In this document: positions 1 through 64,000 of the stretch, piece by piece | Position numbering within the stretch: the first letter of the stretch is position 1 | Layout of the letters: every line of letters starts with the position of its first letter | Assembly (NCBI GenBank): GCA_944381485.1 | Contig: CALWLI010000006.1 | Location: 16,639-80,638, forward strand | Length of the DNA: 64,000 nucleotides | From: an uncultured Lachnospiraceae bacterium | Lineage (GTDB): Bacteria; Bacillota; Clostridia; Lachnospirales; Lachnospiraceae | Direction of reading: 5' to 3' | The notes under the pieces: generated by a model | Told to the model about the DNA's origin: nothing | Database searches by the model: none | What the model saw: the letters and a program-made list of their open reading frames with translations, nothing else | Translations under genes and position numbers: made by a program

Positions 1-2
1 TG

Positions 3-947
3 GAGGTGGACAATGCCTCATATGTGGTATACTCCCACGACAAAAAGTTTCTCTACAGTATAGCTGACGAGGGCGTGGTTTCTTTCAGGATACTGCCCAA
101 CGGAACATTAAATCGTGTTAACTGCGCGAAGATAAACGGAATGAGAGGCTGCCATCTGTCGGTGACTCCTGATAACAAGTACATCTGTGTCTCAGGATTC
201 CATGACGGAAAGCTGACCGTGCTTGAGATAAACAAGGACGGCACAGTGGGCAAGATAAAGTATGAGGTCTACAATCAGGGCTACGGCTCCATAGCCGAGA
301 GAAACTTCAGCCCCCATGTGAGATGCTCAAAGGTAACACCGGACAACAAATATCTCTTCTCTGTGGACTCGGGAATAGACCAGGTAAAGATATTCAAGTT
401 TGATCCCCATACTGATGAGGAGTTAAGACAGGTGGACGCCATCAGATGTGAGAGAGGATCATCTCCCAGATTCTTCAGGTTCAGCCCTGACGGAAGGTTC
501 TTGTATCTGGTATATGAGATCAAAAACGTTATAGAGGTCTACTCCTACAGGGCCGGTGAGAGAGGCCCCATAGTGGAGAAGGTACAGAGCATATCCACCA
601 CGGCGGACAAGACAGGAAATCCCAATATAGCAGCCTGCAGCATAAAGCTCAGCGATGACGGGAAGCACGTGTTCTGCTCAAACGCAGGGGAGAATACAGT
701 CACCATGTATGACAGAGACGAGGAGACAGGCCTTCTCACCATGAAGAACTCCCTCCCCATAAGCGGAGATTATCCGAAGGATATTGCCATATTCCCGGAC
801 GGTGAGCACATGGTGGTGGCAAATCACGGCAGCGGAACACTTACCTTTTTCAAGGTGGATTATGAGAGATCGCTTATAGTCATGAATAAGCTCCCTCTGG
901 AGGTAAATCAGCCCAACTGTATAAGGATAGTCGAACTTACAAAGTAA
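3..947 (+). CDS. Lactonase-family beta-propeller protein (5' end cut off)
   Basis: The reading frame is open to the left edge, so the true start lies outside the window. The visible ~314 residues show repeated blades of the type TPDNKYxxxxxxxxxKVxxF, seen for example at TPDNKYICVSGFHDGK, TPDNKYLFSVDSG and SPDGRFLYLV. This is the pattern of the 7-bladed YbhE/Pgl-like lactonase family, whose best known member hydrolyses 6-phosphogluconolactone in the pentose phosphate pathway. Family members are usually about 340-350 residues, so roughly 30 residues are missing. Many members have no proven activity, so 'lactonase-like' is safer than pgl. No neighbouring pentose phosphate gene is visible. A terminator follows directly. 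Confidence 0.8.
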   Translation, partial: EVDNASYVVYSHDKKFLYSIADEGVVSFRILPNGTLNRVNCAKINGMRGCHLSVTPDNKYICVSGFHDGKLTVLEINKDGTVGKIKYEVYNQGYGSIAERNFSPHVRCSKVTPDNKYLFSVDSGIDQVKIFKFDPHTDEELRQVDAIRCERGSSPRFFRFSPDGRFLYLVYEIKNVIEVYSYRAGERGPIVEKVQSISTTADKTGNPNIAACSIKLSDDGKHVFCSNAGENTVTMYDRDEETGLLTMKNSLPISGDYPKDIAIFPDGEHMVVANHGSGTLTFFKVDYERSLIVMNKLPLEVNQPNCIRIVELTK

Positions 948-953
948 AGGATG

Positions 954-999
954 AAGAGAGCGGATACCGAGACTGAGATCCCGGGTTCCGCTCTCTTTT
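954..999 (+). terminator. Rho-independent terminator of the lactonase-like gene
   Basis: An 11-bp perfect stem (AAGAGAGCGGA at 954-964 pairing with 987-997) is followed by a short T run. It starts 6 nt after the stop codon and separates this gene from the perR promoter. Confidence 0.8.
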
Positions 1000-1028
1000 A
1001 AGTTTTTTATTAAAAACAAAGTCGGGAG

Positions 1029-1057
1029 TTGACATTTTTTATGAGAGGGAATATAAT
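1029..1057 (+). promoter_or_regulatory. Sigma-A type promoter of the perR-reverse rubrerythrin operon
   Basis: A perfect TTGACA (1029-1034) and a perfect TATAAT (1052-1057) are separated by exactly 17 bp. The start of transcription would fall near 1064, just inside the palindrome described next. Confidence 0.85.
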
Positions 1058-1060
1058 GAG

Positions 1061-1095
1061 ATTAAATTAATAATAGTAATGATTATTGTTTTAAT
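1061..1095 (+). promoter_or_regulatory. Fur/Per-box-like operator, 35-bp palindrome
   Basis: The stretch is a dyad centred on 1078: ATTAAA (1061-1066) mirrors TTTAAT (1090-1095) and AATAAT (1069-1074) mirrors ATTATT (1082-1087). The inner 19 bp (1069-1087) match the classical E. coli Fur-box consensus at 14 of 19 positions. It covers about -3 to +32 of the predicted transcript, a position where a bound repressor would block initiation. Together with the Fur-family gene immediately downstream this points to autoregulation by the encoded PerR/Fur-like protein. Confidence 0.75.
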
Positions 1096-1121
1096 TTTGT
1101 TTTACCCTACATGGAGATTTA

Positions 1122-1523
1122 ATGAAGGTCGTTAAGAATTCAAAAAAGAGAGATGCTGTGAGAGCCTATATTATGGGAACTGACAGTCACCCCACGGCAG
1201 AGGAGATCTACGCCAAGGTAAGGACAATCTTTCCCAGGATAAGCCTCGGCACAGTCTACAGGAATCTGAACCAGATGGAGGAGTCCGGAGAGATAAAGAG
1301 GCTAAGCTTTACCGACGGGCCTGATCACTATGACTATAATACCTCCACCCACTATCACTATATCTGCCGCAAATGCGGTAGGATATATGACATGCCTACG
1401 GGAGTCAAGGATGCTATACTGAAGGCAGTGGAGGCGGGAGCTCCGGGAACTGTGGAGTCTCACGACCTTGTGTTTTACGGTGTGTGTAATGAATGCCGGA
1501 ATTCATCCGGAAATTTATTATAA
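1122..1523 (+). CDS. perR: Fur-family peroxide-sensing-type repressor (PerR-like)
   Basis: The 133-residue protein has the Fur-family winged helix (HPTAEEIYAKVRTIFPRISLGTVYRNLNQMEESG, split by natural variation) followed by the dimerisation domain with histidine-rich DHYDYNTSTHYHYIC. Two CxxC pairs (CRKC near residue 83 and CNEC near residue 122) form the structural zinc site. Length is typical. The next gene, a reverse rubrerythrin, begins 32 bp downstream with no terminator between them, so the two are probably one operon, the classic arrangement for a peroxide-responsive PerR. Discrimination from Fur or Zur is by context only. The upstream palindrome suggests autorepression. Confidence 0.85.
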   Translation: MKVVKNSKKRDAVRAYIMGTDSHPTAEEIYAKVRTIFPRISLGTVYRNLNQMEESGEIKRLSFTDGPDHYDYNTSTHYHYICRKCGRIYDMPTGVKDAILKAVEAGAPGTVESHDLVFYGVCNECRNSSGNLL

Positions 1524-1555
1524 ATCAATAATTTTATATAAAAGGAGAAAAAACT

Positions 1556-2101
1556 ATGAAGACTTGGGTATGTACAGTATGCGGATATGTATGTGAGGGA
1601 GAGAATCCTCCTGCAGAGTGTCCTGTTTGCCACGCTCCCGCTGAGAAGTTCAAAGAGCAGGGCGGCGACGGAATGACATGGGCTGCAGAGCATGTTGTTG
1701 GTGTTGCACAGGGAGCACCCGAGGATATAATGAATGACCTCAGAGCTAACTTTGAGGGAGAGTGCACAGAGGTAGGAATGTACCTTGCAATGGCAAGAGT
1801 AGCTCACAGAGAGGGATATCCCGAGATCGGTGAGTACTGGAGAAGAGCAGCTCTTGAGGAAGCTGAGCACGCAGCTAAGTTTGCAGAGCTTCTCGGAGAG
1901 GTCCTCACAGACTCAACAAAGAAGAACCTTGAGATGAGAGTTGCAGCTGAGAACGGAGCTACAGCAGGAAAGACAGACCTTGCAAAGAGAGCAAAAGCCC
2001 TCAACCTTGACGCTATCCACGACACAGTTCATGAGATGGCTCGTGACGAGGCAAGACACGGAAAGGCATTCGCAGGTCTTCTTAAGAGATACTTCGGTTA
2101 A
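1556..2101 (+). CDS. Reverse rubrerythrin (N-terminal rubredoxin, C-terminal ferritin-like domain)
   Basis: The 181-residue protein starts with a rubredoxin-type iron centre (CTVCGY at residues 6-11 and CPVCHAP near 23-29), followed by a four-helix ferritin-like diiron domain with ExxH-type motifs ([42 protein letters not shown]). This domain order is the reverse of classical rubrerythrin. Characterised clostridial reverse rubrerythrins reduce hydrogen peroxide and oxygen with electrons from NADH via an NADH:rubredoxin oxidoreductase, and they are PerR-regulated. The RBS AAAGGAG lies a good distance before ATG 1556. It probably acts in the cytoplasm as a peroxide reductase. Confidence 0.92.
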
Positions 2102-2129
2102 TAGAACCTTGTAAATAAGAGGTTTTCCG

Positions 2130-2160
2130 GAGGGCGGGCAGAGATGCCCGCCCTCTTTTA
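2130..2160 (+). terminator. Rho-independent terminator after reverse rubrerythrin
   Basis: An 11-bp GC-rich perfect stem (GAGGGCGGGCA, 2130-2140, with 2145-2155), a GAGA tetraloop and a T-rich tail. Confidence 0.9.
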
Positions 2161-2181
2161 TCTTTTCGTTAGGCATAAAGC

Positions 2182-2869
2182 TTAGAGATTCAATAACTGC
2201 TTCTTCTTGGCGTCAAATTCATCTTGGGAGATGACCCCACTATCCAATAAGTCCTTGTATTTTTTTAATTCGTCCGCATTGCTTTGAGATACTTCTTGTT
2301 TAACGACAGTTTGTTGATTGCTTTTATTTTTTGCTTGTCTTTCAAGAAGCAATTCGCTGATAGCCTGATGTATTTCATCCTTATTCTCAATGCCTGTAAA
2401 CACCAGTCTGCCGGAAGATGACGATACAGAAACGCCCTTAAGCAGGGAGCTTGTTCCGACGGCAGAGATGGAATCCAATGGTATATCCACTCGCTTTCCG
2501 AACATGGCTTTTCCATATACCCTTTTGTCGGTTACAGTTAATTCACTTTTTCCATAGGCGTACCAAACAAAACGTGAAATGAGTATTCCCTCTCCACCTC
2601 CAAAAACAGCAAAAGATAAAAGAAAGAATAGGTATGGCTGTAAATGGCTCAAGTAATCCGGGCATATCGCCACTGAAAATATCAGATATAAATGTGAACA
2701 ATACTCCGAGTGCTGACGGACCTATAACAATAAACCAAAAAGCTATGCCGGCAATTAAAATCCAACGACAAAGCTTTTTTATAACATTGGACAGTTCACT
2801 TTTTATGATGATACGCTCTTCCACGATTACCCCCTGAAAATAACTGGCGTTTTGCTTTTTAAACGTCAT
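2182..2869 (-). pseudogene. Frameshifted membrane protein with PH-like and SHOCT domains
   Basis: Two overlapping minus-strand frames look like one broken gene. The first (2869 down to 2543) starts MTFKKQNASYFQG and carries two hydrophobic segments. The second (open from 2673 down to 2182) carries another copy of the hydrophobic end, then YAYGKSELTVTDKRVYGK, a PH-like domain (DSISAVGTSSLLKGVSVSSS) and a C-terminal SHOCT motif (ELKKYKDLLDSGVISQDEF). Joining them near 2600-2640 by skipping one base gives a continuous bacterial PH/SHOCT protein of about 228 residues. The second frame has only a GTG and no ribosome binding site, arguing against an independent gene. The overlap is rich in short homopolymers, so a sequencing error is possible. 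Function unknown. Confidence 0.65.
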
Positions 2870-3072
2870 TTTCTCATCAAATTTGTTTTATTCCATTATA
2901 TATATATAAAGTCAATAAAATCGAAGAAACTCCTTCAAAAATACATTTTAAGAAAGATGAAATAAGAAATATAAAACCTTAAATCTATGGACTTTAAACT
3001 TTTTAAGTGTTATAGTTAACTCAAATAAAGAACCGAAAGTTCTGAAAAGCAAATTAAAGGAGGAATCAAAAA

Positions 3073-3612
3073 ATGGCAAACAAGTACGCAGGCACAAAGA
3101 CAGAGAAGAACCTTCAGGATGCTTTTGCAGGGGAGTCAATGGCAAGGAATAAATACACCTACTACGCTTCAATAGCAGACAAAGCAGGCTATAAGCAGAT
3201 GGCGGCTCTTTATCTTGAGACAGCAGACAATGAGAAAGAGCATGCAAAGATGTGGTTCAAGGAGCTCAATGATATTTCTGATCCCGCAGAGAACCTTAAG
3301 GCTGCAGCTGCAGGTGAGAACTATGAGTGGACAGATATGTATGCCCGTATGGCCAGAGAGGCTGAGGAAGAGGGATTTACAGAGCTTGCCGCAAAGTTCA
3401 GAATGGTAGCTGAGGTTGAGGCCGCTCATGAGAAGAGATATAAGGCTCTCCTTGCAAGACTTAAATCAGAGACCACCTTCAAGACCGAGGCTCCTCTCGG
3501 ATGGAAGTGCCGCAACTGCGGATACATCTACGAGGGCGAGGAGGCACCTGAGGTATGTCCTTGCTGCGCTCATCCCAGAGCTTACTTTGAGAGACTTGCC
3601 ATAAATTATTAA
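3073..3612 (+). CDS. rbr: Rubrerythrin (classical domain order)
   Basis: The 179-residue protein has an N-terminal ferritin-like diiron domain ([48 protein letters not shown]) and a C-terminal rubredoxin domain (CRNCGYIY near 147 and CPCCAHP near 162). It detoxifies peroxide in anaerobes. A strong RBS (AAAGGAGG) precedes ATG 3073. It has its own terminator at 3651, so it seems monocistronic. With the reverse rubrerythrin 1 kb upstream, the strain has both domain orders side by side. No obvious Per box was found in its 200-bp upstream gap. Confidence 0.95.
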
Positions 3613-3650
3613 TATGGTGTCGTATCAAAGGGAAAAATAAAGGGTTTTTT

Positions 3651-3688
3651 AAGCTGCTCTCCGTAAAAAAACGGAGGGCAGCTTTTTT
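3651..3688 (+). terminator. Rho-independent terminator after rubrerythrin
   Basis: A stem formed by AAGCTGCTCTCCGT (3651-3664) and 3671-3684 with an A-rich loop, followed by TTTTTT. Confidence 0.85.
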
Positions 3689-3842
3689 GACCCGAGTCTC
3701 TATCATATGGAGAATACCCGGATAAAATTATCGATTTCGTAAGATTATTTTTCGCTTTATCCCCCCTATATTGAAAAGCTTTTGTATTGCGTTAAATATT
3801 GCCATAGGTTAGAATAGTAGGGGTCAAAATATATTATCGGCG

Positions 3843-4613
3843 GTGAAGGATTTGGAAAAAGAAAATATGGATAACATAAACGAGGAGAAGGGAAGATCAG
3901 GCGGTCTTAAAGCGGAGATCATCAGCTGGATACAGGTGATATTGGCGGCCGTCATCATAGCCTTTGTCCTCAATAATTTTATAATAGCAAACTCCAAGGT
4001 GCCTACAGGCTCCATGGAGACAACCATAATGTCAGGAGACAGGGTGATAGGCTCAAGATTAAGCTATACCTTCGGAGATCCGGAGAGAGGAGACATAGCC
4101 ATCTTCAAATTCGGTTGGATATGTGAGAACTGTGAGCGGGCCATGGGTGAATCCCCGGCTCCCGAGATCTGTCCCTTCTGCGGGGAGGAGATAAAAAAGC
4201 CGGAAACTCTCTACTATGTAAAGAGAGTTATCGGAGTTCCGGGAGACATAGTTGAGATAAAGAGAGAGGGCACAGTGGCGGAATCGGAGGTCGATCCCTC
4301 CCCCTCACTTCCCTCTCCCGATGAAAACGGAAATTATCCCGGAGCTTCCGTGTACGTGAACGGGGAGAAGCTTCCCGAGGATTACCTCAAGGAGCCTATG
4401 GTATATCTCTATCTCGGAGATAACGCGGAAAAGTACGGAACTGAGGACGGAGTGTACAGATTTGAGGTCCCTGAGGGCTGCTATTTTATGATGGGAGACA
4501 ACAGAAATAATTCCATGGATGCAAGGTTCTGGAATGACCCCTTCATATCCGCCGACAAGATAATCGCGAAGGTGATGCTGAGATACTTCCCCAACCCGGG
4601 ATTACTTAAATAG
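3843..4613 (+). CDS. lepB: Signal peptidase I with an inserted four-cysteine zinc-ribbon-like module
   Basis: Type I signal peptidase that cleaves signal peptides of exported proteins at the outer face of the membrane. There is one N-terminal membrane segment (about residues 28-48), the catalytic serine in VPTGSMETT (Ser57), the catalytic lysine in YYVKRVIG (Lys127) and the MGDNRNNSMDAR box (217-227). Between the RGDI box and the lysine box sits an extra ~30 residues with CENC (94-97) and CPFC (110-113), which resembles a zinc ribbon and is not part of the usual fold. The GTG at 3843 is taken as start; an in-frame ATG at 3867 is an alternative giving 248 residues. The next gene, a secreted foldase, follows in the same direction 46 bp downstream. 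Confidence 0.92.
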   Translation: MKDLEKENMDNINEEKGRSGGLKAEIISWIQVILAAVIIAFVLNNFIIANSKVPTGSMETTIMSGDRVIGSRLSYTFGDPERGDIAIFKFGWICENCERAMGESPAPEICPFCGEEIKKPETLYYVKRVIGVPGDIVEIKREGTVAESEVDPSPSLPSPDENGNYPGASVYVNGEKLPEDYLKEPMVYLYLGDNAEKYGTEDGVYRFEVPEGCYFMMGDNRNNSMDARFWNDPFISADKIIAKVMLRYFPNPGLLK

Positions 4614-4659
4614 AGTTTACAAGACGAAGAATGATTAAAGCATAAAAGAGGAGAGTATT

Positions 4660-5853
4660 ATGAGAAAAAAGATTGCTGTAAGTGCGCTTATCGTAGCCGC
4701 AGCCGTTTTTGCGGCCTGGGGCTGCGGAAAGAAGGAGGCTGAGCCGGAGTCCTCAGCTGTCGAGACTGAGGCTGAGACCGAGGAGGAGAGCGAGGAGTCG
4801 GAGGAGGAAGAGCCCATAAGGCCTGAGAACCTCGGAGAGATCCGGCTTGGAGACTACAAGGGAATAGAGGTGGAGACAGAGGAGCCCTACATAGTCACCG
4901 ACGAGGAGGTGGATATATATATAAACAGCTATATACTTCCTCAGCACAAGCAGTCGGTGGATGATGAGATAACAGAGGGAGATACCGTAAACATAGATTA
5001 TGTGGGAAGGATGGACGGTGTGGCCTTTGACGGAGGCAGCGCCGAGGGAACAGACCTTACCATAGGCTCAGGCCGTTTTATAGACGGATTTGAGGACGGA
5101 CTTATAGGCTACAAGAAGGGAGACAAGGTGGACGTGAATGTCACCTTTCCGGACCCCTATGAGAGCAATCCCGACCTTGCAGGAAAGCCTGCGGTTTTTG
5201 AAGTCACGGTCAACGATGTGAAGAGAACCCCGGAGCTCACTGATGCGATAGTTTCGGAGCTGGATACCGAGTGCAAGACGGTAGCCGAGTACAAGAGAAA
5301 GCTCAAGGATCAGTTCCAGGAGAATGCCGACTATTCGGCAAGGCAGGCCCTCTCCTACGCCGCCATAGAGAAGGTTGTGGAGAACTCCGAGGTAAGTCCT
5401 TCTGAGGAGGCTGTAGAGTGGAAGGTAAAGGACCTTATAAAGAATTATTTTGAGCCTGTAATACTTCAGTCCTACGGCATGTCCCTTGATGACGTGCTGG
5501 CCGCTCAGGGGAAGACCAGAGCGGACTATGAGGCCGAGCTTGAGTCTGTTGCAACGGATACGGTAAAACAGATAATGGTGGCTGATGAGGTGGCAAGGCT
5601 TCAAAACATAGTGGTCACAGAGGCTGACCTCAAGGAGTATGCGGACGGAAACAATGTCAGCTTTGACGAGTTCATAGATACTTTCGGAAGAGAGAGGGCT
5701 GAGCAGACAGTTCTTGAGCAGAAGGCCATAGACTTTGTTGTGGACAATGCCGTTGTAAAGTATGTATCTCCTGAGGAGGCGGCATCCGAGCCTCAGCCTG
5801 AGGACTTGGAGCTTCCCGAGGAAGAGACGGAAGAGGCTGAAACGGAGGAATAA
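4660..5853 (+). CDS. Trigger-factor-like lipoprotein with FKBP-type prolyl isomerase domain
   Basis: 397 residues. A lipoprotein signal peptide ends at AAWGC (Cys22), followed by a very acidic linker (Glu/Ser runs to about residue 55). Then comes an FKBP peptidyl-prolyl isomerase domain (about 100-190, with DTVNIDYVGRMDGVAFDGG and a GFEDGLIGYKKGD segment) and a helical region resembling the C-terminal arm of trigger factor. The C-terminal tail is again Glu-rich. The lipobox predicts that it sits outside the membrane, so it is likely a foldase for exported proteins, matching its position directly after signal peptidase. Cytoplasmic trigger factor has no signal peptide and an N-terminal ribosome-binding domain, which is absent here. 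Confidence 0.85.
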   Translation: MRKKIAVSALIVAAAVFAAWGCGKKEAEPESSAVETEAETEEESEESEEEEPIRPENLGEIRLGDYKGIEVETEEPYIVTDEEVDIYINSYILPQHKQSVDDEITEGDTVNIDYVGRMDGVAFDGGSAEGTDLTIGSGRFIDGFEDGLIGYKKGDKVDVNVTFPDPYESNPDLAGKPAVFEVTVNDVKRTPELTDAIVSELDTECKTVAEYKRKLKDQFQENADYSARQALSYAAIEKVVENSEVSPSEEAVEWKVKDLIKNYFEPVILQSYGMSLDDVLAAQGKTRADYEAELESVATDTVKQIMVADEVARLQNIVVTEADLKEYADGNNVSFDEFIDTFGRERAEQTVLEQKAIDFVVDNAVVKYVSPEEAASEPQPEDLELPEEETEEAETEE

Positions 5854-5858
5854 GACAG

Positions 5859-6860
5859 ATGGTAATTACTCAGACACCATTTCGCATGTCATTTTTCGGG
5901 GGAGGCACTGACTTCCCGGAGTATTATAAAAAAAATAAGGGGGCTGTCATATCGGCAACCTTCGACAAATACTGTTATGTGAGCGTGAGACATCTTCCCC
6001 GCTTTTTCGACTACAAAAACGAGCTTATATACTCAAAGATAGAGAGGGTAACTTCCGAGGAGGATATAGTTCATCCCGCTATAAGAAATGCCATGAAGAT
6101 GATGGACATGCACGAGCTCAGGATAACCTATGACGCTGACCTTCCTGCAAGGAGCGGCCTTGGAACCAGCTCTTCCTTTGCTGTGGGAATGCTCAATGCC
6201 TTCTATGCCTTAAAGGGAAAATATGCTGACAAGAGGCGTCTGGCGGATGACGCCATCTACCTTGAGAGAGTGCTCTGCGACGAGGCGGGGGGTGTTCAGG
6301 ACCAGATAGCTGCAGCTTTCGGAGGACTCAACAGGATAGATTTTGACGCTGACGGCTACAGGGTAAGCCCCATAATAATATCTCCTGAGAGAAAAAAGGA
6401 GTTGAACGACAGCCTGATGCTCTTCTTTACAGGCTTTTCCAGATTTTCGTCGGATATCCAGACAGGGACAAAAAAGGCCATAGAGGACAAGGAGGCGGAG
6501 CTTAAGGAGATGTATAGCTTGGTGGATGAGGCTCAGACTGTGCTCACCGACAGACAGAGGCCGCTTTCGGAGTTCGGAAGACTCTTACATCACAACTGGG
6601 AGCTTAAGAGAGGCATAAGCAGCTCTATCTCCACAGATTCTATAGACGCTCTCTACAAAAAAGCCCTGGAGGCGGGAGCCCTGGGAGGCAAGCTTTTGGG
6701 AGCAGGGGGAGGAGGCTTCCTGCTGTTTTTTGTGGAGCCTGATATGAAGGAAAAAGTCAGGGAAGCCATGAAAGAATTACTATATGTTCCTTTTGAGTTT
6801 GAAAACAGTGGCACAAGTGTGGTACACTATTCACCTGAGAGCTACGAGCCTGAGCGATAA
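5859..6860 (+). CDS. hddA: GHMP-family kinase, probable D-glycero-D-manno-heptose 7-phosphate kinase
   Basis: 333 residues with the GHMP-kinase hallmarks: N-terminal TPFRMSFFGGGTDFPEY (residues 5-21), the ATP-binding loop ARSGLGTSSSFAVGML (about 100-115) and the C-terminal glycine motif GGKLLGAGGGGFLLFF (about 275-290). The FGGGTDFPEYY start is the pattern of HddA-type heptose kinases, which make D-glycero-D-manno-heptose 1,7-bisphosphate on the route to GDP-heptose. The start is only 5 bp after the preceding stop, so it belongs to the same transcript. A phosphoheptose isomerase, the preceding enzyme of that pathway, is encoded at 24535. Other sugar 1-kinases of the GHMP family are possible alternatives. 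Confidence 0.75.
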   Translation: MVITQTPFRMSFFGGGTDFPEYYKKNKGAVISATFDKYCYVSVRHLPRFFDYKNELIYSKIERVTSEEDIVHPAIRNAMKMMDMHELRITYDADLPARSGLGTSSSFAVGMLNAFYALKGKYADKRRLADDAIYLERVLCDEAGGVQDQIAAAFGGLNRIDFDADGYRVSPIIISPERKKELNDSLMLFFTGFSRFSSDIQTGTKKAIEDKEAELKEMYSLVDEAQTVLTDRQRPLSEFGRLLHHNWELKRGISSSISTDSIDALYKKALEAGALGGKLLGAGGGGFLLFFVEPDMKEKVREAMKELLYVPFEFENSGTSVVHYSPESYEPER

Positions 6861-6893
6861 GGGCTTTTAAATTTATTATTACAGAGGTGGAGT

Positions 6894-7472
6894 ATGGAAC
6901 TGCTTAAAGAGAGGATAAGAAAAGACGGCATAGTAAAGGACGGAAATGTCTTGAAGGTGGATTCTTTTTTGAACCATCAGATAGACGTGAAGCTTTTGGA
7001 GGAGATAGGCAAGGAATTCAAGAGACTTTTTGCCGACTGTGACATCAACAAGATCCTTACCATAGAGGCTTCGGGAATAGGAATAGCCGTTGAGGTGGCA
7101 AGAGCCTTCGGAGTTCCGGTGGTTTTTGCAAAAAAATCAAAAACTAAAAACATCGCGGGAGAGGTATGGACCTCAAAGGTCATGTCCTACACCCACGGGA
7201 GAGAGTTCGACATAATCGTTTCCAAGGACTTTCTGGGAAGCTCGGACAAGGTGCTCATAGTTGACGACTTTCTGGCAAACGGAGCTGCCCTTGAGGGACT
7301 CATATCCCTTGTAAAGGACGCGGGAGCCGAGCTTTGCGGCTGCGGAATAGTCATAGAAAAGGGCTTCCAGCCCGGAGGAGATGCCCTGAGAAAGAAGGGA
7401 GTAAGGCTTGAGTCTCTGGCTATAGTGGAGTCCATGGATCCTGCCACGGGAAAGATAAGCTTCAGGGAATAG
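6894..7472 (+). CDS. xpt: Xanthine phosphoribosyltransferase
   Basis: 192 residues, the normal Xpt length. It begins MELLKERI, and has the substrate-binding TIEASGIGIAVEVARAFGVP stretch and the PRPP loop VLIVDDFLANGAAL (about residues 122-135). The enzyme salvages xanthine to XMP. The gap to the preceding gene is only 33 nt, too short for the purine riboswitch often found before xpt, so it is probably read from the upstream promoter. A terminator follows. Confidence 0.93.
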   Translation: MELLKERIRKDGIVKDGNVLKVDSFLNHQIDVKLLEEIGKEFKRLFADCDINKILTIEASGIGIAVEVARAFGVPVVFAKKSKTKNIAGEVWTSKVMSYTHGREFDIIVSKDFLGSSDKVLIVDDFLANGAALEGLISLVKDAGAELCGCGIVIEKGFQPGGDALRKKGVRLESLAIVESMDPATGKISFRE

Positions 7473-7553
7473 TGACTCCTTGATTTTTAAAGAGGAAATG
7501 TAAGATCCTTGTTAAAACTATACAAAAATTAAATATGAATTTCGTGCAAAAGA

Positions 7554-7590
7554 GGGAATATGTTTAAATCAATTGCATATTCCCTTTTTT
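7554..7590 (+). terminator. Rho-independent terminator after xpt
   Basis: A 9-bp perfect stem (GGGAATATG at 7554-7562 with CATATTCCC at 7576-7584), a 13-nt loop and TTTTTT at 7585-7590. Confidence 0.75.
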
Positions 7591-7616
7591 AGTGTTAAAA
7601 TCTTCCCATAAGTTAC

Positions 7617-7654
7617 GTAAACGATTACCGTAATCCTTTACCGTAATCCTTTAC
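7617..7654 (+). promoter_or_regulatory. Array of three GTAA-N4-TTAC operator-like sites at 13-bp spacing
   Basis: GTAAACGATTAC (7617-7628), GTAATCCTTTAC (7630-7641) and GTAATCCTTTAC (7643-7654) follow each other with exactly 13 bp between starts. The first has the central CG typical of LacI/GalR operators; the other two belong to a perfect 13-bp tandem repeat (7628-7640 and 7641-7653). The array ends 21 bp before the start codon of the LacI-type regulator. A weak promoter candidate (TTGCAT 7573-7578, 17 bp, TAAAAT 7596-7601) lies immediately upstream, so binding would block or modulate transcription of the sugar operon. Confidence 0.6.
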
Positions 7655-7675
7655 TTAAGAGGGAAGGAAGCAGAT

Positions 7676-8677
7676 ATGGAGAGCAGATTGTCGATAAATC
7701 AGATTGCCGATATCGCAGGTGTTTCTGTGGCTACCATATCCCGTGTCATCAACAACAGAGGCGGCTATTCCAGAGAGACAGAGGAAAAAGTAAACAGGAT
7801 AATAGAGGAATACAACTACAGGCCCAACGCCAATGCCAGCGGTTTGAGGACCAACAGGAGCCACAGCATCGGGGTCATGGTGCCGGATGTGACGAACGAA
7901 TTCTTCGCAAAGATCATCAGGGAGCTGGATCTCTATTTCCTTAAGCACAGGTATGTGCTTTTGATATGTGATTCCAATGAGGACTCTGAGCTTGAGAACA
8001 TGCATCTGCAGAACCTTCTCACAAAAAACGTGGACGGAATAATATATATCTCCGGAAAAAATGACGTTTTAAAGCCTGAACAGATAGGAGTTCCTGTAGT
8101 CTATGTGGACAGATCTCCGAAAAATGCTGAGGTCATCGTTCACTCGGATAACGAGACCGGCGGATACCTTGCCACATCGGAGCTTATCTCAACCGGCTGC
8201 AAGAGGATAGCCTTTTTCGGCGATGAGAGGCTTCGCTCCCCTGTGAGACGCAGAAGAGACGGATACAGAAGAGCTCTCAAAGAGGCGGGAATGAAAAACC
8301 TTAAGGAGCTGGAGCTCAGCTCTCTTCCGGACTATGAGAGCGCAAGGCAGAGGATGAGAGAGACACTATCAGAGAAGGGCTGCTTTTTTGACGGAGTCTT
8401 TACCACCAACGACATGATGGCCCTGGGCATCATACACGCCCTCTCGGAATTCGGATACAGAGTTCCGGAGGCGGTGAAGGTAGTGGGTTTTGATAATGTC
8501 AGCACTTCAGAGTTCTGTTCTCCCGGAATAACTACCGTGACTCAGGACACGAGGCAGATAGCGGTGAGGGCGGGAGAGGCTCTACTCAAAATGCTGCATG
8601 GAGAATCGATAGAGGAAAAGGACATAAGTATTCCTGTCGCACTTACAAAGAGGGAGTCTACCTCCCGGATGCAATAA
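7676..8677 (+). CDS. LacI-family transcriptional regulator of the sugar operon
   Basis: 333 residues. An N-terminal LacI helix-turn-helix (LSINQIADIAGVSVATISRV, residues 5-24) and hinge (NYRPNANASGLR) precede a periplasmic-binding-protein-like effector domain (SIGVMVPDVTNEFFAKI through VVGFDNVSTSEFCSPGITTV). Such proteins bind an operator as dimers and release it on binding a sugar or sugar phosphate. It is the first gene of the transporter operon; the ABC ATPase starts 31 bp downstream. The effector is inferred to be the sugar of the following allose-type pathway or one of its phosphates. Confidence 0.92.
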   Translation: MESRLSINQIADIAGVSVATISRVINNRGGYSRETEEKVNRIIEEYNYRPNANASGLRTNRSHSIGVMVPDVTNEFFAKIIRELDLYFLKHRYVLLICDSNEDSELENMHLQNLLTKNVDGIIYISGKNDVLKPEQIGVPVVYVDRSPKNAEVIVHSDNETGGYLATSELISTGCKRIAFFGDERLRSPVRRRRDGYRRALKEAGMKNLKELELSSLPDYESARQRMRETLSEKGCFFDGVFTTNDMMALGIIHALSEFGYRVPEAVKVVGFDNVSTSEFCSPGITTVTQDTRQIAVRAGEALLKMLHGESIEEKDISIPVALTKRESTSRMQ

Positions 8678-8708
8678 TCAATAAAGAAAGGACGGTGGAA
8701 GTTTGACG

Positions 8709-10226
8709 ATGGAAGCATTAGTAAGAATGGAGAATGTTACTAAAGAGTTTCCCGGTGTCAAGGCGCTTGACAATATATCCTTCGACATAATGCCCGGAGA
8801 GGTCCACATACTTCTCGGCGAGAACGGCGCAGGCAAATCCACACTCATGAAGATCTTAAGCGGCGTATATCAGCCCACCTCAGGCAAGATATACCTTAAG
8901 GGCAAGGAGTATGACAAGCTCACCCCCAAGGATTCATATGAGAATGGAATAAGTATCATATATCAGGAGCTGAGTGTAATAAACGAGCTCTCGATACTGG
9001 AGAATCTTTTTGTTGGAAAGCTCCCCACAAAAAAGGTCATGGGCATGACTGTAGTGGACTACAAGCTCATGAACGATAAGGCAAAAACAGTGCTTGAGAA
9101 GGTGGGAATAAAGAGAAACCCCAACACTATGGTTGAGGACATAAGCATTTCCGAAAAGCAGCAGTGTGAGATAGCAAAGGCGCTTGTGTCTAATGCGGAT
9201 GTCATCATAATGGATGAGCCCACTACCTCACTTACAACTTCGGAGACGGAGCACCTTTTCAGCATAATCCGCCAGCTTAAGAGCGAGGGCAAGGGTATAG
9301 TATATATCTCACACAAGATGGATGAGATAAAGCAGATCGGAGACAGGGTCACAGTCTTAAAGGACGGTACCTACGTTGGCACAAGGAATGTGGAAGATGT
9401 CAGCGTCGATGATATGATAAAGATGATGGTAGGCCGTGAGATAAAGGGAACCTACCACAATACAGACAGCGAGGATCTGTCAAAGGAACCGGTAGTATTT
9501 GAGGTAAAGAACATAACAAGAAAGGACAGGAAGGTAAACAATGTTTCCTTCGCAGTCCACAAGGGCGAGATCTTAGGCTTTGCAGGCCTTGTGGGTTCGG
9601 GAAGAAGTGAGCTTATGAACGCGATCTTCGGAGCTGAGCCCAGAAGCGCAGGAGAGGTATATATCTACGGACAGAAGGCCGATATAAAGAGTCCCTATGA
9701 CGCTATAAAGAACGGACTTGCCATGGTGACGGAGAACAGACGTGAGACAGGCTTCCTTGATAATTTCAGCATTAAGCAGAACATATCGATAGTGCCTTTC
9801 TTAAAGACCTCAGGAATGAACGGACTTACAGGACTTGTGGACAATAAGGCTGAGGATCAGTATGCGGCCAATGAGAAGGCCGACATGAACATAAAGTGCA
9901 GAGACGTGGAGCAGAACATAACAGAGCTCTCCGGAGGAAACCAGCAGAAGGTCATCCTCGGAAAGTGGATGGCTGCGGATTCAAAGGTAGTCATCTTTGA
10001 CGAGCCCACAAAGGGAATAGACGTGGGAAGTAAGAGCGAGATCTACGTTCTTATGAGAAAACTCGCAAGCGAAGGCAAGGGAGTTGTCATGGTATCATCG
10101 GAGCTTCCGGAGCTGCTTTCCGTATGTGACAGGATATGCGTATTCAGAGACGGAGAGATAAGAATGACCTACGATATCTCCGAGGCAACGGAAGAGAAAA
10201 TAGTAAAAACATCCACAGGTGAATAA
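8709..10226 (+). CDS. Sugar ABC transporter ATP-binding protein, RbsA/AlsA type (operon 1)
   Basis: 505 residues with two fused nucleotide-binding domains, as in RbsA/AlsA/MglA. The first has Walker A GENGAGKST (about residues 37-45) and Walker B VIIMDEPTTSL. The second has the degenerate Walker A GLVGSGRSE and the signature LSGGNQQKV, which is normal for this family. It energises uptake of a ribose/allose-like sugar with the permease and binding protein that follow. ATG 8709 is preferred to the TTG at 8703 because it fits the family N-terminus and its spacing from the GGTGGAAG motif. The order ATPase, permease, binding protein differs from operon 2. Confidence 0.93.
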   Translation: MEALVRMENVTKEFPGVKALDNISFDIMPGEVHILLGENGAGKSTLMKILSGVYQPTSGKIYLKGKEYDKLTPKDSYENGISIIYQELSVINELSILENLFVGKLPTKKVMGMTVVDYKLMNDKAKTVLEKVGIKRNPNTMVEDISISEKQQCEIAKALVSNADVIIMDEPTTSLTTSETEHLFSIIRQLKSEGKGIVYISHKMDEIKQIGDRVTVLKDGTYVGTRNVEDVSVDDMIKMMVGREIKGTYHNTDSEDLSKEPVVFEVKNITRKDRKVNNVSFAVHKGEILGFAGLVGSGRSELMNAIFGAEPRSAGEVYIYGQKADIKSPYDAIKNGLAMVTENRRETGFLDNFSIKQNISIVPFLKTSGMNGLTGLVDNKAEDQYAANEKADMNIKCRDVEQNITELSGGNQQKVILGKWMAADSKVVIFDEPTKGIDVGSKSEIYVLMRKLASEGKGVVMVSSELPELLSVCDRICVFRDGEIRMTYDISEATEEKIVKTSTGE

Positions 10227-10238
10227 GAGGTAAAAAAA

Positions 10239-11204
10239 ATGAGCGAAAATAATGTAAAGAAACAAAATCAGAATTTCGGCGTTTTGTGGCAGAGATACGG
10301 TACTATAGGAATTTTCCTTCTGCTTCTGGTGCTTCTCACCATAGCAAAGCCCAGCAGCGTGTTCAACTCCAGCAGTATTCCTCAGATACTGAAGCAGTCA
10401 TCAGTTAACATCCTGCTTGCTCTGGGCGAGTTCTTCGCAATACTTATCGCGGGAATCGACCTTTCAGTAGGTGCTGTTGCAGGACTCGTGGGAATCTTCT
10501 CGGCACAGATGATGGTTGCGGGAATCCCGGTTCCCGTGGCTGTGGTTGCGGGAGTGCTCTTCGGAACCATAGCAGGTTTCATAAACGGTATGCTGGTAAA
10601 TAAGACTGACCTTCACCCCTTCATCATCACTCTGGGTACTCAGTCCATATATCAGGGACTTATGCTGGTTATCTCAAAGTCACAGAATATTTACGGCTTC
10701 CCCACCAGCTTCACAGCAACTATGAGCGCAAGCATAGGCTTTGTACCTGTCACAGTCATAATAGCTCTGGTTGTTGCCGTTATACTCTGGTTCTTCACAA
10801 CAAAGTGCAAGGCAGGACGTAATATATACGCCCTCGGCGGAAACAAGGATGCAGCCTGGTACTCAGGTGTAAATGTAAAGCTTCACACTCTCGTGGTATT
10901 CATGATCTCAGGAACCTGCTCAGGTATCGCAGGAATAGTCCTTCTCGGACGTGTAGGAGCGGCAGCTCCCACTGCAGGTACAGGCTATGAGACCTACGCC
11001 ATAGCAGCTTCCATCATAGGTGGAACAAGCTTTATGGGTGGTAAGGGAAAGATCCCCGGAGTAGTTGTGGGAGGTCTTATTATAGGACTTATCAACTATG
11101 GAATGACAGCACTTACAATACCTTCAAGCTATCAGAAGATCGTCATGGGTGCTTTGATAATCATATCAGTAGCTATTGATCACCTTGTTGCAACAAAGAA
11201 ATAA
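10239..11204 (+). CDS. Sugar ABC transporter permease, RbsC/AlsC type (operon 1)
   Basis: 321 residues, strongly hydrophobic with about eight or more membrane segments. It carries the BPD_transp_2 family motif GEFFAILIAGIDLSVGAVAGL and the conserved GGNKDAAWYSGVNV and AIAASIIGGTSFMGGKG loops, where the last contacts the ATPase. It forms the membrane channel of the importer together with the preceding ATPase gene, 12 bp upstream. Confidence 0.93.
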   Translation: MSENNVKKQNQNFGVLWQRYGTIGIFLLLLVLLTIAKPSSVFNSSSIPQILKQSSVNILLALGEFFAILIAGIDLSVGAVAGLVGIFSAQMMVAGIPVPVAVVAGVLFGTIAGFINGMLVNKTDLHPFIITLGTQSIYQGLMLVISKSQNIYGFPTSFTATMSASIGFVPVTVIIALVVAVILWFFTTKCKAGRNIYALGGNKDAAWYSGVNVKLHTLVVFMISGTCSGIAGIVLLGRVGAAAPTAGTGYETYAIAASIIGGTSFMGGKGKIPGVVVGGLIIGLINYGMTALTIPSSYQKIVMGALIIISVAIDHLVATKK

Positions 11205-11343
11205 TTAAGCAAAGATAAAATAAAAAATAAATCATTTGTAAGCTTAAGTACAAAACTGTATTTTATAATGATTCCAAGTCCGGGAAATAAGGCTTTGCCA
11301 CGGTGGCGGGCCTTCAGCCGGACAGAATATAAAGGAGGAAAAA

Positions 11344-12408
11344 ATGAAAAAGAAATTATTAACAGCAGCAGTTTGCGCCGCTATGGTCATGGGACTTGCG
11401 GCATGCTCTTCATCAACAGCGGAAGAGACAACAGCAGCAGCAGAGACAGAGGCAGCTGCAGAGGAGACTGAAGCAGCAGAGGCTGAGGCAGAGGCTGAGG
11501 GAGATGCCGCAGCGGCATCAGACGCTACCTACGCTATGGTACTCAAGACTCAGGCTACAGACTTCTGGGTAAAGATGTGGAACGGAATCGAGGCTAAGGC
11601 TGAGGAGATGGGCGTAAATGTTGACCTTTACGCTGCACAGAGCGAGCAGGACCTTGAGGGTCAGCTTGCTATAGTTGAGAACTGCGTAAACCAGAACTAC
11701 ACAGGAATCGGTGTTGCACCCCTTTCATCAGTTAACGTTCTTCCCGCTATAGGACAGGCTACAGAGAAGGGCATCACAGTAGTAAACGTTGATGCAAAGT
11801 TTGACGCTGACGAGCTTGCAAACCAGGGTGGAGCTTGCGTGGCTTTCGTTTCAACAGATAACGTTGCAGTAGGAAACAAGGGAGCACAGTGGATAGTTGA
11901 TCAGCTTGAGCCCGGTTCACAGGTACTTGTAATCGAAGGAAAGTCAGGAGACCAGTCTTCTGAGGACAGAACAAACGGTGCTACTCAGGCCTTCGAGGAC
12001 GGCGGAATGGAGATCGTAGGAAGCCAGTCATGCGATTGGGATCGTCAGACAACCATGGACGCAGTTGCAACCTTCATCCAGCAGTATCCTGACCTTAAGG
12101 GAATCTACTGCTGTAACGACGGAATGGCTCTCGGAGCTCTTCAGGCAGTTATCAATGCTGACAAGGTAGGAGATATCCTTGTAGTTGGTACAGACGGAGA
12201 CAAGGAAGCTGTACAGTCAGTTGCTGACGGACAGCTCAGCGCTACAGTTGCTCAGGATCCCGCTCAGATAGGTGCTACAAGCCTTGAGCTTCTTGTTGAG
12301 GCCGTTGAGGCAGGCAACAAGGGTGAGGTTGGAGTATTCCCTGAGACAACACCCGTTGAGTCAGTTCTCATCGATTCAACAAACGCTTCAGAGTACCTTG
12401 CAGAGTAA
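11344..12408 (+). CDS. Sugar-binding lipoprotein of ABC transporter (operon 1)
   Basis: 354 residues. A lipoprotein signal peptide ends at GLAACSSS (Cys21). An Ala/Glu/Thr-rich flexible linker runs to about residue 58, then comes a type-1 periplasmic-binding domain (TYAMVLKTQATDFWVKMWNGIEAKAEEMG onward, read as separate strands, with NVDAKFDAD and GTDGDKEAVQSVADG). This is the RbsB/AlsB family of aldopentose/aldohexose binders. Anchored outside the membrane, it delivers sugar to the permease. The 139-nt gap upstream includes a small hairpin (AAGGC 11289-11293 with 11310-11314) and a strong AAAGGAGG ribosome binding site, which may raise its expression above its neighbours. Confidence 0.93.
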   Translation: MKKKLLTAAVCAAMVMGLAACSSSTAEETTAAAETEAAAEETEAAEAEAEAEGDAAAASDATYAMVLKTQATDFWVKMWNGIEAKAEEMGVNVDLYAAQSEQDLEGQLAIVENCVNQNYTGIGVAPLSSVNVLPAIGQATEKGITVVNVDAKFDADELANQGGACVAFVSTDNVAVGNKGAQWIVDQLEPGSQVLVIEGKSGDQSSEDRTNGATQAFEDGGMEIVGSQSCDWDRQTTMDAVATFIQQYPDLKGIYCCNDGMALGALQAVINADKVGDILVVGTDGDKEAVQSVADGQLSATVAQDPAQIGATSLELLVEAVEAGNKGEVGVFPETTPVESVLIDSTNASEYLAE

Positions 12409-12463
12409 TAGTAAAACTGCGATACTTGAACAGACCGTAAAAAAATATTAATATGTAGATAAG

Positions 12464-12498
12464 CTTGAGTCAGTATAAGTAACTTATGCTGACTCAAG
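12464..12498 (+). other. Near-perfect intercistronic hairpin between binding-protein gene and rpiB
   Basis: Arms 12464-12480 and 12482-12498 (17 nt each) are complementary except for one T-G wobble. There is no T run behind it, so it is not a standard terminator. Hairpins after highly expressed binding-protein genes often stabilise the upstream mRNA or reduce read-through; here that is an inference. Confidence 0.7.
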
Positions 12499-12570
12499 TA
12501 ATATAAGAGACTTAAAGGACATTCATATTTCGGAGGATATCGTATTTTCCGAAAATAAGGAGGAGACAAG

Positions 12571-13035
12571 ATGAAAGTAGGATTCGGCTGTGACCATGTT
12601 GCAATTGAGCTCAAGAATATTTTGATGGAGCACCTCAAGGAAAAAGGCTATGAGTGTGTGGATTACGGAACTTACGACCCCAATGTCAAGGCCAACTATC
12701 CGGAGTACGGACTCAAGGTGGCTGAGGCTGTTATGAGAGGAGAGGTTGAAAAGGGAGTGCTCATATGCGGCACCGGAATAGGAATATCTCTCGCGGCAAA
12801 CAAGGTTCCCGGAATCAGGGCTGCAGTCTGCAGCGAGCCCTACTCTGCAAGACTTACTGTGGAGCACAACAATGCGAACATCATTGCCATGGGAGCAAGA
12901 GTCGTAGGCTCAGAGCTTGCAAAGATGATAGTTGACGAGTTTTTTGATGCCAAATTCCAGGGCGGACGTCACGAGATGAGAGTAAACATGATCTCTGATA
13001 TTGAAAAGAAATACGGAGCTGAGTGGCATGAGTAA
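12571..13035 (+). CDS. rpiB: RpiB/LacAB-family sugar-phosphate isomerase (allose-6-phosphate or ribose-5-phosphate)
   Basis: 154 residues. It shows the RpiB active-site loop LICGTGIGISLAANK (about residues 64-78, catalytic Cys66), an N-terminal CDHVAIELK and the HNNANIIAMGARV segment with the ring-opening histidine. RpiB enzymes interconvert ribose 5-phosphate and ribulose 5-phosphate, and the E. coli enzyme also converts allose 6-phosphate to allulose 6-phosphate. With AlsE and AlsK in the same operon the second reaction is the likelier role. The RBS AAGGAGG is strong. The stop codon overlaps the next start. Confidence 0.9.
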   Translation: MKVGFGCDHVAIELKNILMEHLKEKGYECVDYGTYDPNVKANYPEYGLKVAEAVMRGEVEKGVLICGTGIGISLAANKVPGIRAAVCSEPYSARLTVEHNNANIIAMGARVVGSELAKMIVDEFFDAKFQGGRHEMRVNMISDIEKKYGAEWHE

Positions 13036-13981
13036 ATATCTGGGTGTGGAGATCGGAGGGACAAAGCAGCAGATAGTTGTGGGAAACGCCGAGGGGGAGA
13101 TACTCCTGAGAGAATCGGTAAAGCTTTCCTACAAGCGGGGAGCTGAGGACATTCTGGACTGGATCAGGGAGAAGACAGAATATCTTCTTTCGGAATACAG
13201 TGATACAGAAGCCATAGGAGTGGGCTTCGGAGGCCCCTTGGAAAGCGCCACAGGAAGAGTGCTTTGCTCTCTCCAGGTACCCGGATGGAAGGACTTTAAG
13301 CTCAAGGAGTGGTTTGAGCAGACTTTCGGAAAGAGGACCGTGGTAGTAAATGACACGGTGGCAGGCGGAATAGCCGAGCTGAGGCTTGGAGCGGGACGAG
13401 GCTCCCGGCGCCTGTTTTACACAAATATAGGGACCGGAATAGGAGGAGGCCTCTATATAGACGGCACATACTATGACGGCTCGGGGACAGGAGCTTCCTA
13501 CCTGGGAAATTCACTGATACCGGACCGAACTTCTGATGAGCCCGGGAAGGCTGTCAGGCTGGAGCTTATATGCTCCGGAAGGAGTATAGAGAACAGGCTG
13601 AATACCGAGGGCTATGTGCCGGAGAGTTCCCTGCTTTTTGAAAAGATAAAGGCGGGGCAGAGGATCGATGCCTCTGACCTTGGAGAGGCTGCGAGAAAAA
13701 AAGACAACTTTGCCCTGACGGAGCTTAAGATGACAGCGGAATCATTTTCCATAGGGCTTGCAAATGTTCTCGCGCTGGAGGGCCCCGACAGGATAGTCAT
13801 AGGGGGAGGCGTAGCCAAGATGGGAGATATACTCTTTGACGCTATCAGAAAGTATACGGATGAGTATGCCTTTGTGGCCCACAAGGGAAGATACGAGATA
13901 TACCCCTCAGAGCTTATGGATGATGCCGTGCCTGCAGGCTCTCTGCTCGTTGCGGCAGGATTTTTGACAGAGGGTATTTGA
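13028..13981 (+). CDS. Divergent ROK-family protein lacking the ExGH and zinc motifs
   Basis: 317 residues from ATG 13028, which overlaps the rpiB stop (ATGAGTAA). It has the actin-like ATPase fold of ROK proteins: phosphate loop GVEIGGTKQQ (6-15), the ND pair carrying the catalytic aspartate (VVVNDTVAGG, 106-114) and the GTGIGGG adenosine loop (135-141). However, the substrate-binding ExGH motif reads SYLGN (157-161) and the CxCGxxGC zinc cluster is absent, whereas the two other ROK proteins of this window keep both. It may phosphorylate an unusual substrate, or be non-catalytic. The function is not assigned. Confidence 0.75.
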   Translation: MSKYLGVEIGGTKQQIVVGNAEGEILLRESVKLSYKRGAEDILDWIREKTEYLLSEYSDTEAIGVGFGGPLESATGRVLCSLQVPGWKDFKLKEWFEQTFGKRTVVVNDTVAGGIAELRLGAGRGSRRLFYTNIGTGIGGGLYIDGTYYDGSGTGASYLGNSLIPDRTSDEPGKAVRLELICSGRSIENRLNTEGYVPESSLLFEKIKAGQRIDASDLGEAARKKDNFALTELKMTAESFSIGLANVLALEGPDRIVIGGGVAKMGDILFDAIRKYTDEYAFVAHKGRYEIYPSELMDDAVPAGSLLVAAGFLTEGI

Positions 13982-14046
13982 TTTGGAAACAGAGCGAACT
14001 TTCGCTTTAACATATTAAAACAGACAAAATGAAGGGAGAAATAAAA

Positions 14047-14736
14047 ATGAAAGCTGAATTTGCGCCTTCACTTATGTGCATGGATTTTCTCAACATCAAG
14101 GAGCAGATGGAGATACTCAACAAGAGGATAGACATGTACCACTGCGATATAATGGACGGACATTTCTGTAAGAACATCACCTTGTCCCCCGACCTTATAA
14201 AGACCTTCGGGACACTTACAGACCTTCCCATGGATGTACATCTTATGACTACGAACCCTACGGACTGGATAGAGCTTTTGGCAAAGGCGGGAGCAGAGTA
14301 CATCTCACCTCACGCTGAGACTATAAATACTGATGCCTTCAGGGTAATGAACCTGATAGAGTCGCTGGGATGCAAAAAGGGAGTGGTATTAAACCCCGCA
14401 ACTCCTTTGAGCTATATAAAGCACTATCTCAACAGGATAGATATGCTGACCATAATGACCGTGGACGTGGGCTTTGCCGGACAGCCCTTCATAGCCGAGA
14501 TGCTTGACAAGATAAGAGAGGCTGCGGAGCTGAGAGAGAAGTACGGCTACAGCTACAAGATACAGATAGACGGCTCCTGCAATGTGAATACCTTCAAGAG
14601 TCTCAGAGAGGCCGGAGCGGATGTGTTTGTAGTGGGATCCTCAGGACTTTTCAAAAATGATCCTGATCTCAACAAAGCCTGCGATATAATGTACGAGAAT
14701 TTTGAAAAGGAAACCGGAGAAGCGGTTTACAGATAA
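14047..14736 (+). CDS. alsE: D-allulose-6-phosphate 3-epimerase
   Basis: 229 residues of the ribulose-phosphate 3-epimerase TIM-barrel family. Conserved stretches are FAPSLMCMDF (N-terminus), the metal-binding CDIMDGHF and DVHLMTT, and MTVDVGFAGQPFI followed by IDGSCNVNTF. The closest match to memory is E. coli AlsE (LNP-TP, DGSCN, SGLF patterns) rather than Rpe. The reaction is D-allulose 6-phosphate to D-fructose 6-phosphate, the last step before glycolysis. ATG 14047 is preferred to ATG 14029 because AAGGGAG lies just before it. Spacing to the next gene is 29 bp. Confidence 0.85.
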   Translation: MKAEFAPSLMCMDFLNIKEQMEILNKRIDMYHCDIMDGHFCKNITLSPDLIKTFGTLTDLPMDVHLMTTNPTDWIELLAKAGAEYISPHAETINTDAFRVMNLIESLGCKKGVVLNPATPLSYIKHYLNRIDMLTIMTVDVGFAGQPFIAEMLDKIREAAELREKYGYSYKIQIDGSCNVNTFKSLREAGADVFVVGSSGLFKNDPDLNKACDIMYENFEKETGEAVYR

Positions 14737-14765
14737 TAAAGAGTTTTAACGAAACAGGAGAGACC

Positions 14766-15689
14766 TTGAGTATGGGTTATATACTTGGAATAGATGTTGG
14801 AGGAACAAATACAAGGCTTGGACTGGTATCCGAGAAGGGAGAGCTGACAGAGTTTGTCAGGGAGGCCACAAGTCAGTACAACAGAGAAGGTGAGGCTGTA
14901 GGCCTTTTTATAGGCATAATCAGAAGGTATATTGAGGAACATGCCACGGGCAAGGAAATAGATGCCATTTCCGTGGGCTTTCCCTCCACTGTGGACAAGG
15001 AGAGAAGGAGAGTCATCGAGACTCCGAATATAGTGGGGCTCAACAATATCCCTGTGGTGGACACCTTGGAGAGGGAGTTTAACGTGCCTGTATTCCTGGA
15101 GAGAGACACCTGCCTTATCCTCATAAATGACATGGAGAAAAATCATATTCCGGGCGAGGGCGTTGCCATAGGTATTTACTACGGCACCGGCATAGGTAAT
15201 GCCATATCCATAGACGGAAAGATATTTACCGGAAAGCATGGGGTCAGTGCCGAGCTGGGACATATTCCTATGAGAGGCGTGGACGGACGCTGCGGCTGCG
15301 GGAACAGCTCCTGCGCGGAGATAGTAGCCTGCGGAAGAGCCCTGGAAGGCATCATTAAAAAACACTTTGCGGGCTCTGACATCAGCAAAGTTTTTGTGGA
15401 GCATGGAGATTCAGAGATAATAAAGAGGTTTGTTGATGACCTTGCCATCCCTGCCGCCACAGAGATAAACATACTCGATCCCGACTATATAATCATAGGA
15501 GGAGGACTTCCCAACATGGAGGGCTTTCCCAGGGAGGAGCTGGAGAGGCATATACACAGGTATGCGAGAAAACCTCTGCCGGATGAGGATCTCAAGTTCA
15601 TATACTCCAAGGAGGGACAGGAGAGCGGCGTCATGGGCGCTGCCATACATGCGAGAAAAGAGCTCTTAAAGAGAGAAAAAGGAGTTTAA
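14766..15689 (+). CDS. alsK: ROK-family sugar kinase, probable D-allose kinase
   Basis: 307 residues with all ROK features: GIDVGGTNTR phosphate loop, ERDTCLILI region with the catalytic aspartate, YYGTGIGNAI adenosine loop, AELGHIP (ExGH) and the cysteine cluster CGCGNSSC. The C-terminal segment NILDPDYIIIGGGLPNMEGF resembles E. coli AlsK closely. It would phosphorylate imported D-allose to allose 6-phosphate, feeding RpiB and AlsE. A TTG at 14766 with AGGAG 5 nt upstream is taken as start; ATG 14772 is an alternative. It is the last gene before a terminator. Confidence 0.82.
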   Translation: MSMGYILGIDVGGTNTRLGLVSEKGELTEFVREATSQYNREGEAVGLFIGIIRRYIEEHATGKEIDAISVGFPSTVDKERRRVIETPNIVGLNNIPVVDTLEREFNVPVFLERDTCLILINDMEKNHIPGEGVAIGIYYGTGIGNAISIDGKIFTGKHGVSAELGHIPMRGVDGRCGCGNSSCAEIVACGRALEGIIKKHFAGSDISKVFVEHGDSEIIKRFVDDLAIPAATEINILDPDYIIIGGGLPNMEGFPREELERHIHRYARKPLPDEDLKFIYSKEGQESGVMGAAIHARKELLKREKGV

Positions 15690-15716
15690 AATCAATAGGA
15701 TCATTCTTTAATTATT

Positions 15717-15764
15717 TCACCGATCCTGGGGTCTTTAGCAGGGCACCCGGGTCGGTGATTTTTT
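15717..15764 (+). terminator. Rho-independent terminator of the allose-type operon
   Basis: TCACCGATCC (15717-15726) pairs with GGGTCGGTGA (15749-15758) with one wobble, followed by TTTTTT. It separates the first sugar operon from the second. Confidence 0.85.
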
Positions 15765-15864
15765 GTGCCGGTTTTCGCTTATTTTTTGTATAGATAAATG
15801 TGACAAATTTTACAGATTAAATTTATTTAAGTTCACTAAAATTCAAAATCTTTCACAAAATATG

Positions 15865-15893
15865 TTGAAATTTTTCATATATATTCATATAAT
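15865..15893 (+). promoter_or_regulatory. Sigma-A type promoter of the second sugar operon
   Basis: TTGAAA (15865-15870) and TATAAT (15888-15893) are exactly 17 bp apart inside a very AT-rich stretch, 40 bp before the start codon at 15934. No copy of the GTAA-N4-TTAC motif is seen here. Confidence 0.75.
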
Positions 15894-15933
15894 TCCAAAT
15901 ATAAGATAAAAATATGAAAGGATATGAAAAAGA

Positions 15934-16860
15934 ATGAATTTTGCGGGTAGAATGAATTCCTTTATTTTAAGAGGTGATAAGGACTTATATGACACCATTG
16001 ACACTTACCATAAAGTTCCCGGAATAACACATCTGGAATTTAATTATCCTGAGCATATAAAGAAATATGATTTGGAAAAGATTAAAGAGCATATAGGGGA
16101 CATGAAGGTAAACGGAGTTGCAATGAGATTCAAAGCCCCCTTCATCAACGGAGAGTTTACCAACCCGGATGAGAAAGTAAGGCGGGAGGCCATAGATCTG
16201 TGCAAGGAAGCCATAGATGTGTGCAGAGAGCTCAAGGGAGAGGTTGTCACAGTATGGCAGGCATATGACGGATTTGACTATCCTTTTTCCGTTAATTATG
16301 AGGAAGCCTGGGAAAAGATGGTATCAGCCTTCAGAGAGATCTGTGACTACGCTGCAGACGATATCAAGATCAGCATAGAGTATAAGCCCTATGAGCCGAG
16401 AAATTATGCCATGCTCGACGGAGCCGGGACTACTCTTCTCATGATAAAAGAGGTAGGAAGAGAAAATCTTGGTATGACTCTTGACATATGCCACATGCTT
16501 ATGAAGCACGACAATCCTGCGATGTACGCAGCTATTGCTCTTAAGCAGGGAAAGCTCTTCGGTCTGCATCTCAATGACGGCTATTGTGCTATGGACAGCG
16601 GACTTATCTTCGGAACGGTAAACCTGCCTCAGTGTATAGAGCTGGTTTATTACCTTAAAAAATACGATTATAAGGGAACTCTGTTCTTTGACACCTTCCC
16701 CATCAGAGAATGCGTGGAAGCTGAGGTCAGCCAGAACATAAGCATGGTAAAGAAGATATCCGATGCCATCGATAAGATAGGCATGGATGAGATAGAGAGG
16801 ATCATATCCTCCCACGACGGAGTGGAAGTGAATAAGCTCCTTATGAATATGCTTATTTAA
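15934..16860 (+). CDS. TIM-barrel sugar isomerase resembling L-rhamnose isomerase (RhaI type)
   Basis: 308 residues of the xylose-isomerase-like TIM-barrel superfamily. Likely metal ligands are Glu149 (SIEYKPYEP), Asp184 (LDICHM), His212 (GLHLNDGY) and Asp253 (FFDTFP). The HLND motif followed by an acidic residue and FGTVN, and the 35-residue spacing between the first two ligands, are those of the Pseudomonas stutzeri-type L-rhamnose isomerase, which also interconverts D-allose and D-allulose. As first gene of an operon with a sugar importer and kinases, it probably isomerises the imported free sugar. The substrate is inferred, not proven; a 3-epimerase is the main alternative. Confidence 0.75.
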   Translation: MNFAGRMNSFILRGDKDLYDTIDTYHKVPGITHLEFNYPEHIKKYDLEKIKEHIGDMKVNGVAMRFKAPFINGEFTNPDEKVRREAIDLCKEAIDVCRELKGEVVTVWQAYDGFDYPFSVNYEEAWEKMVSAFREICDYAADDIKISIEYKPYEPRNYAMLDGAGTTLLMIKEVGRENLGMTLDICHMLMKHDNPAMYAAIALKQGKLFGLHLNDGYCAMDSGLIFGTVNLPQCIELVYYLKKYDYKGTLFFDTFPIRECVEAEVSQNISMVKKISDAIDKIGMDEIERIISSHDGVEVNKLLMNMLI

Positions 16861-16897
16861 TAAGGGTAAAAATATAAAAGGGAAAAGGAGAAAAAGT

Positions 16898-18073
16898 ATG
16901 ATGAGAAAGAAATTAGCCGGCGCACTTTTAGCCACAGCAATGCTTTCAGCTCTTCTCATGGGATGCAGCTCACAGCAGGCGGAGACAGAAGCGGCTGCAG
17001 AGGCGCAGACAACAGCTCAGGCTGAGGCTTCAGCAGATGAGGCAGAAGCTGAGGAGACCGAGGCGGAGACAGAGGAGGCTTCAGGAGAGTTCAACCCTGA
17101 CAATGAGGACGGAGTTTCCATTGAGGAGGTCAGAGAGGAATTCGGAGCAACACCACTTCCCGCAGACGGAACAACAGTAGGAGTCGTTGCAAAGCAGTTC
17201 CAGAATGAGTTCTGGAGAATATTTAAGGACGGATATGAGGCATCTGCAGAGAAGATAGCCGCAGATCAGGGTATCGATTTTACTGTAGACGTACAGGCTG
17301 CTCAGTCCGAGACTGACGAGACAGGACAGCTTGCTATACTCAACAACATGGTAAACAAGCAGTACGCAGCTGTTCTTTGCTCACCTATTTCTGACGGAAA
17401 CTTGGTTCCCGGTATTGAGACAGCTAATGAGCAGGGGATCCCCACAGTCAATGTAAATGACGGACTTATAGCAAATGCCGACTACTTTGTAGGGCCCAGA
17501 GCTTACCAGAACGGTGAGTTGGCTGCAGAGTGGATAAGCGAGAAGCTTGGAGGAGAAGGTCAGGTTGCCATAGTAATAGGAATGCCCAAGGCATTTGCCG
17601 CAAGACAGAGAACTCTCGGATTTGAGGAGTGGTGTGCGGCAAACGCTCCCGGAATCGAGATAGTTGCAAAGCAGAACGCTGACTGGGACAGACAGAAGTC
17701 AAAAGAGCTGGCTCAGAACTGGATAACTCAGTATCCCGACTTGAAGGCTATCTTCTGTAACAATGACGGAATGGCTCTCGGAGTTGTAGAGGCAACTGAG
17801 GAGTACAAGGAGGAGACAGGAAAGGATATCCTTGTTGTAGGAGTTGACGGAATCGGAGAGGCTTATGATTCCATAAGAGCAGGAAAGCTTGACGCTACGA
17901 TCGACTCATTCCCTTACTACATGTCACAGATAGCACTTGAGTGCGGACTCAGAGTTATGGGCGGACAGGAGCTTCCCAGAGTCGTATGGACACCTCAGGC
18001 ACTTATAGATTCAACCAATGTTGACACTCCCGCTGAGGAGATAATCAACTGGGTAGATACTTCATTTGAATAA
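16898..18073 (+). CDS. Sugar-binding lipoprotein of ABC transporter (operon 2)
   Basis: 391 residues. A signal peptide with lipobox LLMGCSSQ (Cys24) is followed by an Ala/Glu/Thr-rich linker to about residue 65. A type-1 periplasmic-binding domain follows (TTVGVVAKQFQNEFWRIFKDG, LLAILNNMVNKQ-like region, GVDGIGEAYDSIRAGKLDA). It belongs to the same broad RbsB family as the protein at 11344 but is clearly diverged, so the two importers probably have different or overlapping sugars. It lies 37 bp after the isomerase gene with AAAGGAG 7 nt before the first of two adjacent ATG codons. Confidence 0.92.
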   Translation: MMRKKLAGALLATAMLSALLMGCSSQQAETEAAAEAQTTAQAEASADEAEAEETEAETEEASGEFNPDNEDGVSIEEVREEFGATPLPADGTTVGVVAKQFQNEFWRIFKDGYEASAEKIAADQGIDFTVDVQAAQSETDETGQLAILNNMVNKQYAAVLCSPISDGNLVPGIETANEQGIPTVNVNDGLIANADYFVGPRAYQNGELAAEWISEKLGGEGQVAIVIGMPKAFAARQRTLGFEEWCAANAPGIEIVAKQNADWDRQKSKELAQNWITQYPDLKAIFCNNDGMALGVVEATEEYKEETGKDILVVGVDGIGEAYDSIRAGKLDATIDSFPYYMSQIALECGLRVMGGQELPRVVWTPQALIDSTNVDTPAEEIINWVDTSFE

Positions 18074-18114
18074 ATCGAGATAAATTAAGTAATATTTGAT
18101 TACTAAGGAGCTGA

Positions 18115-18157
18115 GTGCCGCAAAGTATTGCAAAGTATTGTTAATATTTTGCGGCAC
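18115..18157 (+). other. Intercistronic hairpin between binding-protein and ATPase genes
   Basis: Arms 18115-18129 and 18143-18157 (15 nt) pair with one mismatch; the left arm continues into a perfect 10-bp tandem repeat (GCAAAGTATT at 18120-18129 and 18130-18139). Only ATTTT follows, so it is at best a weak terminator. Like the hairpin after the operon-1 binding protein, it could make the binding protein more abundant than the membrane components. Confidence 0.7.
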
Positions 18158-18194
18158 ATTTTAAACAATATTTACATAGAACAAGGGATAAAGT

Positions 18195-19700
18195 ATGAAG
18201 GACAATATTGTTGAAATAAGACATATAAGCAAAACCTTTCCCGGGGCAAAAGTCCTTGATGACATTAATTTTGAAATAAAGAGGGGAGAGGTACATGCGC
18301 TCTTGGGAGAGAACGGCGCAGGAAAATCGACCCTTTTAAATATACTTCACGGAATCTACGATGATTATGAGGGGGAGATAGTCCTCGACGGAAAAAGCGT
18401 ACATTTTAAAAACCCCAATGACGCTATCATAAACGGAAAAATTTCAAAGGTTCACCAGGAGACAAACGCCATAAAGGACCTTACTGTGGGACAAAACGTT
18501 ACACTGGGTTATGAGCCGGTGAAAGGACTTTTTGTAGATTATAAAAAGCTCAATAAAAGGGTCAATGAGATACTTGACGAGCTTAAATGCGGATTCAGGT
18601 CCGAGACAAGAGTTATGGATCTTACAGCCGGAGAGATGCAGATGATGGCAATCACAAAGGCACTGTTCCACAATTCCATAGTTATATCTCTTGATGAGCC
18701 TACCGCATCTCTCACCACGAGAGAGACAGAGACTTTGTTTAAGGTCATTGAAAAGCTCAAAAGCCAGGGCATAACGGTAATATATGTAAGTCACAGATTG
18801 GAAGAAGTATTCAGAATATGTGACAGGGCCACCATATTGAGAGACGGACATTACATTACCACTCTTGACATAGCTGATACCACCAAGGAGGAGCTAATCA
18901 AAAACATGGTAGGCCGTGAGGTGTCCTCCGTGGCATCCAGACTTAAGCCCTCCTGCGTAAAGGATGAAGTTGTATTAAAGGTTGAAAACTTCAACTCCCA
19001 CGGGAAATTCAAGGATATAAACTTTGAACTGCACAAGGGAGAGATACTGGGCTTTTCAGGCCTTGTAGGTTCGGGAAGGACGGAGGTCATGAGAGCGATC
19101 TTCGGAGCCGACAAGAAGGATTCCGGAACCTTGTATCTCCACGGGAAACAGATAAATATCAAGAATTCAAACGATGCTCTTAAAAACGGTATAGGTCTTC
19201 TCCCTGAGGACAGAAAGACCCAGGGATTTATGACTTTGTCAACTAATATCGACAATGTGGCAGTCTCAAGCCTGGAAAAATATATGAAGGGATTTTTCGT
19301 GGACAACGGGAAAAAGCTGGACAACTGCAATCACTTCATAAAAGAGCTGGACGTTCATCCGCCGAGAGCGGATTACCTGACAAAGAACATGTCGGGAGGA
19401 AATCAGCAGAAGATAATAATTGCCAGATGGCTCTCAACAAATGCGGATATCATTATCTTTGATGAGCCCACAAAGGGCGTTGATGTGGCTGCCAAGGCCG
19501 AGATATACAGGCTGATGGAGGAGATGGTGGCGGAAGGAAAATCTCTCATAGTCGTATCTTCCGAGCTGCCGGAGGTCATGGGCATAAGCGACAGGATAAT
19601 CGTAATGTGCGAGGGCTGTCAAAAGGCAGAGCTGAAGAGAGAAGAATTTGAGGAGAAAACCATCCTTACTTATGCAATCGGAGGAGATAAAAATGAGTAG
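18195..19700 (+). CDS. Sugar ABC transporter ATP-binding protein, RbsA type (operon 2)
   Basis: 501 residues with two nucleotide-binding domains. The first has Walker A GENGAGKST (about residues 37-45) and Walker B VISLDEPTASL. The second has GLVGSGRTE and signature MSGGNQQKI, and Walker B IIIFDEPTKGVD. It powers the second importer. The gene overlaps the permease gene by 8 bp, indicating translational coupling. Organisation within the operon is binding protein, ATPase, permease. Confidence 0.93.
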   Translation: MKDNIVEIRHISKTFPGAKVLDDINFEIKRGEVHALLGENGAGKSTLLNILHGIYDDYEGEIVLDGKSVHFKNPNDAIINGKISKVHQETNAIKDLTVGQNVTLGYEPVKGLFVDYKKLNKRVNEILDELKCGFRSETRVMDLTAGEMQMMAITKALFHNSIVISLDEPTASLTTRETETLFKVIEKLKSQGITVIYVSHRLEEVFRICDRATILRDGHYITTLDIADTTKEELIKNMVGREVSSVASRLKPSCVKDEVVLKVENFNSHGKFKDINFELHKGEILGFSGLVGSGRTEVMRAIFGADKKDSGTLYLHGKQINIKNSNDALKNGIGLLPEDRKTQGFMTLSTNIDNVAVSSLEKYMKGFFVDNGKKLDNCNHFIKELDVHPPRADYLTKNMSGGNQQKIIIARWLSTNADIIIFDEPTKGVDVAAKAEIYRLMEEMVAEGKSLIVVSSELPEVMGISDRIIVMCEGCQKAELKREEFEEKTILTYAIGGDKNE

Positions 19701-20664
19701 TTTGAAGGAATTTATAAATAAAAAGCAGAGAGAGCTGGTGGTAGTAGTTGCCATAGTTTTGCTCACTATCGTATTTACAGCCTTATATCCCGCATATTTC
19801 TCGTGGAATACATTTACTCAGATACTTCAGCAGGCCACAATTAACGGGATAATAGCCATAGGAATGACCTTCGCCATCATAAGCGGAGGAATAGACCTTT
19901 CTGTAGGATCGGTTTTTGCCATAATCATAGTGGCTGTCGGAACCTTTACCGCGGGAGGACTTAACCCCATAATTGCCGCAGTCATAGGAGCTGCCTTAGG
20001 CGGAGTTATCGGAAGCATCAACGGATTCCTTATAACAAAGATGAACCTCCAGCCCTTTATAGCAACACTGGGTACCATGAGCGTCTTCAGAGGAGTAGCC
20101 TATGTCATAACAGGAGGCTGGCCTGTGCTTAACATACCTGACAGCTTCAGAGATATGTTTAACCACAAGATAGTTCAGGGTGTGCCCAACTCGGTCATCC
20201 TGATGCTCATCCTCGCCGTGATAATGGGTGTCATCCTCAACAAGACAAGATTCGGAAATTATCTTTACTCTGTAGGAGGCAATGAGGAGGCTGCAAAGCT
20301 TTCAGGAGTCAATGTGGACAGAACAAAGATCATGGGCTATGTGATCTGCGGAGTATGTGCCGCCTTTGCCGGAATGGTAATGCTGGCAAGCCTGGGAACA
20401 GGAGAGCCGGCTGCAGGACAGGGCTATGAGCTTGACGCTATCGCTGCCGCAGCCATAGGTGGAACAAGGATGGCAGGAGGAAAGGGAACTATACTTGGAA
20501 CAGTTTTGGGAGCTATCCTTCTCTCAGCTTTAAAGATAGGAATGATATTGTTAAACGTGGATACCTTCTATCAGTATATAGCAACAGGTGTGATCATAGT
20601 CCTTGCAGCTTATTTTGAGTTCATTCAGGATAAGGTGACAAAGATGATGGCAAAGAATAAATAG
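19693..20664 (+). CDS. Sugar ABC transporter permease, RbsC type (operon 2)
   Basis: 323 residues with many membrane segments and the family motifs GIIAIGMTFAIISGGIDLSV, VGGNEEAAKLSGVNV and AIAAAAIGGTRMAGGKG. Start ATG 19693 overlaps the ATPase stop (ATGAGTAG) and gives the normal family N-terminus; an upstream in-frame start would lie inside the ATPase gene. It forms the channel of importer 2. Confidence 0.93.
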   Translation: MSSLKEFINKKQRELVVVVAIVLLTIVFTALYPAYFSWNTFTQILQQATINGIIAIGMTFAIISGGIDLSVGSVFAIIIVAVGTFTAGGLNPIIAAVIGAALGGVIGSINGFLITKMNLQPFIATLGTMSVFRGVAYVITGGWPVLNIPDSFRDMFNHKIVQGVPNSVILMLILAVIMGVILNKTRFGNYLYSVGGNEEAAKLSGVNVDRTKIMGYVICGVCAAFAGMVMLASLGTGEPAAGQGYELDAIAAAAIGGTRMAGGKGTILGTVLGAILLSALKIGMILLNVDTFYQYIATGVIIVLAAYFEFIQDKVTKMMAKNK

Positions 20665-20686
20665 GCATCAAATAAGGTCATTTATT

Positions 20687-21604
20687 ATGAAGGATAAGAT
20701 TCTGGTTATAGGCAGTATGAACTATGACATTATAACCAAGGTTCCCCATATGCCTGAGAGAGGCGAGACTTTGCCTGCCGATTCTGTAAGTGTAAGAAGC
20801 GGAGGAAAGGGAGCGAATCAGGCGGTTCAAGCCGCAAAGCTGGGGAAAAAGGTCGTAATGTACGGAAAAGTGGGAACAGACGCCCAAGGAAAGTACCTCT
20901 TGGAGACCATAAGCTCCTATAAGGTTAATGTGGACAATGTGGAGAAGGCACAGGAGATAACAGGTCTGGGACTGGTTAATGCCCTGCCTGACGGAAGTGT
21001 GTTTGCAACTATCGCCCACGGAGCCAATTATGAGATAACTCCTGAAGATATTTCAAGACATGAAGAGCTTTTTTACGATGCGGAGTATTTGATACTTCAG
21101 ATGGAGATACCCCAAAAGGCTATAGAGAAAAGCATTGAACTGGCCGCAAAAAATGGAGTGAAGGTGGTATTTAACACCGCTCCTTCCGAGAAGATAGAAG
21201 AAAGCTATCTTGAAAAATGCAGCTTGCTTATTATGAATGAGGTGGAGGCTCAAGCCTTTTGCGGGTTTGAGATAAAAAATGTTCAGGATGCGGAAAGTGC
21301 CGCTTTGTCCCTTAACAGGAAATATGAAACAGGGATAATAATCACTCTTGGTGAGAAGGGCTCCGTCATATGTGAGGAGGAAAAGCTCACCTGCCTGACA
21401 CCTGAAAGGGTGGAGGCTGTGGAGACTACAGGAGCAGGGGATTCCTATGTGGGAGCGGTGACATCTGAGCTTATGGATGGGAAGAGCCTTATAGAGGCCT
21501 GTGAGTTTGCCAACAGATGCAGTGCCCTCACTGTCATGAAAGTGGGCGCTCAGGACTCTATGCCGACAAAAGAAGAAGTTGACAAATTTTTCATAAAAAA
21601 GTGA
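20687..21604 (+). CDS. Ribokinase-like PfkB-family sugar kinase
   Basis: 305 residues of the PfkB fold. The N-terminal MNYDIITKVPHMPERGET and SGGKGANQAVQAAKLG motifs are those of ribokinase; the C-terminal TTGAGDSYVGAV contains the catalytic Asp and anion hole (about residues 245-256). NEVEA (near 184) is also ribokinase-like. It phosphorylates ribose or a related sugar such as allulose at C5/C6. It lies 22 bp after the importer permease, so its substrate is probably produced or imported by operon 2. Confidence 0.85.
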   Translation: MKDKILVIGSMNYDIITKVPHMPERGETLPADSVSVRSGGKGANQAVQAAKLGKKVVMYGKVGTDAQGKYLLETISSYKVNVDNVEKAQEITGLGLVNALPDGSVFATIAHGANYEITPEDISRHEELFYDAEYLILQMEIPQKAIEKSIELAAKNGVKVVFNTAPSEKIEESYLEKCSLLIMNEVEAQAFCGFEIKNVQDAESAALSLNRKYETGIIITLGEKGSVICEEEKLTCLTPERVEAVETTGAGDSYVGAVTSELMDGKSLIEACEFANRCSALTVMKVGAQDSMPTKEEVDKFFIKK

Positions 21605-21707
21605 TTTTTTTGAAAAAAAATGAAATTTATTACCTTGAGTAATATTTAAAATGAAGGGCTGTTATGCTATTATCTAAGTATATATTGAAAAATAAGGGAG
21701 GGGTCCT

Positions 21708-22445
21708 ATGATTCAATACGAGAGAAGACTGCAGATACTGCAGGCTCTGAAAGACAGTGAGCTTCTTACATTGGATCAGTTTCAAGATATACTTAACGGA
21801 GTTTCAAAATCAACGATCCGAAGAGATCTCATAACCCTGGCCAACGAGGGAGAGATAGTACTCTTAAGAGGCGGAGCCGCAAAGCTTAAGGCGGACTCCC
21901 ACGAGACGGCATACAACTCCAGGCAGCTTATAAACACTGAGGAAAAGGAACGTGTGGCAAAGAGAGCTGCAATGCTTGTTGAGGAGGGAGAAACCATATA
22001 TTTGGATGCCGGTACCACTGTCACAAAGATGTGCAGGTATCTTGAAAACAAGCACATAAATATTGTGACTACCAGCGCATCCATAACAAAGGAGATGCAC
22101 AGCACACTGATAAAATGTATTGTCGTGGGGGGAGAACTGCTGTGGAACACAGAGTCCATAGTAGGACCTATGACTGACATGGAGCTCTCCAATATGTACT
22201 TCGACAAAGCTTTTATAGGAGTATCAGGTTTTTCCTCTGAGGCGGGCTATACGACGCCTGACCCCAGAGAGGCAAGGAAAAAACAGATAGTGAAGGCACA
22301 TTCCAAGAAGACCTATGTCCTTGCCGACGGATCAAAGTCAGGAAAGATAACCATGTGTAAGATATTTGACATGGCGGACGTGACCATAATTTGTGACAGG
22401 GAGACTCCTGAGATAACAGAGGCGGGAAATTACATAATTGCCTGA
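21708..22445 (+). CDS. DeoR-family transcriptional regulator
   Basis: 245 residues. An N-terminal DeoR helix-turn-helix (LDQFQDILNGVSKSTIRRDL, about residues 18-37) precedes the DeoR sensor domain related to sugar-phosphate isomerases (IYLDAGTTVTKMCRYL, FIGVSGFS, VLADGSKSGK). Such repressors respond to a phosphorylated sugar intermediate. It sits in the middle of operon 2 rather than at its head, and has a strong GGGAGGGG ribosome binding site, so it may also respond to the pathway through its own dose. Confidence 0.9.
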   Translation: MIQYERRLQILQALKDSELLTLDQFQDILNGVSKSTIRRDLITLANEGEIVLLRGGAAKLKADSHETAYNSRQLINTEEKERVAKRAAMLVEEGETIYLDAGTTVTKMCRYLENKHINIVTTSASITKEMHSTLIKCIVVGGELLWNTESIVGPMTDMELSNMYFDKAFIGVSGFSSEAGYTTPDPREARKKQIVKAHSKKTYVLADGSKSGKITMCKIFDMADVTIICDRETPEITEAGNYIIA

Positions 22446-22484
22446 CGGCCCTTAAGTGATCACAGAAAGAAGTGTAGGCTTACA

Positions 22485-23381
22485 ATGACAAAGGATTACG
22501 TATTAGGACTGGACATAGGCGGCACAAATGTGAGGATGGGGCTTGTGGATAGGAGCTATAAGGCTCATTGTGTTGAGGTGGTATCTTCAAGAGCAATGTC
22601 AGGCTCCGGAAATACTATAAAGGCTTTGACTGATTCCATAAGAGACTATCTTAAAAGAAATGCCGGGGATAAGGAGATAATTGCCGTATCCGCAGGCTTC
22701 CCCTCGGTCATAGACAGGGACAGAAAGAAGATATTTTCTTCCACCAATCTTACAGGCATAGACGGAGTGGATGTACCAAATGAATTTTTCAAGGCCCTCA
22801 ATATAAAGACTGTGATAGAGCATGATGCCTATTACCTGCTTTTATATGACATGATCTCAAATAAAATAGAGACCGAAGGGGCGGTGATGGGCATATACTT
22901 CGGCACAGGCTTGGGAAATGCCATGTATATAAACGGAAGGCCATATATAGGGAAGCATGGGACGGCCTGCGAGCTGGGACATTTGGCGGTTCCCGGAGGC
23001 ACGAGAAAGTGCAGCTGCGGAAACACCGGCTGCATAGAGATGTACTCCTGCGGCAAGGCCTTGGAGAGGATAGCGGAGGAAAAGTACCCGGAAACCGAGC
23101 TTTCCGACATATTTCTTATGCACGCAGATGATGCCGAGATGGACAGCTTTGTGGATCATATGGCCATAGCGGTTTCGGCGGAACTCAATATCATGGATCC
23201 GGACTGCATGTTTATAGGAGGAGGCCTTGTGAACATGAAGGGCTTTCCCAAGGAGAAGCTTTTGAGCTATGTGTATGAGCATACGAGAAAGCCTTATCCT
23301 GCAGATGATTTAAATATTAAATTCTCTGATAATTTCCCTGAAAAAGGGATAATCGGAGCGGCGATGGCGGTTTTTAACTAA
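22485..23381 (+). CDS. ROK-family sugar kinase, second AlsK-like protein
   Basis: 298 residues with intact ROK motifs: GLDIGGTNVR, IEHDAYYLLL with the catalytic Asp, YFGTGLGNAM, CELGHLAVPGG (ExGH) and CSCGNTGC zinc cluster. The tail NIMDPDCMFIGGGLVNMKGF parallels the AlsK at 14766, so the two are probably paralogues. A kinase for D-allose or a close relative is the best guess. Its ribosome binding site is weak. The stop codon lies within a terminator hairpin. Confidence 0.82.
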   Translation: MTKDYVLGLDIGGTNVRMGLVDRSYKAHCVEVVSSRAMSGSGNTIKALTDSIRDYLKRNAGDKEIIAVSAGFPSVIDRDRKKIFSSTNLTGIDGVDVPNEFFKALNIKTVIEHDAYYLLLYDMISNKIETEGAVMGIYFGTGLGNAMYINGRPYIGKHGTACELGHLAVPGGTRKCSCGNTGCIEMYSCGKALERIAEEKYPETELSDIFLMHADDAEMDSFVDHMAIAVSAELNIMDPDCMFIGGGLVNMKGFPKEKLLSYVYEHTRKPYPADDLNIKFSDNFPEKGIIGAAMAVFN

Positions 23382-23394
23382 ACCGCCATTTTTG
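23364..23394 (+). terminator. Rho-independent terminator overlapping the ROK stop codon
   Basis: ATGGCGGTTT (23364-23373) pairs perfectly with AAACCGCCAT (23380-23389), followed by TTTTT. The stop codon lies in the loop and right arm. A TATAAT follows at 23398-23403 and may be part of a promoter for the next kinase gene. Confidence 0.7.
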
Positions 23395-23454
23395 TGTTAT
23401 AATAGCCTCATTCAGAACAGGCGGATCTTATTTACAGACATAGGAGAAGAAAAA

Positions 23455-24405
23455 ATGAAAAGTACGGATGTTGTCGCTGTCGGTGAGATGCTTATAGATT
23501 TTTTGCCGGGAAGCGAGAAGGGAAGCTATATAAGAAATCCGGGAGGTGCTCCTGCAAATTTTGCCATAGCGGCTTCAAGGAACGGACTTTCATCAGGAAT
23601 ATTTTGTAAGGTGGGAGATGACGATTTCGGAAGGTTCCTACTTAGGACTTTGGAGGAAAACGGAGTAGAGTATCTGTGCAAAAGCCTGTGCGAAGACGCG
23701 GTGACTACCATGGCCTTCGTCTCCTTGAGCGAGAGTGGAGAGAGAAGCTTTACTTTTGCCCGAAAGCCCGGAGCCGATATGATGCTTAGTGCTTACGAGA
23801 TAGATGAGGAGATAATAAAGGGGGCAAAGCTCCTGCATGGGGGATCCTGCTCTCTGTCAAAAGGGCCTGCGGCAGAGGCCACAGCATATGCCATAAAAAA
23901 GGCAGCCGAGCTTGGAAAGCTTGTGAGCTTTGACGTAAATTACAGGGATGTGATGTGGGATAAAGACAAGGAAACTGCAACGGAAAGGATCATGGAGCTT
24001 TTGGAGCATGTTGACCTCTTAAAGGTGTCCGACGAGGAGACGGACATGTTGGGAGGAGAGGAAAACATTTTAAGGCTTATGGAAGAAAAAAATATAAGCT
24101 GTGTCGTGGAGACCCTGGGAGCTGAGGGGGCCAAGTGCTTCTTTGACGGAGAGGAGATATTTGTAAAGGGATATAAGCCCTGCAGGGTCGCAGATACTAC
24201 CGGCGCCGGAGATGCATTTTGGGGAGGCTTTATCTCCTGCCTTCTTATAAACGGAGCAGACAAAAGGGAGAAGCTTGACAGAGCTTCCGTAATAAATGCG
24301 GCAAAGTACGGAAATGTAAGCGGCTGCCTCTGTGTTGAGCAAAAGGGAGCCATAGCCTCTCTGCCTTCAAGAGACAGGATATTAAGCTTTTTGAGAGAGA
24401 TATAA
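23455..24405 (+). CDS. Fructokinase-like PfkB-family sugar kinase
   Basis: 316 residues from ATG 23455, chosen for the AGGAG just upstream. PfkB features are VAVGEMLIDFLPG (N-terminus), NPGGAPANFAIAASRNG, KVSDEETDMLGG and the catalytic ADTTGAGDAFWGG (about residues 243-255). The GEMLID and NPGGAPANF motifs are those of fructokinases (ScrK type). In this cluster a ketohexose such as fructose or allulose, made by the isomerase at 15934, would be the logical substrate, but sucrose-type fructokinase function cannot be excluded. Confidence 0.85.
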   Translation: MKSTDVVAVGEMLIDFLPGSEKGSYIRNPGGAPANFAIAASRNGLSSGIFCKVGDDDFGRFLLRTLEENGVEYLCKSLCEDAVTTMAFVSLSESGERSFTFARKPGADMMLSAYEIDEEIIKGAKLLHGGSCSLSKGPAAEATAYAIKKAAELGKLVSFDVNYRDVMWDKDKETATERIMELLEHVDLLKVSDEETDMLGGEENILRLMEEKNISCVVETLGAEGAKCFFDGEEIFVKGYKPCRVADTTGAGDAFWGGFISCLLINGADKREKLDRASVINAAKYGNVSGCLCVEQKGAIASLPSRDRILSFLREI

Positions 24406-24534
24406 GGTTTTTTTCAAACTCCTTGTATTCCCTTTAGAGAATTGCTAAACTGTAAAATGCCTGAACTTCTTTTGAACATGGAAGTTTTTACCTTTGGCTA
24501 TTATAAAAAAACAGACTTTCAGAGGAGAATATAC

Positions 24535-25176
24535 ATGACAGCTGATAAAAGAACAGATGAGTTGACAGAAAGATACCCCGCTCTACAGGCGGTAAGGGAT
24601 GATATATTAAAGTTTTATGAGATCCTTAAGGAATGCTTTGATAAGGGCGGAAAGCTCCTTATAGCAGGAAACGGCGGATCCTGCGCAGATGCCGAGCATA
24701 TAGTCGGAGAGCTTATGAAGGGCTTTTGCAAGAGAAGGCCTGTGACTGAGGACTTCAAAAAGGCGCTTCTTAAGGCTGACAGCGAAAACGGGGCTGCCAT
24801 AGCCTCAAAGCTTCAGGGAGGACTTCCTGCTATAGCTCTCTCAAACCATCAGGCCCTAAACACAGCCTTTGCAAATGATGTTGACGGAGACTTCTACTAT
24901 GCTCAGCAGGTCTATGGCTACGGAAAGGCGGGAGACGTATTTTTAGGGATATCCACTTCAGGAAACGCCAAAAACATAATGTACGCTGCAGCTGTGGCCA
25001 AAGCAAAGGGCATGAAGGTGCTGGGGCTTACAGGAAAGACAGGAGGAAAGCTTTCTAAGGCGGCGGATGTGAGCATAATAGTTCCGGAGGACGAGACCTA
25101 CAAGATACAGGAGCTGCATCTTCCTATTTACCATGCTGTCTGCCTTATGCTTGAGGACACCTATTTTGAGGAGTAA
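24535..25176 (+). CDS. gmhA: SIS-domain phosphosugar isomerase, probable phosphoheptose isomerase
   Basis: 213 residues from ATG 24535 (AGAGGAGA ribosome binding site). The SIS fold shows the GmhA-type KLLIAGNGGSCADAEHIVGE stretch (about 39-58), a central LSNHQALNTAFANDVDG and the phosphate-binding GISTSGNAKNI (about 142-152), with HLPIYHAVCLMLED near the end holding the catalytic His/Glu region. GmhA converts sedoheptulose 7-phosphate to D-glycero-D-manno-heptose 7-phosphate. The next enzyme type, a heptose kinase, is encoded 18 kb upstream at 5859. The gene starts a block with a glycosyltransferase and polytopic membrane proteins. Confidence 0.8.
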   Translation: MTADKRTDELTERYPALQAVRDDILKFYEILKECFDKGGKLLIAGNGGSCADAEHIVGELMKGFCKRRPVTEDFKKALLKADSENGAAIASKLQGGLPAIALSNHQALNTAFANDVDGDFYYAQQVYGYGKAGDVFLGISTSGNAKNIMYAAAVAKAKGMKVLGLTGKTGGKLSKAADVSIIVPEDETYKIQELHLPIYHAVCLMLEDTYFEE

Positions 25177-25181
25177 GCCCT

Positions 25182-25976
25182 ATGGCCACACATGTATTTT
25201 CCATATGTGCCTACAAGGAGTCACCTTATCTCAAGGAGTGCATAGAGTCCCTTATCTCACAGAGCGTTGCCTCGGAGATAATAATATGTACTTCAACTCC
25301 CTGTGACTATATATCGGACTTGGCCCGAAGCTACGGAATCTGTCTCTATGTGAGACAGGGAAGGAGCGGGCTCAGGGAGGACTGGAATTTTGCTGTGGAG
25401 ACAGCCGTAAAGGAAAAGGGAGCAGAGCTTGTCACAGTCGCTCATCAGGATGATGTGTATGATAAGAATTACGCAAAAGCACTGCTCAATGCCTATTCCT
25501 TTTTCCCTGATATGTCGGTTTTCTGCACGGCCTGCAATAACATAGACTCTGAGGGAAAGCCTATTCCTGAGACAGCAGAGAGAATAAAGCGGATCTTGAG
25601 ACTGCCTCTCAGGCTTCGCAGGCTTTCTGACAGGCGCTTTATAAAAAGACTGGTCATTTCCTTCGGGAATTCCATAGTATGCCCTTCCTGCAGCTATAAT
25701 ATCCCGGTCACCGGGAAGCCCATCTTCAGAAATGACTACAGCTTTGTCACAGACTGGGATGCCCTTATCCGTCTTTCGGATGCTCCCGGAAGATTTGTAT
25801 GTATAGAGAAGCCCCTTATATCCTACAGGATACATCAGGGGGCGGCCACCAAGGCCAATATTTTGAACCACAACAGAGAAAAGGAAGAGGAAGAGATGTA
25901 CAGAAAGCTCTGGCCGGGCTTTGTGTCCGAATTTCTCATGCGTTTTTATAAGCTTTCTTACAGAGCTTACGATTAA
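25182..25976 (+). CDS. Family-2 (GT-A) glycosyltransferase
   Basis: 264 residues. The N-terminal FSICAYKESPYLKECIESLI resembles the nucleotide-sugar binding start of GT2 enzymes, and VTVAHQDDVYDKNYAKAL contains the DxD-like QDD motif (about residues 88-91). A later DWDALIRLS and the YRIHQGAATK ending also fit this family. No membrane segment is seen. It starts 5 bp after gmhA, so it probably transfers a sugar (possibly heptose) onto a surface glycan or protein. The acceptor is unknown. Confidence 0.85.
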   Translation: MATHVFSICAYKESPYLKECIESLISQSVASEIIICTSTPCDYISDLARSYGICLYVRQGRSGLREDWNFAVETAVKEKGAELVTVAHQDDVYDKNYAKALLNAYSFFPDMSVFCTACNNIDSEGKPIPETAERIKRILRLPLRLRRLSDRRFIKRLVISFGNSIVCPSCSYNIPVTGKPIFRNDYSFVTDWDALIRLSDAPGRFVCIEKPLISYRIHQGAATKANILNHNREKEEEEMYRKLWPGFVSEFLMRFYKLSYRAYD

Positions 25977-25992
25977 GTAACCGGAAAAAGAT

Positions 25993-28344
25993 ATGCAGGA
26001 ATTAGCCGAGCTTTTGACAAACAGACAAAACGTAGCAATGCAGACAGAGATAATACTCATGCTGCTGCTTTTTTTGCTGCCTCTATATAAGCTGAAAAAG
26101 ACAAAGGGTGTGATCGTGACATGGACTTTAATGTTTGCGGCCTTTCTCTATCTCCATCAGACTCTTGTGGCTTTTGTGGTGGCGGGCTTTTACATGATAG
26201 CCATCTTTTTCCTCTTGTACCCGACAGTAATGTCCTTTGTTCCGGGGAGGAAAAAAGAAAGGCTTAGATATTTAAGCCCTGCCCTGTCCATAACAGGGGG
26301 ATATGGGCTTTGGATAGTTTTTTGCGCCCTCATAAGTATTCTCGGGATCGCAGGGAAGGGGGCAGTATATCTTTTTGCCCTGGCCCTTATATGGATAGCA
26401 TGGTATCTCAGGGTCTTTAGGCCCCATAGGGGAGGAGGCCTCGGAGAACGCCTAAACACAAAACCTGACAAGAAGCTTCTTTTCATAGTCGGCATCATAT
26501 TGATAGCTCTTTTGATCCAGCTTAACAGGATAAACATAGCCATTGACTACGATTCCCTGCACTACGGACTCAGGAGCGAATACATACTTGCGGAGGGAAG
26601 ATGGGGCATATTTGAGGACCATGGTCTGGTGAACACAGTCTATACCTACCCAAAGGGCTTTGAGATACTTACTATAGGCCTCTCCTTTCTTCCGAGCTAC
26701 AGCTTTATACTGTGCGCAAATGTCTACATACTTATACTCATACTTATCGTGGCGGGAAAAACAGTAGGACTTGTGGTAAAGGACAGGTATGCTGCCCTCT
26801 TTGCCTCAATGGTCCTTTCTCTGATACCCGGAATCTCAAACATGGCTCTGACAGCAAAGTCGGATCTCTTTACTCTCCTTTTACAGCTTCTCGCAGTCTA
26901 CCTTGTGACAAGGACTGTAAAGGAGGGAGGCGCCAGAGAACTCATGGTAGTATCTCTCACAGAATTAATGTTGAGCCTCACAGGAAAACCCACAGCTGCT
27001 GTGTTTTCCACAGGGCTCTTCATCGTGACCTTGCTTTTCCTTATAAAAGAAAAAAACAAACTGAAAAATATCTCTTCGGAAAGGAGAGATCGGCAGATAA
27101 GTTCGGCAGACAGCCGGACAGTGCTTATAATAGGGGCTGTGGCCTTTTTGATCATATGCCTCAGGACCTTCCTTCTCACAGGACTCCCTATAACTTCTGT
27201 CTTTTCAGGTCTGTTCACAAGACTGGGCTTTGAGATAAAATACCCTTTCAGTGCTCAAAGCATACCCTCAGAGGGCATATCCCTTGGACTTATTGATGGG
27301 ATAAAAAACACAGCTGTAAGGATACTTAAGTTCCTGTTTTTCCCCGGAGGAGAGGACATGTCCCATGTGATAATGGCCTGGGGAGGAATATTTTTTGCGG
27401 CACTTCTTCTTGTGTTTATACTGGAGGCTAAAAAAACCCGCTCTTATCTGGCAGAAAAGCATGAGACCGAGGCTCTCATGGGATTTAAATATCTCTCAGC
27501 CGCATCCGTCACCATGCTTTTGCTTGCTGTCATCAGTCTCCACCTTCTCTGGCAGGTGGACGGCAATTACTTCATGCTCATGTACTGCCTTATAAGTATG
27601 GTGGCTGTAGTATGCATATATTGTACCGACAAAAAGAGGGAGGAGGCGGAGAGCTCCCGCTGGCTCCACGATAAACTGAGAAACGCGGCAGTTATGTTCA
27701 TTACCCTGTCAATGATCATGATAACAGCCCACACAGGCTGGGCGGGAGCGGTCGGATTTACCCCCATAAAGATATTCAACAGAGGTCTTGTAGAGCATGA
27801 GGATATAATTGAGGATATCAGGGAGCAAACAGGGAGCGATGAGATCTGGAGAGAGCTTAACGAGGCCTGCTCCGACTCAGGGAAGAGGATAATTGCCTTC
27901 GAGAAGGACCCCTTCTGCTACAGCTTCCTCTCTGCAGTGGAGAGCTATACGGACATTGAGGGAAGCGGAGGAAATGTATACCTTGTCAAAAAGCTCAATA
28001 TCTTTAAGGAGTATTTGGCAGCTGCGGAGATAGATTACATATATGTGGACGCCTCCTACCTTTTGGAGGAGGGAAGAGACAGGGCGAAAAGCCTTGTCAG
28101 AGACCTGATAGAGGACGGCACCCTTGTGGACCTGAGATTTAATGAGGAGCTTTCAGCTGATAAGGTTGAAGAAAAATGCGCTGAAATCGAGGAGAAAAGG
28201 CTCACAAAGCTTTACGGAAGAATAGATAAGGACAGGGTGAAGGAGAGGTGGGAGATACCTCTCACAAAGGAGAAATTTGAGTCGGCAGAGGATGAGCTCA
28301 AGCTTTTTGAGTCAGCCCTTGATGCGGCAAATAAGGACGAGTGA
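25993..28344 (+). CDS. Large polytopic membrane protein, possible GT-C type glycosyltransferase
   Basis: 783 residues with about 12 or more hydrophobic segments in the first 600 (for example LLLFLLPLYKL, VAFVVAGFYMIAIFFLLYP, LLFIVGIILIALLIQL), then a soluble C-terminal part (about 600-783). After the membrane segment near residue 180 there is an acidic loop NIAIDYDSLHYGLRSEY (DYDS), reminiscent of the first extracytoplasmic loop of GT-C transferases using lipid-linked sugars. The family cannot be named. It lies between the GT2 gene (16 bp upstream) and a second membrane protein (1 bp downstream), suggesting one glycan assembly system. Confidence 0.6.
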   Translation: MQELAELLTNRQNVAMQTEIILMLLLFLLPLYKLKKTKGVIVTWTLMFAAFLYLHQTLVAFVVAGFYMIAIFFLLYPTVMSFVPGRKKERLRYLSPALSITGGYGLWIVFCALISILGIAGKGAVYLFALALIWIAWYLRVFRPHRGGGLGERLNTKPDKKLLFIVGIILIALLIQLNRINIAIDYDSLHYGLRSEYILAEGRWGIFEDHGLVNTVYTYPKGFEILTIGLSFLPSYSFILCANVYILILILIVAGKTVGLVVKDRYAALFASMVLSLIPGISNMALTAKSDLFTLLLQLLAVYLVTRTVKEGGARELMVVSLTELMLSLTGKPTAAVFSTGLFIVTLLFLIKEKNKLKNISSERRDRQISSADSRTVLIIGAVAFLIICLRTFLLTGLPITSVFSGLFTRLGFEIKYPFSAQSIPSEGISLGLIDGIKNTAVRILKFLFFPGGEDMSHVIMAWGGIFFAALLLVFILEAKKTRSYLAEKHETEALMGFKYLSAASVTMLLLAVISLHLLWQVDGNYFMLMYCLISMVAVVCIYCTDKKREEAESSRWLHDKLRNAAVMFITLSMIMITAHTGWAGAVGFTPIKIFNRGLVEHEDIIEDIREQTGSDEIWRELNEACSDSGKRIIAFEKDPFCYSFLSAVESYTDIEGSGGNVYLVKKLNIFKEYLAAAEIDYIYVDASYLLEEGRDRAKSLVRDLIEDGTLVDLRFNEELSADKVEEKCAEIEEKRLTKLYGRIDKDRVKERWEIPLTKEKFESAEDELKLFESALDAANKDE

Positions 28345-28345
28345 T

Positions 28346-30022
28346 ATGAACAAGATCGTTTCGGATGTGACAAGCAAAATAAAAATAAATATAAAAGACT
28401 GCGACAAAGGATCCCAAGCCTTGGACCTTATACTTATTATAGCTCTGCTTTTCTTCGGCTTCTATGTGAATCGGGGAATAATAATAAAGGGGCTGTATAT
28501 GGATGACCTTTATATGTGGTCCTGCTATGGTGAGCAGAGCTTCTTCGAGTATGTTTTTCCCATAGGCACTTCCACAAGATTTAGGCCCGCCTACTGGCTC
28601 CTCGCTTATCTTGAGATGGGCCTTATAGGCACACATATAGAGCTCTTTGTGCCTGTAAATATAATTGCCAATACGATAGTGGCCATTCTCATATATTTCT
28701 TTGCAAAGAGGCTTTCAGGCCTGAGGTTTTTCGGGCTTACCGCCGGGATACTCTATCTCTCTTCCCGTTTTTCATACTATCAGATAGGGCAGGCGCTGGG
28801 CCTTATGGAGACTGAGGCCACATTCATGGCTCTGCTCATACTTTATCTCCTCTTCCTCAGCCTTGAGGGACAGGAGGAAATGAGGGCAAGGAGCAAAAAG
28901 GGAAGGGTAAAAGCAGGGCATTTCAGGGCGGCTCTTCTTGTGTATTTTCTGCTTGCCTTTGTCCACGAGAGATACATATCCCTTCTTCCCCTGTTTTTCC
29001 TTGTGCTCATATTTAAGACGGCAAAAAATGGGGACTTAAGCTTCAGAGAAAAGAGAGATCTCTTCCTTGAGCCGGTGCTTGTCTTTTTTGTCATTTTTAT
29101 TATAAGAAAGCTTGCTATAGGCACAGCCATACCTGCGGGAACGGGAGGCACCGAGGTGACAGACACCTTCAATGTGGCGGAGGCGCTGAGCTTTGCCGTA
29201 AGCCAGGTGTTTTACATTTTCGGAGTAAATGCGGGGCCTGAGCATTTAAACGGAGTGACCTGGGCAGACACCCCGGTAAATATAAAAGTGTTTGTAAAGC
29301 TGGGGGCCCTTATCTTATCGATAATAGTATTTGAATATCTTTTGTCCCTTTTCCTGCGCTTTCGGGGAGGGAAGGAGGACAGAGAGAAGCTTTTTGAGTA
29401 TGTCAAAAACAGTCTTCTCTTTATCCTTTTTATCGCCATGTGCATAGGCTGCTCTTCAGTCACAATAAGAGTAGAGATGAGATGGATATACGTCTCCTAC
29501 GGCGGTGCCCTTCTGCTGTGTGCATATATGGCAGGCATAATAAGAGAGACCTTTGACAGCGGGGCTGAAACCTCAGTTTTTTTCGGGTTTCCTGCAAATA
29601 TATGGAAAAAGGCGGTGAGCCTTCTTCTGTGCCTGTTGTTTTTTGCCTATGCCATGCTGACTCTAAGCAATGACAGCTTTTACAGAAGCTGTTTTCCAAA
29701 GCTCTATTTCTGGCCTGACCAGCTCAGGATGAACTCTCTCACGGAGCAGACCTACGAGAAATACGGGGAAGATATTTTCGGAAGGGATATCTATATTTTG
29801 GAGAACAGCTACGGCATGAGTGATTTTTACGGGGACACCTTCTTTAAGACCTTTGACCCCGAGAGAAAAGCCGAGGGAACAGAGGTGCATTTCGTGGATT
29901 CAACGGAGGACATTCCGGAGGAGAAGATACGCTCCGGAAATATACTTGTCATAAAGGAGATACCTGAGGAAAATGCTTACCTTGACATAACAGAAGAGGT
30001 GACAGATGGAAAGTCCGAATAA
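28346..30022 (+). CDS. Polytopic membrane protein, possible GT-C type glycosyltransferase
   Basis: 558 residues from ATG 28346, one base after the previous stop. A long first hydrophobic segment (LDLILIIALLFFGFYVNRGI) is followed by an acidic loop YMDDLYMWSCYG (DD pair), the arrangement expected of GT-C glycosyltransferases. About ten further membrane segments follow and a soluble C-terminal domain (about 470-558). It shares overall layout with the preceding protein but not obvious sequence. It overlaps the start of the VWA-like gene by 17 bp, so glycan genes and the AAA+/VWA pair may be co-transcribed. Confidence 0.6.
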   Translation: MNKIVSDVTSKIKINIKDCDKGSQALDLILIIALLFFGFYVNRGIIIKGLYMDDLYMWSCYGEQSFFEYVFPIGTSTRFRPAYWLLAYLEMGLIGTHIELFVPVNIIANTIVAILIYFFAKRLSGLRFFGLTAGILYLSSRFSYYQIGQALGLMETEATFMALLILYLLFLSLEGQEEMRARSKKGRVKAGHFRAALLVYFLLAFVHERYISLLPLFFLVLIFKTAKNGDLSFREKRDLFLEPVLVFFVIFIIRKLAIGTAIPAGTGGTEVTDTFNVAEALSFAVSQVFYIFGVNAGPEHLNGVTWADTPVNIKVFVKLGALILSIIVFEYLLSLFLRFRGGKEDREKLFEYVKNSLLFILFIAMCIGCSSVTIRVEMRWIYVSYGGALLLCAYMAGIIRETFDSGAETSVFFGFPANIWKKAVSLLLCLLFFAYAMLTLSNDSFYRSCFPKLYFWPDQLRMNSLTEQTYEKYGEDIFGRDIYILENSYGMSDFYGDTFFKTFDPERKAEGTEVHFVDSTEDIPEEKIRSGNILVIKEIPEENAYLDITEEVTDGKSE

Positions 30023-31421
30023 AAAGAGGCAGATCAAAGAGGAGCAGGTGGCAGAGCTGTGCACGGACATCCTTTATTCTGCGAGAAACGAGCTGTATGT
30101 AAATATGCATTACCTTGACGCCGCTCTAAGCTCCTTTAAGTTTGTGGGAGACTCCTCATTAGTGACTAAGGGAAATCTCAGAGGGCTGGCTACAGACGGA
30201 AGCTATATAGTTTATGAACCTTTATACCTCACAGGCCTCTATAAGAGAGGGAGAGTCTTTGTGAACAGAGCATACCTTCATATGCTTCTGCACTGTCTTT
30301 TCCTTCACCTTTACAACAGGAAGGACAGGATAGAGCTTTTGTGGGATCTGAGCTGTGATATTGCAGTTGAGTACATATGTGACAGCTTGGAGCTCCGCAG
30401 TCTGAGGATAGCCTCAGGCACCTTCAGACAGGAATTTTATATGAGGCTTAAGTCCTCAGGCATACCTGCGATGAATGCGGAGAGCATATACGAGGTACTG
30501 TGCACAATGCAGCTTTCTGAAAATATAATAAGGACTCTTTTTTCCTCCTTCACCGTGGACAACCACTGCTTTTGGTACGAGGGAGGCGACAGCAAGGATG
30601 AGCAGGCCATGGAGAGGAAGAAGCAGGAGTGGAAGGAGAAAAGCGAAAAGACTCTCACAGCCATAGAGACGGGGGATAAGCCTTCTGACGACGAAAATGA
30701 TCCTTTCAGCTCTCAGTTAAGAATAGAGAACAGGGAGCGGTATGATTACAGAAGCTTTCTCAGGAAGTTTTCGGTCCTTAAGGAAGAACTCAAGGCGGAT
30801 GATGACAGCTTTGACTATGTATTCTACACCTACGGCTTTGAGCTCTACAAAAACATGCCTCTTATAGAGCCCCAGGAGACAAAAGAAAGCTTTGCAGTGG
30901 AGGAGTTTGTCATCGCGGTGGATACCTCCTACTCCACCTCAGGCGAGCTGGTGAAAAAGTTCCTTGAGGAGACCTACGATGTCTTAAGCGAGAAGGAAAG
31001 CTGGTTTATGAAGGTCAATGTGAGGATAATCCAGTGCGATGACAGGATCCTTTCGGATGTAAAGATAGAGAGCAGGGAGGACATGGAGAGATATATGGAG
31101 GACTTTGAGCTTCTGGGGCAGGGAGGGACTGACTTCAGGCCTGTGTTCTCCTACGTGGATGGCCTCATAAAAAAGAGGGAGTTTAAGAAGCTTAAGGGTC
31201 TCATATACTTTACTGACGGAAAGGGCATATACCCCTTAAAAAAGCCGGTGTACGACACAGCCTTCGTGTTTATGAGAGATAATTATGAGGACACGGACGT
31301 GCCGGGCTGGGCAATAAAGCTTTTGCTGGAGCCGGAGGACTTTATAAAGAGAGACATAAAACCGGGGGTCGAGCTTAAGGAGGCTCTGTCCGAGGGATTC
31401 AAGGCAGCTATGGAGGTCTGA
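30006..31421 (+). CDS. VWA-like domain protein with N-terminal metallopeptidase-like domain (DUF2201 type)
   Basis: 471 residues. The N-terminal part has the histidine pattern HMLLHCLFLH (His92, His96, His101) and LWDLSCDIAVEY (about 112-123), typical of the DUF2201 putative metallopeptidase domain, though the glutamate of a canonical HExxH is absent. The C-terminal part is a von Willebrand A-like domain with an intact metal-ion adhesion site: DTSYS (about 305), GGTDF (about 377) and TDGKG (about 400). VWA proteins of this type act with MoxR AAA+ ATPases, and a MoxR gene begins 3 bp downstream. It is probably cytoplasmic, with a chaperone- or maturation-like role of unknown target. Confidence 0.82.
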   Translation: MESPNKKRQIKEEQVAELCTDILYSARNELYVNMHYLDAALSSFKFVGDSSLVTKGNLRGLATDGSYIVYEPLYLTGLYKRGRVFVNRAYLHMLLHCLFLHLYNRKDRIELLWDLSCDIAVEYICDSLELRSLRIASGTFRQEFYMRLKSSGIPAMNAESIYEVLCTMQLSENIIRTLFSSFTVDNHCFWYEGGDSKDEQAMERKKQEWKEKSEKTLTAIETGDKPSDDENDPFSSQLRIENRERYDYRSFLRKFSVLKEELKADDDSFDYVFYTYGFELYKNMPLIEPQETKESFAVEEFVIAVDTSYSTSGELVKKFLEETYDVLSEKESWFMKVNVRIIQCDDRILSDVKIESREDMERYMEDFELLGQGGTDFRPVFSYVDGLIKKREFKKLKGLIYFTDGKGIYPLKKPVYDTAFVFMRDNYEDTDVPGWAIKLLLEPEDFIKRDIKPGVELKEALSEGFKAAMEV

Positions 31422-31424
31422 TTT

Positions 31425-32942
31425 ATGAATATAAGAGAAGCCAAGGAAGAGATAAAAAACGCTATAAAGGCATACCTGATGAAGGATGAAAACGGTGAGT
31501 ACGCCATAGAGTATATAAGGCAGAGGCCCCTTCTGCTCATAGGGCCTCCCGGAGTGGGAAAGACTCAGATAATGGAGCAGATATCGAGGGAGTGCAGGAT
31601 AGGACTGGTGTCCTACACCATAACCCATCACACAAGACAGTCGGCCATAGGCCTTCCCTTTATAGAAAAAAAGAGCTATGGCGGTGTTGAGACTGCAGTG
31701 ACAGAGTACACCATGTCAGAGATAGTCGCCTCCGTATACAACAAGATGGAGGAGACAGGCCTAAAGGAGGGCATACTCTTTATAGATGAGATAAATTGTG
31801 TCTCAGAGACCCTTGCCCCCACCATGCTTCAGTTTCTGCAGGGAAAGAGCTTCGGAAATCACAGGATACCGGAGGGCTGGATAATAGTGGCGGCCGGAAA
31901 CCCTCCGGAGTACAACAAGTCGGTGAGAGAATTCGACATAGTCACCCTGGACAGGATAAGGAGGATAGACGTGACTCCTGATTTCGGCGCATGGAAAAAG
32001 TACGCCGAGGAGGCGGGAATACACAGCTCCATAGTCACATATCTGGGAATAAAGGAGAAGAATTTCTGTAGGGTGGAGACTACAGTCGACGGAAAATTCT
32101 TTGTAACTCCCAGAGGCTGGGAGGATCTGTCAAAGCTTATATATGTATATGAAAAGCTGGGACTGGACCTTGGCAGAGAGACTATAGGGGAATATCTGCA
32201 GTTTCCGGAGACCGCAAAGGACTTTGCGAATTACTATGAGCTTTACAAGAAATATAAGGCTCAGTACAAGGTTGACGAGATACTGGACGGTCACATTGAC
32301 GAGAAGCTGTGCGAGAGATTCGAGAAGGCACCTTTTGACGAGAAGTACAGTGTCACAGGTCTTATAGTAAGCGGGCTTTCAGGTAGCGGCAGGGCCCTCT
32401 CGGAGATGACCGCTTATCTCACAGAGCTTAAGGATGAGCTTACAAAACTGAAATCAGAGCTTCACCGTGCAGGGGAGAAGAGCCTTCGGGAGAGGATATA
32501 CTCCTATGGAGGAGATCTGGAGGAGAAGCTCAGGCAGGATATAAGAGCAAAGATAATCACAGCAGGGCAGAAGAGACGCACAGAAAAGATAATCTCATTC
32601 ATAAATACCGCCGCTCAAAGCATTTCAGAGGCGGGAATCGATGATGAGACAAAGGCCTGGGGTGTCATTTCAGGAGACTATAACAGGGAGGCCGACAGCT
32701 ATGAGGACAGCTTCGACGAGCTGGGATTAAAGCTTGAGCATGCCTTTGACTTTATGGAGGCGGCCTTCGGCGCAGGGCAGGAGATGGTAATGTTCATGAC
32801 GGCCCTGAATTCAAACTCATATATCGTTGAATTCCTGAAGGACTATGACTGCGAGAGATATTATCAATACAACAAGGAGCTCTTGTTCGAGGAGAGAGAG
32901 GATAAGATAAGAGAGCTGATAGATAAGACAGAGATATTATGA
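31425..32942 (+). CDS. MoxR-family AAA+ ATPase
   Basis: 505 residues. The AAA+ core has Walker A GPPGVGKT (about residues 38-45), Walker B ILFIDEINC (about 121-129), sensor-1 region IIVAAGNPPEYN and an arginine-finger region TLDRIRRIDV. A long C-terminal part, rich in charged helices, is specific to this subgroup. MoxR ATPases remodel partner complexes together with VWA proteins; the partner gene is directly upstream. The RBS is moderate. A structured repeat element begins 24 nt after its stop. Confidence 0.88.
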   Translation: MNIREAKEEIKNAIKAYLMKDENGEYAIEYIRQRPLLLIGPPGVGKTQIMEQISRECRIGLVSYTITHHTRQSAIGLPFIEKKSYGGVETAVTEYTMSEIVASVYNKMEETGLKEGILFIDEINCVSETLAPTMLQFLQGKSFGNHRIPEGWIIVAAGNPPEYNKSVREFDIVTLDRIRRIDVTPDFGAWKKYAEEAGIHSSIVTYLGIKEKNFCRVETTVDGKFFVTPRGWEDLSKLIYVYEKLGLDLGRETIGEYLQFPETAKDFANYYELYKKYKAQYKVDEILDGHIDEKLCERFEKAPFDEKYSVTGLIVSGLSGSGRALSEMTAYLTELKDELTKLKSELHRAGEKSLRERIYSYGGDLEEKLRQDIRAKIITAGQKRRTEKIISFINTAAQSISEAGIDDETKAWGVISGDYNREADSYEDSFDELGLKLEHAFDFMEAAFGAGQEMVMFMTALNSNSYIVEFLKDYDCERYYQYNKELLFEEREDKIRELIDKTEIL

Positions 32943-32965
32943 TCTCATAGGATCCGGAAAAAACA

Positions 32966-33135
32966 GCGCATCCGAGGTTTTCTGCTAAAGCCACTTCCTT
33001 CGCCCAAACCTTTTAACTTATCTCGCTTTTTCAAAACTCGGGAAAACTTTCCTCAGACAATTGAAAAAGCTCGAAGTTAATAAGGCCTGTGCTCAGTCAG
33101 TAGACGGCTTAATTCGCAAAAAACCTCGGATGCGC
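32966..33135 (+). repeat. Structured intergenic element, copy 1 (170 nt)
   Basis: An outer 16-bp perfect stem (GCGCATCCGAGGTTTT 32966-32981 with 33120-33135) encloses nested pairings: AAGCC (32988-32992) with GGCTT (33106-33110), CCTTTTAACTT (33009-33019) with AAGTTAATAAGG (33074-33085, one bulge), GCTTTTTCAA (33025-33034) with TTGAAAAAGC (33061-33070) and a short GGAA/TTCC tip hairpin. A second copy lies at 36064-36245 in the same orientation. The core sequence is conserved while the outer stem is completely different, so pairing and not sequence is kept there. Candidate non-coding RNA, transcript-end structure or small non-autonomous mobile element. Confidence 0.8.
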
Positions 33136-33163
33136 ATATTTATTGACTGCATTATATTTATCG

Positions 33164-34378
33164 TTAGAGTGAGAATCTCCGCTTTCGCGGGGATCTTTCT
33201 TTTTCCGTATCCTTTTCTTTCAAGCCGAATCTCTCATGTCTTAAATCCATGAGCACAGAGAGGACCTCGGGATTTTTTAACTCCATAGCCGCCTCCGTCA
33301 TCTTTGATGAGTAATCCTCGGTGACAAAATCCATTGAAGCCAGCTCCTTAAGTCTGCTCATGGAGATCTCATCTGACTCATAGTGTCTTATGAGAAGCTC
33401 CGTAAATTTTTTGGCGTGAAATTTCAGATAGGATATGTATTTTTCTTCGGCTTCCTCCGAGAGATCACAGGGAGTCTCGAGGCGGCAGAGAGCAAGCTCA
33501 CACACAGTCTCCTCCGGCTCCAAGGCCTCCGCATAGGAAAAGAGAGAGTCATAGCGCTTTATCTGAAACATGGTGTTTGCAAAGCAGTTTCTGTACATAT
33601 AGCCGCTGCCCTGCATGTCTCTCACGGTGATGCGGGCAGGAGTGTTCTCCTTGGAGTTCTCATAGTACTCAGGGAATATGAGCCTGTATTTTACAGGGGC
33701 TTTTTCGCCGGGAGCCTGAGTACTCAAGGCACCCTCTCTGTCCGTTTGCTCGAAGCTGTCTATCCCTCCTATGCCTATGTTGTTGCATTCGGGAAGGAGA
33801 TCTCCCGAAAGGTCCGAGGGGGCGACTCTCTCCGGATATATGGGGGCTGCCGAATCTCCTGAGGAGTTATTTTCCCTGTAAGCCTCCCTGTAGGTAAGCT
33901 TCAGGGGAAACCTTATGTTTACAAGCACATCATTTAGAGAGGAGCGCACTCCCTCCGTCACTGTCATGTCAAGGTTACGCACTCCGGTGCAGCCTGTAAA
34001 CATTCCGAAGCCAAGGTCTATGGTAGTCGAATACATGCTTATGGAGCTGAGCTTTTCACAGCCGTAGAAGCAGTATCTTCCCACTTTGAGGAGAGTTCGA
34101 GGAAGGGAAATTGACAGAAGCCTCTCACAGATGACCTCCTCTGATTTGTCAATTTCAGCCTCCCTATCAGGGCTGCATGCCCTTACCGATAGGTCGTCGG
34201 TGTCAAATATAAAGGCATTGTCATACATGACAAGCTCGGAACGAGAGAAGGCATAGGGGGCAAGCTCTGTGACCGGCCTGTTATTTATGAAGGCGGGAAC
34301 AGTCACCTCCCCTGAGGGGGAGAGACAGCGCCTTATTATTATGCTGTTGTCCTTAGTGTAAGAAAATATTATCTTCAT
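33164..34378 (-). CDS. BspA-type leucine-rich repeat protein
   Basis: 404 residues from the ATG at 34378 on the minus strand, chosen because the open frame above it has no better start. The protein has short LRR_5 (BspA-type) repeats, seen in LLSISLPRTLLKVGRYCFYG-CEKLSSISMYS and GMFTGCTGVRNLDMT (about residues 95-150), with the CxxL and GCxxL pattern. There is no signal peptide, so a cytoplasmic location is likely, unlike secreted BspA proteins. The C-terminal third (about 290-404) is helical and charged. It is convergent with the MoxR gene. A link to the MoxR/VWA pair is inferred from position only. Confidence 0.7.
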   Translation of the reverse strand: MKIIFSYTKDNSIIIRRCLSPSGEVTVPAFINNRPVTELAPYAFSRSELVMYDNAFIFDTDDLSVRACSPDREAEIDKSEEVICERLLSISLPRTLLKVGRYCFYGCEKLSSISMYSTTIDLGFGMFTGCTGVRNLDMTVTEGVRSSLNDVLVNIRFPLKLTYREAYRENNSSGDSAAPIYPERVAPSDLSGDLLPECNNIGIGGIDSFEQTDREGALSTQAPGEKAPVKYRLIFPEYYENSKENTPARITVRDMQGSGYMYRNCFANTMFQIKRYDSLFSYAEALEPEETVCELALCRLETPCDLSEEAEEKYISYLKFHAKKFTELLIRHYESDEISMSRLKELASMDFVTEDYSSKMTEAAMELKNPEVLSVLMDLRHERFGLKEKDTEKERSPRKRRFSL

Positions 34379-34546
34379 AGCTAATATAATAGACAGGGCA
34401 AAGTTAAAATACAAGGGAAAAATGAAAACCTGATGAGGCCTGAAGGAAAGGTTGGAGTCCGGATATTCGTATATCTGTTGAGAAAACAGAGCGTGAAGAA
34501 AACCTATAGGAACAGATGAAGCAGATTATTAAGAAGGGAGGAAAAA

Positions 34547-35206
34547 ATGAAAAAAATATTTAAAGCCGTGATCATAGCCGCAGGAGCTGCAGCAGTCCTT
34601 TTTTCTTTAAATGAGGCGGCCTTTCGTATCAGAGCTTCAAAGGAACCGGGAAATGTTATATACACCATAAGGGGAGAGGCGGTGTTGGATAAGTACTATG
34701 AGAACTTGGACGAACTCATAAGAGATTCCGATATAATCGTTCTTGGAGAATGTGTGAAGGAAAAAACCTTTCGGTCGGGAAGCTTTGATTGGACAGAATC
34801 CGGCTTTGAGATCCTGGAGAGTCTTAAGGGAGAGCTTAAGACAGGGGACAGGGCGGATATTGATATAATGGGAAGGAACATGACTGTCAGGGATTATATG
34901 AGTTTGTATAAAGAGCTTCCCTACGAGCTTAAGGAGAAGGCGGGGGAGATAAAGAACACAGATATCATAAGCATGGTTTATCTGTCCGACAGGATACCTT
35001 TGGAGGGTGAGCGGGCAATACTTTTTTTGAATGAGGATGAGGATACTCCGGGGAAATATTGGAGGACAGGCTCTTATCAGGGAGCCCTTTATGAGGAGGA
35101 TCAGGGAGATGAGAAGACAGAGGCGGATGAAGAGACTTATACCGGGGCCTTGGGGTCCTACAGCCTCAACGAAATCAAAAGAATGATTGAAAATACAGTG
35201 TTCTGA
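34547..35206 (+). CDS. Secreted or membrane-anchored protein of unknown function
   Basis: 219 residues. An N-terminal hydrophobic segment (VIIAAGAAAVLFSLNEAAF, about 8-26) looks like a signal peptide or anchor. The remainder holds the pattern LIRDSDIIVLGECV followed by GFEILESLKGELKTGDRADI, a layout (strand, loop, 'LKG-LK-GD') seen in many small exported proteins of Firmicutes without known role. A good RBS (GGGAGG) precedes ATG 34547. No operon partner is evident; the next gene starts 69 bp downstream with its own strong RBS. Confidence 0.7.
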   Translation: MKKIFKAVIIAAGAAAVLFSLNEAAFRIRASKEPGNVIYTIRGEAVLDKYYENLDELIRDSDIIVLGECVKEKTFRSGSFDWTESGFEILESLKGELKTGDRADIDIMGRNMTVRDYMSLYKELPYELKEKAGEIKNTDIISMVYLSDRIPLEGERAILFLNEDEDTPGKYWRTGSYQGALYEEDQGDEKTEADEETYTGALGSYSLNEIKRMIENTVF

Positions 35207-35275
35207 TAGTAATATATAATCAATGGTATAAATACAAACTGCATGGGGAGTTTTATTTCCCTAAAAGGAGGTTTT

Positions 35276-36052
35276 ATGGCACTTGCATATAATCATGATA
35301 ACAAGGAATTCCATATTCATGTATGCCCGGGACAGGTGGGAAGATATGTGCTTCTCCCCGGTGACCCCGGAAGATGTGAGAAGATAGCGAAATACTTTGA
35401 CGAGCCTGAGCTTGTGGCTTCAAACAGGGAGTATGTGACTTATACCGGCAAGATAGACGGAGTGCCTGTAAGCGTCACCTCCACAGGAATAGGAGGAGCT
35501 TCCACAGCTATTGCGGTGGAGGAGCTTATTCACTGCGGAGCGGACACCTTCATAAGAGTCGGAACTTCCGGAGGAATGAAGGAGGATGTAATGGGTGGAG
35601 ATGTCTGCATAGCTACCGGAGCCATAAGATTTGAGGGCACATCCAAGGAATATGCGCCTATTGAGTGGCCTGCGGTTTCAGACTTTGATGTCACCGCAGC
35701 CCTTAAAGCCGGAGCTGACAGGCTGGGACAGAGAAGTCATACAGGAGTGGTCCAGTGTAAGGACAGCTTCTACGGACAGCACAGCCCTGACAGCATGCCT
35801 GTAGACTATATGTTAAACGACAAGTGGAATGCCTGGATGAGGCTTGGAGCTCTCTGCTCTGAGATGGAGTCGGCAGCCCTATTCACCGTTGCGGCGGCCA
35901 GGGGAGTGAGAGCGGGCTCTGTACTCCTTGTCATAGCCAATCAGACGAGAAGAGCCATGGGACTTGAGGATCCTCAGGTATATGACGTGGATATTCCCAT
36001 AAAGGTGGCTATAGAGGCAATCAAAGACCTGATCAAAAAGGATAAGCAGTAG
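35276..36052 (+). CDS. udp: Uridine phosphorylase
   Basis: 258 residues from ATG 35276, 6 nt after AAAAGGAGG. It belongs to the trimeric/hexameric nucleoside phosphorylase-I family: [19 protein letters not shown] (phosphate loop), RVGTSGGM and the base/ribose-binding [12 protein letters not shown] and SEMESAALF segments. [12 protein letters not shown] favours uridine phosphorylase over purine nucleoside phosphorylase. It splits uridine with phosphate into uracil and ribose 1-phosphate, which the phosphopentomutase encoded next (deoB) turns into ribose 5-phosphate. The structured repeat copy 2 lies between the two genes. Confidence 0.85.
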
Positions 36053-36063
36053 CTTCATATCTG

Positions 36064-36245
36064 TTTAAATATAAAAGCTTTTTCGCTGAAAGCCACTGCG
36101 TTTGGTCCTGCCTTTTAACTTACCTCGTTTTTTCAAAACTCGGGAACAGGCGTTCCCTCAGACAATTGAAAAAACTCGAAGTTAATAAGGCCCGGCCTCA
36201 CTCCGTAAACGGCTTAATATCGCTCAAAAGTCTTTTATATTTAAA
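36064..36245 (+). repeat. Structured intergenic element, copy 2 (182 nt)
   Basis: The outer stem is TTTAAATATAAAAG-CTTTT (36064-36082) with 36226-36245, paired throughout apart from one bulged T. Inside, AAGCC pairs with GGCTT, CCTTTTAACTT with AAGTTAATAAGG, GTTTTTTCAA with TTGAAAAAAC, and the tip is a GGGAAC/GTTCCC hairpin. Compared with copy 1 the third stem shows a C-G to T-A compensatory exchange, the tip has compensatory changes and the outer stem differs almost everywhere. It begins 12 nt after the udp stop, in the same orientation relative to the upstream gene as copy 1. Confidence 0.8.
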
Positions 36246-36287
36246 AGTCAGAAGCTGCTGTTCAGGCAGACGAAAGAAGGAGGATTT

Positions 36288-37481
36288 ATGATAAAGAGAG
36301 TGTTTTTAGTCGTCCTTGACAGCTGCGGCTGCGGCTATGAGCCTGATGCCGAGCTTTTCGGGGATGTGGGAGCCAATACCCTTGCGACCATAAGAAAGTC
36401 AGAAAAATTCCATTGCCCCAACATGGAGAGACTGGGACTTTTCAGAATAGACGGATTTAAGCCTGAGGAGGGAGATTCATATACAGGAGAGCCCGAGGGA
36501 GTGTTCGGACGCTTTCAGGAGAGATCCATGGGAAAGGATACTACTGTGGGCCACTGGGAGATAGCGGGAATAATCTCGCCGAAGCCGCTTCCCACCTATC
36601 CTGACGGATTCCCCAAGGATGTCATAGAGGAATTTGAGAGAAGAACAGGAAGAAAGGTCATCTGCAACAAGCCCTACTCCGGAACCGAGGTGATAAAGGA
36701 CTACGGTGAGGAGCACATGAAGACAGGGGCGCTTATAGTATACACCTCCGCCGACTCTGTATTTCAGATAGCGGCAAATGAGGCTATAGTTCCGGTTGAG
36801 GAGCTCTATGGCTACTGCCGGACAGCAAGGGAGATGCTTCAGGGAGACCACGGTGTAGGAAGAGTTATAGCAAGGCCCTTTGAGGGAACTTCAAAGGAAA
36901 ACTTCAAGCGCACTCCGAGAAGACATGATTTCTCCATACTTCCCCCCTCGGTTACAATGCTCGACAAGCTTCAGGAGGCGGGAAAGGCAAGCATAGGAAT
37001 AGGAAAGATAAAGGATATCTTTGCGGGAAAGGGCGTGGATGACAATGGTCTTACCACTCCCACAGTCTCAAATGCGGACGGCATGGACAAGACCATGAAG
37101 CTCCTTTCCGAAGATTTTACAGGGCTTGCCTTTGTGAACCTTGTGGAGACTGACATGACCTACGGACACAGGAGAGACATAGACGGATACGCAAACGCCA
37201 TCTCCGAATTTGACAAGTGGCTGGGGGATTTTGAGAAGAAAATGGGCGATGAGGATATTATCATGATAACCGCGGACCATGGCTGCGATCCGGGATTCAA
37301 GGGCACGGACCACACAAGGGAGTATATACCTTTCCTGGCTTACGGCAAGGCCTTGAAGGAGAATGTAAACCTCGGAACGAGAGTGGGCTTTACGGATATT
37401 GCAAAGACTGTCACAGACATCTTCGGAATAGACGCAAAGGAGATCCCGGGAGAGAGCTTTCTTAAGGATATACTGAAATAG
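36288..37481 (+). CDS. deoB: Phosphopentomutase
   Basis: 397 residues, full family length. Alkaline-phosphatase-like metal-binding motifs are VVLDSCGCGYEPDA (N-terminus), the phosphorylated-threonine region MGKDTTVGHWEIAG (about 83-96), NLVETDMTYGHRRD and the C-terminal ITADHGCDPGFKGTDHTREYI. It converts (deoxy)ribose 1-phosphate to the 5-phosphate in nucleoside salvage, downstream of uridine phosphorylase. A strong RBS (GAAGGAGG) precedes ATG 36288. A terminator follows. Confidence 0.96.
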   Translation: MIKRVFLVVLDSCGCGYEPDAELFGDVGANTLATIRKSEKFHCPNMERLGLFRIDGFKPEEGDSYTGEPEGVFGRFQERSMGKDTTVGHWEIAGIISPKPLPTYPDGFPKDVIEEFERRTGRKVICNKPYSGTEVIKDYGEEHMKTGALIVYTSADSVFQIAANEAIVPVEELYGYCRTAREMLQGDHGVGRVIARPFEGTSKENFKRTPRRHDFSILPPSVTMLDKLQEAGKASIGIGKIKDIFAGKGVDDNGLTTPTVSNADGMDKTMKLLSEDFTGLAFVNLVETDMTYGHRRDIDGYANAISEFDKWLGDFEKKMGDEDIIMITADHGCDPGFKGTDHTREYIPFLAYGKALKENVNLGTRVGFTDIAKTVTDIFGIDAKEIPGESFLKDILK

Positions 37482-37503
37482 AGTAAAAAATATGATTTTT
37501 TAG

Positions 37504-37529
37504 GCAGGGGGATCTCTCCCTGCTTTTTT
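37504..37529 (+). terminator. Rho-independent terminator after deoB
   Basis: GCAGGGGG (37504-37511) pairs with 37516-37523 (one wobble) around a tetraloop, followed by TTTTTT. Confidence 0.85.
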
Positions 37530-37595
37530 GTTGCGTTTATTGCAGATAAGGGCATATGTGGCCGGAGTTTCTGAAAATATAGCACTGAATAAAAA

Positions 37596-37694
37596 TGGCA
37601 AAAATGTCAATAAAAATCAGTGTATAACATTGAAAATATAGGGAAAATAGGGTATATTAAAATATATTATTGAAATAAAATGACATAAATGCCA
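37596..37694 (+). promoter_or_regulatory. Promoter flanked by two TGRCA-N4-TGYCA palindromes
   Basis: TTGAAA (37630-37635) and TATATT (37653-37658) are 17 bp apart and form a good promoter for the ATPase gene. Palindromic sites TGGCAAAAATGTCA (37596-37609) and TGACATAAATGCCA (37681-37694) lie on either side and are inverted copies of each other in their conserved bases. They could be paired operators. Confidence 0.45.
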
Positions 37695-37716
37695 AAAAAT
37701 ATCAATGAGGTAGAAG

Positions 37717-38970
37717 ATGGAAATAAAAAGAGATCGCTATTTGAATGCACTTAAAAATCGTATGCACAACGGTTTGATAAAAGTAGTGACAGGTATAAGA
37801 CGCTCCGGGAAATCATATTTGATCTTTAAGCTTTTCAGAGATTATTTGTTGGAAACAGGAGTAAAAGAGTCCCACATTATTACAATAGAGCCCGACAGAA
37901 GAGAAAACCGAAGCTATAGGGCTCCGGATACAATACTTGATTATATATGCTCTTGCATCAAGGACAATGACATGTATTATATTTTGCTGGATGAAGTCCA
38001 AATGCTTGAGGACTTCGAGGAGGTACTGAATTCTCTCATACATAAAAAAAATGCGGATATATATGTTACAGGGAGCAACTCTAAGTTTTTATCCAAGGAT
38101 GTCATAACAGAATTTAGGGGGAGGGGAGACGAAATACATATCTTTCCTCTTACATTCAAGGAATTTAGCGGGGTGTATGATGGAGATATTTATCACGCAT
38201 GGGCTGAATATGTTCTGTACGGAGGACTGCCGCTTACAGCCGTAATGAATACAGAGGAACAAAAGGTTTCGTATCTTACAGGACTTTTTGAAGAGACATA
38301 TCTTAAAGACATTATAGAAAGACATCACATAGAGAAAACACAAGAGCTGAAGGATCTTGTAAATATACTTGCATCATCGATCGGATCATTGACTAATGTT
38401 TCGAAAATAGAGAATACCTTCAAAAGCGTGGTGCAATCAAATATAAGTGCTAATACACTCAGACAGTATATAGAGTATCTTGAGGACGCATTTATTATAC
38501 ATAAGGCTAACAGATATAATGTAAAAGGACGAAAATATATAGGTACTCCTGTAAAGTATTATTTTGAAGATGTAGGTCTGAGAAACGCACGTTTAAACTT
38601 TAGACAGACTGAAGAACCTCATATAATGGAAAATATAATATATAATGAATTGAGAAGCAGGGGATATTCTGTGGATATCGGAATTGTGGAGAAAAGAGGT
38701 TTAAATAGCTCCGGAAAGAGTGAACGAAGTCAATTTGAAATAGATTTTGTGGCAAACCTCGGAAGCCGCAGATATTATATTCAGTCGGCCTTTGCAATTA
38801 CGACAGAAGAAAAACGTATACAGGAAAAAAATTCACTTATGCAGATAAAAGACTCATTTAAAAAAATAATTGTCGTCAAGGATGTCATGAATGTGACAAG
38901 GGATGAGTATGGTATAACTACAATGAGCATCTATGATTTTCTTCTCAAAGAAAACAGCTTGGAGTTATAA
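37717..38970 (+). CDS. AAA-family ATPase with C-terminal DUF4143 domain
   Basis: 417 residues. The N-terminal ATPase part has Walker A TGIRRSGKSYL (about residues 25-35) and Walker B YILLDEVQM (about 87-95), and the sensor VTGSNSKFLSKD. The C-terminal part (about 210-410) matches the DUF4143 pattern, including the nuclease-like FEIDFVANLGSRRYYIQ stretch. Such ATPases are common, scattered accessory genes of unknown function. The gene and its upstream region are clearly more AT-rich and use different codons (more AAA, TAT, ATT) than the flanking housekeeping genes, which suggests acquisition by transfer. It is flanked by a terminator and a separate promoter. Confidence 0.88.
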   Translation: MEIKRDRYLNALKNRMHNGLIKVVTGIRRSGKSYLIFKLFRDYLLETGVKESHIITIEPDRRENRSYRAPDTILDYICSCIKDNDMYYILLDEVQMLEDFEEVLNSLIHKKNADIYVTGSNSKFLSKDVITEFRGRGDEIHIFPLTFKEFSGVYDGDIYHAWAEYVLYGGLPLTAVMNTEEQKVSYLTGLFEETYLKDIIERHHIEKTQELKDLVNILASSIGSLTNVSKIENTFKSVVQSNISANTLRQYIEYLEDAFIIHKANRYNVKGRKYIGTPVKYYFEDVGLRNARLNFRQTEEPHIMENIIYNELRSRGYSVDIGIVEKRGLNSSGKSERSQFEIDFVANLGSRRYYIQSAFAITTEEKRIQEKNSLMQIKDSFKKIIVVKDVMNVTRDEYGITTMSIYDFLLKENSLEL

Positions 38971-38973
38971 GCC

Positions 38974-39003
38974 TTGAACTGTAAACCGGGGATGTGCTAT
39001 ACT
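38974..39003 (+). promoter_or_regulatory. Promoter of the ABC-F gene
   Basis: TTGAAC (38974-38979) and TATACT (38998-39003) with an 18-bp spacer, about 80 bp before the start codon. Confidence 0.45.
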
Positions 39004-39085
39004 TTATCCGACATAAAATATGTTGATAATATAAGACTGAAGGCTCTTTTGGAGCCGGATATGAAGAAAACAGGAGAGATTATTA

Positions 39086-40723
39086 ATGATATCCACATCC
39101 AATTTAACATTCAGAGTAGGTAAGAAGGCTTTGTTTGAGGACGTCAATATAAAGTTCACAGAGGGGAACTGCTACGGGCTTATAGGCGCCAACGGAGCAG
39201 GAAAGTCCACCTTCTTAAAGATACTTTCAGGGCAGCTTGAGCCCACAAACGGCGAGGTGGTCATATCCAAGGATCAGAGACTGAGCTTTCTGGAGCAGGA
39301 CCACTTCAAATATGATGAGTACACAGCCCTTGACACTGTTATTATGGGAAATCAGAGGCTTTACGACATTATGAAGGAGAAGGATGCCATATATGCAAAG
39401 CCGGATTTTTCGGACGAGGACGGAATAAGGGCTGCAGAGCTGGAGGCGGAATTCGGCGAGATGAACGGCTGGGATGCCGAGTCTGACGCGGCAAACCTCT
39501 TAAACGGCCTTGGCGTCGACACCGAGCATCACTACAAGCTCATGAAGGACCTGACAGGACCTCTCAAGGTCAAGGTGCTCTTGGCAAAGGCCCTCTTCGG
39601 AAACCCGGACATACTTCTTCTTGACGAGCCTACAAACCACCTGGATCTTGACGCCATAGCATGGCTTGAGGAATTCCTCATAAACTTTGACAACACGGTC
39701 ATCACTGTGTCCCATGACAGATATTTCCTCAACAAGGTCTGCACGGCAATAGCTGATATAGACTACGGAAAGATACAGCTCTACGCAGGAAACTATGACT
39801 TCTGGATGGAGTCCTCACAGCTCATGATAAAGCAGATGAAGGAGGCCAACAGAAAGAAGGAGGAGCAGATAAAGGAGCTGAAGGAATTTATCGCCAGATT
39901 CTCGGCAAACGCTTCAAAATCAAAGCAGGCCACATCCAGAAAGAAAGCTCTGGAGAAGATACAGCTGGATGAGATAAAGCCCTCTTCAAGAAAATATCCT
40001 TACATAGACTTCAGACCCAACAGAGAGATAGGAAACGAGGTCCTTAGCGTGACCAACCTCTCAAAGACTATAGACGGGGTGAAGGTGCTGGACAATATAT
40101 CCTTTATTCTCGGCAGGGAGGACAAGGTGGCCTTGGTAGGCCCCAATGAGCTGGCAAAGACCACACTCTTTAAGATACTTGCGGGGGAGATGGAGCCTGA
40201 TTCGGGAGACTATAAGTGGGGAGTCACCACATCTCTCGCCTACTTCCCCAAGGATAACTCCGCCGAGTTCGCTTCGGAGGACACCATCTATGAGTGGCTT
40301 ATGCAGTATTCACCGGAGAAGGATGTGACCTATGTGAGAGGATTTCTGGGGCGCATGCTCTTTGCCGGAGATGACGGAATGAAAAAAGTAAACGTGCTCT
40401 CAGGAGGTGAGAGAGTTCGCTGCATGCTCAGCAAGATGATGATATCAGGTGCGAATGTCCTGATGCTTGATGAGCCTACAGACCACTTGGACATGGAATC
40501 CATAAGCGCCTTAAACACGGGGCTTATAAAGTTCCCCGGGGTGATAATCTTCTCTTCAAGAGATCACCAGGTGGTGGAGACCACTGCAAACCGCATTATG
40601 GAGATAAGAAACGGACAGCTCATAGACAAGATGACCACCTACGACGAGTATCTTGCAAATGATGAGCAGGCACGTAAGAGCTTTACCTTCAGCCTTACAG
40701 AAGCCGATGCCAATGACAACTAA
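39086..40723 (+). CDS. ABC-F family ATPase (YkpA/YbiT type)
   Basis: 545 residues with two ABC domains and no membrane segment, joined by a linker rich in Lys/Glu (about 250-310), the ABC-F layout. These proteins act on the ribosome E site. Domain 1 has intact Walker A GANGAGKST (about 37-45), signature LTGPLKVKV (variant) and Walker B LLLDEPTNHLD. Domain 2 has Walker B VLMLDEPTDHLD and signature LSGGERVRC, but its Walker A reads GPNELAKTT in place of GxxGxGK[ST], and the switch histidine region reads SSRDHQ. These deviations may be characteristic of the subfamily. Role in translation is inferred from the family. Confidence 0.9.
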   Translation: MISTSNLTFRVGKKALFEDVNIKFTEGNCYGLIGANGAGKSTFLKILSGQLEPTNGEVVISKDQRLSFLEQDHFKYDEYTALDTVIMGNQRLYDIMKEKDAIYAKPDFSDEDGIRAAELEAEFGEMNGWDAESDAANLLNGLGVDTEHHYKLMKDLTGPLKVKVLLAKALFGNPDILLLDEPTNHLDLDAIAWLEEFLINFDNTVITVSHDRYFLNKVCTAIADIDYGKIQLYAGNYDFWMESSQLMIKQMKEANRKKEEQIKELKEFIARFSANASKSKQATSRKKALEKIQLDEIKPSSRKYPYIDFRPNREIGNEVLSVTNLSKTIDGVKVLDNISFILGREDKVALVGPNELAKTTLFKILAGEMEPDSGDYKWGVTTSLAYFPKDNSAEFASEDTIYEWLMQYSPEKDVTYVRGFLGRMLFAGDDGMKKVNVLSGGERVRCMLSKMMISGANVLMLDEPTDHLDMESISALNTGLIKFPGVIIFSSRDHQVVETTANRIMEIRNGQLIDKMTTYDEYLANDEQARKSFTFSLTEADANDN

Positions 40724-40824
40724 AGTATTCCTGAGGACAGACCTCAAGACTTATCATGGGGAAGCTGCACGGCTTCCCTATGTTGCCTATAAAAATATAA
40801 TACACAAGGAGACAGACAGTACAG

Positions 40825-41613
40825 ATGACTGACTTGATACTATTGACCTTCGCCGCGGGGGTTTTGGGAATAGGAGCCGGAGGCGTGCTGGGGATATTTG
40901 TGGGAGGAAAATCCGTAAAATCCGAGGCCATACTTTTAAGCTTCTCCGCGGGGACTATGATCTCCCTTGTCTGCTTTGAGCTTCTTACTGAGGCGGGGGA
41001 GACAGGCGGACTTTTTGCCGCGGCTGCAGCCGCCCTTTCAGGAGCCCTCTGCGTTACCTGGTTGGATTACATAGTTGACAAAAAGACAAAGCACAGAAAC
41101 GATTTTGTTACCTGCGAGAACTGCGAGCACAAGAAGGCGGGAAGCCTTCAGCTCTTTGTGGCAGGAGTGGTCATGGCTCTTGCCATAGCCATACACAACA
41201 TTCCCGAGGGAATGTCCGTTGGGGCTGTATATGCCGAGGAGGGGGGACAGGTAGGCCCTGCTCTTGCAGTACTTATAATAAGCATAGTACTCCACAATAT
41301 TCCTGAGGGCATGGCGGTTGCAGTGCCTCTCATAACATCAGGAATGAAGAAGGGAAAGGCTGCCCTGGTGGCGGCTCTAAGCGGAGTTCCAACAGTCATA
41401 GGAGCCATGGCAGGCTATGTGCTGGGAGATATGGGTGATCTGGGATTGACATTAAGCCTCGGGTTTGCGGCAGGCTCCCTCATGTATGTGGTTTTCGGTG
41501 AGGTGCTGCCCCAGTCAATAAAACTTTACTGCTCAAGAAAGACAGCCTTTGCGGCTATAGTCGGAGTGATAGTCGGCATGCTTATCTTGGGCGGACATGT
41601 GCATGCTCATTAG
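40825..41613 (+). CDS. ZIP-family divalent metal transporter
   Basis: 262 residues with about eight membrane segments. The two metal-binding helices carry AIAIHNIPEGMSVG (about residues 112-125) and SIVLHNIPEGMAVA (about 153-166), the duplicated HNxPEG motif of ZIP/ZupT transporters. They import zinc and sometimes iron or manganese. A cytoplasmic loop CENCEHKKAG (about 94-103) with a Cys pair may bind metal. The oleate hydratase gene starts 25 bp downstream. Confidence 0.92.
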   Translation: MTDLILLTFAAGVLGIGAGGVLGIFVGGKSVKSEAILLSFSAGTMISLVCFELLTEAGETGGLFAAAAAALSGALCVTWLDYIVDKKTKHRNDFVTCENCEHKKAGSLQLFVAGVVMALAIAIHNIPEGMSVGAVYAEEGGQVGPALAVLIISIVLHNIPEGMAVAVPLITSGMKKGKAALVAALSGVPTVIGAMAGYVLGDMGDLGLTLSLGFAAGSLMYVVFGEVLPQSIKLYCSRKTAFAAIVGVIVGMLILGGHVHAH

Positions 41614-41638
41614 AGCTTTCAGGAAAGGAAGGGCAGAT

Positions 41639-43384
41639 ATGGGAAGAAACAAAAAAGCGTTGTTGGGGAATGTTATAGCGGCGGGAGCTTTGGCCGCGGG
41701 AGGAGCTGTGGCAGCAGGAAAGCTCCTCGATCATATGAGGAAGAATGAGGAAAAAAAGATAAATGCCATAGAGGACGCTGTGGTTTCCATGAGGGACTAC
41801 GGGGACAAAAAGGTATACCTTGCAGGGGGAGGACTTGCCTCCATGGCCTGCGCCGCCTATCTCATAAGGGATTGCGGTTTTCCCGGAGAGAATATCACGA
41901 TATTTGAGAGCAAGGGCATAATCGGAGGCTCCAACGACGGAATAGGAACTCCGGAGAGGGGATTTCTCTGCCGCGGAGGCCGTATGCTCAACGGAGAGAC
42001 CTATGAGAATTTTTGGGATCTTATGGGCTCTGTACCTTCTCTTAGCTGGAAGGGACACAGCGTAACGGAGGAGATACTGAATTTTGACAGACTGCACCCC
42101 ACCCATGCCCAGGCAAGGCTTGTGGACGGCTGCGGAAACATAGTGGATGTAAGGAGTATGGGCTTTGACAATTCTGACAGGCTGAAGCTTCTCAAGCTCT
42201 TTATCGCGGACGAGAGAGAGCTGGATGACAGGACCATAGAGGACTGGTTCGGAGAAAAGAGCGGATTTTTCAACACCTCCTTTTGGCATATGTGGCAGAC
42301 TACCTTTGCCTTTCAGGAGTGGAGCTCTCTGTTTGAGTTCAGGCGCTATTTGAGAAGGATGATATTTGAGTTCTCAAGGATAGAGACGCTGGAGGGAGTC
42401 ACAAGGACGCCTCTTAACCAATATGATTCAGTTATAAGACCTCTGGAGGAGTATCTCAAGGGAAAGGGAGTAAAGATAGAGAGGGGCGCGACAGTTACCG
42501 ACGTGGATTTTGCCGAGGGCCCCGGAATAGTGGCTGAGGCTATAAGCCTTGAAACGGAAGACGGAGAGAAAAAGATCAGTTTGAATCACGGGGACATTTG
42601 CATAGTCACAAACGGATGCATGACGGATTCCTCCACCACAGGAAGCCTGGACAGCCCTGCCCCCTATGACACAAAGCCTTCCGTATCCGCGGAGCTTTGG
42701 CGGAGGATAGCGGACAAAAAGCCCGGAAAGCTCGGAAATCCTGAGCCCTTCTTTGACAGAGAGGAGGAGACCTCATGGGAGAGCTTTACAGTGACATTAA
42801 AGGGAGATGATCTTCTCAAGGAGATAGAGCATTTCTCGGGAAATATTCCGGGCTCCGGCGCTCTTCTTACCTTCAGGGATTCCGGATGGAAGCTCAGCTC
42901 CGTCGTGGCCGCTCAGCCCCACTTTGTGAATCAGCCCTCGGATGTGACTGTATTTTGGGGTTACGGGCTTTATCCCTCAAGGAACGGGGACTATGTGAAA
43001 AAACCTATGAGAGACTGCACAGGAAGAGAGATCCTGAGGGAATATCTTTGCCAGCTACACCTTTCTGAGGAGCGCATAGAGGAGCTGATGGAGACAGTCA
43101 TAAATGTGATCCCCTGCTACATGCCCTATATAGACGCGCAGTTTGAACCCAGAAGATTTGAGGACAGACCTGAGCCTGTTCCCGAAGGCTCGGAAAACTT
43201 TGCCATGATAGGGCAGTTTGTGGAGATTCCTGAGGACATGGTCTTTACAGAGGAATATTCCGTAAGGGCCGCAAGGATAGCAGCCTACAAGCTTATGAAC
43301 ATAAAGAGGCCTATTGCCCCTGTGACTCCATATTTCAGAGATCCTGTGACTCTGATCAGAGCGGCAATAAAGGCTTTTAAATAA
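41639..43384 (+). CDS. ohyA: Oleate hydratase (myosin-cross-reactive antigen family)
   Basis: 581 residues from ATG 41639, preceded by AAAGGAAG. The FAD-binding Rossmann motif is YLAGGGLASMACAAYLI (about residues 59-75), followed by FESKGIIGGSNDGIG and GRMLNGETYENFWDL, all hallmarks of oleate hydratases, which add water to the cis-9 double bond of unsaturated fatty acids, a detoxification common in gut and oral bacteria. The N-terminus carries an extra hydrophobic stretch (LLGNVIAAGALAAGGAVAAG, about residues 8-27), which could attach the enzyme to the membrane. Confidence 0.93.
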   Translation: MGRNKKALLGNVIAAGALAAGGAVAAGKLLDHMRKNEEKKINAIEDAVVSMRDYGDKKVYLAGGGLASMACAAYLIRDCGFPGENITIFESKGIIGGSNDGIGTPERGFLCRGGRMLNGETYENFWDLMGSVPSLSWKGHSVTEEILNFDRLHPTHAQARLVDGCGNIVDVRSMGFDNSDRLKLLKLFIADERELDDRTIEDWFGEKSGFFNTSFWHMWQTTFAFQEWSSLFEFRRYLRRMIFEFSRIETLEGVTRTPLNQYDSVIRPLEEYLKGKGVKIERGATVTDVDFAEGPGIVAEAISLETEDGEKKISLNHGDICIVTNGCMTDSSTTGSLDSPAPYDTKPSVSAELWRRIADKKPGKLGNPEPFFDREEETSWESFTVTLKGDDLLKEIEHFSGNIPGSGALLTFRDSGWKLSSVVAAQPHFVNQPSDVTVFWGYGLYPSRNGDYVKKPMRDCTGREILREYLCQLHLSEERIEELMETVINVIPCYMPYIDAQFEPRRFEDRPEPVPEGSENFAMIGQFVEIPEDMVFTEEYSVRAARIAAYKLMNIKRPIAPVTPYFRDPVTLIRAAIKAFK

Positions 43385-43411
43385 AAAACTGTTGTTTGAA
43401 GGAGAATTATT

Positions 43412-44905
43412 TTGAGAGGTGCGGGAGTTCTCCTTCCGATCTTCAGCCTTCCGGGAAAATACGGGATAGGCAGACTCGGAAGAGAGGCATTTTGGTTTGC
43501 GGATAAGCTTAAGGAGGCGGGACAGAGCTACTGGCAGATACTGCCCACAGGGCCTACCGGCTACGGAGATTCACCCTATCAGCCCTTTTCCACCTTTGCG
43601 GGGAATCCGTACTTTATAGATCCGGAGGGCTTCCCGGATTATGTATTGAAGGAGACGAGACTCAAGGAGGAGGAAAAGGCTTTCCTTGAGGACCTCCGTT
43701 ATGTGAATTATGAGAAGCTCTATGATAGGAACCGCAAGCTTTTGTTCGAGGCCTATCAGGTGGAAAATTACTGCGGAATAGAAAAGAATTATCCTGATTT
43801 TCAGGAATTCTGTGAGAAAAATAAGAGCTGGCTCTATGACTATGCAATGTATATGTCACTCAAAGAGGAGTTAGGAGGACTTCCCTGGTATGAGTGGCCC
43901 GATGAGCTTAAGCTCAGAGACCGGGGAGCCCTTGAGAGAGCTTCCCTGAGGCTTGGGGACAGCCTGAGATTTTATCACTGGCAGCAGTATCACTTCATGA
44001 GACAGTGGAGAAAGCTCAAGGAGCATGCCAATGAGAACGGCATACTCATAATAGGAGATATACCTGTGTATGTGTCCGCCGATTCGGCGGATGCCTGGGC
44101 AAATCCCAAGCTGTATCAGTTTGATCCCAAGGGAAGGCCTGTCTCAGTGGCGGGAGTACCCCCGGATGCCTTTTCCGAGAGCGGACAGCTGTGGGGGAAC
44201 CCGGTATATGACTGGAATTATCACAGACAGACAGATTACAAGTGGTGGACCGAGCGCATGCAGAGGGCCTTTGACATGTATGATGTGCTGAGGATAGATC
44301 ACTTCAGGGGCTTTGACGAATACTACTGCATACCCTTCGGAGACAAGGATGCAAAAGGCGGACACTGGGAGAAGGGCCCCGGACTTGCTTTCTTTAAGAG
44401 GATAGAGGGAAAACTTGGGAAAAAAGCCATAATAGCCGAGGATCTGGGGCTTCTCACAGACAGCGTGAGAAAGCTTGTAAAGGATACAGGCTTCCCCGGA
44501 ATGAAGGTGTTGGAGTTTGCCTTCAGCTCCAAGGAGAGGAGCGATTACCTCCCCTACAAGTGGGAGAAGAATTGTATAGCCTACACAGGAACTCATGACA
44601 ATGAGACTCTTTATACCTGGTTTGATGAGCTTTCAAAGGAGGACCTTGAGTTCGTGTCGGATTACCTGGATCTTAAGGACAGGGACAGAAAGGAATATAA
44701 TGAGGCTGTCATAAGGCTCCTTTTGGGAAGCGTTGCCGACACCGTCATAGTACCAATGCAGGACTGGATAGGCCTTGACTACAGGTCAAGGATAAACACC
44801 CCGTCCACTTTAGGCCTTAACTGGAAGTGGAGACTTGAAAAAAAACAGGCTGACGAGGAGCTTATCAAGAGGATGAGGAAGCTCACCGAGCTCTATGAGA
44901 GGTAA
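43412..44905 (+). CDS. malQ: 4-alpha-glucanotransferase (amylomaltase)
   Basis: 497 residues of family GH77. N-terminal GVLLPIFSLPGKYGIG, YWQILPTGPTGYGDSPYQ (about 38-55), the nucleophile region DVLRIDHFRGFDEYY (about 290-304), the acid region IIAEDLGLLT and TGTHDNET are all present. It transfers alpha-1,4-glucan chains between maltodextrins. Start is TTG at 43412, supported by GAAGGAG 7 nt upstream. It opens a glycogen cluster with a debranching-like gene and glgB, with exonuclease III between. Confidence 0.95.
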   Translation: MRGAGVLLPIFSLPGKYGIGRLGREAFWFADKLKEAGQSYWQILPTGPTGYGDSPYQPFSTFAGNPYFIDPEGFPDYVLKETRLKEEEKAFLEDLRYVNYEKLYDRNRKLLFEAYQVENYCGIEKNYPDFQEFCEKNKSWLYDYAMYMSLKEELGGLPWYEWPDELKLRDRGALERASLRLGDSLRFYHWQQYHFMRQWRKLKEHANENGILIIGDIPVYVSADSADAWANPKLYQFDPKGRPVSVAGVPPDAFSESGQLWGNPVYDWNYHRQTDYKWWTERMQRAFDMYDVLRIDHFRGFDEYYCIPFGDKDAKGGHWEKGPGLAFFKRIEGKLGKKAIIAEDLGLLTDSVRKLVKDTGFPGMKVLEFAFSSKERSDYLPYKWEKNCIAYTGTHDNETLYTWFDELSKEDLEFVSDYLDLKDRDRKEYNEAVIRLLLGSVADTVIVPMQDWIGLDYRSRINTPSTLGLNWKWRLEKKQADEELIKRMRKLTELYER

Positions 44906-44908
44906 GAT

Positions 44909-45664
44909 ATGAAAAAATTTGTGTCATGGAATGTAAACGGACTGAGGGCCATAATGGGAAAGGGCTTTATGGATGTCTTTAAGGAGCTGGATGCGGATGC
45001 CTTTTGTCTGCAGGAGACCAAGCTTCAGGAGGGACAGATAGAGATGGAGCCTGAGGGATACTACAGCTACTGGGATTATGCTGAAAAAAAGGGTTACTCC
45101 GGTACTGCCATCTTTGTAAAGGAGAAGCCCCTCTCCGTAAAATACGGAATAGGCGTGGATGAGCATGACAGGGAGGGTAGAAGCATATGTCTGGAATATG
45201 AGGATTACTACCTCCTGACAGTATATGTGCCCAACTCACAAAATGAGCTTCAGAGGCTCGGATACAGGATGAGCTGGGAGGATGACTGGAGAAGATATGT
45301 GAGCGAGCTGGACAAGATAAAGCCCGTAATATACTGCGGAGACCTTAATGTGGCACACGAGAGCATAGATCTCAAAAATCCGAAGACCAATCATCACAAC
45401 GCAGGCTTTACAGACGAGGAGAGAGCTAAGTTTTCAGAGCTCTTGGATGCGGGCTTTGTGGATTCCTTCAGATATCTCTACCCTGACAGGGAAAAGTATT
45501 CCTGGTGGTCATACAGGATGAAGGCAAGAGAGAGAAATGTGGGTTGGAGAATCGATTATTTTGTTGTCTCAGACAGGATAAAGGATAAGATACGGGAATC
45601 CGAGATACTTACAGACAGATTCGGCTCGGATCATGCCCCGGTGGAATTGGTAATAGATCTGTAA
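44909..45664 (+). CDS. exoA: Exodeoxyribonuclease III (AP endonuclease)
   Basis: 251 residues of the exonuclease III/APE1 family. It shows [11 protein letters not shown], the metal ligand LQETKL, the catalytic YCGDLNVAH (about 146-154), the [10 protein letters not shown] segment and the SDHAPV end motif. It removes abasic sites in DNA repair. It lies 3 bp after malQ and 33 bp before the debranching-like gene, so a repair gene is embedded in the glycogen operon, without any evident functional connection. Confidence 0.96.
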
Positions 45665-45697
45665 TCTGTAGCTTTATAAGAGGGGAGGGGAAGGCAT

Positions 45698-47638
45698 ATG
45701 AAATATGAAAAGCTTCTTTGCGGCTTTAAGATGTGCCCTGTTCCGGGGGTGAGCTGCAGAAGAGAGGGCGAAAGCCTTATTCTGGACTTTGTTGTCGACA
45801 GAGATTGCGACAGGCTTTGCCTCAGGCTTTGGACTGAAAAGAAGGGGAGAAAATGTGAGATATCCTTTGATGAGCCGGACCGCAGGGGGAATGTTTGGAG
45901 GCTGTGCATAAGAGCTGATGCGGACAGTCTTCCTTCCGAGCTTTACTATAACTATGTGGCGGACGGATTGGAGTTTACGGACAGATACGCCCTGTATACA
46001 GATGCCCCTGAAAAATGGGAGGGGGCGAAGGGGGCGGATCGCAAAAACCGCCTTTTGAGGGGAGTCATAAAGCCTTTTGAAGATATAGAGCCTCTTTCAC
46101 AGCTTGGCCCGAAGACGGCCTACAGGGACATGGTCGTGTACAGGCTCCATGTAAGAGGATTTACGGAGCACGGCTCATCAGAGGTAGAGCAGGGTAAAAG
46201 AGGCAAATTTTCAGGAATAGAAGAGAAGATAGACTACCTTAAAGAATTGGGGATAAACACACTTGAGCTTATGCCCTTTTATGAGTTCAACGAGAGCTTT
46301 AAGAAGGGACGGCTGCAGGAAGAAAAAAGTCAGGTAGAGCCTGAGAAGGCGATTATGGCGGGGCATTATATCCCGGGGCCTGTCACGGCTGAGGATAAGA
46401 GGACAGACTATTGGGGCTTTACGGATGATGCCCTTAGGTTTTCCGTAAAAAATGCTTTCGGCGGAGCCGAGGGCTTAAGGAGCCTTGTTAAGAAGCTCCA
46501 CTCAAATGGAATGGAACTGATAGCCGACATGTATTTTTCAGGGGAGGAGCCGGTGACGGAAGTCCTGTCTGTGCTGAGATATTATGTGGCAAGGTTCGGG
46601 ATAGACGGTTTTCACCTTATAGGCTTTGCTCCTGTCGACCACATAGCTGAGGATGCCTATCTGAAAGATACGAAGATTTGGACAGACAATATACCGGAGT
46701 CTGCGAAAGATCATAAGCTCATTGCGCGATATGACGACGGCTTCTGTTTCGATATAAGGCGCTTTTTAAAGGGCGATGAGAACATGACATCAAGGTTTGC
46801 CGAGCGCAACAGGGACGGGGGCGACAGACCCGTGATAAACTATGTGGCCAATGTAAACGGCCTTAATCTCAGGGATATGGTCTCATATGACAGGAAGCAC
46901 AACGAGGAAAACGGAGAGAACAACCTTGACGGCGGAGACTGCAATTTTTCCTGGAACTGCGGTGTCGAGGGCGAGACCGGAAGAAAAAAAATCAAAGAGC
47001 TGAGAACGAGGCAGATGAAAAATGCCCTCTTGATGCTGCTTTTGTCTCAGGGGACACCTCTCATACTTTCCGGAGATGAGATGGGCCACACGAAGAAGGG
47101 GAACAACAACTCCTACTGTCAGGACAACAGCCTGGAGTGGCTCAATTGGAATGACATAAAAAAGAATGCGGAGCTCTTTGGATTTGTGAAAGATATGATC
47201 GCTTTCAGAAAGGCTCACAGGATATTCTCTACCGGAAGGAGTATAACAAACACGGACTACAGAAGGACAGGCATCCCTGATGTATCCTACCACGGAGAGA
47301 GCGCCTGGAGGGCGGATATGGAGCCGTTCAGAAGGACTATAGGCATACTCTATAACGGAGCTTACGGTGAAAGTGCCGAGGGAGACTCGGAGGATCTCAT
47401 ATATGTCGCAATAAATATGCACTGGGAGGACCACAGCTTTTCGCTTCCTACTCCCGAGTTAAATTCGGGAACCGGTGGCAAAAAAGCGAATTCAGGTGCA
47501 AAGAAAGCGAAAAAATGGTATAAAATAATTGATACCTCTCTCAAAGATTCTTTTATCCCCGATGAGCTGTGCGACATGAGAGAGGCCGTCGTAAAGGAGA
47601 GAAGTATTTCCGTATATAAAGCAAAACAGGGGGCTTAA
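45698..47638 (+). CDS. Glycogen debranching/isoamylase-like GH13 protein with lost catalytic residues
   Basis: 646 residues with the overall pattern of GlgX/isoamylase (GH13_11): an N-terminal beta-sandwich (about 1-130), a barrel, and the region-IV landmark MVSYDRKHNEENGENNLDGG (395-413) plus SWNCGVEG and LLLSQGTPLILSGDEMG (447-463). The active site, however, is gone. Region I reads ADMYFSG (276-282) instead of DVVxNH, region II GFHLIG (304-309) instead of GFRFDL, so the nucleophile Asp is Ile308 and the Arg is His306. Region IV reads NVNG (385-388) instead of AHDG. No glutamate fits the acid position. Probably a non-catalytic glucan-binding partner of its neighbours GlgB and MalQ. Good RBS; not a pseudogene, as the frame is intact. 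Confidence 0.82.
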   Translation: MKYEKLLCGFKMCPVPGVSCRREGESLILDFVVDRDCDRLCLRLWTEKKGRKCEISFDEPDRRGNVWRLCIRADADSLPSELYYNYVADGLEFTDRYALYTDAPEKWEGAKGADRKNRLLRGVIKPFEDIEPLSQLGPKTAYRDMVVYRLHVRGFTEHGSSEVEQGKRGKFSGIEEKIDYLKELGINTLELMPFYEFNESFKKGRLQEEKSQVEPEKAIMAGHYIPGPVTAEDKRTDYWGFTDDALRFSVKNAFGGAEGLRSLVKKLHSNGMELIADMYFSGEEPVTEVLSVLRYYVARFGIDGFHLIGFAPVDHIAEDAYLKDTKIWTDNIPESAKDHKLIARYDDGFCFDIRRFLKGDENMTSRFAERNRDGGDRPVINYVANVNGLNLRDMVSYDRKHNEENGENNLDGGDCNFSWNCGVEGETGRKKIKELRTRQMKNALLMLLLSQGTPLILSGDEMGHTKKGNNNSYCQDNSLEWLNWNDIKKNAELFGFVKDMIAFRKAHRIFSTGRSITNTDYRRTGIPDVSYHGESAWRADMEPFRRTIGILYNGAYGESAEGDSEDLIYVAINMHWEDHSFSLPTPELNSGTGGKKANSGAKKAKKWYKIIDTSLKDSFIPDELCDMREAVVKERSISVYKAKQGA

Positions 47639-47642
47639 AGCT

Positions 47643-50024
47643 ATGAATGAAAAACTGTTTGATGTTATCAACTGGGCGGATGTGGAGGAGATCACCTATT
47701 CAGAGTCATCCGATCCCAAGAGGATACTGGGTGCTCACGAGCTTGAGAGAGGACTTCTTATTCAGGCCTTTGTTCCTCACGCAGTCAGCATAACAGCAGT
47801 ACTTGAGGACGGAAGCGAGCATGTCCTTGAGAAAGCTGACGAGGGATTTTTTGCCGCGCTGATAGAGAAGAGGAAACTGTGCGACTATAAATTAAAATTA
47901 AGATACGACAATGACTATGAGGAGATCAAGGAGGATCCCTACAACCCTAAATTCAAGGAGAGCTTTACCGAGGAGGATGCGAAGAAATTCAAGTCAGGCA
48001 TACTCTACAATGCCTACGAAAAGCTGGGGGCTCACCCCTGCGAGAAGGCCGGAGTAAAGGGCGTGAGATTCGCAGTCTGGGCGCCTAATGCTGTAAGAGT
48101 GAGCGTTGTGGGAGACTTCAATATGTGGGACGGAAGGCTCTACGAGATGGAAAAGCTGGGAGACAGCGGAGTGTTCGAGCTTTTCATTCCCGATCTCAAA
48201 CAGGGTGATATATATAAGTATGAGGTGAAATTCGGAAACAGGGATGTGGGCTTAAAGTCGGATCCCTACGGATTCTATTCAGAGTTAAGGCCTGCCACCG
48301 CCTCTCTTGTCTGGGATATCGACAGCTACAAGTGGCAGGATGGAGACTGGACCAAAAAGAGGGCCAAGGCAAATGCCAAAACCTCTCCCATAAATATCTA
48401 TGAGGTGCACCTGGGATCATGGAAGATGCGTCAGATAGCGGTAGATGAGAATGGGGAGGAGATAAACGGCTCTCAGTTTATAAACTACAGGGAGACTGCA
48501 GAGGAGCTTGCGGCATATATGAAGGAGATGGGCTATACCCATCTGGAGCTTATGCCTGTAATGGAGCATCCCTTTGACGGATCCTGGGGATATCAGGTTA
48601 CCGGATATTATGCCCCCACCTCCAGATACGGGGATCCTGATGACTTCAAATATTTTGTCGACTATATGCACAGAGAGGGTATAGCAGTCATTGTGGACTG
48701 GGTACCTGCCCACTTCCCCAGAGACACCTTTGCTCTTGCGGAGTTTGACGGTACACATTTATATGATCATCCGGACCCTCGCCTTGGAGCCCATCCCCAC
48801 TGGGGAACACTTATATTTAATTACGGCAGAGCCGAGGTGAGCAATTTCCTCATATCAAACGCCATGTTCTGGGCGGAGAAGTACCACATAGACGGCATAA
48901 GGATGGATGCCGTGGCCTCAATGTTATATCTGGATTACGGAAGAAACAACGGAGAGTGGCTGCCCAATATCTACGGTGGCAACGAGAACCTGGTGGCTGT
49001 AGAGTTCCTGAAGCATCTTAATTCCATGATGCACAAGCTCTATCCGGACGTGATCATGATAGCGGAGGAATCCACGGCCTGGCCTATGATAACGGGAAAA
49101 GTCGAGGACGGCGGACTGGGCTTTGACTACAAGTGGAATATGGGCTTTATGAATGACTTTTTGAGGTATATGTCCACAGATCCTTATTTCAGAAAGGACA
49201 ACTATGGTGCCCTCACCTTCCCCATGTTCTATAATTACAGCGAGAATTTTATACTGGTATTCTCCCACGACGAGGTAGTCCACGGAAAGGCCTCTCTGCT
49301 TGGAAAAATGGCGGCGGCCGACATGCATGAGAAGGCGAAACAGCTGAGGGCGGCTTACGGCTTCTTTATGACCCATCCTGACAAAAAGCTTCTCTTTATG
49401 GGTCAGGAGTTTGCCCAGAATGACGAGTGGAGCGAGGCGAGGTCATTGGAGTGGGAGCTTTTGCAGTACCCTGTCCACAAGAACATGCAGAGCTATACGA
49501 AGGAGCTCAATGCCCTCTACCTTGAGCATCCTGCCTTCTACAAATATGATTACGATCAGGCGGGCTTTGAGTGGATCAACTGCTCATACAATGAGCTCAG
49601 CATCGCCGTATTCCTGAGAAAGACGGAGAAGCCTGAGGAGACCATGCTTGTGGTGAGCAATTTTGACACCATGGAGCACAAGGACTTTAAGATAGGCGTT
49701 CCCTTCAAGGGAAGCTACAAGGAGATATTCAACTCCGACAGCGTCAGATTCGGCGGAAGCGGGGAGGGCAATCCCAGGGCCAAGAGATCCGTAAAGGCGG
49801 ACTGCGACGGCAGAGAGAACTCCATAAAGATAAATATTCCTCCCATGAGCGTGCTGGTTTTCAGCTGCACACCCACAAAGGAGAAGGAAGCGGAGAAAAA
49901 GAACAGTACAAAGGAAAAACAAAAGCTGAAGGCCGATACAAAGACAAAAAATGAGCCTTCCAAAAAGGCAAAGGCCATTATAAAGGCTGTAAAGGATACA
50001 GCTTCAAAGATAATAGAGAAATAG
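47643..50024 (+). CDS. glgB: 1,4-alpha-glucan branching enzyme with basic C-terminal tail
   Basis: 793 residues. N-terminal CBM48 regions (about 1-230) precede the GH13 barrel with all catalytic motifs: DWVPAHFP (region I), DGIRMDAV with the nucleophile Asp, IAEESTAWP with the acid Glu and FSHDEVVHG. It makes alpha-1,6 branches in glycogen. Beyond the usual all-beta C-terminal domain ends a strongly basic tail (from about residue 735, many Lys/Glu, ending AKAIIKAVKDTASKIIEK) not found in typical GlgB. It starts 4 bp after the debranching-like gene, so the two are translated together. Confidence 0.95.
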   Translation: MNEKLFDVINWADVEEITYSESSDPKRILGAHELERGLLIQAFVPHAVSITAVLEDGSEHVLEKADEGFFAALIEKRKLCDYKLKLRYDNDYEEIKEDPYNPKFKESFTEEDAKKFKSGILYNAYEKLGAHPCEKAGVKGVRFAVWAPNAVRVSVVGDFNMWDGRLYEMEKLGDSGVFELFIPDLKQGDIYKYEVKFGNRDVGLKSDPYGFYSELRPATASLVWDIDSYKWQDGDWTKKRAKANAKTSPINIYEVHLGSWKMRQIAVDENGEEINGSQFINYRETAEELAAYMKEMGYTHLELMPVMEHPFDGSWGYQVTGYYAPTSRYGDPDDFKYFVDYMHREGIAVIVDWVPAHFPRDTFALAEFDGTHLYDHPDPRLGAHPHWGTLIFNYGRAEVSNFLISNAMFWAEKYHIDGIRMDAVASMLYLDYGRNNGEWLPNIYGGNENLVAVEFLKHLNSMMHKLYPDVIMIAEESTAWPMITGKVEDGGLGFDYKWNMGFMNDFLRYMSTDPYFRKDNYGALTFPMFYNYSENFILVFSHDEVVHGKASLLGKMAAADMHEKAKQLRAAYGFFMTHPDKKLLFMGQEFAQNDEWSEARSLEWELLQYPVHKNMQSYTKELNALYLEHPAFYKYDYDQAGFEWINCSYNELSIAVFLRKTEKPEETMLVVSNFDTMEHKDFKIGVPFKGSYKEIFNSDSVRFGGSGEGNPRAKRSVKADCDGRENSIKINIPPMSVLVFSCTPTKEKEAEKKNSTKEKQKLKADTKTKNEPSKKAKAIIKAVKDTASKIIEK

Positions 50025-50033
50025 ATAAAAGCG

Positions 50034-50056
50034 GAGGAGAGCGATCAGCTCTCCTC
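50034..50056 (+). terminator. Bidirectional terminator between glgB and the convergent gene
   Basis: GAGGAGAGC (50034-50042) pairs perfectly with GCTCTCCTC (50048-50056) around GATCA, which contains the stop codon of the minus-strand gene. T-rich sequence follows on the plus strand, and a CTTTT run on the minus strand. Confidence 0.75.
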
Positions 50057-50869
50057 ATTTTCTTCAGTATTATTTTCTTCAGCTTCATCATGGGAGGAAT
50101 CCTCGTCTGAGGCATTCTCATCAGAGGAAGCTTCCGCCCCTTCATTCTGCTCCTGAGAAAGCTTGTAGGCATTGGTAGTGGAGAAATTAGCCTGTACAGG
50201 ATTTCCCACCATGTCCTCCGCATATACCTCAAGAGAATCAAGATACATGGCGAACTCGACGGTGCCTGAATCTCTGTCCACATAGGAGGGAGTTATGGTC
50301 CGCTCCAGAGGATCCACAGCATATATGGAGTCGAAGTTCACTCCGGACTGGCTGTCACTTATCTTCAATGTGAGCTTGTCATTTCCTATCTCGCAGTCAT
50401 CCGGATTTATCTGGGGAGGGGTGCTGTCCAAAATATCTATGTTTTCATAGACTCTTGTGGACATTCCGTTTACGGATGTGGCCTCCAGCGTTATGTTGCC
50501 GTTTTTCGTTATCTGAGCCGTGTAGGTATTGCCGTCCTTTGAAAGCTCAATGGGCTCGGTATATTCCCTGAGAGCAGTGACTCCTTTTAAGGGGAGCAGT
50601 GACTTTACATTGAAGGTGACTGTGGTAGTCTTGTAGTCATGTGTGTCAGCTATGGTGACATCGATCTTCGGAGTGGAGGTCACCAATGTGAATATAAGCA
50701 GGTTTATTACCAAAAAGGGAAGCACCCAGTATAGGAGAGTGTTGTAAAAGCCTCCGGAGAATTTTTTCTTTTGAACTCTGACTCCTCTGGCATCGTAAAG
50801 AAGCTTTCCGTCGGAATTTTTAAGTCCCCTTTTAGAATGTCTGCCTGATGAATATTTAGTGGATTGCAT
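50045..50869 (-). CDS. Single-pass membrane protein with extracytoplasmic Ig-like region
   Basis: 274 residues, unrecognised. A basic cytoplasmic N-terminus (STKYSSGRHSKRG, to about residue 45) is followed by one membrane segment (LLYWVLPFLVINLLIFTLV, about 46-64). A beta-rich outer part follows (about 65-235) with the pattern TYTAQITKNGNITLEATSVNG and DSTPPQINPDDC, seen in bacterial Ig-like domains. A Glu/Ser/Asp-rich C-terminal tail ends it. The gene faces glgB and its neighbour rho lies divergently, about 260 bp away. A role at the cell surface is likely; the function is unknown. Confidence 0.7.
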   Translation of the reverse strand: MQSTKYSSGRHSKRGLKNSDGKLLYDARGVRVQKKKFSGGFYNTLLYWVLPFLVINLLIFTLVTSTPKIDVTIADTHDYKTTTVTFNVKSLLPLKGVTALREYTEPIELSKDGNTYTAQITKNGNITLEATSVNGMSTRVYENIDILDSTPPQINPDDCEIGNDKLTLKISDSQSGVNFDSIYAVDPLERTITPSYVDRDSGTVEFAMYLDSLEVYAEDMVGNPVQANFSTTNAYKLSQEQNEGAEASSDENASDEDSSHDEAEENNTEENEES

Positions 50870-51132
50870 ATGTGATCCTTTCAGTAAAAGTCGTGGGGTT
50901 TTTCTTTATATCATTAATGCCTTAGTTTACCGGAAAATCACAGCTCAATCAAGGACCGGCCCAAAATATTAATAATAATTGAATTTAATGTAAGAATTAA
51001 TTGTCCTTGTAATTGTTAAAAATTTAATATATAATTTTAATGTACACGATTCGAAAAAATGACGATTTTTATCAATTATTTTTTAAGAATTCTTAGTTTC
51101 TTTAGTCTTTGTTAAAACCCAAGGAGAACAAA

Positions 51133-52464
51133 ATGAGAGAAAAACTGGCTACTCTGCCTCTTACCGAGCTCAAGGAGCTTGCCAAGGGTCAGGGAATTAA
51201 GATCACAGGCCTCAGGAAAGCGGATATTATAGACCTGCTCTGTGAAAATGCTGAAAAAAATCCGGAAAACAAACCTGCGGAGGTACATAAAAAGCCTCAG
51301 CAAAAGGAAAGTGAAAGACCGCCTGAGATAAATGAGCTGGACAGCGGACTGGAGGCCTCGGGAATACTTGAGGTCATGCCTGACGGCTTCGGCTTTATCA
51401 GATGTGCCAATTACCTTCCCGGGGAGGACGATGTATATGTTGCCCCGTCTCAGATAAAAAGATTCAACCTTAAGACAGGAGACATAATAAAGGGAAACAA
51501 GAGGGTAAAGACAGCTTCGGAGAAATTTGCTGCCCTTCTTTATCTCAAGGAGGTAAACGGCCTTCCTGCGTCGGAGGCGGGAAAAAGGCCTCACTTTTCG
51601 GATCTTACCCCTATATTCCCCAACGAGAGGATAAGACTTGCGGATTCGGACAACGCAAAGCTGTCCTTAAGAGTTATGGATCTTCTTGCCCCCATAGGAA
51701 AGGGACAGAGAGGAATGATAGTATCTCCCCCCAAAGCCGGAAAGACCACTCTCATAAAGCAGACAGCCAACATAATAAAGAGAGATAAGAACATGCACCT
51801 TATCATCCTTCTCATAGACGAGCGTCCTGAGGAAGTGACAGACATCAAGGAGGAGGTTACAGGGGACAATGTTGAGGTGATCTACTCCACCTTTGACGAG
51901 CTTCCCGAGAGGCACAAGAGAGTTTCCGAGATGGTCATAGAGAGAGCCAAGAGACTGGTGGAGTACGGAAGGGATGTTACTATACTTCTTGACTCCATAA
52001 CGAGACTTGCCAGGGCCTACAACCTGGTGGTAGCCCCCTCCGGAAGGACTCTTTCAGGAGGACTTGACCCCACAGCCCTCCATATGCCGAAGCGATTCTT
52101 CGGAGCGGCCAGAAACATAAGGGAGGGAGGGTCTCTCACGATACTTGCCACAGCCCTTGTGGACACCGGCAGCAGGATGGATGACGTAATATACGAGGAG
52201 TTCAAGGGAACAGGAAATATGGAACTTGTCCTTGACAGAAAGCTCTCTGAAAAGAGGATATTCCCTGCCATAGACATACTTAAGTCAGGAACCAGAAGGG
52301 ATGACCTTCTTCTGACCGAGGATGAGAGGGAGGCAGTGGACAATATAAGGAAGGCCACAGGTTCCCTAAAGCCGGAGGAGTCCATGGAGAGAGTGCTGGA
52401 CATGTTTGCCCACACGAGAAACAACAGGGAGTTCGTTCAGCTTGCCAAGAAGACACGTTTTTAG
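51133..52464 (+). CDS. rho: Transcription termination factor Rho
   Basis: 443 residues from ATG 51133, with AAGGAG 7 nt upstream. An N-terminal SAP-like helix region ([20 protein letters not shown]) is followed by the RNA-binding cold-shock-like domain ([14 protein letters not shown], about 83-96) and the RecA-like hexameric motor with Walker [10 protein letters not shown] (about 200-208), Walker [11 protein letters not shown] and RLARAYN with [10 protein letters not shown] (Q- and R-loop region). It releases RNA polymerase at untranslated transcripts. The AT-rich 260-bp region upstream holds its promoter but no clear element can be picked. Confidence 0.95.
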
Positions 52465-52473
52465 ATATTTTCC

Positions 52474-52502
52474 TTGCATATAGGGAAAAGCTGTGATATA
52501 CT
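52474..52502 (+). promoter_or_regulatory. Promoter of rpmE
   Basis: TTGCAT (52474-52479) and TATACT (52497-52502) with a 17-bp spacer, 62 bp before the rpmE start. Confidence 0.6.
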
Positions 52503-52563
52503 GTCTTAGCTAATCAGGCATCGGCGGTTGGAAATCGCCAAAAATGAGGAAGAGGTGGATATA

Positions 52564-52770
52564 ATGAAGGAAGGAATACAGCCTAAATACTATCAGGCAA
52601 AGGTTACTTGCCACTGCGGCAATACATTCGTTACAGGTTCAACCAAGGAGAACATCACTGTTGAAATTTGTTCAAAGTGTCATCCTTTCTACACAGGTAA
52701 GGAGAAGGCGGCATCAGCACGCGGACGTATCGAGCAGTTCAACAAGAAGTATGGTATGAACGCCAAATAA
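52564..52770 (+). CDS. rpmE: 50S ribosomal protein L31 (zinc-binding form)
   Basis: 68 residues from ATG 52564 (GAGGAAGAGGTG upstream). It begins [20 protein letters not shown] and ends KKYGMNAK. The CHC (about 16-18) and [10 protein letters not shown] (about 37-46) pairs form the zinc site of the C+ type L31. It bridges the ribosomal subunits. The order rho-rpmE is common in Clostridia. Confidence 0.96.
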
Positions 52771-52791
52771 CAGATTTATGTATGTTGAAGG

Positions 52792-52818
52792 CCGGACTCA
52801 GTGCGAGTCCGGTCTTTT
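52792..52818 (+). terminator. Rho-independent terminator after rpmE
   Basis: CCGGACTC (52792-52799) pairs with GAGTCCGG (52805-52812), followed by a T-rich tail. It may be partial, as the next genes follow in the same direction. Confidence 0.75.
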
Positions 52819-52852
52819 GTGATATTGCAGACAGCGGAGAGAGCGGTAGGAG

Positions 52853-53857
52853 ATGAAGTATTCCGGAATAGGCGGTCAGGCTGTCATTGAGGGTATCATG
52901 ATGAAAAACGGTGATGACTACTCGGTGGCTGTCAGAAAGCCTGACAATACTGTTGAGATAAAAAAAGATAAATATATAAGCTTTTCCGAGAGGCACAAGT
53001 GGGCAAGGCTTCCCCTTGTAAGGGGCGTGTTCGCCTTCGGAGAGTCCATGATACTCGGAATGAGGGCCCTTACCTTCTCAGCCTCCTTTTTTGAGGACGA
53101 TGAGGAGGAAAAGCCTTCAAAATTCGAGCTTTGGCTGGAGAAGACCTTCGGAGAGAACCTGGAAAAAGTCCTTATGACCTTTTCCATGGTGCTGGCCTTT
53201 GTGGCTGCCATAGTTATATTCATGTGGCTCCCTCTCTTTGTTACCGAGAGGATGCCCTTCGTGGAAAATGCCAATTTAAAAGCTCTGTTTGAGGGAGCTT
53301 TGAGAATAGCCATTTTCATAGCTTATATAAAGCTTATCTCCCGCACCGAGGATATAAAGAGGACTTTTATGTACCATGGGGCGGAGCACAAGTGTATAAA
53401 CTGTATAGAGCACGGACTGCCTCTCAACGTGGACAATGTGGCTGTTTCAAGCAAGGAGCACAAGCGCTGCGGCACCAGCTTCATATTCATAGTGATGATC
53501 ATAAGCATACTCTTCTTTATGGTCATAAGGCCTGAGGGAGTACTCCTTAGGTTCGTGTCAAGGATAGTACTCATTCCTGTGATCGCAGGTGTCAGCTATG
53601 AATTCCTGAGGATAGCGGGAAGGAGTGACAATCCCCTGGTAAACGCCCTTTCCCGTCCGGGGATGTGGATGCAGGGCCTGACCACAAAGGAGCCGGAGGA
53701 CGATCAGATAGAGGTGGCCATAGCGGCGGTGAACGCGGTGTTTGACTGGGAGAAGTATGAGACTGAAAACTTTCCTGAAGGCCCGGATGCCCTTGGAAGA
53801 GAGCTCTTAAAGAGGGCTGAGGAAAGAAAAAAATCAAAAAAAGAGGTCGTAGCTTAG
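52853..53857 (+). CDS. DUF1385-family membrane protein
   Basis: 334 residues. N-terminal GIGGQAVIEGIMMKNG is the family start; several membrane segments follow (for example MTFSMVLAFVAAIVIFMWLP and SFIFIVMIISILFFMVI). The central YHGAEHKCINCIEHG (about 178-192) is the family's conserved His/Cys motif and looks like a metal site. The molecular function is unknown. In many Firmicutes this gene precedes prmC and prfA, as here, where the prmC start follows its stop directly. Confidence 0.92.
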   Translation: MKYSGIGGQAVIEGIMMKNGDDYSVAVRKPDNTVEIKKDKYISFSERHKWARLPLVRGVFAFGESMILGMRALTFSASFFEDDEEEKPSKFELWLEKTFGENLEKVLMTFSMVLAFVAAIVIFMWLPLFVTERMPFVENANLKALFEGALRIAIFIAYIKLISRTEDIKRTFMYHGAEHKCINCIEHGLPLNVDNVAVSSKEHKRCGTSFIFIVMIISILFFMVIRPEGVLLRFVSRIVLIPVIAGVSYEFLRIAGRSDNPLVNALSRPGMWMQGLTTKEPEDDQIEVAIAAVNAVFDWEKYETENFPEGPDALGRELLKRAEERKKSKKEVVA

Positions 53858-54823
53858 ATGAAGCTCAGAGAATTATTTTCGGAGGGAAAAGACAGACTTA
53901 CAAAATGCAAAGTTGCGGATGCGGAGAATGATTCAAGGCTCCTCCTTTTGGATGCCTTCTCCCTGAGCCTTTCGGAGTATCTTCTTTACTGTGACAGAGA
54001 TCTTTCTGAGATATACCTGAGCTCTGACATACTGGCGAGGAAAGAGGACTTTGAGCAGAGCATATATTTGAGGAGCAGGAGAGTCCCGCTTCAACAGATC
54101 CTGGGAGGAACTCAGTTTATGGGCCTCGACTTTGTTGTGACTCCCGATGTGCTCATACCGAGGCAGGACACGGAGGTGCTGGTGGAACAGGTGCTCTATG
54201 ATTTTCCCAACAAGGATATAAATATCCTTGATATGTGCACAGGCTCAGGCTGTATAGCGGCATCACTGGCTGTGCTTGGGGGATACAATGAGGTGGTCGG
54301 AGCGGACATATCAGAGGCGGCTCTACATGTGGCACAGCGAAATGCCCTGCGCCTTATGAAGGAGAAGAGCGAAAGGATGTCATTAAAAAACAGCTTTATG
54401 AGCTCCCTGTTTTCAAGGGATGAGGATGACTTTCACCAGCAGGTGAGATTCGTACAGACAGATCTCTTCTCTGATATGGAGGCAGCCATGGATGAGCTGG
54501 GCTTTGAGAAATTTGATGTTATAGTTTCAAATCCTCCCTACATAAGATCTTCTGATATAGAGGAGCTGGAGCCGGAGGTCAGAGACTTCGAGCCCCGAAT
54601 AGCTCTTGACGGCACAGAGGACGGACTGCATTTTTACCGGAGGATAGCTGATGAGTGCAGACCCTTCCTTAGGGAGGGCGGAAGCATATATTTGGAGATA
54701 GGCTTTGATCAGGCGAAGGACGTGAGAGAGATATTTGAGGCCTCAGGCTTTTCAGAGCTTAAAGTCATAAAAGACCTTGCAGGCAAGGACAGAGTTGTAA
54801 AAGGAAAATGGATGGGGGCTTGA
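53858..54823 (+). CDS. prmC: Peptide chain release factor N5-glutamine methyltransferase
   Basis: 321 residues. The methyltransferase has SAM-binding DMCTGSGCIAASLAVL (about 126-141) and the glutamine-binding signature VSNPPYIRSSDIEELEPEV (about 222-240). It methylates the GGQ glutamine of the release factors; its substrate RF1 is encoded next. It is some 40 residues longer than typical, because of an insertion between the motifs (KEKSERMSLKNSFMSSLFS, about 168-186). The start codon abuts the previous stop, so translation is coupled. Confidence 0.94.
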   Translation: MKLRELFSEGKDRLTKCKVADAENDSRLLLLDAFSLSLSEYLLYCDRDLSEIYLSSDILARKEDFEQSIYLRSRRVPLQQILGGTQFMGLDFVVTPDVLIPRQDTEVLVEQVLYDFPNKDINILDMCTGSGCIAASLAVLGGYNEVVGADISEAALHVAQRNALRLMKEKSERMSLKNSFMSSLFSRDEDDFHQQVRFVQTDLFSDMEAAMDELGFEKFDVIVSNPPYIRSSDIEELEPEVRDFEPRIALDGTEDGLHFYRRIADECRPFLREGGSIYLEIGFDQAKDVREIFEASGFSELKVIKDLAGKDRVVKGKWMGA

Positions 54824-54850
54824 GCCCTGCAGTAAATCGGAGGGAAAAAG

Positions 54851-55924
54851 ATGCTTGACAGATTGGATGATATAGTAGCTCACTACGAGGAGATAATGGG
54901 CGCTCTCGGAGAGCCCGGAGTGACAGATGATCAGAAAAGGTTCAAGGCTCTGATGAAGGAGCAGGCGGATCTGGAACCCATAGTAAACACATACAAGGCA
55001 TATAAGGATGCGGAGCAGGCGGAGAAGGATTCTCTGGAGCTTCTCGACACAGAGAGCGATGAGGAACTCAGGGAGATGGCCAAGGAGGAACTTGCCGAGG
55101 CGAAAAAGAATCAGGAGAGGCTCTCTGAGGAGATAAAGATACTTCTTCTTCCCAAGGACCCTAACGATGACAAGAACATAGTCGTGGAGATAAGAGCGGG
55201 AGCGGGCGGAGACGAGGCAGCTCTGTTTGCTGCCGATCTCTACAGGATGTACTGCAACTATGCGGTCAGAAACAACTGGAAGACGGAGCTCGTGTCCTTC
55301 AACGAGAACGGCATAGGCGGCTTCAAGGAGATCACCTTCATGGTAAACGGACAGGGAGCCTACAGCAAGTTCAAGTATGAGTCGGGAGTACACAGAGTTC
55401 AGCGTGTCCCCGAGACAGAGTCAGGAGGAAGGATACATACCTCCACAGCCACTGTGGCTGTAATGCCGGAGGCTGAGGAGGTGGATGTGGAGATCAACCC
55501 CAACGACATCCACTGGGATGTGTTCAGGGCATCGGGAAACGGAGGACAGTGCGTAAACACCACAGATTCCGCCGTAAGACTTACCCACTATCCTTCAGGA
55601 ATAGTTATCTCCTGTCAGGACGAGAAGTCCCAGCTTAAGAATAAGGACAAGGCATTGAAGGTGCTTCGTGCCAGACTCTACGAGATGGAGCTTCAGAAAA
55701 AGCATGACGCTGAGGATGACCTGAGAAGGTCACAGATAGGAACAGGGGATCGCTCGGAGAAGATAAGGACCTACAACTTCCCTCAGAGCAGGATCACGGA
55801 TCACAGGATAAAGCTTACCCTGTACAAGCTTGACTCGGTATTAAACGGTGATCTGGACGAACTGATAAATGCGCTCATAACGGCGGATCAGGCGGCGAAG
55901 CTGTCGAAGATGAATGAACAGTAG
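54851..55924 (+). CDS. prfA: Peptide chain release factor 1
   Basis: 357 residues, full length. It has the GGQ loop in [20 protein letters not shown] (about 226-245), which triggers peptide release, and the stop-codon recognition loop region [14 protein letters not shown] near 295-310. It ends translation at UAA and UAG. A palindromic repeat, likely also acting as terminator, begins 5 nt after its stop. Confidence 0.96.
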
Positions 55925-55929
55925 GTGCT

Positions 55930-56004
55930 AAAAGCGGAAATCATACTCCCTCTCAGTCAGGACGCAGGCTAAATTCCTTCGAGGGAGTATGATATTCCGC
56001 TTTT
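55930..56004 (+). repeat. 75-bp palindromic repeat, copy A
   Basis: A 23-nt left arm (55930-55952) and a 24-nt right arm (55981-56004) pair except for one bulged A, enclosing a 28-nt asymmetric loop (55953-55980). TTTTT follows, so it can serve as terminator for prfA. Copy B at 56778-56851 is its reverse complement: the 28-nt loop is identical in inverted orientation, and even the bulge is mirrored. The two enclose the GNAT gene. Confidence 0.85.
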
Positions 56005-56039
56005 TATGTGGTGAATCGAGTGCGTTACATCAGCGGGGA

Positions 56040-56522
56040 TCAGCTTTCATGAATATACATTCTCATAAGCTCATCTTCATCGTCGGGCTTTACCATACAA
56101 AGATATTTCCAGCCGTATCTTTCATAAAATGAGCTGTGGTTTGTAATGAGATAGAGTGTTTCTATTCCTTGTTCCTTCATGTCACGACAAATAAACTCAA
56201 GGATGGCTCCGGCTATCCCAAGGCATCGGTATTCGGGTTCGACATAGAGAGCACACAGATTCGGTCTCAGATCTTTTCTCTCATGAAAGTCATTTTCTAT
56301 GATCCCTGCTCCTGCAACTATTTTGTCTCCATCAGTGATGACATACCATTGGGAAACAGAGATGTCTTTGGAAAGCGACTTGGAATAATTGGCTTGCGCG
56401 GCTTTCATGCTTTTCAAGTATTCTTCCTTTGGGATTTCCCATTTTGACGAAAACCAAGCTGCAGCTGCAGCTGTTAATTCAGGATGCTCTGTAATTTTTA
56501 ATATCGGTAAGCTTCTGTACAT
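56040..56522 (-). CDS. GNAT-family N-acetyltransferase
   Basis: 160 residues from ATG 56522 on the minus strand, chosen for AAAGGAG upstream; the open frame above it lacks a usable signal. The acetyl-CoA-binding motif A is LCALYVEPEYRCLGIAGAIL (about 90-109, R/Q-x-x-G-x-G/A), followed by GIETLYLITNHSSFYERYGWKY, the usual end of GNAT proteins. The substrate is unknown; small-molecule or antibiotic acetylation is possible. The gene runs against its neighbours, has a more AT-rich codon use, and is bracketed by identical inverted palindromic repeats, all signs of mobile origin. Confidence 0.88.
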   Translation of the reverse strand: MYRSLPILKITEHPELTAAAAAWFSSKWEIPKEEYLKSMKAAQANYSKSLSKDISVSQWYVITDGDKIVAGAGIIENDFHERKDLRPNLCALYVEPEYRCLGIAGAILEFICRDMKEQGIETLYLITNHSSFYERYGWKYLCMVKPDDEDELMRMYIHES

Positions 56523-56777
56523 AGATGCTCCTTTGTATGTGAAATTTAAAATATTGTAGTACATAAACAGTATACCGGAACAGAATATGTAGTTGAATAA
56601 GATAAAATCAATATGATAAAAAAACGAAATGATATACATATAAAATTGCTTAGAAAAACAGTTAAGGGCTAAGACTTTTTCCTGAGGCCGGAAGGGAACT
56701 CAAGTTGAAGCTTATAAGACAAAGGAATTATAACGGCATAGTTGAGCTTGTTTACACCGGGAGAAACAGTAAAGATT

Positions 56778-56851
56778 AAAAGCGGAATATCATACTCCCT
56801 CGAAGGAATTTAGCCTGCGTCCTGACTGAGAGGGAGTATGATTTCCGCTTT
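56778..56851 (+). repeat. 75-bp palindromic repeat, copy B, in the 438-bp gap
   Basis: Arms 56778-56801 and 56830-56851 pair except for one bulge; the 28-nt loop (56802-56829) is the exact reverse complement of that of copy A. It lies in the gene-free stretch 56523-56960. The remainder of that gap shows only a short open frame from TTG 56705 (24 codons, ending inside this repeat, with GGAAGGGA before it), too short to call, and the promoter region of the downstream DUF4349 gene. No other feature was seen there. Confidence 0.85.
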
Positions 56852-56960
56852 ATGTGATTAACAGTACAGACTTAATTTCTTTACTCGTGCCGGGAAAGCT
56901 TTATGGCCTCCTGTTCGTATATATTTCAGATGAGATGATACGGAGAGGAGGTCTTTAATT

Positions 56961-57944
56961 ATGAAAAAATCGTTTTTGACAACAGCTGTGTTTTTAATGA
57001 TGATGTCCTTAGCTTCCTGTGGGCAAGGCTCGGCGGCTGATTCGGCAAATGAGGCTGAGGCGGTGACAGCTGAGACTGCGGCGGCCTATGACGAGGCGGC
57101 GTCGGTAGCACAAAGTGCAGGCGGGAGCATTGCAGAGTCGGGCTTTGGTACAGCTCCCTCGGCAAACCGGATCGCTGAAGCTGATAAGGGGAGCATGGAG
57201 GAAGCTGAGTATATGTCAGGTACTGAGACCGGCTCAAGGAAACTCATAAAAGATGTAAGCATGAGCGTTGAGACCGAGGAGTTTGACAAGCTTGCAGCTG
57301 CCATAGAGGAGAAGGCCGAGTCTCTTTCGGGATATGTTGAGAGCTCGTCTGTCAGCGGCAATATCAAAAACGGGGAGACAAGATGGGGATACTTTACTGT
57401 CAGGATACCTGCAGAAAAACTTGATGAATTTATGGATACGGCCTTTGCGTATGCAAACATCATATCCAAAAATGAGAAGCTCACTGATATCACCCTTAAA
57501 TATACGGATACCGAGTCCCGCATCACCGCCCTTAAGACAGAGCAGGAGAGGCTTACGGAGCTCTTATCAGAGGCGGACAGCGCAGAGAGCCTTATCGTTA
57601 TAGAGGACAGGCTCTCTGAGATAAGATACGAGCTGCAAAATTTTGAGTCTCAACTGAGATTATATGACAATCAGGTGAACTACAGTACTGTAAGGATAGA
57701 CATCAGCGAGGTAAAGGTATTTACCGCGGGACCACAGGCGGGAGTACTTGACAGGATCGGAACAGGCATATCAAAGAATATGAGAGCGCTGGGTGACTTT
57801 CTTGAGAACGCAATCATATTCACGGTCAGCTTTCTCCCTGTAGCGCTTGTGTTGGGAGCCTCGGGATTTGCAGTGTATAAAGTACTGAAGGCTGCAAATA
57901 AGGCACGGAAGAAAAGACTTGAGAACCGGAAAAAAGAACTGTAG
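56961..57944 (+). CDS. DUF4349-domain lipoprotein
   Basis: 327 residues. A lipoprotein signal peptide ends at SLASCGQG (Cys20), followed by an Ala/Glu/Ser-rich linker to about residue 90. The DUF4349 domain (about 92-250) starts RKLIKDVSMSVETEEFDKL, includes a coiled coil (ITALKTEQERLTELLSEADS) and ends in a beta strand YSTVRIDISEVK. A C-terminal membrane segment (FTVSFLPVALVLGASGFAVY, about 292-311) and a basic tail close it. It is exported and anchored at both ends. Function unknown. RBS GGAGAGGAGG is strong. A terminator follows. Confidence 0.88.
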   Translation: MKKSFLTTAVFLMMMSLASCGQGSAADSANEAEAVTAETAAAYDEAASVAQSAGGSIAESGFGTAPSANRIAEADKGSMEEAEYMSGTETGSRKLIKDVSMSVETEEFDKLAAAIEEKAESLSGYVESSSVSGNIKNGETRWGYFTVRIPAEKLDEFMDTAFAYANIISKNEKLTDITLKYTDTESRITALKTEQERLTELLSEADSAESLIVIEDRLSEIRYELQNFESQLRLYDNQVNYSTVRIDISEVKVFTAGPQAGVLDRIGTGISKNMRALGDFLENAIIFTVSFLPVALVLGASGFAVYKVLKAANKARKKRLENRKKEL

Positions 57945-57979
57945 TCAGGGCTGAGTTTATATCAGTCATATATAATTTT

Positions 57980-58033
57980 AAGAGGAGCTATTGCAAAACG
58001 GATGATTCATCTGCTTTGCATCGGCTCTTTTTT
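57980..58033 (+). terminator. Rho-independent terminator after the DUF4349 gene
   Basis: AAGAGGAGC (57980-57988) pairs with GCTCTT (58024-58029); inside, TGCAAA pairs with TTTGCA. A TTTTTT run follows. Confidence 0.75.
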
Positions 58034-58079
58034 ATTTGTTAAATATTGCTGATAAGGCTTTGCAAAAAGCAGTGAAATA

Positions 58080-58110
58080 TTGACAAATAGTCAGACGGTG
58101 GGGGTAGAAT
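58080..58110 (+). promoter_or_regulatory. Probable promoter of the small membrane protein and RCC1-protein genes
   Basis: Perfect TTGACA (58080-58085) with TAGAAT (58105-58110) 19 bp later; the spacing is longer than ideal, so this call is moderate. Confidence 0.4.
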
Positions 58111-58189
58111 ACTGTATTATAAGTGCGAAAAATCGGGGTTATCTAAGCCTTTAAGCCTCGGTCACAGCACGGAAACGGAGGGGAAACAA

Positions 58190-58486
58190 ATGCTTCAATG
58201 GTTTAAAGACAATATTTTTAATGAGGTGGGGAGGAAGATACAGAACTATGCGATAATAACACTCATCATAGATATAATCGCATGTATTATTTTGGCGATG
58301 ATCGCCCTCGGATCCTCTGACGGATGGCTGATATCTCTTATAATCCTGGCCTGCGGCCTCGGCTATGCTCTCATCTTTGCCATGCCCATATACGCCTTCG
58401 GGCAGCTGGTGGAGGATGTGCATAAGACAAGCATAAACACAACGAATACAGCCGCTGCCGATACGGATGAACTTCCCGAGCTGTAG
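58190..58486 (+). CDS. Small two-segment membrane protein of unknown function
   Basis: 98 residues with two hydrophobic segments (ITLIIDIIACIILAMIAL, about 23-40, and LISLIILACGLGYALIFAMP, about 47-66), and a hydrophilic C-terminal tail (VEDVHKTSINTTNTAAADTD). GGAGGGG lies just before ATG 58190. It lies 99 bp before the RCC1-repeat protein and could share its transcript. Its family is unrecognised. Confidence 0.7.
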   Translation: MLQWFKDNIFNEVGRKIQNYAIITLIIDIIACIILAMIALGSSDGWLISLIILACGLGYALIFAMPIYAFGQLVEDVHKTSINTTNTAAADTDELPEL

Positions 58487-58585
58487 CAGGTAAGGCCCGT
58501 AAAATATCGGGGAAGTTATATAAAGCTTAATATAAAACCGAACATAAGATCGAACGTAAAATGTAGAATAGGGGAAGACTGAGAG

Positions 58586-60562
58586 ATGAGCGAAAGATAC
58601 ACGAAAGTGTTTTCACTGACGGAAAATCAGTATGGGGAGGGCTCACCTGTAATAATATCTGCGGGAGCGCTCCTTAAGGATAATACAACAGGGAAAGTTT
58701 TGGCCCAGCTTAAGATCAAAAATATCAGTGAGAAAGAACTGAAGGCGGTCACAGTAAAAATAAGTCCCAAGGACACCACAGGGAAGCCCTTGGGGGAGGA
58801 AGTCACATATCAATACCTTGACTTAAAGGTGGAGCGAGACGCGGAGTTCGGAAGCAAAACTCCTGTAGAGCTTCCTGATGACAGCACAAGAGGATTTTCG
58901 GTAAAGGTCGCGGAGGCGATATACTCCGACAACAGCAGTGCCGAATTAAAGGATGTCGAATGGGAGCCTCTTTCCGAGCCTGTACCGCTCGAAAAGGAGC
59001 TTGCCGACTATGAGCTTTTAAGACAGTACAGGATAAATTACGGAGAGGACTGTAAATACAGGATCAAGGAAGAAAAGGATCTGTGGATATGTACCTGCGG
59101 AGCAATAAACCGCGAGGGCGAAGACCGCTGCCATAAATGTAAGAGGACAAAGGAAAATTTTAAATTTATAGACAAGGAAAAGCTGAGTACTGACATTGAA
59201 AAGAGAAAGGAAAGCGAGAGAGCCGAAGCGGTCATAAAGGCGCAAAAAACAAAAAAGCCGGGGCTCATAGTGGCTTTAGTGGCTGTTTTTGTCATTGGGG
59301 CTTCGGTTGTCACACAGGTGGTAATCCCCGGGATGAAGTATAATAAGGCGGAGAGGATGCTTGCGGAGGAAGACTATGAGGGCGCCATCGCAGCCTTTGA
59401 GGGATTGGGAGATTATAAGGATGCCTCGGACAGATCCGACGAGATAAGAAAAGATCTTCCCAACATCAGAGAATATGAAGAGGCGGAGAAGCTTTTAGCA
59501 AATGGAAACTATGAAGCTGCAGCAAAGGCATATGAATCACTGGGAGATTTCAGGGATTCAAGACAAAAGATGGCAGAAGCAAATATGAAGGTGAATGAAG
59601 CTTTATACAGTGAGGCGGAGAGTTTGCTTTCAGAGGGGGATACTGTCCATGCGGCAATGGCTTTCGGACAATTGGGGGAATATAAAGATTCAAAAACGAA
59701 AAGTCTGGAGCTGTGGGATGATATTGCGGAGAGAAAGACTCTTGCCTGCGGATATTTTGACACGATAACTCTCAGAAATGCCGGGAATGTCACTTCTGTC
59801 GGAGGTAACAGTGTCAACAATGCCGAATGGAGGAAAATCGCAGAGTGGACTGATATCATATCGGTAGGAGCAGGAGGCTACCATGCAGTAGGGCTCAGAA
59901 ATGACGGAACGGTCGCTGTGACGGGAAATAATGAATACGGACAGTGTGATGTGTCCGGATGGGGTGATATAGTGGCCATAGCGGCAGGGTACGAGCATAC
60001 CGTAGGACTTAAAACAGATGGTACTGTAATCGCCACGGGCAACGATGAAAAAGGGCAGTGCGACGTGGACGATTGGTCAGATATAATAGCTGTGGACGCG
60101 GGAATGAATCATACTGTAGGCCTTAAATCGGACAAAACTGTGATCGCGGCAGGAAATAATAGCTATGGGCAGTGTAATGTGAAAGACTGGAAAGACATAA
60201 AAGCAATATCGGCAAGCCGTTACCATACAGTGGGATTGAGATCCGACGGAACAGTGGTAGCAGCAGGCAGTAATAAATATGGACAGTCTGATGTGTCGGA
60301 TTGGACTGATATAGTGGCTATAGCGACGGGAGATACACATACGGTTGGCCTTAAATCAGATGGCACAGTAGTTGCTACAGGATTTAATGAAGACGGGAGA
60401 TGCAATGTGTCAGAGTGGACTGATATAATGGAGATTTCCGCATCAAACGGCCACACAGCCGCATTGGAAGCTGACGGTACAGCACTGGCAACGGGATACA
60501 ATGAATATGGCCAATGCAATGTCTCGGGCTTTACAGACATAAAGCTCCCTAACAGGGCTTAG
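58586..60562 (+). CDS. Membrane-anchored protein with zinc ribbon, TPR-like region and RCC1-type repeats
   Basis: 658 residues in five parts. An N-terminal beta domain (about 1-135) is followed by a zinc ribbon (Cys169/171 and Cys182/185: CTC and CHKC). Then come a membrane segment (LIVALVAVFVIGASVVTQVV, about 227-246) and TPR-like repeats (EDYEGAIAAFEGLGDYKDAS and relatives, about 254-385). The C-terminal part has at least six RCC1-type blades at exactly 38 residues (His433, 471, 509, 547, 585, 623) of the form HTVGLKSDGTVVATGxNxxG. The blades probably form a propeller outside the cell, with the zinc ribbon inside. Ligand unknown. The 114-bp period is visible in the DNA from 59881 to 60540. 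Confidence 0.85.
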   Translation: MSERYTKVFSLTENQYGEGSPVIISAGALLKDNTTGKVLAQLKIKNISEKELKAVTVKISPKDTTGKPLGEEVTYQYLDLKVERDAEFGSKTPVELPDDSTRGFSVKVAEAIYSDNSSAELKDVEWEPLSEPVPLEKELADYELLRQYRINYGEDCKYRIKEEKDLWICTCGAINREGEDRCHKCKRTKENFKFIDKEKLSTDIEKRKESERAEAVIKAQKTKKPGLIVALVAVFVIGASVVTQVVIPGMKYNKAERMLAEEDYEGAIAAFEGLGDYKDASDRSDEIRKDLPNIREYEEAEKLLANGNYEAAAKAYESLGDFRDSRQKMAEANMKVNEALYSEAESLLSEGDTVHAAMAFGQLGEYKDSKTKSLELWDDIAERKTLACGYFDTITLRNAGNVTSVGGNSVNNAEWRKIAEWTDIISVGAGGYHAVGLRNDGTVAVTGNNEYGQCDVSGWGDIVAIAAGYEHTVGLKTDGTVIATGNDEKGQCDVDDWSDIIAVDAGMNHTVGLKSDKTVIAAGNNSYGQCNVKDWKDIKAISASRYHTVGLRSDGTVVAAGSNKYGQSDVSDWTDIVAIATGDTHTVGLKSDGTVVATGFNEDGRCNVSEWTDIMEISASNGHTAALEADGTALATGYNEYGQCNVSGFTDIKLPNRA

Positions 60563-60603
60563 AGGACGATACTCAATTAAACCAAATATTAAAGAAAACT
60601 TTA

Positions 60604-60634
60604 AAAGCCGTATAGTAGAAAACTATGCGGCTTT
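60604..60634 (+). other. 13-bp hairpin after the RCC1-protein gene
   Basis: AAAGCCGTATAGT (60604-60616) pairs with 60622-60634 (one T-G wobble) around a 5-nt loop. It lacks a T run on this strand, so it may stop transcription only weakly. Its right arm ATGCGG could alternatively pair with the left arm of the next hairpin. Confidence 0.6.
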
Positions 60635-60670
60635 ATGATATTATAAAAAACAGTATTTAAAGAAAAAATA

Positions 60671-60696
60671 CCGCATGAGAGCCTTGCTCTATGCGG
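60671..60696 (+). other. Leader hairpin directly before the rfbA ribosome binding site
   Basis: CCGCAT (60671-60676), one bulged G, and AGAGC (60678-60682) pair with GCTCT (60686-60690) and ATGCGG (60691-60696). The RBS GGAGG begins 5 nt later at 60701. Position suggests control of rfbA translation. Confidence 0.55.
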
Positions 60697-60710
60697 GTTC
60701 GGAGGAAAAA

Positions 60711-61604
60711 ATGAAGGGAATCATCCTTGCGGGCGGCTCGGGAACGAGGCTCTACCCGCTGACAAAGGTAACATCAAAACAGCTTTTGCCCATTTACGAC
60801 AAGCCCATGATATACTATCCGCTGTCGGTTCTCATGAACGCGGGCATAAAAGACATACTCATCATATCAACGCCTACAGACACACCCAGGTTTGAGGATC
60901 TGCTGGGAGACGGACACCAGTTCGGGATAAGCCTCAGCTACAAGGTTCAGCCCTCTCCGGACGGACTTGCCCAGGCCTTTATCATAGGTGAGGACTTTAT
61001 AGGCGATGACTCTGTGGCCATGATACTGGGAGACAATATCTTCCACGGACACGGCTTCACAAAGAGGCTGAGAAGAGCTGCGGAGAAGACAAAGGGCGCC
61101 ACTGTGTTCGGCTACTATGTAGACGATCCTGAGCGTTTCGGAATAGTTGAGTTTGACAGTGAGGGAAAGGCAATATCCATAGAGGAAAAGCCGGAGCATC
61201 CGAAGTCCAACTACTGCGTAACAGGACTCTACTTTTATGACAACAAGGTGGTGGAGTATGCGAAAAATCTTAAGCCCTCCGCAAGAGGCGAGCTTGAGAT
61301 AACGGATCTTAACCGCATTTATCTTGAGAACGGGGAGCTTGAGGTGGAGCTTTTGGGACAGGGCTTTACCTGGCTTGACACAGGTACTCATGAGTCCCTT
61401 ATGGATGCCGGAAATTTTGTCCGCACAGTAGAGACCCATCAGCACAGAAAGATAGCCTGCCTTGAGGAGATAGCTTATCTCAACGGCTGGATCACCAAGG
61501 AGGAGGTGCTTAAGTCCTACGAGATCCTTAAAAAGAATCAGTACGGAAAGTATTTAAAGGATGTGCTTGACGGAAAATACGTGGACAAGCTCCATAGAAA
61601 ATAA
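60711..61604 (+). CDS. rfbA: Glucose-1-phosphate thymidylyltransferase
   Basis: 297 residues from ATG 60711, just after GGAGG. The nucleotidyltransferase has the start [54 protein letters not shown] and [16 protein letters not shown]. It joins glucose 1-phosphate and dTTP into dTDP-glucose, the first step of dTDP-L-rhamnose synthesis for surface polysaccharides. The next genes are the second (rfbB) and fourth (rfbD) steps. Confidence 0.96.
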
Positions 61605-61641
61605 ACTTAGAAAGTAAACTTAATTTCAGGAGAGAAAGAAA

Positions 61642-62667
61642 ATGAAGATAGTAGTTACAGGGGGAGCAGGATTTATCGGGAGCGTTATGGTTCAGTACCT
61701 GGTAAACACTTATCCCGAGGACATGATAATAAACCTTGACAAGCTTACCTACGCGGGCAACCTTGAAAACTGCAAGAGCGTGGAGGCCAAGCCTAATTAT
61801 AAGTTCATAAAGGGAGACATTGCCGACAGAGCATTTGTGTTCAAGCTCTTTGAGGAGGAAAAGCCCGACGTAATAATCAACTTTGCGGCTGAGAGCCATG
61901 TTGACCGCTCTGTTGAGCATCCCGAGGAGTTCGTGCGCACAAATGTGATGGGCACTACCACTCTTCTTGATGCCTGCAAAAAGTACGGCATAAAGAGATA
62001 CCATCAGGTATCCACAGATGAGGTTTACGGAGACCTTCCTCTTGACAGGCCTGACCTGTTCTTTACAGAGGAGACACCTCTTCACGCCTCAAGCCCCTAT
62101 TCGGCTTCAAAGGCATCGGCGGATATGTTTGTTATGGCCTACCACAGGACCTTCAAGATCCCTGTCACCATCTCAAGATGCTCCAACAACTACGGACAGT
62201 ATCAGTTCCCGGAGAAGCTCATTCCCCTTATGATATCAAGGGCTCTTGCTGACGAGGAACTTCCCGTGTACGGAGACGGAGCCAATGTCAGAGACTGGCT
62301 TCACGTTGAGGATCACTGCAAGGCCATAGACCTTATTGTGAGAAAGGGAAAAGAGGGAGAGGTCTACAATATAGGCGGTCACAATGAGAGGACCAATCTT
62401 CAGGTCGTAAAGACCATACTCTCTGCTCTCGGAAAACCGGAGTCCCTCATAAAGTATGTAAAAGACAGACCCGGACATGACAGAAGGTATGCCATAGATC
62501 CGGAGAAGCTTGAGAGAGAGCTGGGATGGAGACCTAAGTACAACTTTGACACAGGTATAAAGCAGACCATACAGTGGTACCTAGACAACAAGGACTGGTG
62601 GGAGAGGATCATAAGCGGAGAGTATCAGAACTATTTCAAAGAAATGTACAAGGACAGAGTAGATTAA
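61642..62667 (+). CDS. rfbB: dTDP-glucose 4,6-dehydratase
   Basis: 341 residues of the extended short-chain dehydrogenase family. NAD-binding VVTGGAGFIGSVMVQYLV (about 4-21), the catalytic STDEVYGDL region and YSASKAS (Tyr-x-x-x-Lys, about 152-158), and NNYGQYQFPEKLIPL all fit. It makes dTDP-4-keto-6-deoxyglucose. It lies 37 bp after rfbA with AGGAGAG just before the start. Confidence 0.96.
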   Translation: MKIVVTGGAGFIGSVMVQYLVNTYPEDMIINLDKLTYAGNLENCKSVEAKPNYKFIKGDIADRAFVFKLFEEEKPDVIINFAAESHVDRSVEHPEEFVRTNVMGTTTLLDACKKYGIKRYHQVSTDEVYGDLPLDRPDLFFTEETPLHASSPYSASKASADMFVMAYHRTFKIPVTISRCSNNYGQYQFPEKLIPLMISRALADEELPVYGDGANVRDWLHVEDHCKAIDLIVRKGKEGEVYNIGGHNERTNLQVVKTILSALGKPESLIKYVKDRPGHDRRYAIDPEKLERELGWRPKYNFDTGIKQTIQWYLDNKDWWERIISGEYQNYFKEMYKDRVD

Positions 62668-62686
62668 TTTCCGAGGACGGCTGAAC

Positions 62687-63628
62687 ATGATAAGCAAGGA
62701 TTTAAAAAATACTGTGATTAAGACAGACTTCGGTGAGCTGGATATCGACAAGCTCATAGAAAACAGCGCAAAGAGGATATTTGTCACCGGAGTCAAGGGT
62801 CAGCTGGGGCATGATATCATGCTGGAGCTGCAGAAAAGGAATATAGAGGGGATCGGAGTGGACATCGAGGAGATGGACATCACGGATCCCGAGGCTGTAA
62901 AAAAAGTTATCTTTGAGGCCTCACCTGACGCTGTCATACATTGTGCGGCTTGGACTGCGGTGGATGCGGCTGAGGACAATGAGGAAAAGTGCAGGCTTGT
63001 GAACGCCTACGGCACGGAGAATATTGCCAAGGTGTGCAGGGAGCTCATGATCCCCATGATGTATTTTTCAACAGATTACGTATTTAACGGCGAGGGAGAA
63101 AGACCCTGGGAGCCTGAGGACGAGGCTGAGCCCTTAAACGTATACGGACAGACCAAGTACGAGGGCGAGGAGGCTGTCAGAAAGTATGTGCCTGACAGAC
63201 ATTTTATAGTAAGGATACAGTGGGTGTACGGAAAGAACGGAAAGAACTTTGTAAAGACCATGCTCAAGCGTTCCGAGACCCACGACAGGCTGACGGTGGT
63301 GGACGATCAGATAGGGTCTCCCACCTACACCCCTGACATAGCCCGCATTGCTGTCGATATGATACTTTCCGACAAGTACGGCACCTACCATGTGGCGAAC
63401 GAGGGGCTCTGCAGTTGGTATGACTTTGCAAAGGAGATATTCAGGCTTTCGGGAAGAGATGTGGAGGTGGTGCCGGTGGATTCCTCGGAGTATCCGGCAA
63501 AGGCCAAGAGGCCTCACAACTCGAGAATGGATCTCTCAAAGCTTACGGAGGAGGGCTTTACGATGCTTCCCCCTTGGCAGGACGCCCTCTCAAGGTATCT
63601 TGAGGAGATAAACTACGAAGCCCTGTAA
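62687..63628 (+). CDS. rfbD: dTDP-4-dehydrorhamnose reductase
   Basis: 313 residues. An extra ~30-residue N-terminal arm (MISKDLKNTVIKTDFGELD) precedes the NAD(P)-binding IFVTGVKGQLGHDIM (about 30-44). The catalytic STDYVFNGEG (about 125-134) and YGQTKYEGE with Tyr-x-x-x-Lys (about 152-160) are present, and the end has the substrate-binding RPHNSRMD. It reduces dTDP-4-keto-rhamnose to dTDP-L-rhamnose. The 3,5-epimerase step (rfbC) is not in the window. It is followed by glmM. Confidence 0.93.
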   Translation: MISKDLKNTVIKTDFGELDIDKLIENSAKRIFVTGVKGQLGHDIMLELQKRNIEGIGVDIEEMDITDPEAVKKVIFEASPDAVIHCAAWTAVDAAEDNEEKCRLVNAYGTENIAKVCRELMIPMMYFSTDYVFNGEGERPWEPEDEAEPLNVYGQTKYEGEEAVRKYVPDRHFIVRIQWVYGKNGKNFVKTMLKRSETHDRLTVVDDQIGSPTYTPDIARIAVDMILSDKYGTYHVANEGLCSWYDFAKEIFRLSGRDVEVVPVDSSEYPAKAKRPHNSRMDLSKLTEEGFTMLPPWQDALSRYLEEINYEAL

Positions 63629-63671
63629 GCGCGGCTTACGGAGGCGGGATCATTTAAGGAAGTGAAGACAG

Positions 63672-64000
63672 ATGGGTAAATATTTCGGGACAGACGGCTT
63701 CAGAGGCGAGGCCAACGTTGACCTCACCGTGGAGCATGCGTATAAGATAGGAAGGATACTGGGCTATAATTACGGAAAAAAGCACCCGGGAGAAAAGTGC
63801 AGGGTGGTGATAAGAAAGGATACGAGGCGCTCAAGCTATATGCTTGAGGATGCGCTCTCCTCCGGGCTTACGGCCTCCGGGGCGGACGCATATCTGCTTC
63901 ACGTCACCACTACTCCCTCCGTGGCGTATATTACGAGAGTTGACGAGTTTGACTGCGGAGTAATGATCTCCGCAAGCCACAATCCCTACTATGACAACGG
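63672..64000 (+). CDS. glmM: Phosphoglucosamine mutase (3' end cut off)
   Basis: 109 codons up to the window edge, starting MGKYFGTDGFRGEAN at ATG 63672. It continues HAYKIGRILGYNYGKKHPG, VVIRKDTRRSSYMLEDAL and reaches the phosphoserine loop GVMISASHNPYYDNG (Ser near residue 102). The pattern is that of GlmM, which turns glucosamine 6-phosphate into glucosamine 1-phosphate for peptidoglycan. Full length would be about 450 residues, so about three quarters are outside. Linkage to the rhamnose genes groups cell-envelope precursor enzymes. Confidence 0.92.
   Translation, partial: MGKYFGTDGFRGEANVDLTVEHAYKIGRILGYNYGKKHPGEKCRVVIRKDTRRSSYMLEDALSSGLTASGADAYLLHVTTTPSVAYITRVDEFDCGVMISASHNPYYDN

Follow-up and report, generated by a model that had tools for sequence, protein, structure and literature searches.

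A dispersed palindromic repeat with a recurrent hairpin tip: structured RNA or DNA element?

The window, the whole 64,000-nucleotide stretch of an uncultured Lachnospiraceae genome that was analysed, contains two copies of a structured element, raising the question of whether their pairing is that of a selected RNA or a property of the DNA itself. Copy 1 was found at 32966–33135 and copy 2 at 36064–36245, with all features on the + strand, which is the tip-sense strand. The fold of copy 1 (32966–33137) reached −67.8 kcal/mol (z −9.11) and that of copy 2 −58.3 kcal/mol (z −7.54), and in neither case were any of 200 shuffles as stable. The outer arms of copy 1 (32966–32981 and 33120–33135) are 16 nt long, specific to that copy and reverse complements of each other, forming 16 uninterrupted pairs. 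In copy 2, an AT-rich left arm (36064–36082) and a right arm with one bulged base (36226–36245) form 18 pairs in the predicted fold, not the 19 reported in the first-pass annotation. The two outer stems are unrelated in sequence and each is still self-complementary, as had been pointed out there. Inside the arms lies a core common to the genus copies (AAAGCC ... GGCTTAAT in alignment A1; 32987–33113 and 36089–36218), which includes a conserved tip, TCAAAACTC-hairpin-TCAGACAATTGA, at 33031–33064 and 36133–36169. The earlier description of two structured copies with a shared core and nested stems therefore stands. Copy 2 is located between genes of the phosphorylase and metalloenzyme superfamilies, which we take to be deoD-like and deoB-like, respectively.

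Searching the whole window against Rfam at gathering thresholds produced no matches, in line with the earlier statement that no known RNA family was recognised. At E values up to 10, five loci, two of them with the window copies, gave seven low-scoring matches, all to unrelated families. The skipping-rope RNA, considered as a lead, was set aside: no Rfam family of any name fits, and the name does not appear among the papers listed in a literature search. The answer that we favour, and consider rather probable, is that the element is a dispersed non-coding palindromic DNA repeat behaving like an old non-autonomous mobile element, an option that the first-pass annotation had also offered. On our reading it is a novel type of palindromic repeat, scattered outside genes and resembling MITEs or REPs.

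The genome containing the window has four copies. Counting this genome each time, carriers made up 3 of 25 genomes of the same genus, 4 of 397 of the same family (including G023, and with one at the cut-off) and 12 of 398 of the same phylum, nine of the 12 having more than one match. Five chosen carriers contained 39, 4, 22, 35 and 6 tip matches, the 35 being those of Lutispora saccharofermentans. A cross-phylum search of genome contigs found 46 tip matches in 45 stretches, and the tip, TCAAAACTC-[small hairpin]-TCARACAATTGA, sits on copy-specific palindromes in seven phylum-level groups. When arms were scored against shuffles with the imposed tip stem excluded, 33 of the 46 matches exceeded the 99% threshold compared with none of three matches from viral contigs, which were without arms. 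Seven matches (L103, L104, L111, L115, L117, L119 and L128) had been dropped beforehand as chance by eye, leaving a 39-copy set, and the three viral matches were judged in the same way; the later arm score agrees for all ten. L099, L108, L113, L118, L127 and L135 were retained in this set though they fail the arm score, and L085 is off by one base in alignment A2. In plasmid and virus records, a single 56-base tip query found one plasmid and two phage matches with E about 4. The part that recurs across phyla is an unpaired, mirror-like loop (AAAACTC / TCARACA) flanking a small hairpin. As this loop is both unpaired and conserved, the tip is probably recognised by some factor. A literature search by motif strings and topic, with most subscription journals outside its coverage, returned work on REP, REPIN and ERIC-type repeats and no account of this tip; four papers contained two or more of the motif strings, and their titles pointed to other subjects.

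The copies are imperfect palindromes that are nearly all intergenic and found in either orientation. Both window copies begin just past a stop codon and run in the direction of that gene, as originally noted, but this is not a rule for the family: in the 39-copy set the upstream neighbour had the same direction in 19 cases, the opposite direction in 15 and no gene was called in five, the directions coming from mechanical ORF calls of which at least one (L101) is wrong. Copy 1 has a counterpart with similar flanks in G020 (L016), and the copy 2 site is occupied in the same orientation in G020 and in inverted orientation in G023, a related species (core of L025 inverted relative to L023 and L024). 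The inversion in G023 may alternatively reflect an independent insertion. For each of the four copies in the genome under study, G020 has a copy at the corresponding site, and they look old, not active. Related species also differ in whether a homologous site carries the element, and eight loci (L144–L151, the orthology of L149 being doubtful) with flanks like those of the G023 copies lack the tip; these empty sites are too diverged to reveal the exact target or a prior palindrome. The element half exceeded its near flank in conservation in 11 of 12 comparisons (87–96% versus 74–94%), and greater conservation than the flank is reported for short inverted repeats in proteobacteria (PMC8604942).

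The first-pass annotation had taken compensatory change as a sign of selection on the fold. The corresponding explanation is a structured non-coding RNA or 3′-UTR element whose transcribed hairpin tip serves as a protein-binding site and whose RNA pairing is selected. We consider this improbable. Besides the strong folds and gene-directed position of the window copies, covariation speaks for it. Two-sided changes that keep pairing are abundant, occurring in 20 of 47 consensus pairs in an alignment of 16 copies from three genomes, the one under study included (82% mean column identity, with L017 lengthened by hand). Covariation in the tip stem was 0.552, far above the shuffled value of 0.148 and slid controls (at most 0.241), with two of the five measures in this test not above shuffles. 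The mismatch spectrum points the other way. Among isolated arm mismatches, G·T and A·C were equally frequent in the 16 genus copies (eight each), while 31 other copies had 25 and 41; with the Lutispora arms included, the totals were 48 and 57. The same comparison applied to the acceptor stems of tRNAs yielded 12 and 1 using a filter that somewhat favours G-T. In the outer arms of 22 Lutispora copies G·T exceeded A·C (15 versus 8), as the RNA explanation would have it. Since there is no overall G·T excess of the kind seen in tRNA stems, maintenance of the palindrome at the DNA level is favoured, and the complementarity of the arms is more readily seen as a feature of the DNA than as demonstrating selection on an RNA fold. 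Also against an RNA are the mixed orientation to genes, the inverted core at one site and the patchy distribution among relatives, and neither promoter-like patterns (8 near copies versus a chance mean of 5.0, sd 2.2) nor terminator-like patterns (3 versus 3.4 by chance) were clearly above expectation. What stands of the earlier interpretation is a repeated structured element outside Rfam, with further copies in relatives and covariation in a wider alignment; what is not supported is the step from covariation to RNA selection. Among orthologous copies, compared in seven overlapping comparisons, four of 338 pairs had changed on both sides with pairing kept, and one-sided changes comprised five G·T, four A·C and six others, with one pair changed twice without pairing; selected compensation may act in these pairs. 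The mismatch most often seen in isolation in the arms was C·T, accounting for 20 of 44 among the genus copies and for 42 of 190 among the others, a pattern explained by neither the DNA nor the RNA reading.

Two further explanations were weighed. One, which we find rather unlikely, is a MITE family mobilised by a conventional DDE transposase, its terminal inverted repeats being very long and the tip representing the inner repeat end of a lost autonomous element. Terminal inverted repeats were present in the copies examined, and some copies in the same genome share recurring outer ends (CTGTTGCCC..GGGCAACAG, CTGTTGACT..AGTCAACAG and, in addition, GATTTTACTGCAATAA), as such a MITE predicts; the further Lutispora copies with an enlarged or deleted tip also fit. 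However, the tip is common to lineages and the outer ends are not, the reverse of what is expected of a MITE family, and no consistent target duplication was found on visual inspection of five complete Lutispora copies, of which L387 has a possible 6-bp repeat and the other four have none. A gene-bearing element with the family outer ends was sought in one Lutispora assembly using one end sequence and was not found; the 43 matches with up to one mismatch included no inverted pair 0.8–3 kb apart. The other explanation, that the core inserts into prior palindromes such as bidirectional terminators so that the arms, which differ between copies, would be a hairpin already present at the target, also seems unlikely to us. 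It would account for L086, where a hairpin resembling a terminator carries the tip in its loop, and for AAAGCTTTTT in the arms of many genus copies. With the core removed, however, some loci would be left as extended palindromes with no loop (25 bp in each arm of L020), which makes their prior existence unlikely, and the empty valS-like and mgsA-like sites, though diverged, contained no matching palindrome by eye.

Returning to the favoured reading of a dispersed DNA repeat, the palindrome is probably kept up by template switching during replication, which would recopy one arm onto the other so that the arms stay complementary, may extend them into flanking DNA and could also flip the spacer, as at the deoD-deoB site. 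Within one Lutispora genome, the outer arms change in step: in the 22 of 35 copies usable (13 were excluded from arm counts as they have no anchors), position 10 was AT in six, GC in four, CG in four, TA in two and unpaired in six, and position 12 was AT in ten, GC in ten, TA in one and TG in one. Template switching between the arms of inverted repeats is known to homogenise the arms and invert spacers (PMC8604942) and to produce compensatory changes (PMC8794818). Template-switched quasi-palindromes of this kind share arm homogenisation and spacer inversion with our copies, but they are the outcome of a mutation process and not an element, and the inverted spacer of about 150 bp here far exceeds the published yeast cases (2–5 substitutions).

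The element shares its extragenic, dispersed, imperfect palindromes with REP/REPIN sequences. REPs, as described in PMC8266576, are 20–50 nt long with a GTAG-type tag, and what their TnpA-REP (RAYT) transposase recognises is single-stranded DNA in folded form, in which certain unpaired bases are conserved. The palindromes found here are about 150–350 nt (approximately 170 in the genus and up to approximately 340 in Lutispora), conservation lies at the apex, and alignments A1 and A2 contain no invariant tetranucleotide of the GTAG kind beside the hairpin. For GTAG repeats, PMC3733652 describes G-T pairs as frequent in the stems and takes them as a hint of RNA, whereas such pairs are not in excess here. 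MITEs and ERIC/RU-type repeats are likewise non-coding intergenic palindromes of about 100–350 bp in several copies, but compared with ERIC as generally described, and with MITEs, it is the arms and ends that vary here between lineages and even copies, with a constant tip and no consistent target duplication in the five copies inspected. Integron attC sites are folded single-strand hairpins of conserved structure and variable stem; our element shares the folded hairpin with this general description, and its conserved bases are at the apex.

A putative DNA-binding enzyme acting in trans, which would read the apex when a single strand folds or a cruciform forms in the course of mobilisation, would account for an apex kept both unpaired and conserved. 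Genomes with RAYT-mobilised repeats have a cognate Y1 transposase gene, frequently as a neighbour of the repeats. A Y1 (PF01797) match was found in 9 of the 12 carriers searched and in none of G000 (91% complete as assembled), G425 and G777; those in G020 and G023 are fragments only, and some in G748, G790 and G530 are of RAYT size. None of the 30 Y1 (IS200-type) loci examined had a tip plus arms, and two tip matches with three mismatches had arm scores of 10 and 12 compared with 17–32 in known copies. RAYT/IS200 was rejected as the mobiliser on this basis. G530 contains nine long and 12 short partial copies; these and the tip-altered Lutispora copies were followed as leads to an autonomous partner, and no gene-bearing element emerged. 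Tentatively, and with slightly less than even confidence, we propose a cross-phylum class of mobile hairpins that have no conserved ends and keep nothing constant but the apical unpaired motif, which a putative enzyme family would read in single-strand or cruciform DNA, with arms continually rewritten by template switching. If an enzyme does read the tip, knowing which genomes carry the tip offers a route to that enzyme. The element seems to be a naturally occurring example where covariation would suggest a conserved RNA while the pairing is seemingly kept at the DNA level, and it could therefore serve as a caution and negative control for non-coding RNA discovery.

Orientation relative to the leading strand was opposite for 25 and the same for nine Lutispora copies (p 0.009), 15 and seven in Anaerovibrio (not significant), 11 and 11 for other copies, and two and seven for the genus copies, where the skew is reversed; one Lutispora copy and five from the wide set had too little GC skew to be counted. 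As it was significant only in Lutispora, replication-strand bias was not adopted as a general sign of single-strand transposition. One copy, L105, overlaps a 91-codon ORF. In G023, two copies were found 1.1 kb apart in opposite orientation with two short ORFs between them.

The two copies of the element, copy 1 (positions 32966–33135) and copy 2 (36064–36245), which the first-pass annotation had presented as repeated and structured, are real, with folding z-scores of -9.11 and -7.54, respectively. As it had also described, the sequences of the two outer stems bear no relation to each other, although each stem is complementary within its own copy, and the core is common to both. No known RNA family had been recognised, and this held: Rfam gave no matches in the window at the gathering threshold, and a permissive scan (E up to 10) of five loci returned nothing relevant. 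Aligned over 170 nt with its own reverse complement (L005), copy 1 matched at 70%, which makes the element as a whole a single imperfect palindrome. The consensus from the 16 copies in the genus contains 47 pairs, 20 of them with two-sided changes that keep the pairing. Beyond the core the arms are specific to each copy, GC-rich in L001, L010, L018 and L020 and AT-rich in the remaining genus copies. Proteins flanking the window copies match models for an AAA ATPase, a BspA-type leucine-rich repeat, and the phosphorylase and metalloenzyme superfamilies; we read the last two genes as probably deoD-like and deoB-like (the names deo, valS, mgsA and thrS are all our reading of the sequence). A terminator-like stem with a T run (33175–33208) closely follows copy 1 on its downstream side; terminator-like sites in the region were no more numerous than expected by chance.

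The further copies looked for in relatives were found. Of 25 genomes from the genus, the window's own among them, three carry the element, namely the window's own genome G000 (4 copies), G023 (8) and G020 (4 sites; one match there is the palindrome hitting its own complement). Each of the four copies in G000 has a counterpart in G020 whose flanks are similar, and the tip, the conserved hairpin apex inside the core, is absent from eight G000/G020 loci whose flanks resemble those of G023 copies (the orthology of L149 is doubtful). Presence thus differs between species, but there is no sign of recent movement in the window's genome. One stretch of G023 (L130:298–1350) has two short ORFs enclosed by a pair of copies in opposite orientation, near a methylglyoxal synthase-like gene; both copies are missing from the neighbouring G000 locus.

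Compensatory change had been taken to mean that the fold is under selection. Pairing selected in a transcript should tolerate G-U but not A-C, and isolated mismatches were therefore counted in arms aligned with no G-U bonus. There were 8 G·T and 8 A·C in the 16 genus copies and 25 and 41, respectively, in 31 other copies. The commonest class in these two sets was C·T (20 and 42, respectively), which neither RNA-level nor DNA-level maintenance accounts for. The outer arms of 22 usable copies in Lutispora saccharofermentans, a carrier with many tip matches, had 15 G·T and 8 A·C. Over all three sets G·T was not in excess of A·C, and the claim was not supported. Predicted acceptor stems of 24 tRNAs had 12 G·T and 1 A·C, under a filter that took G-T as paired and so favoured it. 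The mismatch pattern compared with the tRNA stems, together with the mixed orientation of the element relative to genes, favours maintenance of arm complementarity at the DNA level. The Lutispora outer arms differ copy by copy, mostly in step; position 10 has four kinds of pair and is unpaired in 6 of 22.

Template switching from one arm to the other makes the arms alike and can also flip the spacer, according to PMC8604942, and compensatory changes can come from it, according to PMC8794818. Such switching would leave arms matched within a copy though unrelated between copies, could produce an inverted core, and would leave the element better conserved than its near flank. Of 12 comparisons, 11 showed the element to be more conserved than its near flank, and at the deoD–deoB site in G023 the core is inverted between the arms, the switch falling within AAAAGC on either side. 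We infer template switching as the source of the arm matching and the inverted core, a separate insertion at the G023 site being a possible alternative origin of the latter. We put the account no higher because overlapping ortholog comparisons (338 pairs) included 4 two-sided changes that kept pairing, 15 one-sided changes and 1 unpaired double change.

Like REPs and MITEs, the element is dispersed, extragenic and palindromic. It is unlike a REP, as defined in PMC8266576, in length, tag and linkage to Y1 (IS200/RAYT-type) transposases; the tip with arms was found at 0 of 30 Y1 loci. It is unlike a MITE in the want of a related transposon: in Lutispora, the one genome concerned, the outer ends of the family were not found around any gene-bearing element. 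Of five complete Lutispora copies inspected for a target duplication, one (L387) had a possible 6-bp repeat and four had none. What is unusual is the inverse arrangement, in which the ends vary and the apex is conserved. The literature searched, whose coverage left out most subscription journals, contained no description of the tip.

In the family-wide search, L085, from another genus, proved to be a longer palindrome, and L086 had the tip in a terminator-like hairpin. The latter, in a Lachnospiraceae MAG (L086/L113), has the tip in the hairpin loop directly after a stop codon, with the long arms missing. A scan of species genomes with TCAAAACTC-N(8-26)-TCARACAATTGA matched 46 times, in 45 stretches. 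Scored on arms alone, 33 of the 46, and none of three viral matches, exceeded the 99% shuffle threshold. These 33 are spread over seven phylum-level groups: Bacillota, Thermodesulfobacteriota, Nitrospirota and Bacteroidota by lineages looked up for Lutispora, Anaerovibrio, Smithella, Thermodesulfovibrio and Fluviicola, and Gracilibacteria, Elusimicrobia and Ignavibacteriae by record title. Tip stem covariation in 39 sequences was 0.552 (shuffled mean 0.148; slid controls at most 0.241); two of five covariation measures, pairs with two-sided change and further pair types, were not above shuffles for these tips. Of 398 genomes from the phylum, 12 were positive with the tip model, which matched 39, 4, 22, 35 and 6 times in five chosen carriers. 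The tip loop is unpaired in the genus copies, and also in the wider 39, where most loop bases are imposed by the search pattern. That it stays unpaired suggests recognition by a putative trans factor.

Replication strand bias in Lutispora (25 opposite, 9 same) was not general beyond that genome. Several Lutispora copies among L263–L297 (e.g. L273, L274, L284 and L285) contain a second small repeat, TGCCCCAGGGCA...TTGCTCC, within the arms, and further repeat families adjoin some of them, giving nested modular repeats. In a Lutispora subfamily (L307, L314, L317, L323 and L405) the small tip hairpin gives way to a similar loop, about 70 nt long and itself containing an inverted repeat. In G530, another carrier, fragments of the element, chiefly from its left half, are found on their own as degenerate dispersed repeats some 30–75 nt long (L221–L232).
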